The translations under genes were made by a program, and so were the position numbers. Source: Chthoniobacteraceae bacterium (GTDB lineage: Bacteria > Verrucomicrobiota > Verrucomicrobiia > Chthoniobacterales > Chthoniobacteraceae). From it: a stretch of 40,363 bases of DNA. The DNA is taken from contig CANJNZ010000041.1 of assembly GCA_947476045.1 (NCBI GenBank), positions 1-40,363 of the forward strand, given 5' to 3'. How positions within the stretch are numbered: position 1 is the stretch's first letter; every line of letters begins with the position of its first letter. Positions 1 to 40,363 of this stretch are shown piece after piece. The notes under the pieces were generated by a model, which ran no database searches, was not told the DNA's origin, and saw only the letters and a list, made by a program, of their open reading frames with translations.

Positions 1-576
1 CAGCGGCGAAGCGACCTTCGACTTCTCCGGCGTTTCGGTGAGCGGAGCGGGCGACATCAATGGCGACGGGATCGATGACCTCATCGTCGGCGCTCAGCTT
101 GCGGACCCGAATGGCAACGGCTCCGGGGCGAGCTACGTGGTCTTCGGGAAAAACACGGGCTTTGCGGCGAATGTGAATCTCTCGGGGCTCACGGGCACCA
201 ACGGCTTCAAGATCAGCGGCGAATCGGTCGGCGACGGCTCCGGCTTTTCGGTGAGCGGAGCGGGCGACATCAATGGCGACGGGATCGATGACCTCATCGT
301 CGGCGCTCGTTATGCGGACCCGAATGGCAACTACTCCGGGGCGAGCTACGTGGTCTTCGGGAGCAGCACGCCCTTTGCGGCGAATGTGAATCTCTCGGAG
401 CTCACGGGCACCAACGGCTTCAAGATCAGCGGCGAATCGGAATACGACTACTCAGGCATTTCGGTGAGCGGAGCGGGCGACATCAATGGCGACGGGATCG
501 ATGACCTCATCGTCGGCGCTCAGCTTGCGGACCCGAATGGCAACGGCTCCGGGGCGAGCTACGTGGTCTTCGGGAG
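1..576 (+). repeat. 213-bp in-frame tandem repeat coding for FG-GAP units
   Basis: The block beginning GTGAGCGGAGCGGGCGACAT occurs at 38, 251 and 464, exactly 213 bp (71 codons) apart. The core is nearly identical at DNA level between copies. Bases 1-37 match the tail of another unit, so the array continues to the left. Near-identity at synonymous sites points to recent duplication or gene conversion. Confidence 0.9.
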
Positions 577-2176
577 CAAGACCAACCTCCTCCCGACTTT
601 CAGCACAGACTTCAAGACCGCCACCTTTACCGATGTGGACGGCGACCTCGTGACCGTGAAGACGACGGCGGGCACTTTCGACACGACGAACTTCAGAGTC
701 TTCTTGGGGTTTGGGACTGTGACCGGCGGCGGGCAATTCAGCATGCTGGACGTGAGCGATGCGGAGTTTGCCGGGGCGAATATGACGATCACCGCCAAAC
801 GCAGCGTCACCCTCGGCGGCGATGGGCTGGTGAACCTCGGTTTCCTCGACGCGACCGGCGTGGACCTCGGCGTCTTTTCGCTCAAGGGCGATCTGGGGCG
901 GGTGGAACTCGGTGATGGCACGGGGGCTTCGGCCACATCATTCACCGTCAGCTCGATGGGCGTGTATGGCATGAGCACGCAGGTGGGCGTCCCCAACAGC
1001 ACGGTCAGCCACGTGACTGGCGAACTACCGCTGCTGACGATCTCCGGCGACGTGGCCGGCATCACCCTGAATGCCTCAAGCCTTGGCACCGCGAAAATCA
1101 CCGGCAACGTCGAAGGCGCGACCTTCCAAATCGCCGGCGCGCTCACCGCGCTGACAGTGAATGGCGACGTGCTCGACACCACGCTCATCATCGGCGAGGT
1201 GGGCAGCATCGTGCCCGGCGCGACCCCCGGCACTTATAAAGTCCTCGGCGGAATCAAAATCAATGGCGACGTGGAAGCTTCAACTCTCCAAGTCGAAGGC
1301 AACGTCTCCACACTCAGAATCGGCGGCGACGTGCTCGACGGCACGGCGCTCGATGCCACAGGCGGCTTTGGGAGCTTGGAATACGGCGCGACCCTCGGCA
1401 CTTATAAAGTCCTCGGCGGAATCAAAATTTCCGGCAATTTTAAGGATTCCTTCCTAACAGCGGGAACCATCGCAGGGCGCGGAGCCGGTGCTTCGCTTGT
1501 GAGCATCGGCGGCACTGTCCGCGGCTCCTTCCTCAACAGTAGCGGCGGCTTCGGGGGCATCGTCACAGGGGCCACGCCCGGCAGTGTGAAAATCATCGGT
1601 GGTATCAGCATCGCGGGCAGTTTACTGAACAGCTCCATCAGGACAGATGGCGATCTCGCCAATCTCGATGTCGGCCGTCGGCTCGATGGCAGCACCGTCA
1701 GCGCACGCGGCACGGATGCCCCCGCCGACGACGTCGCCGCACAGACCATCGGAGCCATCACCGTCGGCGGCCGCGTCTCTCATTCCTCCATCCTCGCCGG
1801 CTACGACACGGAGGGGTCCGCCGTGAATGCCAACGTGCATATCGGCAAAGTGAAGGTGGGCACGCACTGGATCGCGAGCAATCTTGTCGCCGGCGTGACC
1901 GCTGGAAACGACGACAAGTGGGGCACCGCCGATGATGAGGTCATCAGCGGGGGCAACTCCATCGTGAGCAGTATCGCCTCGCTGGTCATCACCGGCCACG
2001 CCCGCGGCACCGTGGGCGGCATGGACCGCTTCGGTATCGTTGCGCAGAAAGTGACAGCTCTCAGCGTCAGCGGCACCACCATCCCGCTGACCGCCGGCGC
2101 GAGCAACAACCTCACCGGCTTCGCCCTCGGCTCGACCTTCGACTTCCGCGTGCGCGAGGTGGCGGTGGCGGCATAG
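2..2176 (+). CDS. FG-GAP repeat surface protein, 5' partial
   Basis: The reading frame is open to the left edge, so the true start is outside the window; a GTG at 38 is only an internal codon. At least three FG-GAP (integrin-alpha type) repeats carry the calcium-loop motif DINGDGIDDLIVGA at about residues 7, 78 and 149 counted from position 38. The repeat has a period of 71 residues. From about residue 193 (TATFTDVDGDL) to the C-terminus it resembles the frameshifted protein at 4872-6561: the same TATFTDxDGDL motif, a DGLVNxGFxDAT block and a closing IPLxAG segment. This C-terminal half is a run of short ISGDV/INGDV-like units that suggests a beta-helix. The family is probably exported or cell-surface. 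Function unknown; adhesion or matrix is a guess. Confidence 0.85.
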   Translation, partial: SGEATFDFSGVSVSGAGDINGDGIDDLIVGAQLADPNGNGSGASYVVFGKNTGFAANVNLSGLTGTNGFKISGESVGDGSGFSVSGAGDINGDGIDDLIVGARYADPNGNYSGASYVVFGSSTPFAANVNLSELTGTNGFKISGESEYDYSGISVSGAGDINGDGIDDLIVGAQLADPNGNGSGASYVVFGSKTNLLPTFSTDFKTATFTDVDGDLVTVKTTAGTFDTTNFRVFLGFGTVTGGGQFSMLDVSDAEFAGANMTITAKRSVTLGGDGLVNLGFLDATGVDLGVFSLKGDLGRVELGDGTGASATSFTVSSMGVYGMSTQVGVPNSTVSHVTGELPLLTISGDVAGITLNASSLGTAKITGNVEGATFQIAGALTALTVNGDVLDTTLIIGEVGSIVPGATPGTYKVLGGIKINGDVEASTLQVEGNVSTLRIGGDVLDGTALDATGGFGSLEYGATLGTYKVLGGIKISGNFKDSFLTAGTIAGRGAGASLVSIGGTVRGSFLNSSGGFGGIVTGATPGSVKIIGGISIAGSLLNSSIRTDGDLANLDVGRRLDGSTVSARGTDAPADDVAAQTIGAITVGGRVSHSSILAGYDTEGSAVNANVHIGKVKVGTHWIASNLVAGVTAGNDDKWGTADDEVISGGNSIVSSIASLVITGHARGTVGGMDRFGIVAQKVTALSVSGTTIPLTAGASNNLTGFALGSTFDFRVREVAVAA

Positions 2177-2211
2177 CGCGGAGCAACTGCGACTGCGGCG
2201 AAGCTTGCCCG

Positions 2212-3105
2212 ATGCGGTGGTTCTGGCATGAAGGACGTATCGCACAGCACGACTCCGATTATCAGCTTCTCGACAGCGGCGGGTTTCAGAAACTCGAACG
2301 CTTCGGCGACATCGTGCTTGCGCGTCCTTGCGCGCAGGCGGTGTGGCAGGCTTCGCAGCCCGGCGTGTGGCGTGCGGCGACGGCGACTTTCTCACGCGAA
2401 AATGGCAATCGCTGGGAAGGTCGCGAGCGTTTGCCGGCGACATGGATCATCGCGGTGGAGGGTGTAAAATTTCAGCTCAGCTCGACGGATTTCGGGCATC
2501 TCGGGATTTTCCCCGAGCAGCGCGACCAATGGCGGCGCATCGCGGAGGACTGTGCTGCTTTTCATAAACGCCACGGACGCCCGGCGCGGGTGCTAAATCT
2601 TTTCGCCTACTCCGGCGGCAGCACGCTCGCCGCTGCGTGCGCTGGCGCGGAGGTCTGCCACGTGGATGCGTCGAAAGGAATGGTCGAGTGGGCGCGCAAA
2701 AATGCCGCGCTGAACGGACTTCAGGAAAAGCCCGTCCGCTGGATCGTGGACGACGTGACGAAATTCCTCGAACGCGAACTGCGCCGGGGCCAGCGCTACG
2801 ACCTGCTCATCCTCGACCCGCCGAGCTACGGGCGCGGCGCGAAGGGGGAGGTTTTCAAAATCGAGCACCACTTACCGAATCTGCTCTCGTTGCTCGCGAA
2901 GTTGTTTTCCACGGAGCCGCTGGGCGTCCTCATTTCCTGTCACACGCCGGAGCTGACACCCATTTCGCTGCATCATCTTATGCAGCAGGCATTCGGGGAA
3001 AACGGCACGCTCGAACACGGCGAAATGCTACTGCGCGGCGATGCCGATGTTCTGCCCGTTCCGAGCGGAAGCTTCTGCCGCTGGACATCCAAGACGGCAG
3101 CGTGA
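2212..3105 (+). CDS. RlmI/RlmK-like class I SAM-dependent methyltransferase
   Basis: A 297-residue protein with a Rossmann methyltransferase core. SAM motif I is LNLFAYSGG (about residues 128-136), followed by the acidic VDASKGMVEWARKN strand/helix (151-164) and the catalytic motif DPPSYGRG (202-209). This pattern belongs to the COG1092 family of 23S rRNA cytosine-5 methyltransferases (RlmI) and relatives; the N-terminal PUA domain of RlmI is not evident. The likely substrate is rRNA, acting in the cytoplasm. The ATG at 2212 lies 35 bp after the preceding stop. The 5' end could lie a little further in, because no clear Shine-Dalgarno sequence precedes it. Confidence 0.85.
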   Translation: MRWFWHEGRIAQHDSDYQLLDSGGFQKLERFGDIVLARPCAQAVWQASQPGVWRAATATFSRENGNRWEGRERLPATWIIAVEGVKFQLSSTDFGHLGIFPEQRDQWRRIAEDCAAFHKRHGRPARVLNLFAYSGGSTLAAACAGAEVCHVDASKGMVEWARKNAALNGLQEKPVRWIVDDVTKFLERELRRGQRYDLLILDPPSYGRGAKGEVFKIEHHLPNLLSLLAKLFSTEPLGVLISCHTPELTPISLHHLMQQAFGENGTLEHGEMLLRGDADVLPVPSGSFCRWTSKTAA

Positions 3106-3154
3106 CGCCCTGTCGCGCGGTTGTGCCAGGAGGAACCAGTTTGTTGGAAACCTA

Positions 3155-3259
3155 CTAGGCTTTCGCCTTCGTAGTTTTCTTTGCAGCCTGCAAGCGGTCG
3201 TTTTTCACACGACGCGCTTTGCGTTTCTTGACGTTGTCTTTGCCTTTGCAGTTACCCAT
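3155..3259 (-). CDS. 34-residue lysine/arginine-rich mini-protein
   Basis: An ATG at 3257-3259 on the minus strand opens a 34-codon frame ending in TAG at 3155-3157. It starts MGNCKGKDNVKKRKARR and ends in KKTTKAKA. Fourteen of 34 residues are Lys or Arg, and there is one Cys (C4). It sits in the otherwise empty gap between the methyltransferase and the surface protein at 3314, in the same direction as the latter. The strong compositional bias looks like a small nucleic-acid-binding or ribosome-associated protein, but I do not recognise the family. No clear ribosome binding site is visible. The very short length is the main doubt. Confidence 0.5.
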   Translation of the reverse strand: MGNCKGKDNVKKRKARRVKNDRLQAAKKTTKAKA

Positions 3260-3313
3260 GCGGGCGAACAAACCGGTATTGCGAGTGAATGCCAAGAGGA
3301 TTCGCCCGGGAGT

Positions 3314-4894
3314 TTAGATATTCTTTTGCACGACTTTTGTCTGGTAGTTGCCTGTCGCGCCGAGGTGCAGCACATCGGTTTCTGCGCCGCCATCTATGAG
3401 GATGGTTGCAATGGCGTTGAGCGTGGTGTTGGCGACGGCTCCGCTGAGGTCAAACGTGTCCACACCTCCGCCACCAAGAAGCGTGAGTGGCGCGTTCACC
3501 TGCGTAAGGCCCGTGGGGTTCGTCCCGCTTTCGATGCCAAACTGATCGGCGCCAGCCCCGAGATCTATTGTCGCGGCAGCGAGGAAAAGTGTGTCGTCTG
3601 CGCCAAAGTAATCGCCGCCTTTAGTGCCGGTGATTTTGACTGTGCCTTGAGCGATGACCTTGAGCAGGCTCAGCGTGGAATCGGCGTTCTTTGTCGTTAC
3701 GGTTACGGCTCCCACGTGCAGTGGGTCTGCGGCATTGAGAACCGTGCCGAGGAAGAAGTATCCGCTCAGTTCTGCGCCAGCGAGTGCGACTTTCACCGCG
3801 CCGCCGATGGAGCCGGACAGTTCCGCAGCTACGGATGTGAATCCATTGACGTTCAGCCCGCCGACAATCGATCCGAATGTCACGTCGAGGATGTCGAACT
3901 CGGAATCAAGGCTCTTCGTTGTCGCGGAAAGCGAACCGCCGATGTGTAATGTAGTGGGTGAGCCCATCGTCGGGGCTCCCAGTTCGACCGAGCCAAAGTT
4001 GTCGGTGCCGCCACTGGTGAATTTTGCAGCGCCGCCGATGAAGATCGTTCCGGCACTGAGGATCACCTGGTCGGGCCTCCCTGTTTTTATATCCATCAAA
4101 ACAGCACCGCCGATGAACACGTTCGCGCCATTGAGTTTTTGGTCGGTGCGATTTCCTGCGAGGCCGCCGCTCTTGAGCGTTGCGGCGCCGCCGACATCAA
4201 GACGTCCTGTGACAACGAAGCCCGCTTCGTCATCACCTGTGCCGGTGGTAAGGCCAAGCTTACCGAGAATCTGCACATCCTTCCCGGCCATCAGAAAGTC
4301 GTCGGCGCCTTTGCCCGATGTGGCGATGAAGTCTCCGCCCACGTGCAGCAGCGCGGTGGTGGTGTTGTTCAAGAGATTCGTGCCTTCGCCGAGCGCGATA
4401 TTCACGCCCCCGAAGACTCTTGTGGTTGCGCCGGAAAAGGTGACAGTGTCCGCACCCGTGCCGCCTTTTACAGTCAGCTTTGCACCGAGTGTGGCAGCGT
4501 CGAGTGTCAGCGCATTCGAGCCGATGCCCAGATCCACAGTGGTCGCTCCGGGCAGGAAGCCGCTGATGGTGATTTGATCATTCCCTGCGCCGAGCTTCGC
4601 GGTGAAAGCGCCGATGAAGCCGGGCGCAACAGCCTGATCTCCGACTGGGAGCAGTGTGCCGTTGAAGCGAATTTGAGTATTCGCGTCCGAAGGATCCACG
4701 TGCAGCGCGCCACTGGAATCCATTGTGATTGAGACAGAGTTATCTCCGGGGTTGGCAGTTTCCTCTGTGAGAAGCGCTCCGGTTTTCCCGAGCGTGAGAC
4801 TGAGTATGACGGCGGGGGCGATGCGGGATTCGAGGATTTCGATCATGGCTTTGTGGTTCTTTTGGTGATTTTTATATCGCGATGCCGACTTCAT
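3314..4894 (-). CDS. Repeat-rich exported protein with N-terminal LESRIAPA motif
   Basis: A 526-residue Gly/Thr/Ala-rich protein. Close to its N-terminus is IEILESRIAPAV, the short LExRxAPA-type motif seen at the start of many large extracellular proteins of planctomycetes and verrucomicrobia. The body has scattered G-x-G-x-D turns (GAGNDQI, GTGADTV, GKGADDF, GTGDDEA, GAGADQF) reminiscent of RTX-like calcium-binding turns, alternating with beta-strand-like stretches. With the ATG at 4894 it overlaps the upstream paralogous gene by 23 bp. The ATG at 4846 (MIEILESR) is an equally good start and would avoid the overlap. Probably co-transcribed with the gene at 4872-6561. Surface location is inferred; function unknown. 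Confidence 0.8.
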   Translation of the reverse strand: MKSASRYKNHQKNHKAMIEILESRIAPAVILSLTLGKTGALLTEETANPGDNSVSITMDSSGALHVDPSDANTQIRFNGTLLPVGDQAVAPGFIGAFTAKLGAGNDQITISGFLPGATTVDLGIGSNALTLDAATLGAKLTVKGGTGADTVTFSGATTRVFGGVNIALGEGTNLLNNTTTALLHVGGDFIATSGKGADDFLMAGKDVQILGKLGLTTGTGDDEAGFVVTGRLDVGGAATLKSGGLAGNRTDQKLNGANVFIGGAVLMDIKTGRPDQVILSAGTIFIGGAAKFTSGGTDNFGSVELGAPTMGSPTTLHIGGSLSATTKSLDSEFDILDVTFGSIVGGLNVNGFTSVAAELSGSIGGAVKVALAGAELSGYFFLGTVLNAADPLHVGAVTVTTKNADSTLSLLKVIAQGTVKITGTKGGDYFGADDTLFLAAATIDLGAGADQFGIESGTNPTGLTQVNAPLTLLGGGGVDTFDLSGAVANTTLNAIATILIDGGAETDVLHLGATGNYQTKVVQKNI

Positions 4895-6561
4895 GGATGG
4901 TGAAGTCGCCGGTGATTGCTAGGTCGCGCGTGTCGTTGCTTGGGCCGGCATTGAGCGGGATGGTGGTGCCGCCTATTTTCACGCTGCCGATCTGCTGGGC
5001 GACGAAACCATAGTGTTCGGTCGGCGCTGCACCGCCGGAGACGCTTCCGCCGATGGTGATGCTGGCGATTTTCGAGACAAGCGTGCCGCCGATGATGACA
5101 TCGTGAAAGTCGCCAAAGCTGACGTTATCCGCAGCGGTGCCGGAGCCGCCTGTAAGATCGTCAGTGCCGAGATTTTTTACACCGGCGACGATATTGGCAT
5201 CCTTCCAACTGCCGCCGACTTTCACCGCGCCGATGCTGGCGTTGCCATTCACGGCGGTGTTGTTGAGGCCGTAGCCCGCGAGCACGATTGCATCGCTGAC
5301 GCTTCCTAGAATGGTGATCGAGGTAATGGCGACGTCTGTTTTCGCTTTCGCCGGCAATGGAACGGTGCCCTTTGCCCGGATGATAAAATCAGCGTCTCCT
5401 GCGCTGCTGACGCTGCCTTTGATGATGACAGGGCCGAGTTTTACATCGGCGAGGATGCAGCCGTTGAAGGAACCGAACCCGGCAACGGCGTCTCCGCCGA
5501 TGGTGATGCTGGTTATGCTTGCACCATTGCCGTAGCTCCAAATTTCTCCTGTATCCACAGTCCCCGTGTCGGGACTTCCGCGCAGGTCACCGGCGATCTT
5601 GATGGCACCGATATTTCCGCCACTGGTGATTGCGCCGGTGCTGCTGTTACTGCCACCGATGACTGAGCCGCCGATGGTAACGGAAGCGATGCCGCTGTCG
5701 CTGTTGATGTAGCCGGATGATGCACCAGAGCCGCCGCGGATATCCACGCCGATCTTTACGGCACCAAGCATCGGAGCAGCCAGATAGCCGCTGTGCCCGC
5801 CGGTTCCACCGATGAGTGAACCGCCAATCTTGATCGAGCCGATTTTGCCAATGTTGGTGATGATCGCGCCTGCATAGTCGCTGCCGCCAATGACTGAGCC
5901 GACAACGGTCACTTTTCCGATCCCACGAACGGAACTGATCGTGCCTTCGTTCGCATGGGGGCCGCCGATGAGCGAGCCGCCTACGAAAGCACTTCCGAGG
6001 CTGCCACCTTCGGCGAGGATGTTCACGACACGAAAACTCGCGCCGATCATGTTGGTTTTCACGGTGAGCGTTCCTGCCGATCCTGTGATCGTGCTTTCAG
6101 CGATGGCAGAGCCTGCGAGCGAAGCAACTGCTCCGTATGAAACGACGGTGAGGCTTTTCAACCCCACGGTTTTTGCCGTGCCATCGCCAGCTACAATGCG
6201 TGTGAGATCTCCACCAATTTTCACCACTCCGAGGTCCACGTTGGTTGCATCAATGAAGCCCACGTTTACGAGCCCGTCGCCATCGTCGGCGACTTTCGCG
6301 GTGACGCTGATGCCGGTGCCGTTCGCTGCGGCGAGGCCATTGAGATTGATGTTATCGAGCCGGTCTCCGTTTGCGCCGGTCAAAGTCACCAGAATGGAAT
6401 TCACATTTCCCGAAGTAAAAAAACGGCTTGGTGAATTTCACCGTGGCGAGATCGCCATCTTCATCGGTGAAAGTGGCGGTGGTGGGGTTGACGAAAATCG
6501 CCGCTGGAGCGATGCTGGATTCGAGGAGTTCGATGGGTGGAAATGAAATGTGAGTTTTCAT
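4872..6561 (-). CDS. LESSIAPA-motif surface protein, interrupted by a one-base frameshift
   Basis: The natural start is the ATG at 6559-6561, giving MKTHISFPPIELLESSIAPA followed by TATFTDEDGDLATVKF. After KPFF the frame is lost at a run of seven T (minus strand; A7 at 6417-6423 on plus). The remaining 510 codons (4872-6404) continue in another frame. With six T the two parts join smoothly as KPFF-TSGNV and align with the C-terminal half of the protein at 2-2176, including DGLVNVGFIDAT and the closing IPLNAG. So the gene is intact apart from one base in a homopolymer: a sequencing error, a phase-variable tract or a recent pseudogene. The body consists of glycine-rich IGGSVIGGS-like units, probably a beta-helix. 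Likely exported. Confidence 0.75.
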
Positions 6562-6737
6562 GGCGTCTCCGTTTAAACCCAGTCGCGCAGGCAAGCGAGC
6601 GGAACCTTGGCACCAAAAAAGCGACTGCATACAGACTTGCGCTTTCAAAGTCTTCGCGTAGTCAGCGCACCCGACGAAAGTCGTATTTCGCTCTCAGCAA
6701 AAATCGCACAAACTCCACCAGCAAAATCAAACACACC

Positions 6738-7133
6738 ATGAAACAAATCCTCATCACACTCCTCGCCATTCTCGGCTTCACCGCTCCTGGCGCGCTCGCG
6801 CAGGAAGGACCGCTGCCATTCACCGTGAGCCTCGGCGGAAAAGCTGCGGCTCACACCAAAGGCGAGGCATTCGCCAAAATCGCCGACGCAGTCGCTGCGG
6901 ATGCAGCCATCGAAATCGGCGCCAAGGCCGAAATGATCATCATCAACGCACACAAGGCCAAGGCGGACGGCACGCCGGACAGCGCCGCGCAGCCTGCGAT
7001 CATCATTTTGCAAGGCACCAACAAGGGCTCCCTCGACAAGACGATGGACAAACAAAAGCTCGCCGCCGGAAAATATTTCCTCAGCGTCGTCGCCGATGGC
7101 AAAACCGCCAGCATCCAATTCAGCATCAAATAA
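6738..7133 (+). CDS. Small secreted protein of unknown function
   Basis: A 131-residue protein starting at the ATG at 6738. It has a clear Sec signal peptide (MKQILITLLAILGFTAPGALA, cleavage after the ALA near residue 21). The mature part is about 110 residues, Ala/Lys-rich, with alternating strands such as KAEMIIINAHKAK and AAGKYFLSVVADGKTASIQFSIK. The open frame extends upstream to 6537, but that part lies before the signal peptide and across the divergent gene's start, so it is not used. It is followed after 4 bp by another small secreted protein, and both probably share one transcript ending at the terminator near 7445. I do not recognise the family. Confidence 0.8.
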   Translation: MKQILITLLAILGFTAPGALAQEGPLPFTVSLGGKAAAHTKGEAFAKIADAVAADAAIEIGAKAEMIIINAHKAKADGTPDSAAQPAIIILQGTNKGSLDKTMDKQKLAAGKYFLSVVADGKTASIQFSIK

Positions 7134-7137
7134 CACC

Positions 7138-7416
7138 ATGAAAACACTCTGCATCCTCACCCTCCTCACCACATTCACCTGCGCGGCGATGGCCGACGGG
7201 AAATTCGACGCCGCCGACACCACGGCGAGCGCGCTCAAAAAGCAGGTTGGCCAGAAGGTCGAACTTCGCATGAAGTCGGGCGAAAAAATCGTCGGCAAAC
7301 TCGAAGCAGTTGGCGACAAGGCCGCACACGTCACGGCGCTCAGCGGGATGGAACTCTTCGAGGCCATCGTGTCGCTCGACGAAATCAGCGCCGTCGTTTT
7401 CCGCAGCGCGAAATAA
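7138..7416 (+). CDS. Small secreted protein with Sm-like (LSm/Hfq-type) beta pattern
   Basis: A 92-residue protein starting at the ATG at 7138, with a signal peptide of about 20 residues (MKTLCILTLLTTFTCAAMA). The mature region reads QKVELRMKSGEKIVGKLEAV, then DKAAHVTAL, then an IVSLDEISAVVFR ending. This is the order of an Sm fold: a V-x-L-x-x-G strand turn, G-x-L-x-x-x-D/G, and a C-terminal I-x-x-V-x-F strand. Known Sm and Hfq proteins are cytoplasmic RNA binders, so a signal peptide is unusual; the fold may serve another role here. It follows the secreted protein at 6738 by 4 bp and precedes a terminator. The fold assignment is by pattern only. Confidence 0.78.
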   Translation: MKTLCILTLLTTFTCAAMADGKFDAADTTASALKKQVGQKVELRMKSGEKIVGKLEAVGDKAAHVTALSGMELFEAIVSLDEISAVVFRSAK

Positions 7417-7444
7417 TCCGCGCCAGCTAGACGCCAAAATCACA

Positions 7445-7476
7445 ACGGGTCAGCCATCACCGGCTGGCCCGTTTTT
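7445..7476 (+). terminator. Rho-independent terminator
   Basis: An 11-bp stem (acgggtcagcc / ggctggcccgt, one G-U pair) with a 6-nt loop is followed directly by TTTT. It lies 28 bp after the stop of the Sm-like secreted protein and seven bases before the next start codon. Confidence 0.85.
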
Positions 7477-7482
7477 GCACAC

Positions 7483-8304
7483 ATGATTCTCGTCCGCACA
7501 TTACTCGTCCTTTTTCTTGCATCGGTCCCGGCCTTTGCTGCGGATGCGCGTCGAGTTGTTTGGAAGAAAGTTTCCTCAGCGGATTACTCGCCCGATCAAA
7601 TCGCGGCGGCGGGGCGGCTGGCGCTCTATGCGATTTTTGCGAACAACAGCTACGTCGAAACATCGCGTCGTCCGCATTTTGAACTCCCGCACGGCTGGTC
7701 GCTGAATGAAGCGCTGGGCGTGGACGACAAAAAATCCGGTCTGCACTACGAAGTGTGGGAGCACCGCGCGCTGCGCCTGTTCGTGGATGAAGTCGTGGTC
7801 GCATTTCGCGGGACGGAGGATGCGCGCGACTGGGAGCACGGCAATCTCGGCAGCAAACAGTATGAGCTCGTGGATGCGACATTCCCGTGCGTGCTGGCGA
7901 ACTACTATCTCGCTCGCATCACGGCCGTCGGGCACTCGCTGGGCGGCGGCCTCGCATTGCATTGCTCGCTGAAATGGCCGGGCGTCTCCGCGTTTGGCTT
8001 CAATCCTTCGACGCACGTGCATCAGCGCCACAAGTTGCTGGAAAATCCGCGCGAGATTGCGGAGGAGCGCGGCGACCCACTCGCTGTGCAGCGCAAAGTC
8101 CGGGGATGTCTTCCGAATGTCCGTCGCTGGAAGTATGACTTTGTCCGGGGCGCGGATCATTTCAGCTACTCGCTTGCAGCCGGGCTGCTCACGCTCGGCG
8201 CGACGTCGGATGCCCGGCTCGCCTCGCTGCTCGCGGCGCAAAAAGCGAAAGGTTTGCCGTTGCCGCCTGCTCCTGAACATTGCGTCGAAGGCACGGCCCG
8301 CTAA
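7483..8304 (+). CDS. Secreted lipase-like alpha/beta hydrolase (lipase class 3)
   Basis: A 273-residue protein with a signal peptide (about residues 1-19, ending PAFA). The lipase class 3 hallmarks are present: VVVAFRGTED (about 104-113), which supplies the oxyanion hole, and the nucleophile elbow AVGHSLGGG with Ser152. D225-H226 in GADHFSYS is a candidate for the catalytic histidine region. The family hydrolyses ester bonds of lipids or related compounds; the substrate cannot be read from the sequence. It starts just after the terminator at 7445 and therefore has its own promoter or depends on read-through. The next gene's probable GTG start follows its stop by 10 bp. Confidence 0.85.
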   Translation: MILVRTLLVLFLASVPAFAADARRVVWKKVSSADYSPDQIAAAGRLALYAIFANNSYVETSRRPHFELPHGWSLNEALGVDDKKSGLHYEVWEHRALRLFVDEVVVAFRGTEDARDWEHGNLGSKQYELVDATFPCVLANYYLARITAVGHSLGGGLALHCSLKWPGVSAFGFNPSTHVHQRHKLLENPREIAEERGDPLAVQRKVRGCLPNVRRWKYDFVRGADHFSYSLAAGLLTLGATSDARLASLLAAQKAKGLPLPPAPEHCVEGTAR

Positions 8305-8314
8305 TGGTGTCTGC

Positions 8315-9445
8315 GTGATTACCGACGAGACTGTTTCTGCATTGCGCGCGATTTTTGCCGAGGGCTACCGCGCGGACAAAGTGATCGAGCACACGCTACG
8401 CACGCATCGCGCTTGGACGACGCGTATGCGCGGCGAATTTGTCACAGCTATCCGCGAGGCGGTGCGCTGGTGGCGCTGGTGGTGGTTTTGCGCTGGTGAA
8501 AGGGACGGCACATATCTCGATGATCCATCGGAGGAAGCCATCCGTCGCGCACTTGCTGCGGCAGGGCGCGAGCATCCGGGCGGGACTCCGGCGATTCGCT
8601 CGAGTTTTCCAGACTGGCTGTGGGAGCGGGGCGCGGAGGAAATCGGCACCGCGTGGCCCGCGATGGCCGACGCGCTGAACACAGAGGCCGATCTTTTTCT
8701 CCGTGCAAACACACTGCGCACCACGGCGGACGAACTGCGTGTGAAATTGCGGCTGGAGGGATTTTCCTCGGAGCCGGTGCCGGGCGCGCCGGACGCGCTG
8801 CGGTTGCGCGGGGCGAAGGATGTTTTCGGCACGATGGCGTTTCGCGAAGGGCTTTTCGAGGTGCAGGATGCGGGCTCGCAGCGGGTCGCGCCGCTGCTCG
8901 AAGTGCAGCCGGGGATGCGCGTGGTGGATGCGTGCGCCGGAGCGGGCGGCAAGGCGCTGCATCTCGCCGCGCTCATGCGCAACAAAGGCAGCATCATCGC
9001 GCTCGATCCCGTGGAGTGGCGGCTCACCGAACTGCGCCGCCGGGCCGCCCGCGCGGGCGTGGACAACGTCGAGGCGCGCGTCCTTTCCGACCCTAACAAA
9101 TTGAAGCGCCTCGCCGGCAAGGCCGACCGTGTATTGCTCGATGTGCCGTGCAGCGGCCTCGGCGTGCTGCGTCGCAATCCCGACGTGAAATGGAAGCTCA
9201 CCAAGCCCGAGCTGGATCACCTCTGCGAACTGCAAGCGCGTCTGCTGCGCTCCTATTCGCGCATGGTGAAACCCGGCGGCAAACTCGTGTATGCCACGTG
9301 CAGCGTGCTCCCCTCCGAAGGCGAACGGCAGGTGCGCTCCTTCCTCGCGGCGAAACCCGGCTGGGAACTGGAGACCGAACTAAAACTATCCCCCGGCGAA
9401 AACGGCGGCGACGGCTTCTACGCCGCACGGCTCCGGCGGGTTTAG
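8315..9445 (+). CDS. RsmB/NOL1-NOP2-Sun family m5C RNA methyltransferase
   Basis: A 376-residue protein if started at the GTG at 8315. The open frame runs further up, but that part overlaps the lipase gene. Motif I is VVDACAGAGGKALHLAA (about 203-219). Motif IV, LLDVPCSGLGVLRRNPDVKW, contains Cys279, and motif VI, VYATCSVLPSEGE, contains Cys329. These are the two cysteines of RNA cytosine-5 methyltransferases. There is no NusB domain, unlike the full-length RsmB at 36661. The N-terminal region has an odd tryptophan cluster (RWWRWWWFC, about 51-59). An ATG overlapping the lipase stop (TAATG at 8302) is out of frame and closes after four codons, so GTG is preferred. Confidence 0.85.
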   Translation: MITDETVSALRAIFAEGYRADKVIEHTLRTHRAWTTRMRGEFVTAIREAVRWWRWWWFCAGERDGTYLDDPSEEAIRRALAAAGREHPGGTPAIRSSFPDWLWERGAEEIGTAWPAMADALNTEADLFLRANTLRTTADELRVKLRLEGFSSEPVPGAPDALRLRGAKDVFGTMAFREGLFEVQDAGSQRVAPLLEVQPGMRVVDACAGAGGKALHLAALMRNKGSIIALDPVEWRLTELRRRAARAGVDNVEARVLSDPNKLKRLAGKADRVLLDVPCSGLGVLRRNPDVKWKLTKPELDHLCELQARLLRSYSRMVKPGGKLVYATCSVLPSEGERQVRSFLAAKPGWELETELKLSPGENGGDGFYAARLRRV

Positions 9446-9483
9446 AGCACGAATTCAATTCTCAGGAAGTCATAACGGCTGAT

Positions 9484-10962
<1,479 letters not shown>

Positions 10963-10986
10963 GATGGGGGAAGTCTTGCAGCGAAT

Positions 10987-11754
10987 CTATGAGTTGAGAA
11001 GGCCCCAGCGGCGGCGGAGAAAACGCTCCCATGGGCAGAAGACAACTTTGTCGGCTAGGAAACCGATGACGATGATGACGAACATGAGGCCGACGACCTG
11101 GTCCATCGCGTGCAGTTCGCGTCCGTAGTGCAACAGGTGGCCGATGCCCATTCCGCTGAGGATCGTGATGTAGATCTCCGCCGCCATGAGCGAGCGCCAC
11201 GCAAAGGCCCAGCCCTGCTTTGCTCCGCTGACGATGTGCGGAAGCGACGCGGGCGCGAGCACTTTCAACCAGAGGTGGAAGCCATTCGATCCCATCGTGC
11301 TTGCGGCTTCGCGGTAAATCGGTGGGATTTGGCGGATGCCGTGCTCGGTCGCGAGGATGACTGCCCACACGGTGCCCATCACGACGATGAAGAGCATCGC
11401 CTTTTCCGTCTGCCCATACCACAGCAGCGCGAGCGGCACCCAGCAGACGCTCGGCAGAGTCTGCAGGCCGAGCGCGAGTGTGCCAACGGTGTTGTGGAGA
11501 AATTTGAAGCGCGCGAGGAGCATCCCGAGCGGGATGCCGATGCCGATGCCCACGGCGTAGCCGAGGAAAAGGCGCTTCATGGTGACGAGCGTGGCCTCGC
11601 TGAGCGTGCCGTCCTTTGCGGCACCGACGATGTATTGCCAGACGGCGGTGGGCGCGGGCAGGAGCACGGCGGAGACTTCGCCGTGGCGTGCGGTGTATTC
11701 CCAAGCTCCGAGGATGACGGCGAAAAATGCGAGGGCTGCGAGAAATTGTTTCAT
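10987..11754 (-). CDS. ABC transporter permease, SsuC/TauC/NrtB type
   Basis: A 255-residue inner-membrane protein of the binding-protein-dependent transport family, with about six hydrophobic helices. The EAA-loop-like segment is EAASTMGSNGFHLWLKVLAPASLP. The ATG at 11754 overlaps the stop of the ATPase gene by 4 bp (ATGA), which fixes the start against the longer open frame running to 11916. With the ATPase and binding protein upstream it forms a complete importer. SsuABC/TauABC/NrtABC systems carry sulfonates, taurine, nitrate or (as AtsRBC) sulfate esters; the adjacent sulfatase favours an organosulfur substrate. No SsuD or TauD desulfonating enzyme is seen nearby. Confidence 0.9.
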   Translation of the reverse strand: MKQFLAALAFFAVILGAWEYTARHGEVSAVLLPAPTAVWQYIVGAAKDGTLSEATLVTMKRLFLGYAVGIGIGIPLGMLLARFKFLHNTVGTLALGLQTLPSVCWVPLALLWYGQTEKAMLFIVVMGTVWAVILATEHGIRQIPPIYREAASTMGSNGFHLWLKVLAPASLPHIVSGAKQGWAFAWRSLMAAEIYITILSGMGIGHLLHYGRELHAMDQVVGLMFVIIVIGFLADKVVFCPWERFLRRRWGLLNS

Positions 11755-12548
11755 AGTGCGGGCGCGAGGATCGTCTTGAGTTCGCCGGTGATCTCGGCGG
11801 CGAGCGACGCCATCGCGACGTCGTTGAATTCGCGTGGGCGCGGCAGTGTGACTTTGAATTCCTTGCGAATGCGTCCGGGGCGCGGAGAGAAAAGGAGCAC
11901 GCGATCGCCGAGGCACACGGCTTCGCGGACGTTGTGCGTGACGAAGAGGATCGTCTTTTTCCGCGCCGCGTGGATTTTCTGCAAATCGCCGTAGAGCTGC
12001 TCGCGCGTCATCGCATCAAGCGCGGCGAACGGCTCGTCCATGAGCAGCACGCGCGGGTTCGGCGCGAGCGCTCGGGCGAGGGCGACACGCTGCTTCATGC
12101 CGCCGCTCAGCTCGTGGATGTTCGCGTGCTCGAAGCCGTCGAGGCCGACAAGCTGGAGGTAGTAGCGCGCGACTTCGATGCGATCTTTGTTGCTCAGATC
12201 GGGTTTCAGCTTGAGGCCGAAGAGCACATTGCCGAGCACGTCGAGCCACGGGAAAAGCGCGTGGTCCTGAAACATCACGGTGCGGTCGCGTCCGGGTTCG
12301 GTGATCATTTTTCCGTTCACTTCCGCAGTGCCGGTGAAGCTCCGCTCCAGCGCTGCGACGATGCGCAGCAGTGTGCTTTTTCCGCAGCCGCTGGGGCCGA
12401 CGAAACAGACGAATTCACCGTCGCCGATTTCGAGGTTGATGTCGTCAAGTGCTTGGACGGTTCCACGATTGGTCGTGAATATTTTGCTCACACCAGCAAG
12501 CCGGATTTTGGCCGGCGGTGGCGCTTCTAGTTCGGATGCGAGGCTCAT
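11751..12548 (-). CDS. ABC transporter ATP-binding protein, SsuB/TauB type
   Basis: A 265-residue ABC ATPase with all key motifs: Walker A GPSGCGKST (51-59), Q-loop Gln94 in VMFQDHALFPW, signature LSGGMKQR (147-154), Walker B RVLLMDEP (166-173), and the switch histidine in FVTHNVREA. The sequence is typical of the nitrate/sulfonate/taurine importer group. It energises uptake by the permease encoded immediately downstream with a 4-bp overlap. A 97-bp gap holding heptamer repeats separates it from the binding-protein gene upstream. Confidence 0.93.
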   Translation of the reverse strand: MSLASELEAPPPAKIRLAGVSKIFTTNRGTVQALDDINLEIGDGEFVCFVGPSGCGKSTLLRIVAALERSFTGTAEVNGKMITEPGRDRTVMFQDHALFPWLDVLGNVLFGLKLKPDLSNKDRIEVARYYLQLVGLDGFEHANIHELSGGMKQRVALARALAPNPRVLLMDEPFAALDAMTREQLYGDLQKIHAARKKTILFVTHNVREAVCLGDRVLLFSPRPGRIRKEFKVTLPRPREFNDVAMASLAAEITGELKTILAPAL

Positions 12549-12550
12549 CG

Positions 12551-12586
12551 GATTGCGGATTGCAGATTGCAGATTGCGGATTTGCG
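12551..12586. repeat. Short tandem repeat, GATTGCR heptamer
   Basis: Four heptamers GATTGCG/GATTGCA plus one octamer (GATTTGCG) lie head to tail in the gap between the binding-protein gene and the ATPase gene. It is the only notable structure in that gap. Confidence 0.8.
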
Positions 12587-12645
12587 GAAGCTAAAGCGTG
12601 AACGCCACGCGGCTCGCGGTGCATCGCTTGTCAGTGCGGCGGTGC

Positions 12646-13638
12646 TCATTTCGCGAAGAGTTTGGAAAGGTCGGCCTCCTCGGGCAGCAGGCCGACGGAT
12701 TTTGCGTCCTTCTGCATCGCGGTGAAATCCGCAGGCAGCGCGCTGGTCGTGAAAGTAAGGCGCGGCCATGCGTGATCGAGTAGCGCGGCGGGGATCGCCT
12801 TGCTCGTCGCCTTTTGCAGCGCGGCGGAGATGGCGGGTTTTGCCCAGTCCGGCTCGGCGGCGACTTTCTTCGTGAGTTCCTCGTGCGCAGCGACGAATTT
12901 CTTCAGCAGCTCCGTTTTGACCGTGAGCGCCTTGTTGCTCGCGGCGACGAGCGTGGTGAGCACGTCCTTTTGCTCCACGAGCAACTGGCCTTCGGCCTCC
13001 ATTTCCAGGCGCGAGACCCACGGCTCGACGGTCCACACGGCGTCGAGGTCGCCGCGTTTGAAAAGGTCGAGCTGATCGGGATTCGCGGTCGGGATCACAT
13101 TTGCGTCACCGCCGCGCTGCGTGATCGAGAGACCACCCGCAGTGAGCCACGCGCGCGCCGCGACATCCTGCGTGCCGCCGAGCTGGGGAGATGCGATCTT
13201 TTTTCCGCGAAAATCGGCGGCTGTTTTGAGCGGCGAGCCTTTGTGAATGACGAGCGCCGCACCACCGCGCGCCGCGCCGGAGAGCACGCGGATATCCGCG
13301 CCTTTCGTGCGCGTGTAGCCGTTGATGACCGGGTTCGGGCCGACGTAGGTCACATCAATCGATCCCGTGAGCAGCGCCTCGATCGCGCTCGGGCCAGCGT
13401 TGAAAGCGAACCATTCAATCTTCGCGCCCGTGCGCGACTCGAACCAGCCCTGCGCGCCTTTCGTATGCGTCTCGTGATAGCCGACGAGCGCGGGCGCGTG
13501 TGTGATGTTCGGGAAAAACCCGACCCGCAGGATGGGCGTGCCGTCTGCGTTGTCGGCGGATTTTTTGTCGCAGCCGGTGAGTGCGGTTACGGCAACAAGA
13601 GCGGTGGTGAGGATGAAATGACGGCAGAAGATGTTCAT
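12646..13638 (-). CDS. ABC transporter substrate-binding lipoprotein, SsuA/TauA/NrtA type
   Basis: A 330-residue protein with a lipoprotein signal peptide; the lipobox is LTGC with Cys23. The mature protein is a type II periplasmic binding protein of the sulfonate/nitrate/taurine family. The features are LRVGFFPNITHAPALVG near the N-terminus, FNAGPSAIEALLTGSIDVTYVGPNP, KGKKIASPQLGGTQDVAARAW-like hinge sequence, and DLDAVWTVEPW. Being lipid-anchored it would sit on the outer face of the inner membrane and feed the SsuC-like permease. It lies 63 bp downstream of the Rrf2 regulator and is probably controlled by it. Ligand specificity cannot be read from sequence. Confidence 0.92.
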   Translation of the reverse strand: MNIFCRHFILTTALVAVTALTGCDKKSADNADGTPILRVGFFPNITHAPALVGYHETHTKGAQGWFESRTGAKIEWFAFNAGPSAIEALLTGSIDVTYVGPNPVINGYTRTKGADIRVLSGAARGGAALVIHKGSPLKTAADFRGKKIASPQLGGTQDVAARAWLTAGGLSITQRGGDANVIPTANPDQLDLFKRGDLDAVWTVEPWVSRLEMEAEGQLLVEQKDVLTTLVAASNKALTVKTELLKKFVAAHEELTKKVAAEPDWAKPAISAALQKATSKAIPAALLDHAWPRLTFTTSALPADFTAMQKDAKSVGLLPEEADLSKLFAK

Positions 13639-13701
13639 TGGTTTTTTTGTGTGGCGCGCCCGCGAATGCCGTGTGGTCTTCGTCGCTTCGGCGCGGGTTA
13701 T

Positions 13702-14253
13702 TCAGATGCAGAATTCCGGCTCCATCGGTGGGGGTGGCGTTGTGGCGGCGACTTTTGCACGCGTGGAAAGATCGAGGTGGCGGACGAGTTCGACGACCTT
13801 CGGCACGAGGCCGTCGCGGCGAAGATGCTTGAGCGTTACTTCCGCAAGCTGCGCAAGCGTGTAGCGGTCGAGGACGTTCGAGATAGCGTTGCGAACGTCC
13901 ATCATGATCAGACGCAGGCCACAGTGATCCTCGTCGGGGCATGAGCAGCGTTCGTAGGCCGTCACGCTGGCGCAACCGATGGGAGCGAGGGGACCGTCAA
14001 TCAACCGCACTATTTCGCCGATGTGGATTTCTGAAGCCGGGCGAGCGAGCGAGTAGCCGCCGTATTTTCCGCGGGTGCTGGCGAGGAATCCGGCCTGACG
14101 GAGTTCGGCTAGGATTTGCTCCAGAAAAGTGGCGGGCATGTGCTGCGCCTCGGCGAGCGCGCTGAGCGGCACGAGGGTGCGGTCGAGTTCCTGCGCCATC
14201 GTGAGATCGAGCAGTGCACGGAGTGCGTATTCGCCTTTTTTGGAGAGTTTCAT
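13702..14253 (-). CDS. Rrf2-family transcriptional regulator with cysteine cluster
   Basis: A 183-residue protein with the Rrf2 winged helix at the N-terminus (MKLSKKGEYALRALLDL; recognition region about 30-70 with TRGKYGGYSLARP). A cysteine cluster at Cys94, Cys103, Cys105 and Cys111 follows (C-x8-C-x-C-x5-C). IscR and NsrR use three cysteines in this region to bind an Fe-S cluster, while CymR, the cysteine-metabolism repressor, lacks them. So this protein may sense Fe-S status, redox or NO. The long C-terminal tail (about 155-183, with TTPPPPMEP) is unusual. It is the first gene of the sulfur-transport operon, hence probably autoregulatory. Preceded by an AT-rich region. Confidence 0.9.
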   Translation of the reverse strand: MKLSKKGEYALRALLDLTMAQELDRTLVPLSALAEAQHMPATFLEQILAELRQAGFLASTRGKYGGYSLARPASEIHIGEIVRLIDGPLAPIGCASVTAYERCSCPDEDHCGLRLIMMDVRNAISNVLDRYTLAQLAEVTLKHLRRDGLVPKVVELVRHLDLSTRAKVAATTPPPPMEPEFCI

Positions 14254-14400
14254 TAAAGCTGACTAATTTACTTGGGATTAAAACTGAATGGTTCAAGTGT
14301 ATTTTTCTGAAAAGTGACTTTCTAGGTTAAAATACCTCGTTTTCGACTTCTCAACCTAACGGCAGCGGCTGTGTATTTTGGGGCGAAATGGCATTTCCGC
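14254..14400 (-). promoter_or_regulatory. AT-rich upstream region of the Rrf2-led operon
   Basis: This stretch is markedly AT-richer than its surroundings and lies directly before the Rrf2 start codon. It contains AGGTTAAAATACCT (near 14323-14336), with 4-bp inverted arms around an A/T core, and the word TTAGGTT is found again nearby. Rrf2 proteins bind short AT-rich palindromes, so an autoregulatory operator is plausible. No convincing -35/-10 pair stands out. Confidence 0.4.
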
Positions 14401-14410
14401 CTACAAAAGC

Positions 14411-14445
14411 AAACCGCCGTCACGGCTTCCCGATGACGGCGGTTT
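14411..14445 (-). terminator. Rho-independent terminator of the DUF1501 gene
   Basis: A perfect 12-bp stem (aaaccgccgtca / tgacggcggttt) with an 11-nt loop lies 21 bp beyond the minus-strand stop at 14467. The A/T pairs at its base and the following TTTTG on the minus strand support termination in that direction. Confidence 0.85.
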
Positions 14446-14466
14446 TGAAGTGTTTTGGCGTGTCTG

Positions 14467-15792
14467 TTACGCGAGGAGTTCCTTCACGACTTCGCCGCCG
14501 CGCACGATGTCTATGGGGCGGTTGCCGGGGGCCATGAGGCGTTTGTCGGCGTTGATGCCGAGGCAGCGATAGACGGTGCTGGCCATGTTTTCCACGGTGA
14601 GCGGGTCTTCCGACGGCTCCGCGCCGGTGGGGTCGCTCGATCCATGGACGTATCCTTTTTTGAAGCCGCCTCCGGCGAAGACGACGGAGAAAACTTTCGG
14701 CCAGTGGTCGCGTCCCGCGTCTTTGTTGATTTTCGGCGTGCGGCCAAATTCGGACGAAACCATGACGAGTGTTTTTTCGAGCATCCCGCGTTTTTCGAGG
14801 TCGGTGATGAGCGCGGCGAACGCTTGATCGAATGCAGGCACTTGTTTCGCGATGCCGTTGGCGATGCCGCCGTGCATGTCCCATCCGCCGTAGGTGACGC
14901 TGACGAAGCGCACGCCTGCCTCGACCATGCGGCGGGCGATGAGCATTCGCTGCCCGGCGTCGGTGCGACCGTAGGCGTCGCGGATGGCGTCGGGCTCGGC
15001 GGCGAGGTGAAATGCCTCGCGGGCTTCCTTCGACGAGACGAGCGAGTAGGCGGCTTGGTAAAAGCTGTCCATCGCGGAGAGTGCGTCACTTTTTTCCAGC
15101 GTGCTGAAATGTTCGTCCACTGCGGAGAGGATGTTGCGGCGGCGGTCGAAGCGCTCGGGCGTGATGCCGCTGTGCATGTTGAGGTCGCGCACCGAGAAGT
15201 TGGTATTGCCGGGATCGCCGCCGAGGCTGAACGGTCCGTGTGCGCTGCTGAGATAGCCGGTGCCTGCAAATTCATTTGGCACGCCGGGGACGCAGACGTA
15301 GGGCGGCAGGTTGTTACGCGAGCCGAGTTCATGCGAGACGACTGCGCCGAAGGACGGGAAGCGAATCGCGGGCGACGGGCGGTAGCCGGTGAACATGTTG
15401 TGCGTGCCGCGTTCGTGCGCTGCTTCGCCGTGCGTCATCGAGCGGATGATGGTGAGGCGGTCGGCGATTTTTGCGGTGCGCTGCAAATGCTGGGAAAATT
15501 TGACGCCGGGAATCGCGGTATCAATCGCACTGAGCGGGCCGCGATATTCGATGGGCGCGAGCGGTTTCGGGTCCCACGTTTCCTGATGCGCGCTGCCGCC
15601 GGGCAGGAAGATGTGGATGATAGATTGCGCGGTCGGCTCTAACACGTCGGTCTCGTTCGCGCGGAGCTTGAAGTAATCGCCCATCGTGAGGCCGAGTCCG
15701 CCGACGAGTCCGGCGTAGAGAAAATCGCGCCGTGAAGTGCGGCGGAAATGAGCCGGATCATCGTGCCATGTGATGGGTTTGGAGTCGCTCAT
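14467..15792 (-). CDS. DUF1501 family protein with Tat-type leader
   Basis: A 441-residue protein of the DUF1501 family, abundant in planctomycetes and verrucomicrobia and related to the alkaline phosphatase/sulfatase fold. Near the N-terminus is a twin-arginine motif, SRRDFLYAG, followed by a hydrophobic stretch (GLVGGLGLTMG), indicating Tat export of a folded protein. Recognisable blocks are FLPGGSAHQETWDPKP, RSMTHGEAAHERGTHNMFTG, SVTYGGWDMHGG, VSSEFGRTPKIN and GRDHWPKVFSVVFAGGG. DUF1501 genes usually sit beside a DUF1549/DUF1553 gene; none is present here, so this copy is an orphan. Biochemical role not established. Confidence 0.9.
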   Translation of the reverse strand: MSDSKPITWHDDPAHFRRTSRRDFLYAGLVGGLGLTMGDYFKLRANETDVLEPTAQSIIHIFLPGGSAHQETWDPKPLAPIEYRGPLSAIDTAIPGVKFSQHLQRTAKIADRLTIIRSMTHGEAAHERGTHNMFTGYRPSPAIRFPSFGAVVSHELGSRNNLPPYVCVPGVPNEFAGTGYLSSAHGPFSLGGDPGNTNFSVRDLNMHSGITPERFDRRRNILSAVDEHFSTLEKSDALSAMDSFYQAAYSLVSSKEAREAFHLAAEPDAIRDAYGRTDAGQRMLIARRMVEAGVRFVSVTYGGWDMHGGIANGIAKQVPAFDQAFAALITDLEKRGMLEKTLVMVSSEFGRTPKINKDAGRDHWPKVFSVVFAGGGFKKGYVHGSSDPTGAEPSEDPLTVENMASTVYRCLGINADKRLMAPGNRPIDIVRGGEVVKELLA

Positions 15793-15968
15793 GGTGGTTC
15801 AGGGTTTTGCGCCGACGCGGTGAAAGGTAGATGAGCCAACCGGGAGGACAACCTGTTTTCCGCCGGCAAACCGGGGCTTCCCGGCGGGCAAACAAGCGGC
15901 CGTTCCACGGCGACTCAGCGAGGATCACCCGCGATGTGGGCGGTGATTAGCGGAAAAGAAATTGCTGC
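15793..15968. other. Intergenic stretch without gene
   Basis: Between the LysR stop and the DUF1501 start (both minus strand). It holds two GC-rich hairpins (atcacc/ggtgat at 15924-15947; ccgccgg/ccggcgg around 15860-15890), neither followed by a T-run, so I do not call a terminator. The promoter of the DUF1501 gene must lie here or further upstream, but none is evident. Confidence 0.5.
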
Positions 15969-16850
15969 TCAGACTTCGGCTGCCAGCCCTTTCGCGTATT
16001 GCTGAAATGCCGCGATAAGTTTGCGCACGAGAGGCGAGCCCTCGCCTGACCAAAGTGCCCCGATGGCGATTGGTTCAAAGTCCAGCAACGGCAGACGACG
16101 CAGACCCGACGGCACTTTTACTCCGGGCACTGCGATGGTCGCGCCGATGCCGTAGCCCTCGGCGACGTAGGTTTCGATTAATTCCAGCGAGCTGACGACA
16201 AGTGCGGGCGACCAATCCACGCCGAGCTTTTGCAGGCCGCGCTGGAAACACCCCGCGATGGAATCGTGCGCGGGCAGCGAGATCAGCGGTTCATCAATCG
16301 TGTCGCGTTTCCACAACTCGGCGGCATCGCGGATGCGGCTCGATTTCGGCACGAGCAGCGCGAGTGGGATCGTGATGAGCGGCGTTGAGCCAAGTCCCGC
16401 CGTGGATGCTTCATTGAGGACAGTCACCGCCAGATCGATCTCGTCCTTCTTCAACATCTGCGCGAGTTGCTGCTCGTAGCCTTCGTAGAGATTGAGTGCG
16501 AGCCCCGTCATCGTCTCGCGGATTTTTCGCAGCGCCTGCGGCATATGATAGCGCAGCACAGGACCCGATGCGCCGATGCGCACGAAGCGCGCAGCCTTTC
16601 CCTGCAACTCATCGGCCACCTTCGCGATGTCGCCGAAGAACGGCTGGATGAATGCGAACAACCGCTCGCCCGCCTTCGTCAGTTCAAAAGGCCGGCGCTG
16701 GAAAAGTTTCGTCCCGAGGCTGCGTTCGAGCTGGATGATTTGGGAACTCACCGCCGGCTGCTGGATGCCGTAGGGAAATTTGCGCACTGCCTCGCTGATG
16801 CCGCCGTGGCGCGCGACGTAGTAGAAGATTTCCAGATGGTGAATGTTCAC
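15969..16850 (-). CDS. LysR-family transcriptional regulator
   Basis: A 293-residue protein with the LysR winged helix-turn-helix at the N-terminus (MNIHHLEIFYYVARHGGISE; AVSSQIIQLERSLGTKLFQR; LTKAGERL, about residues 1-60). A periplasmic-binding-protein-like effector domain follows from about residue 88 (VRIGASGPVLRYHMP) to the end. It is divergent from the small membrane protein gene at 16927 with only 76 bp between starts. That is the usual arrangement of a LysR regulator and its target, so the membrane protein/radical SAM/Lgt-like operon is the first candidate for control. The effector is unknown. Confidence 0.93.
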   Translation of the reverse strand: MNIHHLEIFYYVARHGGISEAVRKFPYGIQQPAVSSQIIQLERSLGTKLFQRRPFELTKAGERLFAFIQPFFGDIAKVADELQGKAARFVRIGASGPVLRYHMPQALRKIRETMTGLALNLYEGYEQQLAQMLKKDEIDLAVTVLNEASTAGLGSTPLITIPLALLVPKSSRIRDAAELWKRDTIDEPLISLPAHDSIAGCFQRGLQKLGVDWSPALVVSSLELIETYVAEGYGIGATIAVPGVKVPSGLRRLPLLDFEPIAIGALWSGEGSPLVRKLIAAFQQYAKGLAAEV

Positions 16851-16926
16851 GCATTGCTTTTCTCAATGATCGGCGCGGTTTTATCAATTACCGCTTTTCC
16901 GCGTCCGCAGCCATCGTCCCGGCGAA

Positions 16927-17316
16927 ATGAATACGGCACTGCTCCACTACAACCTCGTTTTTGCATGGGGATGGATACTCCTCGGCTTCTTCTCCGGAAT
17001 GATCATGGGATTGTGTTTTCACCGCGAGGGATGGCTCGGCGGCTACGGTAGTTGGAAAAGACGGCTCTACCGTCTCGGCCACATTTCCTTCTTCGGCCTC
17101 GGCTTTGCGAATCTCGTCTTCTGGGTCACTGCGCGTTTGCTGCCGGTGCAGTCTGCATCGCTCGATATTGCGTCTGTGGCCTTCCTCGTCGGCGGAATCA
17201 CGATGCCGGTTTGCACGCTGCTCGCCGCACACTGGCCGCGCACGCGCCACCTTTTCGCGATCCCCGTGGTCAGCCTGCTCGTCGCAGGCGTCGTCACATT
17301 CACAGCACTCTTATGA
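16927..17316 (+). CDS. Small four-helix membrane protein
   Basis: A 129-residue hydrophobic protein with about four membrane segments: LVFAWGWILLGFFSGMIMG (10-28), ISFFGLGFANLVFWVTA, VAFLVGGITMPVCTLLAA and FAIPVVSLLVAGVVTFTALL at the C-terminus. It is the first gene of a tight operon and overlaps the radical SAM gene by 4 bp (ATGA), implying coupled translation. I do not recognise a family. Coupling to a radical SAM enzyme and an Lgt-like integral protein suggests a membrane- or lipid-linked task. Confidence 0.8.
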   Translation: MNTALLHYNLVFAWGWILLGFFSGMIMGLCFHREGWLGGYGSWKRRLYRLGHISFFGLGFANLVFWVTARLLPVQSASLDIASVAFLVGGITMPVCTLLAAHWPRTRHLFAIPVVSLLVAGVVTFTALL

Positions 17317-18665
17317 AAAAGAAACGAATCGGCTTCATTGCCATGAGCGGAGTCCGCGCACAAAACCCGGAACTCCTCGCCGCTGGCCTCACACTTCCCG
17401 GCTTCATCGAACGCAGCAAGGTCATCGCCTCGCTACCAAGCCTCTCGCTCCTCACGCTCGCGGGGCTCACGCCGGATTGCTTCCACATCGAGTATCACGA
17501 AATTGCGGATCTCCACGCGGCGGGCGATCTCCCTGACGACTTCGATCTGGTCGCACTCACTTCGCTCTCCGCACAAATCTTCGACGCCTACGCGGTCGCC
17601 GACCGCTACCGCGCGTTGGGCATCCCGGTTGTCATGGGCGGCCTCCACGTCACCTCCGTGCCCGACGAAGCCCTTGAACACGCCTCCGCGATTGTCATCG
17701 GCGAAGGCGAACCGCTGTGGCCGTGCGTCCTCGCGGACTTTGAACGCGACGACCTCCAGCGCATCTATCGCAGCGAACCCGCCGGGCTCTATGAATTGAG
17801 TCAGGCCCCCATGCCGCGCTTCGATCTTCTCGATCCCGAAAAATACAACCGCATCACCGTGCAGACCAGCCGCGGCTGTCCGCATAAATGTGAATTTTGC
17901 GCCAGCAGCATCCTCCTCACGCCACGCTACAAATTGAAGCCCGTCGAAAAAGTCATCGCCGAAATCCGTGCGATCAAACGCATCTGGTCGCGCCCATTCA
18001 TCGAGTTTGCGGACGACAACAGCTTCGTCCACCGCGAGCACTACAAGCGTCTGCTCCGCGCTCTCATCCCGGAAAAACTCCGCTGGTTCACCGAGGCCGA
18101 TCTTCGCGTAGCCGAGGACGACGAACTTCTCGGGCTCATGCGCGATGCCGGCTGCCAGCAAGTCCTCATCGGCCTTGAAAGTCCGCGTCGCGCCAGTCTC
18201 GCTGGTGTTGAAACGGCGACAAACTGGAAGGAGCGCCACCACGACCGCTACCTCGCCGCCATTCAGCGCATCCAGTCACGCGGGATCACCGTGAATGGCT
18301 GTTTCATCCTCGGTCTCGATGGCGACACGCCCGAGGTATTCGATGAAGTTCTCCACTTTGTCCGCGATAGCGGCCTCTACGAAGTGCAGACGACCTTCCT
18401 AACCGCATTTCCCGGCACGCCGCTCTACCGGCGCTTGAAAGCCGAAGGGCGCATCCTCCGGGATCGCGCATGGGATCTCTGCACATTATTCGACATCAAT
18501 TTTCAGCCCCGCAACATGAGCGTCGCCGAACTGCAGTCAGGCTTCATGTCACTCGTGAAAGAACTCTACAACGCCCGCGAAACCAGCGCCCGTCGTCAGG
18601 GTTTTCGCACCCGTCTCCGCGCCACGATGCGCGGCGAGCGGAAAAAAGAACTCATCGCTGCGTAG
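17313..18665 (+). CDS. B12-binding-domain radical SAM protein
   Basis: A 450-residue protein. The N-terminal part (about 1-150) looks like a cobalamin-binding domain, with VVMGGLHVTSVPDEAL and IVIGEGEPLWP motifs typical of this class. The radical SAM core begins TSRGCPHKCEFC, the C-x3-C-x2-C cluster motif with Cys189, Cys193 and Cys196. FADDNSF, VLIGLESP and GCFILGLDGDT follow, as in the BchE/HpnJ-like group. Such enzymes methylate or rearrange unactivated carbons, often in lipids, hopanoids or cofactors; the substrate here is unknown. Start by ATGA overlap with the membrane protein gene; the frame extending back to 17052 is discarded. The Lgt-like gene follows after 2 bp. Confidence 0.92.
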   Translation: MKKKRIGFIAMSGVRAQNPELLAAGLTLPGFIERSKVIASLPSLSLLTLAGLTPDCFHIEYHEIADLHAAGDLPDDFDLVALTSLSAQIFDAYAVADRYRALGIPVVMGGLHVTSVPDEALEHASAIVIGEGEPLWPCVLADFERDDLQRIYRSEPAGLYELSQAPMPRFDLLDPEKYNRITVQTSRGCPHKCEFCASSILLTPRYKLKPVEKVIAEIRAIKRIWSRPFIEFADDNSFVHREHYKRLLRALIPEKLRWFTEADLRVAEDDELLGLMRDAGCQQVLIGLESPRRASLAGVETATNWKERHHDRYLAAIQRIQSRGITVNGCFILGLDGDTPEVFDEVLHFVRDSGLYEVQTTFLTAFPGTPLYRRLKAEGRILRDRAWDLCTLFDINFQPRNMSVAELQSGFMSLVKELYNARETSARRQGFRTRLRATMRGERKKELIAA

Positions 18666-18667
18666 CC

Positions 18668-19612
18668 ATGTTCACGCACGACATTGATCCGATCATCGCG
18701 ACGCTCGGTGGGATCCACCTCTGGTGGTATGGCCTAAGTTACTCCCTCGGGTTCCTCAACGCCCACTTCTTCGTCCGTCGCCACCGTGGCCAACTCGGTC
18801 TGTCAACTCAGGCAGTCCTCGACCTTAGCCTGCTGCTGGCCGTTGGCGTTCTGGTAGGCGGACGTCTGGTGCAGATCGTGTGTTACGAATGGCCGTTCTA
18901 CAGTGAGCATCCGGAATTCGCTTCGGCATTCTGGCTTGGTGGAATGGCCACGCACGGATTGATGCTTGGCGGCCTCTTCGGCGTCTGGGCCTTCGCGCGT
19001 CTCCACGGGAAATCGTTCCTCGAAACTGCGGACGTCCTCGCGATTCCCGGGGCCTTCATTCTCGGCGTTGGCCGCCTGGGCAACTTCATTGACGGACAAA
19101 TCGTCGGCAGCGTCACCAGCGCATGGTGGGCGGTCAAATTCCCTGACGCGGACGGCTTCCGGCACCCAGTGGTGCTCTACGACGGATTGAAGAACCTGCT
19201 CATCATTCCGCTGCTTGCGCTCCTGGCGCGCCGTCGTCCACCCGCAGGTGTGCTCACCGGCGCGTTCCTCTTCCTCTATGCGTTCCCGCGCATCCTCGTG
19301 GATATCTTCCGCGAATATTCGACGACCCTTCTCGGCATCCCCACCGGTCAGAGCCTGAACATTGCGATGTCCGTCGCCGGCCTCGCGCTGTGGTGCGCGC
19401 GGCGCAACTCCCCGCAGTCAGCGCGGGCGGCGACGATGGACAAAGAATCAGCACACGGACAGGGATGGCGTCGCGCGGCTTTCACCGCGCTCCTCGTCTT
19501 CTCCCTCACGATGCCGAGTGATTGGACTCAGGACGTGCCCCAACGCTACGGCAAGCGTCACCCCGGCCTCGTGCATTCGTCAATATACCCGGCCATCGGC
19601 GCACGGAATTGA
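18668..19612 (+). CDS. Lgt-like prolipoprotein diacylglyceryl transferase homologue
   Basis: A 314-residue multi-pass membrane protein. Lgt landmarks are IHLWWYGLSY (16-25), GGMATHG (91-97, canonical G-G-M-S-F-H-G), GRLGNFIDGQ (135-144) and HPVVLYDG (166-173). Lgt transfers diacylglycerol from phosphatidylglycerol to the lipobox cysteine of prolipoproteins. Relative to the E. coli signature (recalled, GRLGNFINGE), this one has D and Q at the two last variable positions. R208-x3-D212 replaces the usual R-x3-E. So it may be a divergent paralogue with another lipid substrate rather than the housekeeping enzyme. It has about 60 extra residues at the C-terminus. Third gene of the operon. Confidence 0.85.
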   Translation: MFTHDIDPIIATLGGIHLWWYGLSYSLGFLNAHFFVRRHRGQLGLSTQAVLDLSLLLAVGVLVGGRLVQIVCYEWPFYSEHPEFASAFWLGGMATHGLMLGGLFGVWAFARLHGKSFLETADVLAIPGAFILGVGRLGNFIDGQIVGSVTSAWWAVKFPDADGFRHPVVLYDGLKNLLIIPLLALLARRRPPAGVLTGAFLFLYAFPRILVDIFREYSTTLLGIPTGQSLNIAMSVAGLALWCARRNSPQSARAATMDKESAHGQGWRRAAFTALLVFSLTMPSDWTQDVPQRYGKRHPGLVHSSIYPAIGARN

Positions 19613-19648
19613 ACTGAGGTATTCACCCGACGCGCCGTATGAAAAACA

Positions 19649-19679
19649 AAGCCACCAGTCCTTTCGAGACTGGCGGCTT
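19649..19679 (-). terminator. Terminator hairpin between convergent genes
   Basis: A 12-bp stem (aagccaccagtc / gactggcggctt, one G-U pair) with a 7-nt loop lies between the Lgt-like gene (plus, ends 19612) and the Band 7 gene (minus, ends 19692). The minus-strand side is followed by TGTTTTTC, so it best serves the Band 7 gene. It may also stop the plus-strand transcript. Confidence 0.8.
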
Positions 19680-19691
19680 GTTGGGTGCGCG

Positions 19692-21017
19692 TTAGCGTTT
19701 CGCTTCGCCAAGTCCGCTGAGCGGTGAGGTGAAAAGCATATTCGGGTTGTTGCCGAGCATGGTTTGCGGGAATGATCCGTTCCATCGCTCGACGCGGGCC
19801 TTCTCCACTTCGAGCGCGCGGATTTGCATGAGCAGCGGGCCGCTGTTGGCGACGGCTTTGTTCACGAGTTCGATGGCGTCGGCCTCGGCTTTCGCTTCGG
19901 CGAGGCGTGCGTCAGCCTTGCCCTGCGCTTCGCGACGGAGTTTTTCGGCGGTGGCGTTGGCTTCGAGTTCGATGCGTTCGTTCTCCTTTTGTTGCGACTC
20001 GAATTTCGCGGCGCTGACGACTTTCAACTGCTGCGCGATGAAGGTCTCATCAATCGCTTTTTGGATTGCCGGGTTTTCATACGTCATGCCGCCGAACATG
20101 CCGACAGTGGTGACGGTGATGCCGCGCTGTGTGAAGAACGCCATCACGTCCTTCTTCACCGCATCTGCGATTTCCTGCTTTTTGCTTCGCAGTGAATCGA
20201 GAGGGTATTTCGCTGCGACCTCGGCGGCGGCTTGCTGGATGCGCCCGCGCACTTCGGTGTCCATGACGTTGGCGAGGCTGCCGCTCGGATACCAATAAAG
20301 GAACGAAGCGGCTTCCTTTTCATCAATGAATGCGGTGCAGGTGAAGCCCATGCTGAAGCCCACGCTGTCGGCGCTCTCAACCCAGATGGCTTTGTCGCCG
20401 GTCGCGTGTTTACCCTCGGCAGTCCATTCGCGCGTGACGGGCGAGCGGTTCACTTTCACGAGGCGCACGAGCGGGAGCCAGCGACCGTCGTTGCTGAAAC
20501 GGCCTTCTTGATTCCAGCGGTGCGTGATCTGGATGCGCTTGGCGGCTACTTTCCGCTCCTGCAAGTAGTCCACGCTTTCAAAGCGGGCCTGCTTGGCGCT
20601 GTCGCCTTCGAGCGGGATGAGGAAGCCCGTTTCGCTGGTGTCTATCTCGACGTATTCAGGTTTGTCGTAACTCTTCACGCAGCCGCCCAACGCAAGCGCG
20701 AGCAATACGACAGGCAGTGTGCGCGTGATGCGACGAGCGGCGCGGTTTGCGCTACACGCACGCAGCAACGCGAAAATGTAGGGCTTTACCCACCATGTGA
20801 GAGTGGCGGCGATGATGCCTTGCGCCAGAAAGTTTGGCCACTGGTGCAAGGCGTGCCATGTGAGCAGTTCGCGCCATTGCTCTTCGCCGCCGTTGACTTG
20901 GGCGATGGCGACATTGCTGCCGGTTTGAGGTTGCGCGAGCACGAGCCAGGCTGTGTTGGCGATGGACGCGGTGGTGATAAGGCCCGCTGCGAGCAGGCCA
21001 CGACGTGTATTGTTCAT
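19692..21017 (-). CDS. Band 7/SPFH-domain membrane protein with internal lipobox
   Basis: A 441-residue protein from the ATG at 21017. Residues 1-90 hold two hydrophobic segments (about 8-28 and 63-86). Then comes LPVVLLALALGGC (101-113), which looks exactly like a lipoprotein signal and lipobox placed internally. From about 120 to 340 it matches an SPFH/prohibitin domain (QITHRWNQEGRF, VMDTEVRGRIQQA, GITVTTVGMFGG). A charged Ala/Glu/Lys-rich coiled coil of the flotillin type follows (345-410: NATAEKLRREAQGKADARLA). SPFH proteins scaffold membrane microdomains and regulate membrane proteases. A c-di-AMP riboswitch lies in its 5' leader. A non-ATG start near residue 90 would give an ordinary lipoprotein; I cannot decide between them. 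Confidence 0.85.
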   Translation of the reverse strand: MNNTRRGLLAAGLITTASIANTAWLVLAQPQTGSNVAIAQVNGGEEQWRELLTWHALHQWPNFLAQGIIAATLTWWVKPYIFALLRACSANRAARRITRTLPVVLLALALGGCVKSYDKPEYVEIDTSETGFLIPLEGDSAKQARFESVDYLQERKVAAKRIQITHRWNQEGRFSNDGRWLPLVRLVKVNRSPVTREWTAEGKHATGDKAIWVESADSVGFSMGFTCTAFIDEKEAASFLYWYPSGSLANVMDTEVRGRIQQAAAEVAAKYPLDSLRSKKQEIADAVKKDVMAFFTQRGITVTTVGMFGGMTYENPAIQKAIDETFIAQQLKVVSAAKFESQQKENERIELEANATAEKLRREAQGKADARLAEAKAEADAIELVNKAVANSGPLLMQIRALEVEKARVERWNGSFPQTMLGNNPNMLFTSPLSGLGEAKR

Positions 21018-21148
21018 TTTCTGATTTGTCTGTGTTGCCGCGCCCGCGCGCCGCCGGCGTATTTTTCCGCCGACGCACGTGCGCGATGATGTGCAGGCAT
21101 CAGTTGGCCCGCGCGCCGCGAGTGCGGCCACGGTATCCCCTAGGACAC

Positions 21149-21307
21149 CTTCCCTCTGCCGGCGGAGTTAGCTGACGGGCTCGGTGAAGGAAGTCACCGG
21201 GCGGCCATTTGGCTGGCCACCTGCGCCCCTGGTCTCGGTTTGGACCCGAGACCCTAACTTGGGTCCCCCGCGCCACGCTCTGTAGAAGGAGCGCGACTTA
21301 GGCGACG
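21149..21307 (-). promoter_or_regulatory. c-di-AMP riboswitch (ydaO/yuaA class)
   Basis: Read on the minus strand, this segment carries the conserved blocks of the ydaO/yuaA aptamer in order. These are GTCGCCTAAGTC at the 5' end, GCGGGGGACCCA, several stable hairpins (GGTCTCGG/CCGAGACC; GGTGGCC/GGCCGCC; CGGTGA/TCACCG), then CCCGTCAGCTAACTCC, and GGCAGAGGGAAGG at the 3' end. The GTCAGCTAACTCC and GGCAN-GGAAGG blocks are the hallmark of this class, which binds cyclic di-AMP and usually turns genes off. It sits 131 bp before the Band 7 start codon, in the same direction and after the DadA-like stop, so Band 7 is the target. The expression platform between 21018 and 21148 is GC-rich without an obvious terminator. 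Confidence 0.87.
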
Positions 21308-21428
21308 TGAATCATCGTGTCTGCGCGACGGGGTGCAACGAGAATCGTATCGTCGCGAAAAAATGATGTGCGGTTGGCACGAGGAGGCGGTTTGGTCGCT
21401 GAAAATCGGGTGCAATATTTGCTGGCTG

Positions 21429-22667
21429 CTACCCGTAACGCTCAGGGTCGAGCAGGGAGAGATTGATCGCAGGCTGTTCGCGCATGAAGACATCCGCCAT
21501 CAGTTTGCCGGTGATGGGCGCGAGGCTCAGGCCCATCATCGCGTGGCCTGTGGCGGTTGAGAGATTATCGTAGGTTTTGATGCGGCCGATAAAGGGCATC
21601 CCATCCGGCGAACATGGGCGAAGACCGACCCACGGTTTCACGTCTGCGAAATCCTCCGGCGAAAAATGCGGGTAGTAGCGCGATACAACTTTCACGATTC
21701 CGGCGACCCGCCGCGCGTTGATCGTTTTATCCAGTCCGGCGATTTCCATCGTTCCGCCGAAACGCAGCGCGCCGTCCATCGGCGTCACAGCCACTCGAGC
21801 CTCGGTGAAAATCGCGCACAACTGCGGCAGCTCACGCGGCTTCGCGAGCGTGAGTGAGTAGCCTTTGCCCGCTTGCATCGGCAGTTGGACGCGCAGACCT
21901 CGCAAAATGCCGGGTGACCAAGCACCGCCGCACAGCGCAAATTCGTCCGCCTCCATCTCGCCGCGCGAAGTCTCTACTGCCAACACGCGCCGCCTTTCGG
22001 TGCGCCAGCCCTTCACCTTCATGTCGTCATGAAAAGTGACACCCATTTTTTCCAGTTCCCCGCGCAGCGCCGCCATGAACCGCTCCGGCGAAAGATGGCA
22101 GTCCTTTGGAAAATACACGCTGCCCGCGATGTCCATCGTCACCGCCGGATCGAGTGCCGCAGTCGCTTTCGCATCGAGCACCTCTGCCGGAACACCGAGC
22201 GCATTCGCCGCCACCGCCACGCGCGCTTCTTCGTCGAGCGCATGTTGTGTTTTGCAAAGCATCAGCAGCCCGCGTTTCACGAGGCCGAAGTCGAGCGACG
22301 CCGCGAGTTCCTCAAACAGCGCGCGGCTCGCGAACGACAAATCGCGAATCACCGGCGCACACCGCTCGACGTGCTCCTTTGTCGAGGCGCGCATGAATTT
22401 CCACGCCCACGCCGCGAGTTCCCAATCCAAACGCGGCTTGATGTAAAACGGCGACTCGGGATTCCACATCCACTTGAGCCCCATCGCCACCATCCCCGGC
22501 GCAGCGAGCGGCGTGAAATGCGACGGCACAATCATCCCCGCATTTCCAAACGAACATCCGCCGCCGCCGCGATCCACCACGCTCACGCGCAGCCCGCGCT
22601 TCGCCGCATAATACGCCGTCGAAAGCCCGATGACGCCGCCGCCGATGATGAGGACGCGCTTTTCCAC
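21429..22667 (-). CDS. FAD-dependent D-amino acid dehydrogenase-like oxidoreductase
   Basis: A 412-residue protein of the DadA/DAO family. The N-terminal FAD-binding motif is VLIIGGGVIGLSTAYYAAKRG (GxGxxG at about 9-14), followed by an Asp ending the second strand (VSVVD). Further family blocks are GNAGMIVPSH, the AGKGYSLTL segment and, near the C-terminus, WVGLRPCSPDGMPFIGR and TGHAMMGLSLAPITGKL. It oxidises amine substrates such as D-amino acids or glycine-like compounds; a cytoplasmic or membrane-associated site is likely. The start lies 6 bp from the stop of the phosphatase upstream, so the two are co-transcribed. The exact substrate is open. Confidence 0.9.
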   Translation of the reverse strand: MEKRVLIIGGGVIGLSTAYYAAKRGLRVSVVDRGGGGCSFGNAGMIVPSHFTPLAAPGMVAMGLKWMWNPESPFYIKPRLDWELAAWAWKFMRASTKEHVERCAPVIRDLSFASRALFEELAASLDFGLVKRGLLMLCKTQHALDEEARVAVAANALGVPAEVLDAKATAALDPAVTMDIAGSVYFPKDCHLSPERFMAALRGELEKMGVTFHDDMKVKGWRTERRRVLAVETSRGEMEADEFALCGGAWSPGILRGLRVQLPMQAGKGYSLTLAKPRELPQLCAIFTEARVAVTPMDGALRFGGTMEIAGLDKTINARRVAGIVKVVSRYYPHFSPEDFADVKPWVGLRPCSPDGMPFIGRIKTYDNLSTATGHAMMGLSLAPITGKLMADVFMREQPAINLSLLDPERYG

Positions 22668-22673
22668 GCGCTG

Positions 22674-23378
22674 CTACATCGCCGGTTCGTCCCACGACTT
22701 TGAGAGTCGTGCGGTAGGCACTGCGGGGATGGCGTTGCCGGCCTCGGTGTAGTGCGACGTGTCGTTGAACAGCGTGAGGCGCGCGCGCACCGGGTCTTTG
22801 AAATCCACGATGTTCAGCGCGCAGGGATTTTGGTCGAGGTTGTCCCGGTAACGGCGCGGGTCAAAACCGAGCAGCGAGCTGAGCAGCAGACGGATCGTCG
22901 CTTTATGCGAAACCACGAGAACGTTGCCGCCGGGATGTGCGCGCACGATGTCCATGAGCACTGGGAGCGCGCGCGCCGTCACCGCGAGTCCGCTTTCACC
23001 GCCCTCGGGCGCAAACGTATATGGATCCTTGTCCCACGCCGCCGATTCCTGCGGCCACTTTGATTCCACCTCGCGCCGCGTCATCTGCTCCCAGCGTCCG
23101 TGCGAAATTTCCTTCAGCCCGTCACGCACGACGATGTCGAGCCCGTGCGGTTCGGCGATGATGCGCGCCGTTTCCTGCGTGCGCCCGAGAGTCGATGCAT
23201 ACACCGCCGACAACTTCTCCCTGCCCAACCGGCCAGCGAGCCGCCGTGCCTGCTCGCGACCTTCATCGGAAAGCGGAACATCGGTCGCGCCAGCGAAGCG
23301 ATCTTCAGCGGTGAGTATGGTCGCACCATGGCGGACGAGGAAAATGCGTGTCGAGGATGTGCTCATGGGGTAATGCAT
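22674..23378 (-). CDS. Histidine phosphatase family protein (phosphoglycerate mutase-like)
   Basis: A 234-residue protein with the branch-1 histidine phosphatase motif FLVRHGAT near residue 13, carrying the nucleophilic His. TLGRTQETA follows, as do the acid/base region LKEISHGRWE and the second His in VVSHKATIRLLL. Such proteins are phosphatases of small metabolites (alpha-ribazole phosphate, sugar phosphates) or mutases; which one cannot be decided. The ATG at 23366 (MSTSSTRIF) is an alternative start four codons in. Operon with the DadA-like oxidoreductase, with a gap of 6 bp. Confidence 0.9.
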   Translation of the reverse strand: MHYPMSTSSTRIFLVRHGATILTAEDRFAGATDVPLSDEGREQARRLAGRLGREKLSAVYASTLGRTQETARIIAEPHGLDIVVRDGLKEISHGRWEQMTRREVESKWPQESAAWDKDPYTFAPEGGESGLAVTARALPVLMDIVRAHPGGNVLVVSHKATIRLLLSSLLGFDPRRYRDNLDQNPCALNIVDFKDPVRARLTLFNDTSHYTEAGNAIPAVPTARLSKSWDEPAM

Positions 23379-23696
23379 AGCCGGTCATTGCCGTGGGTGC
23401 CAGTCTGACGTAATTAAGTGCGGTGATAAATCGCAAAGAATTGCGGTTGTTATGGTAACGCAAAGATTTCCCCCCGAGTCTATCTTTAGAGTCGATAGTA
23501 GTAGGAGAAGGTATCGTAAATGCTGATTGCAGGGTTGGAGTATTATCTAGCAATGCAAACAACGATTTCACCTACAACTGATCTGCCGCGCGCATCTGTG
23601 TATGACGCAGGACTCAGTTGCAGGGTGGAGAACATGTCGCTTGTCGCACTCGGCACGCGAAAAATATGTCATTCAAAGCTTTCGAGGAATAGCACC
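23379..23696. other. Leader region of the prepilin cluster, no gene
   Basis: A 318-bp stretch between the divergent phosphatase gene and the first prepilin, more AT-rich than average. It must contain both promoters. An open frame runs through its last 177 bp into the prepilin, but it lacks coding character before the leader peptide. A GAGGA Shine-Dalgarno sequence at 23684-23688 precedes the ATG at 23697 by 8 bases. No convincing sigma-54 site or riboswitch was found. Confidence 0.55.
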
Positions 23697-24203
23697 ATGC
23701 GCTCTTTGGATTCAAAGCGGAGCAGGGCTGGTATGGCGCTTCTCGAGGTCCTGATTGCGGCGGCGTCCATCGCTTTGTTTATGTCGGGGCTTTTTGCGAT
23801 GAATAGTTTCAGCCTCAAGACGGTTCGCGCCGGCAAGGAAACCGTCGCAGCCAGCTTGATTCTGCAAGAAAGGCTGGATCAGTTGCGCCGGGGTTCCTGG
23901 GTGAATGTGACCGACCCGGCCTACGTCCAGGCTGTGATGGGCACTGCGGCGGGCGCAGCAGCTCCTCTATCGGGGCTGGTCGAGCGGATTACCATCAACA
24001 CCTATCCCACGCCCGCGCCAACGCCGATTCATGTCACCCGTTGGGCGAGTGGAATTGCGTCGGTGGACTCTACAAATCCAGCGCTCAGGCAGGAGTCCAT
24101 GGTGCGGGCAGATATCACTGCGACCTGGGTCGCCAGTCGCAACGGGGAGACACGGACCCGAACCATATCGACTGTGATTGCGCAGGGAGGGATCGTTAAA
24201 TGA
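23697..24203 (+). CDS. Type IV prepilin-like protein (PilV/GspI type)
   Basis: A 168-residue protein starting at the ATG at 23697 behind GAGGA. It has a class III (prepilin) leader: RSRAG followed by MALLEVLIAAASIALFMSGLF, with cleavage after Gly12 and Glu17 at mature position 5. The leader phenylalanine is replaced by Met, which is common in minor pilins. The remainder is a small periplasmic domain rich in Thr/Ala. It is the first of three translationally coupled genes (4-bp ATGA overlap with the next). It is likely a minor pilin or pseudopilin of a type IV pilus or type II secretion system. No pilus ATPase, PilC or PilQ is in the window. Confidence 0.85.
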   Translation: MRSLDSKRSRAGMALLEVLIAAASIALFMSGLFAMNSFSLKTVRAGKETVAASLILQERLDQLRRGSWVNVTDPAYVQAVMGTAAGAAAPLSGLVERITINTYPTPAPTPIHVTRWASGIASVDSTNPALRQESMVRADITATWVASRNGETRTRTISTVIAQGGIVK

Positions 24204-24775
24204 AAGCAATTCCCCATACAAGCCGGTGCGCTGGATTTACCTTGCTCGAAATCATGGTGGCGGCAGCGGTTTACTCCATACTCTTTGCCGTGCTGGCAGG
24301 TGGCGTGATCGCTTTGCAACGCGCATTCAATGGGTCTGAAAAATATTCCCGTTCAGTGAGCAATCAGTTGCGGATCCTCGATTATGTAGCCCGGGATGTC
24401 CGTCGCTCGTCTGCGGTTGCGATTACACAAAGTTCCACGCGGCTTACTCTCTCACTGCCGGATCAATATCTGAGCGCGGCGCCCAGTCGTGAATTTCGAA
24501 CTCCCGCTGTCTCAATGACGGCAGTCACCTATGGGGCGACTCCAGGCACCGTCGCTTATTACATCAGCGGCTCAAATTGCATCCGCGAAGAGAACGGCGT
24601 GGCAGTGGTGATCGCCACGGATGTGGAAGATTTTCAGATCACATTTGATAACTCGGACTCTTCCGGAAAGGTCGTCGCCACGACCCTTACATTTTCGCCA
24701 AAATATCAAATGAGAGAGACAGCGGATGCCCGGAGCGGCACCACGCTCACCAGCAGGGCCACACTTCGCAAATGA
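24200..24775 (+). CDS. Type IV prepilin-like protein (PilW/GspJ type)
   Basis: A 191-residue protein with a canonical prepilin leader: RCAG followed by FTLLEIMVAAAVYSILFAVLA, cleavage after Gly12, Glu at +5. The C-terminal part matches the pattern of minor pilins such as PilW/GspJ: an RILDYVARDVRRSS helix after the membrane segment, then a beta-rich domain with YYISGSNCIREENG and a FQITFDNSD stretch. The ATG overlaps the preceding stop (ATGA), and its own stop overlaps the next ATG in the same way. Probably a minor subunit of the same pilus or pseudopilus. Confidence 0.87.
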   Translation: MKAIPHTSRCAGFTLLEIMVAAAVYSILFAVLAGGVIALQRAFNGSEKYSRSVSNQLRILDYVARDVRRSSAVAITQSSTRLTLSLPDQYLSAAPSREFRTPAVSMTAVTYGATPGTVAYYISGSNCIREENGVAVVIATDVEDFQITFDNSDSSGKVVATTLTFSPKYQMRETADARSGTTLTSRATLRK

Positions 24776-25797
24776 TCACTACGCACGTCCGCCCTTTGTC
24801 CGCCCGGAAATTTCACGCCAAGCGCGGTGGCGCACTGCTCCTCGCCCTGGGAATTATTACGATCCTTTCGCTTGTGGCGGCCAATGTCTGCCGAGTCACC
24901 ACCCAGCGACAGCGCGCATGTTTTCAGGAGACCAGTTGGGGAGAGTCGCTCGCGGCTGCGGAGGCGGGTGCTGATATTGCCATCGCAACGCTTCGTTCGG
25001 GCGCATGGACCGGATGGTCGGCCCCGGATGGGAATGGTGTGCGCACTTACCAGACTCCCGTGCTGACCCACGATGGCGAGGGCAACACGAGCTTCTTTGC
25101 CATCGTCAAAGTGGATGCGCCAGCCCCCCTGCAAACCATGGATGGCGCTTTTTACCGCATACGGTCCACTGGCACAGCACTGCTCTCCGGCGGGTCCGGG
25201 ACCATCGGACAGGACAAACTCAACAACAGCCTCTGGAAGCTCAGCCTCAAAACCAACCGCGACACCGGCGCAGCCGTCAGCGGTGCAGGGCTGGTCTCCC
25301 GCACCATCGAAGTGATTGCAAGGCCGAGCGTGCTTTTTCCCCGTGCGATCACACTCACCAATTCCATCAATGCAAATACCGCCGGTGCGAGTATCGATAG
25401 CTTTGATTCTCAAGATGCGACAAAATCCACAAACGGCGAGTTTGACATCGCCAAGCGGCAGTCCAACGCAAAGGTCGGCACTCTCGATGGCACAGGCTCG
25501 AACATGAATGGGCTGCAGATTTATGGAGACCTGATGTATTCCGGCCCTGCGATCTTGGGCACGGGCGGCGTCACAGGGCAGATTATCACGCCATTTTACG
25601 AAACAGTGCCCCCGGTGGAAAAGCCGGTCTGGACGACAGTGAATGGCTCCTACGGAATTGCAACCGGGCCCATCAATCTTGTAAGCGGCCCATTGGGTGC
25701 GCCAACTCGATACAAGATGTCCAGCATCGCATACAACAGTGGGGCCGACGTCATGACGCTCCTGCCGCCAGCGCCCGGGGCCTGCAAGGAGAGATAG
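24772..25797 (+). CDS. PilX/GspK-like protein, 5' part of a frameshifted gene
   Basis: 341 codons from the ATGA overlap to an early TAG at 25795. The N-terminus has a basic stretch and one hydrophobic helix (KRGGALLLALGIITILSLVAA, about 18-38) without the Glu5 of typical pilins, as in PilX/GspK-type proteins. The next region (SWGESLAAAEAGADIAIATLRSG) is the usual helix after the membrane anchor in this group. The frame breaks near the G4 tract at 25777-25780: adding one G would read APGGLQGEIEIWVTG and continue for at least another 140 codons. So the stop is probably a sequencing error or a recent mutation. Confidence 0.8.
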   Translation: MITTHVRPLSARKFHAKRGGALLLALGIITILSLVAANVCRVTTQRQRACFQETSWGESLAAAEAGADIAIATLRSGAWTGWSAPDGNGVRTYQTPVLTHDGEGNTSFFAIVKVDAPAPLQTMDGAFYRIRSTGTALLSGGSGTIGQDKLNNSLWKLSLKTNRDTGAAVSGAGLVSRTIEVIARPSVLFPRAITLTNSINANTAGASIDSFDSQDATKSTNGEFDIAKRQSNAKVGTLDGTGSNMNGLQIYGDLMYSGPAILGTGGVTGQIITPFYETVPPVEKPVWTTVNGSYGIATGPINLVSGPLGAPTRYKMSSIAYNSGADVMTLLPPAPGACKER

Positions 25798-26573
25798 AGA
25801 TTTGGGTTACCGGCAGTGTCGCCATTTCCGGTTCCTCACAGGTCATTTCGCAGTCGGGTGTAAAAGTGACGGTCTATGTCGAGGGCGATGTCTCCGCCAC
25901 AGGAAGCGGTGTTGTGAACCAGAGCAAGACAGCCGCGAATTTCATCATCAAAGGAGTGACGCCGACCGACGCTTCGGCACGCACTTACAGCCTCACTGGC
26001 TCTGCGGATTTTACTGCTGCGATTTATGCACCTGCATACGACATCACGCTTGGCGGCAACGGGACTTATTCGGGTGCATTTGTGGGGAAAACATTGAGCG
26101 TCACAGGTGGTTCCGCTGCGATTCATTACGATGAAGCCCTGAGCCGTTCCGGGGGCGGAGGTCAATACACGGTCGCAGCCTGGTGCGAAGACGTGAGGCA
26201 GGCCGGGCTCCAGTGGGTCAGTTCAGCGTGTGACTTCCGTTTTGCGGGAGAGGATGGAGACATTCATCACCATCAGATTCCGGGAGGGATTGTTCACGTC
26301 CTTGCGGATTTCCACATCCAGCACGCGGATGGATGGGTCGTTCTTTTCAATTTCCGGGATAGCGAGGCAGGTGGCGCGAAATCCCTTCGAGGATTTTTCC
26401 ACCGGCATTTCCACCGCCCAGTAGGTTCTTTCAAAATCCGGCAGATCTGGTTCGTCGAGCGCCGTGTTCAGGCGGGTGACAGCCCCGGAGAGGCCCAGAA
26501 TTCCAAAGTGTTTTTTCATCCGCTCCGGAAACCAAACCATGGGAGAGCCCTGCGGAATATTGCTCAGAATTAA
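25782..26573 (+). pseudogene. 3' part of the PilX/GspK-like gene, shifted frame
   Basis: This frame continues the PilX-like gene: LQGEIEIWVTGSVAISGSSQ, then DVSATGSGVVNQ, an IYAPAYDITLGGNGTYSGAFVGKTL block and IHYDEALSR. These are all typical of the polymer-like C-terminal domain of verrucomicrobial PilX-type proteins. The recognisable part ends around 26200 (QYTVAAWCEDVR). Beyond this the frame runs 350 bp antisense through the convergent PilO-like gene, which is not credible as protein; the original stop has probably been lost or another small indel is present. Confidence 0.6.
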
Positions 26574-26804
26574 ATGAAGCTCGCCGCTTGCTTTGTTAGT
26601 GCCTTGCTCCAGCGCCCAAGTTTCAGAAATCGTTTTTTGCGCACCCTCGATGCGTTCCTTTAACAACGTAATCTCACGCTGGGACTCCACTGCCATTTTA
26701 CCAAGAGGCGTGATCATGCGGCCGTAAACCTGCCAGCCAGCGAGCAGCGCGAGGCCGCAGGCAAGCACCGCACCACGCCGCATCCATTTTTCTCCGGGTT
26801 CCAT
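26223..26804 (-). CDS. PilO-like pilus assembly protein
   Basis: A 193-residue protein. A short cytoplasmic N-terminus is followed by a membrane helix (GAVLACGLALLAGWQVYG, about 11-28), then a heptad-like coiled coil (33-62) and a periplasmic alpha/beta domain with VSILSRKTEV at the end. This matches PilO/GspM architecture: single-pass, N-in, part of the inner-membrane alignment complex with PilN. It starts 2 bp after the stop of the receiver-PilN fusion gene. The two are therefore co-transcribed and are expected to form a heterodimer. It converges on the pilin genes. The family call rests on architecture and context, not on a strong motif. Confidence 0.7.
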   Translation of the reverse strand: MEPGEKWMRRGAVLACGLALLAGWQVYGRMITPLGKMAVESQREITLLKERIEGAQKTISETWALEQGTNKASGELHLILSNIPQGSPMVWFPERMKKHFGILGLSGAVTRLNTALDEPDLPDFERTYWAVEMPVEKSSKGFRATCLAIPEIEKNDPSIRVLDVEIRKDVNNPSRNLMVMNVSILSRKTEVTR

Positions 26805-26806
26805 GG

Positions 26807-28057
26807 TCAGCGTCCCTCCTTTCCATCGCCCGCCGGCGCCTCGTGGGGGCCGATTTGGGCAGTCATAGTAAAGTTGGCCCGTCCTTGTTCCGGCGTCGCC
26901 CCGGGCTTGTCTTCGATTTGCTCAAAACGAGTGGTCACCGGCCGCCCTTTCGCGATTTCCCTCAAATTCTCCTCTGCCTTCTGCCGGAATTGATCCGCGT
27001 GGAACCGGGACTCCTTTCCGCTGGCCACGCCAGAGAGGCGCACCTCGCAAAAACTTGAATCCTGATTTTTGCCACGAGCCCGGACCTCAAACAGTTCGAT
27101 CCTCGCATCTGCCGCCGCCAGAATGCTGTTCAGCGCCGGAGTCCAGCGGGACTTTGTCCGCTCCGCTTTAATCCGGCCCGCTTGATTTTGTTTCAATTCA
27201 AGCTTTGAGCGAATCGAGAGAGCCTTCTCGAGATTTGCCGATATCGCCGTCCATTCCTCTTCGCACGACTTGCGCTCCGCAGTCAGGGCAGCGGCTCGAT
27301 CCCGCGCATTGGAGTATCGGCTCCAAAGTCCCACCGAAAGAGCGAAAAGGAAAGTAAACGCCACCAGCATGAATGCCCTCAAACCGACGCCCTTGCGAAT
27401 CTGCGGCTCTTCCTCCGGGAGAGGGAGGGCGTCCCGCACCTCACCCTTTTCATTGGTGTGGCTCGAAAAGAATCTGGCGGCCGACACAGCCTTCTGAAAA
27501 CTGTCTCCCGGCTTGAAAGTTCCCGCGCCGCCCGGGCTGGTAGGCGAGTTGTCAAACACGCTGTGAAATGTGCGACGCACCTCAGTCAGGGCGATCGAGT
27601 CCAGCATTTTATCCAACGGAAACGGTTTCCGCAGCACGAAGCCATTGACGCTCTTGATGAAATCGTTTGTGCGCGCATCGTTTTGATGGCCTGTCATGAA
27701 AATGAACGCTTGGCAGAGAGCCGGGTGTATTCTTTCCACTGCGCGGTAAAACATGTCACCTGGCAGCCCCGGCATCATGATATCGCAAAGCACCGTCTTG
27801 AAATCGCTGGCCAGAACTTCGCGCACACCTTCACCGCCATTTTGGACAGCCACCACATCATAACCTTTCTCGACCAGGCAGTCCTTGATGACCTCACAGA
27901 ACGATACGTCGTCTTCGAGCAGTAAAATCCGTCCTTTTTTTGTAGTGCTGGGATTTACAGCCGGGGCGGGCGGTTTTCCCCCGTCATCTGGGCGCGGTGC
28001 AGCCAGCTCTGAACTCACATTATCTGAAGCTGGATTTTCGATGCATTCTTTCACCAC
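26807..28057 (-). CDS. Receiver domain - transmembrane helix - PilN-like fusion protein
   Basis: A 416-residue protein. Residues about 42-160 form a response-regulator receiver domain: RILLLEDD with acidic pair Asp49/Asp50, phospho-acceptor Asp92 in VLCDIMMPG, Thr122 (IFMTGHQ) and Lys144 (LRKPF). After a linker there is one membrane helix (RAFMLVAFTFLFALSVGLW, about 227-245). A coiled coil and a periplasmic domain follow (SRWTPALNSILAAADARIEL, FCEVRLSGVASGKES) with the strand order of PilN/GspL proteins. Topology would place the receiver in the cytoplasm where PilN normally offers its PilM-binding peptide. No histidine kinase is adjacent. Co-transcribed with the PilO-like gene. I infer phosphorylation-dependent control of pilus or secretion assembly. 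Confidence 0.85.
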   Translation of the reverse strand: MVKECIENPASDNVSSELAAPRPDDGGKPPAPAVNPSTTKKGRILLLEDDVSFCEVIKDCLVEKGYDVVAVQNGGEGVREVLASDFKTVLCDIMMPGLPGDMFYRAVERIHPALCQAFIFMTGHQNDARTNDFIKSVNGFVLRKPFPLDKMLDSIALTEVRRTFHSVFDNSPTSPGGAGTFKPGDSFQKAVSAARFFSSHTNEKGEVRDALPLPEEEPQIRKGVGLRAFMLVAFTFLFALSVGLWSRYSNARDRAAALTAERKSCEEEWTAISANLEKALSIRSKLELKQNQAGRIKAERTKSRWTPALNSILAAADARIELFEVRARGKNQDSSFCEVRLSGVASGKESRFHADQFRQKAEENLREIAKGRPVTTRFEQIEDKPGATPEQGRANFTMTAQIGPHEAPAGDGKEGR

Positions 28058-28146
28058 AGGATAGTTTAAGCGGGCGAAAAGTCTCTGTCTGCTTTCCGCT
28101 CCGCATCATTGCGACTTGCAATAAACATGCCGCATGGGGGCGGTGT

Positions 28147-29682
28147 TTACGCCCAGAGCTTACGGTCGAGGGTGCGGTATTGGATGGCTTCGCTAATGTG
28201 CTCTGGGGCGACGTGTTCGGAGGCGGCGAGGTCGGCGATGGTGCGGGCGACTTTGAGGATGCGGTCGTGGGCACGGGCGCTGAGCTGGAGGTTTTCCATG
28301 GCCATGCGGAGCATCGCCTCGGCTTCGGCATCGAGTGCGCAGAATTTGCGCACGTGGGCGCTGGTCATGCGGGCGTTGATGTGAGTTTTTCCCGCTCCGA
28401 AGCGGGCGTTCTGCAATGCGCGCGCTTTTACGACGCGTTCGCGGATTGCAGCGCTGGGTTCACCGGGTTCCTTGCCGCGCAGCTCCTCAAAAGGGACGGC
28501 GGGTGCTTCGACATGGAGGTCAATGCGATCTAGCAGCGGGCCGGAGATGCGCTCGCGGTAGCGCTCGACTTGGATCTGCGTGCAACGACAGGCGCGTTTC
28601 GGATCGCCGTGGTAGCCGCAGGGGCAGGGATTCATCGCGGCGACGAGCATGAACTCGGCGGGAAATGTCATCGTGCCGGCGGCGCGAGAGACGGTGACAC
28701 GCCCATCTTCGAGCGGCTGGCGGAGGACTTCGAGCGTGGTGCGTTTGAACTCGGGCAGCTCATCGAGAAAAAGCACGCCGTGGTGGGCGATGCTAATTTC
28801 GCCGGGGCTGGGGTTCATGCCGCCGCCGAGCAAACCGACATCGGAAACAGTGTGATGTGGCGAACGAAAAGGGCGCGTTGCGACAAATGATTGATCGAGC
28901 AGCAGTCCGCAGATGCTGTGAATTTTCGTAGTTTCGATGGCCTCCTCCATCGTCATCGGCGGTAGGATGGTGGGGACGCGCTTGCTGATCATACTTTTTC
29001 CGGAGCCGGGCGGCCCGATGAGCAGCAAACCGTGTCCACCACTGGCGGCGATCTCGATGGCGCGTTTGACGTGGTGCTGTCCTCGCACGTCGGAAAAATC
29101 TACGTCGTAGCTTTGGTGACGGGCGAAGAACTCGGTGAGGTTTTCGCGCACGGGAGTGAGGGTTTTTTCGCCGGTGAAAAACATGAAGCACTCGCGCAGA
29201 TTGTTCACGCCATAGACTTCGATGCCCTCGACCATCGCCGCCTCGCGGGCGTTCGCTGCGGGGACGACGACTTTTTTTCTGCCCTGCCTCCGGGCTTCGA
29301 GTGCGACCGGCAGCACGCCGCGCACGGGCCGCACCGCGCCATCGAGCGCCAACTCACCGACGAAGCAAAACTCCTCCGTATTTTGCAATTTCACGCCCTG
29401 CACGCAGGCGAGCATCCCGAGTGCGATGGGGAGATCAAAACTGGGGCCTTCCTTTTTTACATCGGCGGGCGCGAGGTTCACGGTGACGTGGCCGGTGGGC
29501 CAGCGGTAGCCGCTGTTTGCGATGGAGGTTTTCACGCGATCACGCGCTTCTTTCACGGCGACATCGGGCAGGCCGACGATGACGATCACGTCCTTGTCGC
29601 CACCGCCCATGGCGCTGACTTCCACTTCGAGATCGAAGGCATCCACGCCGGACACCGCTGCGGAGAACACTTTTGCGAGCAT
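28147..29682 (-). CDS. comM: ComM/YifB-family Mg-chelatase-like AAA+ ATPase
   Basis: A 511-residue protein from the ATG at 29682, the usual length of the family; the open frame to 29841 lies in a repeat-rich leader and is not used. The N-terminal Lon-protease-like fold has [19 protein letters not shown] and [14 protein letters not shown]. Walker A is GPPGSGKS (223-230) and Walker B is [10 protein letters not shown] (303-312). A zinc-like cluster [15 protein letters not shown] and the sensor block [11 protein letters not shown] follow. ComM is a hexameric helicase that promotes branch migration during natural transformation. Its position next to type IV pilus-like genes fits a competence context, though it is also widespread outside competent species. 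Confidence 0.93.
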
Positions 29683-29756
29683 GGCGATGGAACGTGGCAG
29701 GGAGAGGGGAGGTGGGCAAGAAGGGGATTGGTGGAAGTCTGTTCCGTCCATCCGTG

Positions 29757-29815
29757 CCAGAATGACGAATGACGCCCTCCGTGTTCTCCGTGATCTTGTA
29801 GTAAAAAGTGTGGCG
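29757..29815. repeat. Copy of the GAATGACGAATG intergenic repeat plus a CCGTGTTCTCCGTG unit
   Basis: gaatgacgaatgacg is followed by cctccgtgttctccgtgatc. The first part is the same word found in the repeat clusters at 37899-37992 and 38567-38672. It lies in the gap upstream of the ComM gene. Confidence 0.55.
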
Positions 29816-29864
29816 CGATGATCGGGATTGGCAGGACTCACGGAAATGAGCGATAATCTCCGTC

Positions 29865-30401
29865 ATGGCCGGTTACTCCGATTTCATTGAACGCCTGCTT
29901 CTCAATCCCGACTTGTTCCGCAAACTCACGCCTAGCGAACCGCTGAGTTGGGAGTTGCCCGGGAAAATCCGCGATACTGCCGATTCCGTGCTGACCGGCG
30001 GCGCGACGATTTCGGATGCGCGCATTTTCGCGCTCGTGCGTGGCGGGCTGTTTTACGCGTCGGATGATCTCGATTCAGCACACCGGATTTTTCAGGACGA
30101 GCCGGGCGACCTTGGCAGCTACTGGCACGGGATGCTGCACCGCCGCGAAGGTGATTTCGACAATGCGCGCTATTGGTTCCGTCGCGCGGGGCTGCTGCCG
30201 TGTTTTTCCAAAATGCACGCAGCCGCAAGTGAGCACTCGGCGACAATGGCGAAGCAGCCGACATGGGATGCGTATCTTTTCACGGGCGCGTGCGAGCAGG
30301 TGAAATTCGGCGCGGATGAATTGCTCGCGGAGTGCGTGGCGCTCCAGCGCGTGGAGTTTGAAGTGCTGCTCAATTACTGCTGGCGGCAGAGTGTGGGCTG
30401 A
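29865..30401 (+). CDS. Conserved hypothetical protein, possible TPR-like fold
   Basis: A 178-residue soluble protein from the ATG at 29865. The most distinctive segment is GSYWHGMLHRREGDFDNARYWF (about 86-107), whose spacing of aromatic and small residues resembles a tetratricopeptide-type helix pair. The rest is mainly helical. No signal peptide, membrane segment or catalytic motif is visible. It stands alone between the divergent ComM gene and the serine hydrolase. Function not recognised. Confidence 0.75.
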   Translation: MAGYSDFIERLLLNPDLFRKLTPSEPLSWELPGKIRDTADSVLTGGATISDARIFALVRGGLFYASDDLDSAHRIFQDEPGDLGSYWHGMLHRREGDFDNARYWFRRAGLLPCFSKMHAAASEHSATMAKQPTWDAYLFTGACEQVKFGADELLAECVALQRVEFEVLLNYCWRQSVG

Positions 30402-30470
30402 CGCTGTGTATTTCGTTTCATCACACGTTCATTTGCGTGCGGGCGTGGAGTGCGCTTCTCTTTGCTCAAC

Positions 30471-31574
30471 ATGAAGCTCCGATATTTCACCGCTGCGCTG
30501 CTCGCCATTGCAGCGGTCTTGCGGGCGGAGGTGGTGGATATTTCAGATCAAGTGGAGCGCGTCCGCGATGAACATGATGTGCCTGCGCTCGCGGTGGCGG
30601 CGATGGACGAGGGAAAACTCGTGGCCATCGGAGCGGCGGGTCTGCGCAATGTGCGGCGGAAAAAAGAAGTGACGACCGACGATGTGTGGCTGCTCAGTTC
30701 CTGCACGAAGAGCATGACGGCGAGTGTCGCGGCGATGTTGGTGGAGGAGGATCTCATCCGATGGAATTCCACGCTGGCGGAAATTTTTCCCGACCAACTC
30801 GAAAAAATGGATGAAGCGTGGCAGGAGGTGACGCTGGAGCAATTGCTCGTTCATCGCGGTGGTGCTCCGCACGAACCGCCAGCGGAACTTTGGAAAGATG
30901 CGCTGGAGCGCAAAGGCAAACCCGCCGAGCAGCGCGAAGCTTTTGTGCAGGGATTGCTCGCCCTGCCTCCCGCGAACAAGCCGGGCTCCCGCTGGGAATA
31001 CAGCGATAGCGGCTACGCGATTGCGGGCGTGATGCTGGAGCGCGTGAGTGGAAAGGCGTTCGAGGATTTACTTCGCGCGCGAATTTTCGAACCGCTCGGA
31101 CTGAAAAGTGCGGGCTTCGGCGCTCCGGCCATGGCGGGGCAGCTTGATCAGCCTTGGGGTCATCGCGGTTACGAATCGCCTTTCACTCCCGTAGCGCCGG
31201 GTCCGGATGCGGACTATCCGCCTGCCATCGCGCCGGCGGCGACCGTCCACATGAGCATCGCGGATTTCGCGCGCTACGCGCAGTGGCATGTCGAGGGCGC
31301 TCGCGGGACGGAGCGGCTGTTGAGCGCGGAATCTTTTAAAAAACTGCACACACCGCCCGATGGCCAGGAATACGCGATGGGATGGGCAGTGACGAAACGC
31401 AAATGGGCAGGCGGTGTCGCGCTCATGCACAATGGGCAGAACACGATGTTTTACGCCGTGATGTGGCTCGGGCCGGGTGAAAACACGTGCTTCGTTGCTG
31501 CGTGCAATGCCGACTGTCAGGACGCACAGGACGCGTGCGACGATGCCATACGAATTCTGATCAATGAGTTTTAG
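30471..31574 (+). CDS. Secreted serine hydrolase, beta-lactamase/esterase family (class C-like)
   Basis: A 367-residue protein from the ATG at 30471 with a signal peptide (about 1-19, AAVLRA). The active-site motif S-x-x-K is S77-C-T-K80 (LLSSCTKSMTASV). The second motif is Y177-S-D rather than the canonical Y-x-N. The third is H-N-G (LMHNGQN), the usual H-x-G replacement for K-T-G. The family covers class C beta-lactamases, D-Ala-D-Ala carboxypeptidases and esterases. The Y-S-D variant and gene context do not identify a substrate. The open frame starting at 30450 is only a short extension before the signal peptide. Confidence 0.9.
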   Translation: MKLRYFTAALLAIAAVLRAEVVDISDQVERVRDEHDVPALAVAAMDEGKLVAIGAAGLRNVRRKKEVTTDDVWLLSSCTKSMTASVAAMLVEEDLIRWNSTLAEIFPDQLEKMDEAWQEVTLEQLLVHRGGAPHEPPAELWKDALERKGKPAEQREAFVQGLLALPPANKPGSRWEYSDSGYAIAGVMLERVSGKAFEDLLRARIFEPLGLKSAGFGAPAMAGQLDQPWGHRGYESPFTPVAPGPDADYPPAIAPAATVHMSIADFARYAQWHVEGARGTERLLSAESFKKLHTPPDGQEYAMGWAVTKRKWAGGVALMHNGQNTMFYAVMWLGPGENTCFVAACNADCQDAQDACDDAIRILINEF

Positions 31575-31622
31575 CGCACGCTTCCCATCCGGCATCCGCT
31601 GCCTCTACAAGCAACGAGCACC

Positions 31623-33569
31623 ATGGGCCTGACCACCCAGACATACGACATCATCACCCGCCTCGCGGTCGGGAACGGCGCGATTGTGTATCGTGCTGTC
31701 GAAAAGGATACGATGCGGCAGGTCGCGTTGAAATTACTCACGCAGGAAGGCGATGTGGATCACCGGCTGGATCTGGATGCGCTTTTTACCGACGAGGCCT
31801 GGCTTCGTTCGATTGATGGCACGCATGTCTGCCGTCTGCTTACCGCTTACTCCGACGACGACGGCCCGGTGCTCGCCTATGAATACGCCCCCGGCATGAA
31901 CGGTGCGGAACTCCCGCTCCAAAAACCGCTCGACGCCACGCAGGCTCTCGACGTCGCCGCGCAACTCATAAGCGCGCTCCGCAGTGGCGAGCGCCAGCGT
32001 TGCCCGCATGGCGATCTGAAACCGTCGAACATCGTCTTTGTGGATTTGCCCGGCGGGCGCCCCTACGTGTTTGTGTTGGATTGGGGTCTCGCTGCGTATC
32101 GGCAGACGACGCCGGATGACTCGCTGAACTACTTCGCGCCGGAGATGCTTGCGGGCGATCCTCCTTCGCACCGGGCGGATCTTTTTTCAGCGGGAGCTGT
32201 GCTTTTTTACCTCTACACGGGGAAGTTGCTCGTCGTCGGGACGGACCGGCAGCAGATCATGGATGCGTGGCAGGATGTCCGCCCCGAGATGCTCGCCGAG
32301 TTGAGACCCGACCTTTCGTCCAAGCTCGTCGAATGGGTGTGCGGACTCCTCGCGCTCGATCCATTGCAAAGGCCCGCGTCCGCAGTCGAGGCGGGTGCCG
32401 CACTCGCACAACTCGGCCCGCCGCCGCCGATGGTGCCACCGGAAGTCATCCGCCCACGCCCGGTGCCAAAGCCAGCGCCAGCTCCGGTGCCGCCAGTCCA
32501 CAGACCCTCGTCTGTCGTGCCGCCGCCGTATGCATCGGGCATCCGCGCTTCCGCTGCGATGGATGATGCGATCATCGCGCCGGTTCCGCGCATTCCACCG
32601 GTTGTTCAAAAGCCAAGTTCGCTCCCGACGATTTTGATCTACGCCATGCTGGTCATCGTTGTGGTCGGCGGCATGTGGTGGGCGCTCACTCGGAAGCCGG
32701 ACACCGCCGCACAGGAGCCAGCGGTGGAAAATCCCAGCGCAACTCCGCGCCCACCGTCTCCATCGGTGCCACAGCCGCCCGCGCCTGCGCCGGTGAAGGT
32801 CGCAGTCCCGGACGGTGCTCCCATTGTGCTCAAGGCCAATGGGCCGATCATCGCCGAGGAATCTTTCACTTACCGGGATGGGCAAAACATTAAGGGAAAG
32901 GCCGGAGGCAAAGGATGGGATGCACCTTGGCAGGGACTCGAAGCTAAAATCGAGAACGGTTCACTTTCCTACCTCAATCACCCTGCGAGCGGTGGCACGC
33001 TCTTTATCCCGGGACAAGGGCCTCCGATCGTGCTGACACGCCCGGTCGGTCCATCTGCGCGTTTCATTCCCGATCCGGCGAAAGCCGGGCACTGGTATAT
33101 GAGTATGCTCATTCACCACATGAGCAGTTCACCCGCGCCGGGCGGCGAGATATTAATCAACCCGATCAGCCTCGGAGACGTGAACAATTTCGTCCACATA
33201 TCCGTGGGGGAAAAAAGCGGCGTATTGCACGTCGGTCTCAACGACGACGCGCACAAGGTCGAGCTGCCACAGGACGGCAAGCCGATCTACCTCATCCTCC
33301 GCATTGATTTGAAAAACCCGATGTCCGGAAAATACGACATCAAGGGAACGCTCTGGATCAACCCCGATCTCGGTTCAGCGAAACCCGACAAAACCGGCCA
33401 GAGGCTCGAAGTGGAATTGAAAAGCCAGAGCGTCCCTCAACAATTCGGCCTGCACGTGCGAAAGAGGATCGGCAAGAGCGATACCCGAATTGACGAAGTG
33501 CGTTTCGCCCGTCGCATGGCCGACATGGTTTTCAAACCAGTCGTCGAGGAAGAGGAAGTCGGGCCGTAG
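31623..33569 (+). CDS. Transmembrane serine/threonine protein kinase with extracellular domain
   Basis: A 648-residue protein. The kinase domain (about 7-260) has a glycine-rich loop LAVGNGAIVYRA, Lys37 in VALKLL and catalytic loop HGDLKPSN (129-136), where the usual HRD Arg is Gly. The metal-binding motif is DWG (153-155) instead of DFG, with APE at 172-174. The catalytic Asp, Lys and Asn are present, so it may be active; HGD marks it as non-RD. A proline-rich linker (266-332) leads to a membrane helix (about 335-355). A 290-residue outside domain with GKGWDAPWQG and beta-rich sequence suggests a LamG/concanavalin-like fold. Its stop is 2 bp from the convergent RsgA stop. Ligand and substrates unknown. 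Confidence 0.9.
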   Translation: MGLTTQTYDIITRLAVGNGAIVYRAVEKDTMRQVALKLLTQEGDVDHRLDLDALFTDEAWLRSIDGTHVCRLLTAYSDDDGPVLAYEYAPGMNGAELPLQKPLDATQALDVAAQLISALRSGERQRCPHGDLKPSNIVFVDLPGGRPYVFVLDWGLAAYRQTTPDDSLNYFAPEMLAGDPPSHRADLFSAGAVLFYLYTGKLLVVGTDRQQIMDAWQDVRPEMLAELRPDLSSKLVEWVCGLLALDPLQRPASAVEAGAALAQLGPPPPMVPPEVIRPRPVPKPAPAPVPPVHRPSSVVPPPYASGIRASAAMDDAIIAPVPRIPPVVQKPSSLPTILIYAMLVIVVVGGMWWALTRKPDTAAQEPAVENPSATPRPPSPSVPQPPAPAPVKVAVPDGAPIVLKANGPIIAEESFTYRDGQNIKGKAGGKGWDAPWQGLEAKIENGSLSYLNHPASGGTLFIPGQGPPIVLTRPVGPSARFIPDPAKAGHWYMSMLIHHMSSSPAPGGEILINPISLGDVNNFVHISVGEKSGVLHVGLNDDAHKVELPQDGKPIYLILRIDLKNPMSGKYDIKGTLWINPDLGSAKPDKTGQRLEVELKSQSVPQQFGLHVRKRIGKSDTRIDEVRFARRMADMVFKPVVEEEEVGP

Positions 33570-33571
33570 CG

Positions 33572-34687
33572 CTAATCCCGCCCGCGTCGTGGCTCGTGGT
33601 CGTGCTCGCTGTCTCTGCGCTCGGCGTATTTTCGCGCTTTCTTTTGCTGCTGGCGGCGGATGTGGCGGTCGGCGGTCATCTGTCGCTTCTTGCGGTTGAG
33701 GTGGAGTTTTTCGATCTCCTCTTCCAGCTTCTGGAAGCCCTCGAAACGCGCCATGCTCAGCTTCCCGGAAGCCATCGCGGCGCGGATTGCGCAGCCTTTG
33801 TCGGTGCCGTGTTTGCAGTCGTGGAATTTGCACTGCGCGGCCAGTTCCTCGATGTCGGCGAAACGCTCGCGCAGCGTCATCTCGTCCGTCCACATGTGGA
33901 TTTCGCGGATGCCCGGATTATCAATCAGGATGCCGCCGCCCGGCAGGATGATCAGTTCGCGCGCAGTCGTGCTGTGGCGGCCTTTGCCGGTCGTCTCGTT
34001 CACCTCGTCGGTCCACTGGTATTCTTCGCCGAGCAGATGATTCATCACCGACGACTTCCCCACGCCGCTGGAGCCGACGAGCGTCATCGAAACGCCGCGC
34101 TTCAAGTATTGCCGCAGCGCCTTGAGACTCGTTCCCTTTTGCGTGCTGGTGATGTGAACATCCGCATCCGGGCTCAGCGCACGGATCGCATCCGCCGCCT
34201 CGCGGTTTTTTTCATCGGGGAAAAGATCGGCCTTGTTCACCAGCACCACGGCCTTCGCGCGACTCTTCCCGATGATTGCAAAGTAGCGCTCCATCCGCCG
34301 CAGGCTGTAGTCCGGCCCCGCGTCCGTCACCACAACGACCACGCCGACATTTGCCGCGATGACCTGCTCCTCCGTGCTCCGGCCCGACATTTTTCGCGAA
34401 AGACAAGTCTGCCGCGACAGCCGTGCGCGAATCATCGTCTCGGCATCTTCGCCGCCGAGTTCCAGCGCCACCCAGTCGCCCACGGCGGGCAGTTCGGCAT
34501 CAGTCTCCGCGTCGTGGTAAACCTTCCCGCTCATCGTCACCTCCAGTTCCTCGCCATCGCCGAGCAGCGCACCGTAGGTGATCTTGTTGTCGCGGATCAG
34601 CCGCGCAGGCTTCCATCCTTGCTCATAAAAAGGAGCGAACTCCTTTTCAAATTCCGCATTCCATCCGAGGTCTTCGAGAGTCATCAC
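33572..34687 (-). CDS. rsgA: Ribosome biogenesis GTPase RsgA (YjeQ)
   Basis: A 371-residue circularly permuted GTPase. An OB-fold region (about 30-100, VGDWVALEL) is followed by the permuted G motifs: G4 NKAD (151-154), G1 GSSGVGKSS (205-213) and G3 DNPG (256-259). The C-terminal zinc-binding domain has Cys286, Cys291, His293 and Cys299 (C-x4-C-x-H-x5-C). RsgA checks late maturation of the 30S subunit. The C-terminus is an extended basic tail. A second Met at residue 2 is an alternative start. It follows the EngB gene by 3 bp, so two ribosome-assembly GTPases form an operon. Confidence 0.95.
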   Translation of the reverse strand: MMTLEDLGWNAEFEKEFAPFYEQGWKPARLIRDNKITYGALLGDGEELEVTMSGKVYHDAETDAELPAVGDWVALELGGEDAETMIRARLSRQTCLSRKMSGRSTEEQVIAANVGVVVVVTDAGPDYSLRRMERYFAIIGKSRAKAVVLVNKADLFPDEKNREAADAIRALSPDADVHITSTQKGTSLKALRQYLKRGVSMTLVGSSGVGKSSVMNHLLGEEYQWTDEVNETTGKGRHSTTARELIILPGGGILIDNPGIREIHMWTDEMTLRERFADIEELAAQCKFHDCKHGTDKGCAIRAAMASGKLSMARFEGFQKLEEEIEKLHLNRKKRQMTADRHIRRQQQKKARKYAERRDSEHDHEPRRGRD

Positions 34688-34690
34688 CTG

Positions 34691-35305
34691 CTACACTTTG
34701 GAAAAAGACCCCTCATTCGCGAGCGCGTGTTCGATGAAGCCGAGGATATCCTTCCGCCCGAAACGCGTCTCCGACGACGTGCTGAAAACCGCCAGCGACT
34801 CCCCACACCACGCCGCGATCTTTTCCTGAAAAAGAGCGATGTGCCTTTGCAACATCCCCGCTTTCACCAAGTCCACCTTGCTGAAAACCAGCGCGAACGG
34901 CACCGCCTCCTCCGCGAGCCACTGCACGAATTCCAAATCAATCAACTGCGCCGGATGCCGCGAATCAATCAGCACAAAAACGCCCGCGAGATTTTCCCGC
35001 CCCGTGAGATAGCCCGCGATCATCTTCTCGAAATGCGCGCGCGAAGTCTTGTCCGTCTGTGCAAAGCCGTAGCCCGGCAGATCCACCAGCGTCCACGCGT
35101 TGTTGATGGTGAAAAAATTGATCAATTGCGTGTGCCCCGGCGTCGCGGAGACCTTCGCCAGATCCTTTGAGCCAGTCAGCAGGTTGAGCAGCGAGGATTT
35201 CCCCACATTCGATCTCCCGATGAATGCAAACTCCCGCAGCCCGGAAACCGGGCACGAATCGAGCCCCGGCGCGCTGGTCAGAAATTTTGCGGAGACGATA
35301 TTCAT
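34691..35305 (-). CDS. engB: Ribosome biogenesis GTP-binding protein EngB (YihA/YsxC)
   Basis: A 204-residue GTPase from the ATG at 35305 (MNIVSAKFLTSAPG), the usual start and length for EngB; the open frame allows an ATG at 35359. Motifs are G1 GRSNVGKSS (30-38), G2 ATPGHTQ with the switch I Thr, G3 DLPGYG (75-80), G4 as SKVD (142-145, canonical TKxD) and a G5-like STSSE. EngB acts in assembly of the 50S subunit. Followed by rsgA after 3 bp. Confidence 0.95.
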   Translation of the reverse strand: MNIVSAKFLTSAPGLDSCPVSGLREFAFIGRSNVGKSSLLNLLTGSKDLAKVSATPGHTQLINFFTINNAWTLVDLPGYGFAQTDKTSRAHFEKMIAGYLTGRENLAGVFVLIDSRHPAQLIDLEFVQWLAEEAVPFALVFSKVDLVKAGMLQRHIALFQEKIAAWCGESLAVFSTSSETRFGRKDILGFIEHALANEGSFSKV

Positions 35306-35552
35306 GGATGCGAGGCGCGGAACGTAAACGCGATCCGCCCGTTTGGGAATGCCCGTCATCGGAATTAGTGGGATAGGCGCTTCGCGCCGGGTTGTTTCAG
35401 TTGTGTCTCGTTCGCCTCCCGGCTTGCCAACCGCCGCAGTGTGTTTCAGAAATCAGGTGTGAAGAATGATCCACCTGCGGGACGACCTCGCAGCCTCTAA
35501 CGCTATGGCGAACCATACTCATCACGCTGACGTAGGAAGCCAACAAACCGTA

Positions 35553-35930
35553 ATGAAGCACAAGACACCATTGCTCCTCTTGGTGCTCGCAATGCTAACG
35601 TCATTCGCATGTTTTCAGAGGCCTGTGGAGACTGTCGCCGAAAAGAAGCGCAATCAGGCTATTCAAATACGTGAGGATCTTCGCTCGATTGATGCGTGTA
35701 TTGACCAATACGCTATCGATAACAACAAGACAGCTGGCGCCTCTGTCGTCTGGGCCGACGTAAAGCAGTATTTCAGATCCGGCACGCGTCTCTACAACAG
35801 CGGCGGCACAGACATCCTTGGCAACTCGTTCACCATCACTTCGGTGGACACAGTGCCTAAAGTCAGCACTACGACCTACACAACTCTGTCCGATGTGGCT
35901 CCTGTGGAGTTCTGGTCGCCATATCGCTAA
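35553..35930 (+). CDS. Stand-alone pilin-like exported protein
   Basis: A 125-residue protein from the ATG at 35553. The N-terminus is a hydrophobic signal (MKHKTPLLLLVLAMLTSFACF); a cysteine lies at the end of it, but the preceding S-F-A is a poor lipobox. The rest has the pattern of verrucomicrobial pseudopilin C-terminal parts: an amphipathic helix with LRSIDACIDQYAIDNNKTAG, VVWADVKQYFRSGTRLY, then DILGNSFTITSVDT. The prepilin G-FTLxE motif is missing, so it would be secreted or anchored rather than assembled. The upstream open frame from 35466 has no coding character. Not part of the pilus cluster 10 kb away. Confidence 0.7.
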   Translation: MKHKTPLLLLVLAMLTSFACFQRPVETVAEKKRNQAIQIREDLRSIDACIDQYAIDNNKTAGASVVWADVKQYFRSGTRLYNSGGTDILGNSFTITSVDTVPKVSTTTYTTLSDVAPVEFWSPYR

Positions 35931-36070
35931 TCGCTGTGCTTCGCGGGGAAATAGGAGCAAGATTTTTGCTCCATTTCACATTATGCCATCCATCGCGGGG
36001 CGGGTGGCTTTTAAGTTTGGTGGGCAAGCCGGGCGTTGACGGTGCGAGCGGCATCGGGCATCGTGTGCGT

Positions 36071-36289
36071 ATGAACTGGCGCGAACGCATTACGAGCGAA
36101 CCCGGGATTCTCCGTGGCAAGCCTTGCATCAAGGGAACACGCATTCCGGTCGCGCTCATCCTCGGATACGTGGCGAGCGGGAAAGATGCGGTGGAGATCG
36201 CCCGTGAGTTTCCCGATGTGACTGCGGAGGACGTGGAAGCCTGCCTGCACTACGCCCGCGATCTGGCGGACTACGAAGCGGCGGCATGA
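36071..36289 (+). CDS. DUF433 antitoxin-like protein
   Basis: A 72-residue protein from the ATG at 36071. It matches DUF433, a small winged-helix family: ITSEPGILRGKPCIKGTRIPVALIL, GKDAVEIAREFPDVTAEDVEACLHYA. DUF433 proteins are commonly encoded directly before a PIN-like toxin, as here, with a 4-bp ATGA overlap. It would neutralise the partner and probably repress the operon. A promoter is expected in the 140 bp upstream, but none stands out. Confidence 0.9.
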   Translation: MNWRERITSEPGILRGKPCIKGTRIPVALILGYVASGKDAVEIAREFPDVTAEDVEACLHYARDLADYEAAA

Positions 36290-36654
36290 GCCTGCTATTT
36301 CTCGGCGACCAATGCGTGCCCGCCAGCATCACGGACGCGCTTCGTGATGCCGGGCATCGAGTTCTCCTGTTACGCGAAGTTCTTCCTATCCGTGCTCTCG
36401 ATCCCATCGTGCTGGCGAAGGCTCGTGAACTCGACGCGATCCTCGTTTCACTCAACGGGGATTTTTCGGACATCGTGGCATATCCGCCCGCAGAGCACGG
36501 TGGCATTATCTCCATTCAGCTTCACAACCACCCCGAAATCATCCCGCAACTCGTGGCCGTCTTGCTTGAATTTCTTCGAGGGAACCCGGTGCGCGATTTC
36601 TACCGGGGAAAGCTGCTGCTGGTGGAGGTGCATCGCATTCGCATCCGGGGCTGA
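36286..36654 (+). CDS. DUF5615 PIN-like toxin
   Basis: A 122-residue protein of the DUF5615 (Mut7-C/PIN-like) family. The N-terminal LFLGDQCVPASITDALRDAGH has the conserved Asp of the PIN-like core (Asp8, where D-x-N/C is typical). An acidic/polar second site follows in ILVSLNGDFSDI (N/D-x-D), then GGIISIQLHNH and a C-terminal VEVHRIRIR. These are predicted RNases paired with DUF433 antitoxins. In many members the first motif is L-D-x-N and the second T-x-D-x-D; here they read G-D-Q-C and S-L-N-G-D, so catalytic competence is uncertain. Translationally coupled to the DUF433 gene. Confidence 0.87.
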   Translation: MSLLFLGDQCVPASITDALRDAGHRVLLLREVLPIRALDPIVLAKARELDAILVSLNGDFSDIVAYPPAEHGGIISIQLHNHPEIIPQLVAVLLEFLRGNPVRDFYRGKLLLVEVHRIRIRG

Positions 36655-36660
36655 TAGCCG

Positions 36661-37890
36661 TTACGCTCCGACGAATTGAGCGCAGAAGGCGCCGTCCACT
36701 TTATCTAGCCAGGGGCGGATGTGGCGGGTGGTGTGGAGGCGGAGGCCGGGCACGGTGCGGGCGGCTTCGTCGGCGACGTGTTCGTTTTCCTCGGGCTCGA
36801 GGGAGCAGGTGGAATAGACGAGGGTGCCGCCGGGTTTCAACAATGTGGCGCAGCGGCGGATGAGGGCGAGCTGTTGGGCGGGGAGTCGCATGGCGTCTTC
36901 CTCGGTGAGCCGCCAGCGGACGTCCACGCGGCGGCGGATGACGCCGGTGTTGCTGCACGGGGCATCAATGAGGATGCGGTCGAAGCTGCGCGGGGGCAGT
37001 TCGGGGGCGTCTTTCATGGTGTCGAGTTCGAGCGTCTGGGTGTTGCGGGTGCCGAGGCGCTCGCAGTTTGCGCGGAGGCGGGCGACGCGGCTTTCCCACA
37101 AATCGCAGGCGACGATGCGGCCCTGGTTTTTCATCATGGCGGCGAGCATGGTGGTTTTGCCTCCGGGCGCAGCGCAGGCGTCGAGGACGATGTCGCCGGG
37201 CTGAGGGGCGAGCATTTCGCAGGCGGCGAGGGTGCTCGGGTCCTGCACGTAGCAGAGGCCGCGTGCGAGCCAGTCTTTGGGGATGCTGGGGACGTGGAGG
37301 GCGAGGGGGTGAAAGGGATGCGGCTCGGAGCCGGGGAGGGCGGCGAGGAGTTCGTCGCGGGTGATTTTGATGGTGTTGGCGCGGACGCAGAGCGGGGCGG
37401 GGGAGTTGTTCCACTCGGCGAGTGCGCGGGTGGCGTCTGCGCCGAAAGTGGCGGTCCATTTTTCCAAAAGGAACTTCGGGTGGCTCCACTGGACGCTGAG
37501 TGGCGCGGCGGCGAGTGCGGCGAGGAGCGGGGTGCGTTCGCGGTCGGCGCGGCGGAGGACGGCGTTGACGAGGCCGCCGGAGCGACGGGCGAGGGAGACG
37601 GTTTCTTTCACCGCCGCCCAGACGGGGATGCGGGTGTGAAAAATCTGGTAGAGCCCGAGGCGGAGGACGGCACGGGTGTCGTCGTCGAGATCGGAGTCGC
37701 GGAGCTTGGCGATGAGGAAGTCGAGTTCGCTGAGGCGGCGGAGGACGCCGTAGAAAAGTTCGGTGACGAGGCCGCGGTCGCGGGTGTCGAGCGGTGTGGT
37801 GTCGAGGCGCTCGTGGAGGAGGTCGTCGGCGTGGGGGCGTTTGCGCTCCCATGCGAGGAGGAGTTGGTGGACGAGTGAGCGGGCGGTCAT
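36661..37890 (-). CDS. rsmB: 16S rRNA m5C967 methyltransferase RsmB
   Basis: A 409-residue protein with two domains. A NusB-like N-terminal domain (about 1-125: RGLVTELFYGVLRRLSELD, LRLGLYQIFH, VNAVLRRADRE) is followed by the m5C methyltransferase core. Motif I is VLDACAAPGGKTTML (235-249), motif IV IDAPCSNTGVIRRRVDVRW with Cys312, and motif VI VYSTCSLEPEENE with Cys362. RsmB methylates C967 of 16S rRNA. It converges with the toxin gene. Upstream of its start is an inverted-repeat cluster. Confidence 0.93.
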   Translation of the reverse strand: MTARSLVHQLLLAWERKRPHADDLLHERLDTTPLDTRDRGLVTELFYGVLRRLSELDFLIAKLRDSDLDDDTRAVLRLGLYQIFHTRIPVWAAVKETVSLARRSGGLVNAVLRRADRERTPLLAALAAAPLSVQWSHPKFLLEKWTATFGADATRALAEWNNSPAPLCVRANTIKITRDELLAALPGSEPHPFHPLALHVPSIPKDWLARGLCYVQDPSTLAACEMLAPQPGDIVLDACAAPGGKTTMLAAMMKNQGRIVACDLWESRVARLRANCERLGTRNTQTLELDTMKDAPELPPRSFDRILIDAPCSNTGVIRRRVDVRWRLTEEDAMRLPAQQLALIRRCATLLKPGGTLVYSTCSLEPEENEHVADEAARTVPGLRLHTTRHIRPWLDKVDGAFCAQFVGA

Positions 37891-37898
37891 GGGCGGGG

Positions 37899-37992
37899 GA
37901 ATGACGGATGACGAATGTCGGATGTCGAATGAATGACGAATGCAAAGACCATGATGGATGGGCGGACTATGCTGATTTCGTCATCCGTCATT
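37899..37992. repeat. Intergenic inverted-repeat cluster A
   Basis: The 16-bp word aatgacggatgacgaa (37900-37915) returns as a perfect inverted copy, ttcgtcatccgtcatt, at 37977-37992. Between them lie direct variants (gaatgtcggatgtcgaat, gaatgacgaatg). It occupies the gap between rsmB and the 3D-domain gene. Confidence 0.85.
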
Positions 37993-38005
37993 TTCTCGCG
38001 TCCAC

Positions 38006-38521
38006 TCACTTGCGCACCTTTTTCTGCAACTCCGCGACCATGCGCCGGACGTGGGAATATTTTTGTCGCGGCTTGAGGACGGCGAGGCTCACGGGGTAGC
38101 TGCCCAATTCCAAAACCTGAATGTGGACGTAGCGCACGCCCCACTTGTTCATCGCGGCGCGCGTGCTCTTGTAGATGTCAATCGTGTAGCGCCCGACGAG
38201 CGCGCTGCCGTAGTCCTCGATGAGATATTCGTCGCCCGTCTCCTCGATGCGAAAACGTGTGCCCGCAGGCAGCCAGCTCCAGTCCGCCGCCGCGCTGTGC
38301 GTGGGCCGCAAGTAGCCGCCGACGGCCGTTGCGCGCCCGCCCGGCTCGCTGTGGTGATATGCGGTCGTCCGCACATACATCCGTGTAGCAGCCGTGGTGC
38401 TGATTTTTTCTCCTGCTTTGGTCGCGAGCGTATGCCCGGCGCTTTCCGTGCTGGTGCATGCACTCAGCCACGCAGCGGTGGCGAGAACTAAGAGGGCGCG
38501 TATGTAGGCCGGGACTGTCAT
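38006..38521 (-). CDS. 3D-domain (RlpA/MltA-like double-psi barrel) lipoprotein
   Basis: A 171-residue protein from the ATG at 38521. It has a lipoprotein signal with lipobox LSAC, Cys22. The mature part has a 3D domain: MYVRTTAYHHSEPGG, GGYLRPTHS, LPAGTRFRIEETGDEYLIEDYG, then GRYTIDIYKSTRAAMNKWG, with the conserved Asp residues of the 3D motif. Such domains occur in cell-wall-active proteins such as MltA-type lytic transglycosylases and Rpf-like factors. Attachment to the membrane and action on peptidoglycan are inferred. The gene is flanked on both sides by similar inverted-repeat clusters, and the open frame upstream of 38521 runs into one of them. Confidence 0.88.
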   Translation of the reverse strand: MTVPAYIRALLVLATAAWLSACTSTESAGHTLATKAGEKISTTAATRMYVRTTAYHHSEPGGRATAVGGYLRPTHSAAADWSWLPAGTRFRIEETGDEYLIEDYGSALVGRYTIDIYKSTRAAMNKWGVRYVHIQVLELGSYPVSLAVLKPRQKYSHVRRMVAELQKKVRK

Positions 38522-38566
38522 CTGATCGCGGAGCGTATGCGGCGGGCAGTGGAATGGGGAAGGGAG

Positions 38567-38672
38567 AAAATGACGAATGTCGGATTCCGAATGTCGGATG
38601 AATGTCGGATGACGAAACGCGCGCATCGTCCGCCGGCTCATTCGTCATCCGAAATTCGTCATTCGTCATCCC
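38567..38672. repeat. Intergenic inverted-repeat cluster B
   Basis: Variants of gaatgtcggatgacgaa on the left half pair with ttcgtcatccg and attcgtcatt on the right. Examples are cggatgacgaa at 38606-38616 with its complement at 38641-38651, and aatgacgaat at 38569-38578 with its complement at 38654-38663. Same words as cluster A, on the other side of the 3D-domain gene. Confidence 0.85.
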
Positions 38673-38727
38673 ATCGCACGTCCCGATTGACTTCCCGTTT
38701 CGCTCGGACACCCTCGCCGCTCTTTCC

Positions 38728-39657
38728 ATGAGCACACAAGCGATCGGTATTGATTTCGGCGGCACCAGCATCAAATCCGCCGTTGTAGAAAACGGCAAAA
38801 TCATCAGCCGCGGACCGGCGATTGATACGCAGAAGCATCTCGCCGCCGGCACGCTGTTCGATGCGATTTTTGAAAACATCGCCACGTTGCGCTCTGCCCA
38901 TCCCGCCGTGTGCGCGGTCGGCATGGGGCTGCCCGGTTTTGTGGACACTGTGCGCGGCATCGTCCACGGCATGGCAAACGTGCCCGGCTGGAACGAAGTG
39001 CCGTTGCTCGCCATGATGCGCGACCGCACCGGGCTCGCCTGTGCGATTGAAAACGACGCCAACGCAATGGCCTACGCTGAGTTCGTCCACGGCGCGGCGA
39101 AAGGTGCGACCAACGCTATTTGCATCACGCTCGGCACCGGCGTCGGCGGCGGGCTGATTCTCGATGGCAAGCTCTACCGCGGCTCGCGATTCGCGGCGGG
39201 GGAATTGGGGCACAGCAGCATAGACCTCCACGGCCCGCGCGGCGTTTACGGCACGCCCGGCGACCTCGAAGTCTATGTCGGCAACCGCCAGATCGGCGAA
39301 CGCGCTGCGCGTCTTTACAACGCCGCCGGGAAACCCCGCTCCGCTGAAACCTGCACGCCCGCCGACCTCGCGCGCCTCGCCGCAGCCGGCGACACCATCG
39401 CCATTTCGTTGTGGGATTCCATCGGCACGGAAATCGGGGCCGCGCTCGTGAATGTCGTCTGGCTCTTGAATCCAGACGCCATCGTCATCGGCGGTGGAGT
39501 CGCAGCCGCAGGTGAACTCGTCTTCGCCCCCATCCGCCGCACGCTCAACGACCGCACCAGCGTGCTCTTTCATGAGCAGCTAAAAATCGCCGCCGCCCAG
39601 CTCGGCAACGACGCCGGCATCCTCGGCTGCGCAGAGCTGGCGCTGGCAGCGCGGTGA
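38728..39657 (+). CDS. ROK-family sugar kinase-like protein lacking zinc cysteines
   Basis: A 309-residue protein from the ATG at 38728. ROK features are the phosphate-binding IGIDFGGTSIKSAVV (6-20), catalytic Asp110 in IENDANAMAYAE, GTGVGGG (136-142) and ELGH (159-162). The family phosphorylates glucose or related sugars, or acts as a sugar-sensing repressor; no DNA-binding domain is present here. The ROK zinc motif C-x-C-G-x-x-G-C-x-E is replaced by G-V-Y-G-T-P-G-D-L-E (172-181): all three cysteines are gone while the glycines and final Glu remain. The preceding DNA is inverted-repeat cluster B. Glucokinase is a reasonable guess, not proven. Confidence 0.9.
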   Translation: MSTQAIGIDFGGTSIKSAVVENGKIISRGPAIDTQKHLAAGTLFDAIFENIATLRSAHPAVCAVGMGLPGFVDTVRGIVHGMANVPGWNEVPLLAMMRDRTGLACAIENDANAMAYAEFVHGAAKGATNAICITLGTGVGGGLILDGKLYRGSRFAAGELGHSSIDLHGPRGVYGTPGDLEVYVGNRQIGERAARLYNAAGKPRSAETCTPADLARLAAAGDTIAISLWDSIGTEIGAALVNVVWLLNPDAIVIGGGVAAAGELVFAPIRRTLNDRTSVLFHEQLKIAAAQLGNDAGILGCAELALAAR

Positions 39658-39687
39658 GCGTTTTCAGAGTCAGAAAGGCTCTGCGAT

Positions 39688-40197
39688 TTAATATGATTGG
39701 GCGTCCTTGCTCATGCGATTGAGGACTTCCTCCCAAGCTGTGCCAGTGTATTTTTTCGCCTCATTCGTGCAGGCGGCGGAGGCACCGGGGTCGGCTTTCC
39801 AGACTGTGACGTTCAATGGCCCAAAGGTTTTTTTGGCGAAGGTTTCGATGTCATCGAGGCCTTTCACGTAGAGTTTGTTTGTGGCGCTCTGACCGAGCGT
39901 GGCGTGGACGCCTGCGAGTGTCGGATCGCTGACCCGGTGCTTTGTCAAAAAACTCGACCACATATAAGCGCGCATCGGTGCCGGAGCCGTGCATTCGTCA
40001 ATCAACTTGCGGACTTGCTGAACGTAGTGAGCGTAATCAGCGGCGTAGCTGGAGCTGGAACGGTTTGCAAAAAGGAAGACACCGTTGAGGTGCGTGATGG
40101 CGTCGTCGCAGAGTTCGGCACCGGCCCAGTCATGTTGTCCGGGGAAGAAGCGCAGGACACACTCCTTGTTGCCGAAGCCGATGGCTGATTGCGACAT
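39688..40197 (-). CDS. Hypothetical protein
   Basis: A 169-residue soluble protein when started at the ATG at 40197 (MSQSAIGFGNKECVLRFF). The longer frame to 40290 would place its start upstream of the promoter seen at 40216-40224, so the shorter form is preferred. No signal peptide or membrane segment. Recognisable words are PGQHDWAGAELCDDAITH and a helical stretch YAHYVQQVRKLIDEC; the C-terminus is Lys/Glu-rich. I do not recognise a family. Upstream DNA is AT-rich compared with the rest of the window, which may indicate a different origin. Confidence 0.7.
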   Translation of the reverse strand: MSQSAIGFGNKECVLRFFPGQHDWAGAELCDDAITHLNGVFLFANRSSSSYAADYAHYVQQVRKLIDECTAPAPMRAYMWSSFLTKHRVSDPTLAGVHATLGQSATNKLYVKGLDDIETFAKKTFGPLNVTVWKADPGASAACTNEAKKYTGTAWEEVLNRMSKDAQSY

Positions 40198-40215
40198 ATC
40201 GGTGCGGTTGAAACA

Positions 40216-40224
40216 ATTATACCA
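40216..40224 (-). promoter_or_regulatory. Extended -10 promoter element
   Basis: On the minus strand TGGTATAAT: a perfect TATAAT preceded by the TGn extension. No good -35 lies at 17 bp (TTGTCA is at 19 bp). Transcription would begin near 40209, leaving only about a dozen bases before the ATG at 40197. Confidence 0.65.
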
Positions 40225-40274
40225 CATTCCACAAACAAGCTGACAAAGTATTGGAAAAGAGATAAAAGGGAGGG

Positions 40275-40363
40275 ATGGGAGGAAACACACTTAAACTGGG
40301 CAGGCCGGATGCGGCTGCACGAATTGATGAACGCTATGCGAGGGAGCCGGATGGATGGCGCAA
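40275..40363 (+). CDS. Start of an unidentified gene, cut by the right edge
   Basis: An ATG at 40275 just behind a purine-rich AAGGGAGGG stretch opens a frame of 29 codons that stays open to the window end. It begins MGGNTLKLGRPDAAARIDER and continues with YAREPDGW. The composition is coding-like (charged, polar). Too short to identify; position and strand are divergent from the gene at 39688. Confidence 0.4.
   Translation, partial: MGGNTLKLGRPDAAARIDERYAREPDGWR

Follow-up and report, generated by a model that had tools for sequence, protein, structure and literature searches.

A c-di-AMP riboswitch in front of a gene for a predicted SPFH/Band 7 lipoprotein in Verrucomicrobiota

The ydaO/yuaA riboswitch class is well known, its recorded targets lying mainly in potassium and osmolyte transport and in cell-wall remodelling. 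The 40,363-nucleotide stretch of DNA from a Chthoniobacteraceae bacterium analysed here as a whole, hereafter the window, raises the question whether an aptamer of this class also serves a gene for a membrane scaffold protein of the SPFH/Band 7 superfamily and what c-di-AMP would do to that gene. A cmscan of the window against all Rfam families returned RF00379, the c-di-AMP/ydaO aptamer, as the sole match, covering positions 1-134 of the 134 positions of the model with 49 bits against a gathering cut-off of 38 (E 1.5e-8; Table 1). The earlier note had read a ydaO/yuaA aptamer from the minus strand at 21149-21307 and had named the RF00379 covariance-model threshold as a check; the span lies inside the match, the blocks it listed are the conserved core, and the score exceeds the threshold over the full model. 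Across the source genome (4.37 Mb in 123 contigs, 96.8% complete) RF00379 is found only once (E 3.8e-10). Among 22 loci the core blocks GC..AA, CGGGGGA.CC, GGGG.G and CCCG.CAGCU.AC are invariant or nearly so, with one core position altered throughout the clade (U to C in GGGGUG).

Table 1. Positions of the aptamer, its leader and the downstream gene in the window
Feature	Positions	Strand	Basis
c-di-AMP riboswitch aptamer (RF00379)	21145..21314	-	cmscan and stem covariation in relatives
Aptamer-to-start leader, presumed expression platform	21018..21144	-	sequence; blocks and hairpins kept within the genus; presumed mechanism
AGGUGUC, genus-invariant 3' tail of the aptamer, can pair with GAUGCCU	21144..21150	-	RNAalifold, six congeneric leaders
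GAUGCCU, genus-invariant, putative pairing partner of the AGGUGUC tail (21144-21150)	21095..21101	-	RNAalifold, six congeneric leaders
Two copies of an element with complementarity to the P1/P3 3' strand of the aptamer	21050..21075	-	21065-21075 and 21050-21059; the copies can pair with each other
Gene for an SPFH/Band 7 protein (predicted lipoprotein), 441 aa, sole downstream gene	19692..21017	-	Pfam Band_7, AlphaFold2 model, start alignment
Codon of Cys113, lipobox cysteine (LGGC)	20679..20681	-	counted from the ATG at 21017

The gene behind the aptamer starts with the ATG at 21017, matching the start of its homologues, so that the aptamer lies 127 nt upstream. A small upstream ORF (ATGCCTGCA...) overlapping this start was considered and discarded, its frame not being kept among relatives. 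The FAD-dependent oxidoreductase gene on the same strand (21429-22667) terminates before the aptamer, and lgt (18755-19612), the first gene on the downstream side, runs convergently, which makes the SPFH/Band 7 gene a single-gene unit. We confirm the proposal that a Band 7 gene is the only downstream gene, Pfam Band_7 scoring 27.7-27.9 bits in the 441-aa protein against a cut-off of 23.6. Searching solved structures with the single sequence gave no match, and a profile search gave weak prohibitin matches only. An AlphaFold2 model built from 23 sequences reached a mean pLDDT of 74.9, with values of 84-92 over most of residues 211-300, and replaced a model from seven sequences with a pLDDT of 52. 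It resembles prohibitin, HflK/C, stomatin, erlin and flotillin structures (Foldseek E as low as 2.4e-10; Z 10-13), and the modelled SPFH fold with its coiled coil places the window protein in the SPFH/Band 7 superfamily. An identity as HflK was rejected, with 23.7 bits against the NCBIfam equivalog cut-off of 159.4.

With HflK/HflC, prohibitin, stomatin and QmcA the window protein has in common the SPFH fold, the long coiled coil behind it and the membrane helix directly ahead of the SPFH domain; unlike these it has two further membrane helices at its N-terminus and a cysteine in a lipobox. The lipobox LGGC with Cys113 ends the third membrane helix and agrees with the pattern [LVI][ASTVI][GAS]C; it is preceded by the two extra helices, which are conserved, in place of an N-terminal signal peptide, and the cysteine is invariant in 23 homologues. 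This suggests an SPFH protein anchored by a lipid, with two additional helices at its N-terminal end. A lipobox in an internal position, here closing residues 1-113 (20679-21017), is uncommon and could point to cleavage into two proteins. Members of the SPFH/Band 7 superfamily form large ring- or cage-shaped oligomers organising membrane domains; judged by its family, the window protein may likewise organise membrane microdomains.

The earlier note had suggested looking for the same pair in relatives. It recurs at 22 of 24 verrucomicrobial-type SPFH loci with an intact 5' end, which carry RF00379 above cut-off, and the aptamer also stands before genes of a second SPFH family. In a sample of 197 genomes of the order, RF00379 is present in 48, and a close SPFH homologue (E < 1e-70) was found in nine genomes from three families, all nine having RF00379 above cut-off just 5' of the homologue on the same strand. 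An independent collection contained 27 SPFH loci, 19 of them new, and 13 of these 19 have RF00379 above cut-off. Two further loci (L151 and L152) show sub-threshold matches at the correct position (30.7 and 26.7 bits); their records are labelled Proteobacteria, yet they are similar to the remaining verrucomicrobial-type loci. Three loci (L163, L169 and L170), in which either the leader or the gene's 5' portion is missing, fall outside the count of intact 5' ends, and a family member from a CPR genome, Candidatus Vogelbacteria (L165), has no RF00379. Taken over these genomes, the linkage of aptamer and SPFH gene in Verrucomicrobiota is strongly conserved. Shadow ORFs aside, no other flanking gene is found again beyond a handful of related SPFH loci, and a functional link of the adjoining lgt to the SPFH gene was discarded because no neighbour is kept in relatives.

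The same SPFH lipoprotein family extends to phages: PHROG 200, annotated as 'lipoprotein' and grouping phage members, matches the window protein by sequence with E 1.2e-29, and gp65 of the giant Bacillus phage G (L172) is 44% identical from the lipobox on; the gp65 gene, unlike the window gene, has no c-di-AMP riboswitch nearby. In two congeneric MAGs (L084 in G437 and L086 in G391) the SPFH frame is interrupted by a frameshift or stop with the riboswitch being intact, reflecting either assembly error or decay.

Conservation extends to the paired stems, which the earlier note had named as a further check. We aligned 22 aptamers, representing 21 distinct sequences, over 33 pairs in six helices. 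Among the 21 distinct aptamers 96.2% of the cells are paired, and 20 of the 33 pairs show compensatory changes, both partners having changed. Covariation scored 0.561, compared to 0.216 for shuffled alignments and at most 0.114 with the partners slid, and none of 500 shuffles scored as high. By this measure of covariation the aptamer structure is under selection.

A ligand would be available in the cell. The genome encodes a CdaA equivalog (229.6 bits against a cut-off of 188.8) in a gene adjoining one that reads, by eye, as folP, and a 7TM-HD phosphodiesterase of the PgpH type. The earlier note had suggested looking for a DisA-type cyclase: a cyclase gene is present, its type being CdaA and not DisA. 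Judged from this gene content the host is able to make c-di-AMP. The motif of CdaA usually written DGA reads DGG (HDGGLIV; L002, 1153-2034), with GLRHRAA being kept. TrkH and Kup were searched for in the same genome and neither was found.

Our preferred explanation, to which we assign a probability of roughly 80%, is that a c-di-AMP riboswitch in the leader of a single gene lowers expression of the SPFH lipoprotein as part of the potassium/osmotic response. With enough potassium and turgor, CdaA would make c-di-AMP; this would bind the leader RNA, closing aptamer P1/P3, and expression of the SPFH gene would drop. Upon potassium shortage or osmotic up-shift c-di-AMP would fall and the SPFH protein would be made, alongside potassium importers, which in related genomes stand under riboswitches of the same class, probably to scaffold or protect envelope proteins of the inner membrane. 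Points against this explanation are the two sub-threshold homologues, the lack of the riboswitch in the CPR and phage G members and its lack on most large SPFH genes of the order.

How the leader would transmit binding was approached from its sequence. Beyond the aptamer, the window's leader has no hairpin with a U-run and thus no clear intrinsic terminator, which makes regulation at translation initiation or through Rho likelier than simple termination and leaves the direction of control unreadable from the leader. The AGGUGUC tail and its proposed GAUGCCU partner are invariant, so that their pairing has no covariation support inside the genus; in many other lineages a GC-rich hairpin is flanked by a tail GGG.GAUC and its pairing partner GGUC.CCC, a like arrangement with a different sequence. 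For the P1/P3-complementary element, the duplex energy compared to shuffles gave p 0.02-0.06 in five of six congeneric leaders, which are related and not independent, making this support weak, and the element was not seen in most other lineages. We rejected a leader-aptamer switching helix common to all relatives; it is supported in the genus of the window only, and weakly.

The reverse sign, an ON switch by which c-di-AMP raises SPFH expression and the protein is made at high potassium and turgor, for example restraining channels or protecting the envelope at low osmolarity, would fit the missing terminator 3' of the aptamer and the MFE fold of the leader, in which part of the aptamer 3' strand pairs with a downstream element and which the ligand would break. 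We consider it unlikely, since known members, kdp and kimA, are turned off by c-di-AMP (PMC6488665) and the class serves potassium importers in the same genomes, where an OFF switch makes sense. By analogy to these known members, and in view of the regulon shared with potassium importers, control of the SPFH gene most likely acts at translation or by Rho and in the OFF direction.

The clade-wide core substitution raises the further possibility of a variant class that keeps the aptamer fold and binds another ligand, leaving the SPFH gene outside c-di-AMP control; the moderate score of 49 bits and a consensus of GGGGCG(A/C)A in the GGGGUGAA block would be in line with it. The same C-for-U exchange of the GGGGUGAA block, however, is found in 65 of the 73 RF00379 matches of the phylum, including those 5' of potassium transporters, giving no grounds to suspect a different ligand, and with the remaining core invariant and CdaA present we regard such a variant as highly improbable. 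A chance resemblance or dead remnant, as might be imagined in a short leader of a high-GC genome, is refuted by the E-value, the single match in 4.37 Mb, the linkage at 22 of 24 loci and the covariation. On these sequence grounds the window aptamer is a genuine, ordinary c-di-AMP aptamer that would be expected to bind c-di-AMP in this species.

Compared to the ydaO/yuaA class as a whole, the window element shares the core sequence, all six helices, its place in the leader 5' of a gene for a membrane protein and a c-di-AMP-making genome. It differs in its target, an SPFH scaffold protein instead of a transporter or wall enzyme, in having no evident intrinsic terminator and in the C for U described above, the last being common to nearly all matches of the phylum. 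Described examples of the class are kimA in Bacillus subtilis and kdpFABC in B. thuringiensis, and predicted c-di-AMP riboswitches 5' of ktr, trk, kdp and kup are already known in phyla including Verrucomicrobia (PMC6488665). Outside the gene lists of the original c-di-AMP riboswitch paper, our literature search, in which papers naming both c-di-AMP and flotillin were judged by title and abstract, retrieved no link of c-di-AMP, its riboswitch or ydaO with SPFH/Band 7 proteins, nor one of the riboswitch with membrane microdomains. An SPFH target class appears unrecorded for c-di-AMP riboswitches. As aptamer and SPFH gene stay together in many species, the c-di-AMP (potassium and osmotic) response would seem to have a branch in membrane organisation that has not been recorded before, for which the window offers a clean system of one riboswitch and one gene outside any operon.

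The window gene is not the only SPFH gene under this riboswitch class. We took a census of the best downstream ORF of 73 RF00379 matches from the phylum and the order and found 34 APC-type permeases, nine SPFH proteins of the window type, eight large SPFH proteins, six beta-barrel porins (BBP2), five Kup and three TrkH, with single targets including KdpA, an antiporter of the sodium/hydrogen-exchanger family and citrate synthase. Outside the SPFH genes most targets thus appear to be potassium importers (KimA-like, Kup, TrkH, Kdp). Those APC-type permeases tested from one subgroup carry AA_permease_2, and one permease (L009) matches the solved potassium importer KimA with E 4e-55; a large second permease subgroup gave no Pfam or PDB match. 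The large SPFH proteins with RF00379 5' of their genes (about 600-690 aa; L082, L091, L029 and L095-L099) come from several families and show no detectable pairwise similarity to the window type. Their protein tree needs at least two changes of the riboswitch label, so that SPFH genes gained or lost the riboswitch more than once. The riboswitch is not general among them: a riboswitch on all large SPFH genes was rejected, only three of about 16 well-matched genes in the order, and two of six of the shorter kind in the class sample, having one. Two genomes (G391 and G527) each carry one SPFH-linked and one Kup-linked RF00379 copy, and another (G513) has one copy linked to a large SPFH gene and one to a permease.

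These observations lead us to propose, tentatively and at slightly less than even odds, that c-di-AMP controls membrane scaffolding in Verrucomicrobiota, at least three SPFH lineages, i.e. the lipoprotein type and two large kinds, having separately come under the riboswitch class of potassium importers. If separate recruitment to the class that serves KimA-like, Kup, Trk and Kdp importers is true, the scaffolds would work directly with the potassium or turgor machinery. The phylum-wide SPFH link, repeated with unrelated SPFH genes, provides a sequence-level reason to ask for a role of bacterial SPFH proteins in potassium or turgor control, which is a general question for flotillin-like proteins. 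Beta-barrel porin genes (BBP2, OmpL-like) with RF00379 5' of them (L034, L041, L044, L075, L080 and L102; family f2) are another target outside the usual list, and in one genome (L101, G148) an RF00379 match of 86 bits stands 5' of the citrate synthase gene.

Follow-up and report, generated by a model that had tools for sequence, protein, structure and literature searches.

A lineage-restricted fusion of a CheY-like receiver domain to a PilN-like membrane protein in a genus of the Chthoniobacteraceae

In type IV pili the cytoplasmic tail of PilN binds PilM (PMC3724824). The locus described here raises the question of what it means when a receiver domain precedes the membrane helix of a PilN-like protein, and whether a histidine kinase could in this way gate the assembly of a pilus or secretion machine without transcription. 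The gene lies on a stretch of 40,363 nucleotides from a Chthoniobacteraceae bacterium, hereafter the window. The genome holding the window is termed G000, and the other genomes of the genus that carry the fusion are G002, G003 and G008. The gene and its parts are as follows:

26807..28057, minus strand: REC-TM-PilN' fusion gene, 416 aa, GTG start
27590..27934, minus strand: CheY-like receiver, residues 42-156 (Pfam PF00072 and alignment with response regulators of the genus)
27392..27589, minus strand: variable linker, residues 157-222 (14-30% identity to orthologues)
27320..27388, minus strand: single membrane helix, about residues 224-246 (hydropathy peak)
26810..27319, minus strand: periplasmic coiled coil and PilN-like domain (motifs common to canonical PilN)

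The receiver is recognized by the Pfam model Response_reg (PF00072) at residues 44-155 with an E-value of 1.1e-12 and 48.6 bits, the curated cut-off being 30.2. Residue alignment confirmed the phospho-acceptor D92 together with T122 and K144, as given in the initial annotation. The "DD" named there is present as D49-D50, but the metal-binding acidic pair by position is E48/D49, which D50 follows. A linker of approximately 67 residues connects the receiver to the membrane, and the anticipated single membrane helix was recovered as the only hydrophobic peak above 1.5 (KD 2.1, residues ~224-242). The remaining ~170 residues comprise a coiled-coil-like stretch and a C-terminal domain of about 100 residues.

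The C-terminal part of the fusion yielded no direct match to the Pfam or NCBIfam models of PilN, including PF05137. The canonical PilN encoded beside PilM in the same genome likewise lacks a PF05137 match, and since the models also miss this bona fide PilN, their failure is no evidence against a PilN identity of the fusion. When relatives were searched with the C-terminal part, the matches (E-values to 1e-12) were the other fusions and proteins of 200-250 aa, and those of the latter that were inspected in their context are encoded by pilN genes located directly 3' of pilM and 5' of pilO. Moreover, hhalign of three fusions against 11 canonical PilNs gave a probability of 97.6 and an E-value of 4.4e-12, and both groups have the motifs W-x-P and G-x-A-x-G...R...A...R in common. 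Among structures in the PDB, the joint PilN profile matched best to PilN of Myxococcus xanthus (3jc8, E 0.002); this match is weak and covers mainly the N-terminal half of the profile, and hence lends weak support to the PilN identity. The profile-profile comparison with canonical PilN rules out an unrelated C-terminal fold, and the PilN/GspL-like periplasmic domain proposed from the sequence is thus upheld by profile homology to PilNs encoded beside PilM.

The fusion is present in four of the ten genomes sampled from the genus. Its recurrence in three further genomes besides G000 argues against chance as well as artefact, and an assembly artefact is ruled out by the occurrence of the fusion with the same neighbours in independent genomes. 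Outside the genus, searches of 40 genomes from the family, 213 from the order and a sample of 286 from the class did not recover the fusion. One scan of public genomes returned no fusion, and another returned the contigs of G008 and G003 and otherwise unrelated receivers. A search of 383 genomes of the phylum with the Pfam PilN model retrieved mostly open frames of 400-590 aa, which is the length of a GspL-like PilM-PilN chain and from which fusions are not separable. Three candidates with long frames were inspected and rejected: an ordinary PilN preceded by an open frame (G047, L029), a PilN with a PDZ-like insert (G042, L174) and a further ordinary PilN (G102, L175). The second of these (L174, G042:C21, 3247-4176) is in itself of note as a canonical-type PilN of 309 aa with an apparent PDZ domain within its periplasmic part, flanked by pilM and pilO. 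Taken together, this is a real, lineage-restricted domain fusion; within the genomes searched it recurs in one genus and not across Verrucomicrobia at large. We found no earlier report of a receiver built into PilN in the open-licence literature, to which our search was limited, and cannot exclude one elsewhere.

Nearly every complete canonical PilN found in the order starts with M-x-L-x-[IL]-N-[LF]-x-H-E, whereas this motif is absent from all fusions. At the level of sequence, the receiver of the fusion occupies the place of the PilM-binding tail of PilN, and the tail motif has been lost.

Immediately downstream of the fusion gene we located its putative partner, in accordance with the initial annotation:

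26223..26804, minus strand: pilO', PilO-like partner of 193 aa, 2 bp 3' of the fusion gene (hhalign)

Alignment of three PilO' proteins with nine canonical PilOs by hhalign resulted in a probability of 99.6 and an E-value of 1.1e-23, and pilO' adjoins the fusion in G008 and G002 as well. Neither pilM nor pilP nor pilQ is present at the fusion locus. The absence of pilM had been noted before; the gene occurs twice elsewhere in the same genome, on the contigs C2 and C9. Contig C2 carries pilM-pilN-pilO and a PilP-like gene, and contig C9 (L039, 5012-11517) encodes a PilM-PilN chain of 594 aa together with a PilO-like protein, one additional protein and a TPR-containing secretin. In addition, four full-length PilB/GspE-type ATPases are encoded elsewhere in G000. 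Just upstream of the C9 pil locus (2894-3607, minus strand) we observed a gene for a protein combining an excisionase-like HTH with a receiver. Because the genome retains PilM and standard PilN and PilO, pilN' and pilO' of the window are an extra, diverged pair of paralogues and not an ordinary machine with a switch added. In trees, the PilN' proteins cluster in a single clade and so do the PilO' proteins (100/100), on long branches apart from the canonical proteins of the genus. This topology is consistent with joint divergence of the two, while the long branches leave the depth of the duplication uncertain.

The pair faces a cassette of minor-pilin genes tail to tail, an arrangement found in G000, G008 and G002 with conserved gene order:

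23520..24203, plus strand: PilV/GspI-like minor pseudopilin (weak TIGR02523/TIGR01707 matches; position in the cassette)
24200..24775, plus strand: PilW-like minor pseudopilin with N-methylation motif (PF07963, E 1.2e-5; TIGR02532)
24772..26198, plus strand: PilX-like gene with C-terminal DUF7305 (77 bits), frame broken near 25785

The true start of the PilV/GspI-like gene is probably near 23697 (MRSLDSKRSRAG...). The intact PilX-like protein of G008 aligned by tblastn to frame +1 and then to frame +3 of the window. In the second part, which extends to 26573, the stop of the orthologue is missing and the frame continues antisense to pilO'; the break reflects either an error of the draft assembly or a decaying gene. 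A DUF7305 pseudopilin is encoded in all four genomes with the fusion, and among the six without it a single match at cut-off level was obtained (G009). The window's PilV- and PilW-like genes show weak similarity to the Verru_Chthon cassette (TIGR02598/TIGR02599), but they score far below the curated cut-offs for the Verru_Chthon B and C proteins (14.8 vs 51.4 and 13.8 vs 256.5 bits, respectively).

Several other genes of the window deserve mention. Beside the pilVWX cassette lies a histidine-phosphatase gene (22674-23378, minus strand), whose orthologue in G017 (L045, 8506-9183, minus strand) is located directly 3' of a canonical pil operon, possibly as a relic of synteny. Positions 31623-33569 (plus strand) encode a Ser/Thr protein kinase domain followed by a membrane segment; the C-terminal domain of this protein has no strong match in Pfam. 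Two overlapping small open reading frames (35936-36289 and 36286-36654, plus strand) have by eye the look of a toxin-antitoxin pair of DUF433 and a PIN-like (DUF5615-type) protein.

The resemblance of these components to type II secretion proteins raises the alternative that the pair belongs to a secretion-like pseudopilus, with GspL/GspM-like subunits and a GspI/J/K-like cassette, and that the receiver gates secretion and not a pilus. The only Pfam match of PilO' is indeed T2SSM/GspM (PF04612), a weak one below the cut-off (14.2 vs 27.8), and the minor pseudopilins match GspI and PilV with equally weak scores. Moreover, GspL, itself a fusion of PilM and PilN, sets an example of a PilN-like protein that carries a cytoplasmic domain (PMC3724824). 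However, all family matches of this kind fall below the cut-offs, and the closest relatives of the pair reside within pilM-pilN-pilO operons. We regard this alternative as very improbable, bearing in mind that type IV pilus and type II secretion systems are not distinguishable by these proteins alone.

The receivers of the fusions are most closely related to single-domain response regulators that occur throughout the genus (55-60% identity), and they group with them in the tree. The nearest protein there, support being weak in this region of the tree, is encoded on contig C6 of G000 (L003, 1492-2163, minus strand); it comprises 223 aa with the receiver at its C-terminal end, shares 55% identity and sits on a short branch. 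It also has an N-terminal extension, and is a possible donor or partner of the fusion receiver. Comparison of G000 with G008 shows the receiver to be the best-conserved part of the fusion: it is 77% identical, the periplasmic core 48% and the linker 30%, a pattern indicative of purifying selection acting on the receiver.

This conservation bears on the question of whether the locus is a decaying relic, in which pilN'-pilO' with its captured receiver has little or no function and the other machines of the genome do the work. In G003 (L043, G003:C514, 7068-9010) the fusion breaks off after about residue 309, continuing into the convergent pilW, and the locus has lost the remainder of pilN' together with pilO' and its pilX; this genome contains three other DUF7305 cassettes, none with an adjacent REC-PilN. 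Such truncation, the frameshifted pilX of the window, the patchy presence in four of ten species, and the intact pilM-pilN-pilO genes on C2 and pilM(N)-PilO-secretin genes on C9 would all fit decay. On the other hand, open frames of 416-516 aa and the partner genes have been kept in three divergent species in conserved order, the 77% identity of the receiver between G000 and G008 implies that it is under purifying selection, and a frameshift in a draft MAG may stem from misassembly. We therefore consider a mere relic improbable. Still, the truncated fusion of G003 and the broken pilX of the window make the system look dispensable.

The full active site of the receiver is preserved in three of the four homologues, namely in the window protein, G008 and G003. 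In G002, D49 is replaced by S and T122 by L, while the PilN part is intact; its receiver shares 43% and its periplasmic core 46% identity. Since this fusion persists despite the loss of both residues, phosphorylation does not seem to be indispensable to it. The proposal of a switch domain at the PilM-binding position stands as to the position, with the receiver in place and the tail motif gone; the proposed gating by phosphorylation may hold, but has apparently been lost in G002. In the majority of lineages the receiver is probably a working switch, whereas in one it has decayed although the fusion itself was retained, and a phospho-switch is plausible for the fusion though not universal. The linked histidine kinase genes suggested at the outset were not found in any of the flanks inspected, whether in the window or at the loci of the relatives.

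These observations could also be accommodated if the receiver were a phosphorylation-independent docking module, a pseudo-receiver that, in the place of PilM, brings a partner to PilN' or positions it there. FrzS, whose pseudo-receiver lacks the phosphorylation residues, binds SgmX and controls type IVa pili (PMC11580455). The degenerate receiver retained together with PilN' in G002 and the lack of a kinase linked to the locus are in line with such a role, and a long linker fits docking better than allostery. Conversely, the full active site in three of four homologues and the strong conservation of the receiver between G000 and G008 speak against it, and the long branch of the G002 receiver (1.85) looks like relaxation rather than an ancestral state. 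We thus judge a phosphorylation-independent docking module to be rather unlikely. The linker argues in a further respect: given that it is long and fast-evolving, a rigid allosteric signal is unlikely to pass through the membrane helix, and a more natural mechanism would be self-association in response to phosphorylation, or the docking of a partner in the cytoplasm.

The explanation that we favour, with confidence evenly divided, is a lineage-specific PilN'-PilO' pair that serves the pseudopilin cassette and in which a tethered receiver under phospho-control has replaced PilM docking. A duplicated pilN-pilO pair would have diverged into a dedicated inner-membrane subcomplex for the accessory PilV/W/X-like cassette with its tip-like DUF7305 domain. 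PilN' would have lost the short PilM-docking tail and gained a CheY-like receiver akin to the single-domain response regulators of the genus, while, judging from homology, it may still pair with PilO' through the periplasmic coiled coil and the C-terminal domain. The receiver would hang in the cytoplasm on a flexible linker, where an unlinked kinase could phosphorylate it. Phosphorylation would most likely alter self-association or the docking of a cytoplasmic partner, candidates being the assembly ATPase, the platform or a PilM-like adaptor, and assembly would thereby be permitted or blocked at the PilN'-PilO' subcomplex. Against this explanation, the pilVWX genes are convergent and lie outside the transcription unit of the fusion. 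The residues lost from the G002 receiver, the lack of a histidine kinase in the flanks, the signs of dispensability in G003 and in the window, and the DUF7305 cassettes of G003 that have no REC-PilN beside them weigh against it as well. More tentatively still, with some doubt prevailing, we propose that an alignment-complex subunit equipped with a phospho-receiver where the PilM-docking tail would otherwise be would allow a histidine kinase to control assembly at the machine itself, bypassing both transcription and PilM.

If this holds true, a receiver within PilN at the PilM-binding spot would constitute a direct input into the alignment complex, and the fusion would represent a natural experiment on the role of PilM docking. 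The degraded receiver of G002 would provide an evolutionary contrast, given that the fusion apparently persists there without phosphorylation.

Like the PilMNOP alignment complex, the fusion locus encodes PilN-like and PilO-like bitopic proteins in tandem; unlike it, the PilN-like protein has a large N-terminal receiver and linker instead of the INL-x-HE tail, and pilM, pilP and pilQ are not part of the locus. In type II secretion, GspL has an architecture like that of the fusion, with a globular domain in the cytoplasm, a single membrane helix and a periplasmic domain of the PilN type, but its cytoplasmic domain is PilM/actin-like, whereas that of the fusion matches Response_reg alone in Pfam. 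What is known of signal input into the central parts of pilus and type II secretion machines mostly concerns soluble CheY-like proteins, c-di-GMP binders or effects on the ATPases. PilG, PilH and similar pilus regulators, which exert non-transcriptional control of pili, are stand-alone, diffusible, single-domain CheY-like proteins; in contrast, the receiver of the fusion is covalently part of a structural subunit. FrzS of M. xanthus, composed of a receiver and a coiled coil, likewise exemplifies a receiver acting on a pilus machine without DNA binding, as proposed for the fusion, but it is soluble, its receiver lacks the phosphorylation residues, and it is not a component of the machine (PMC11580455).
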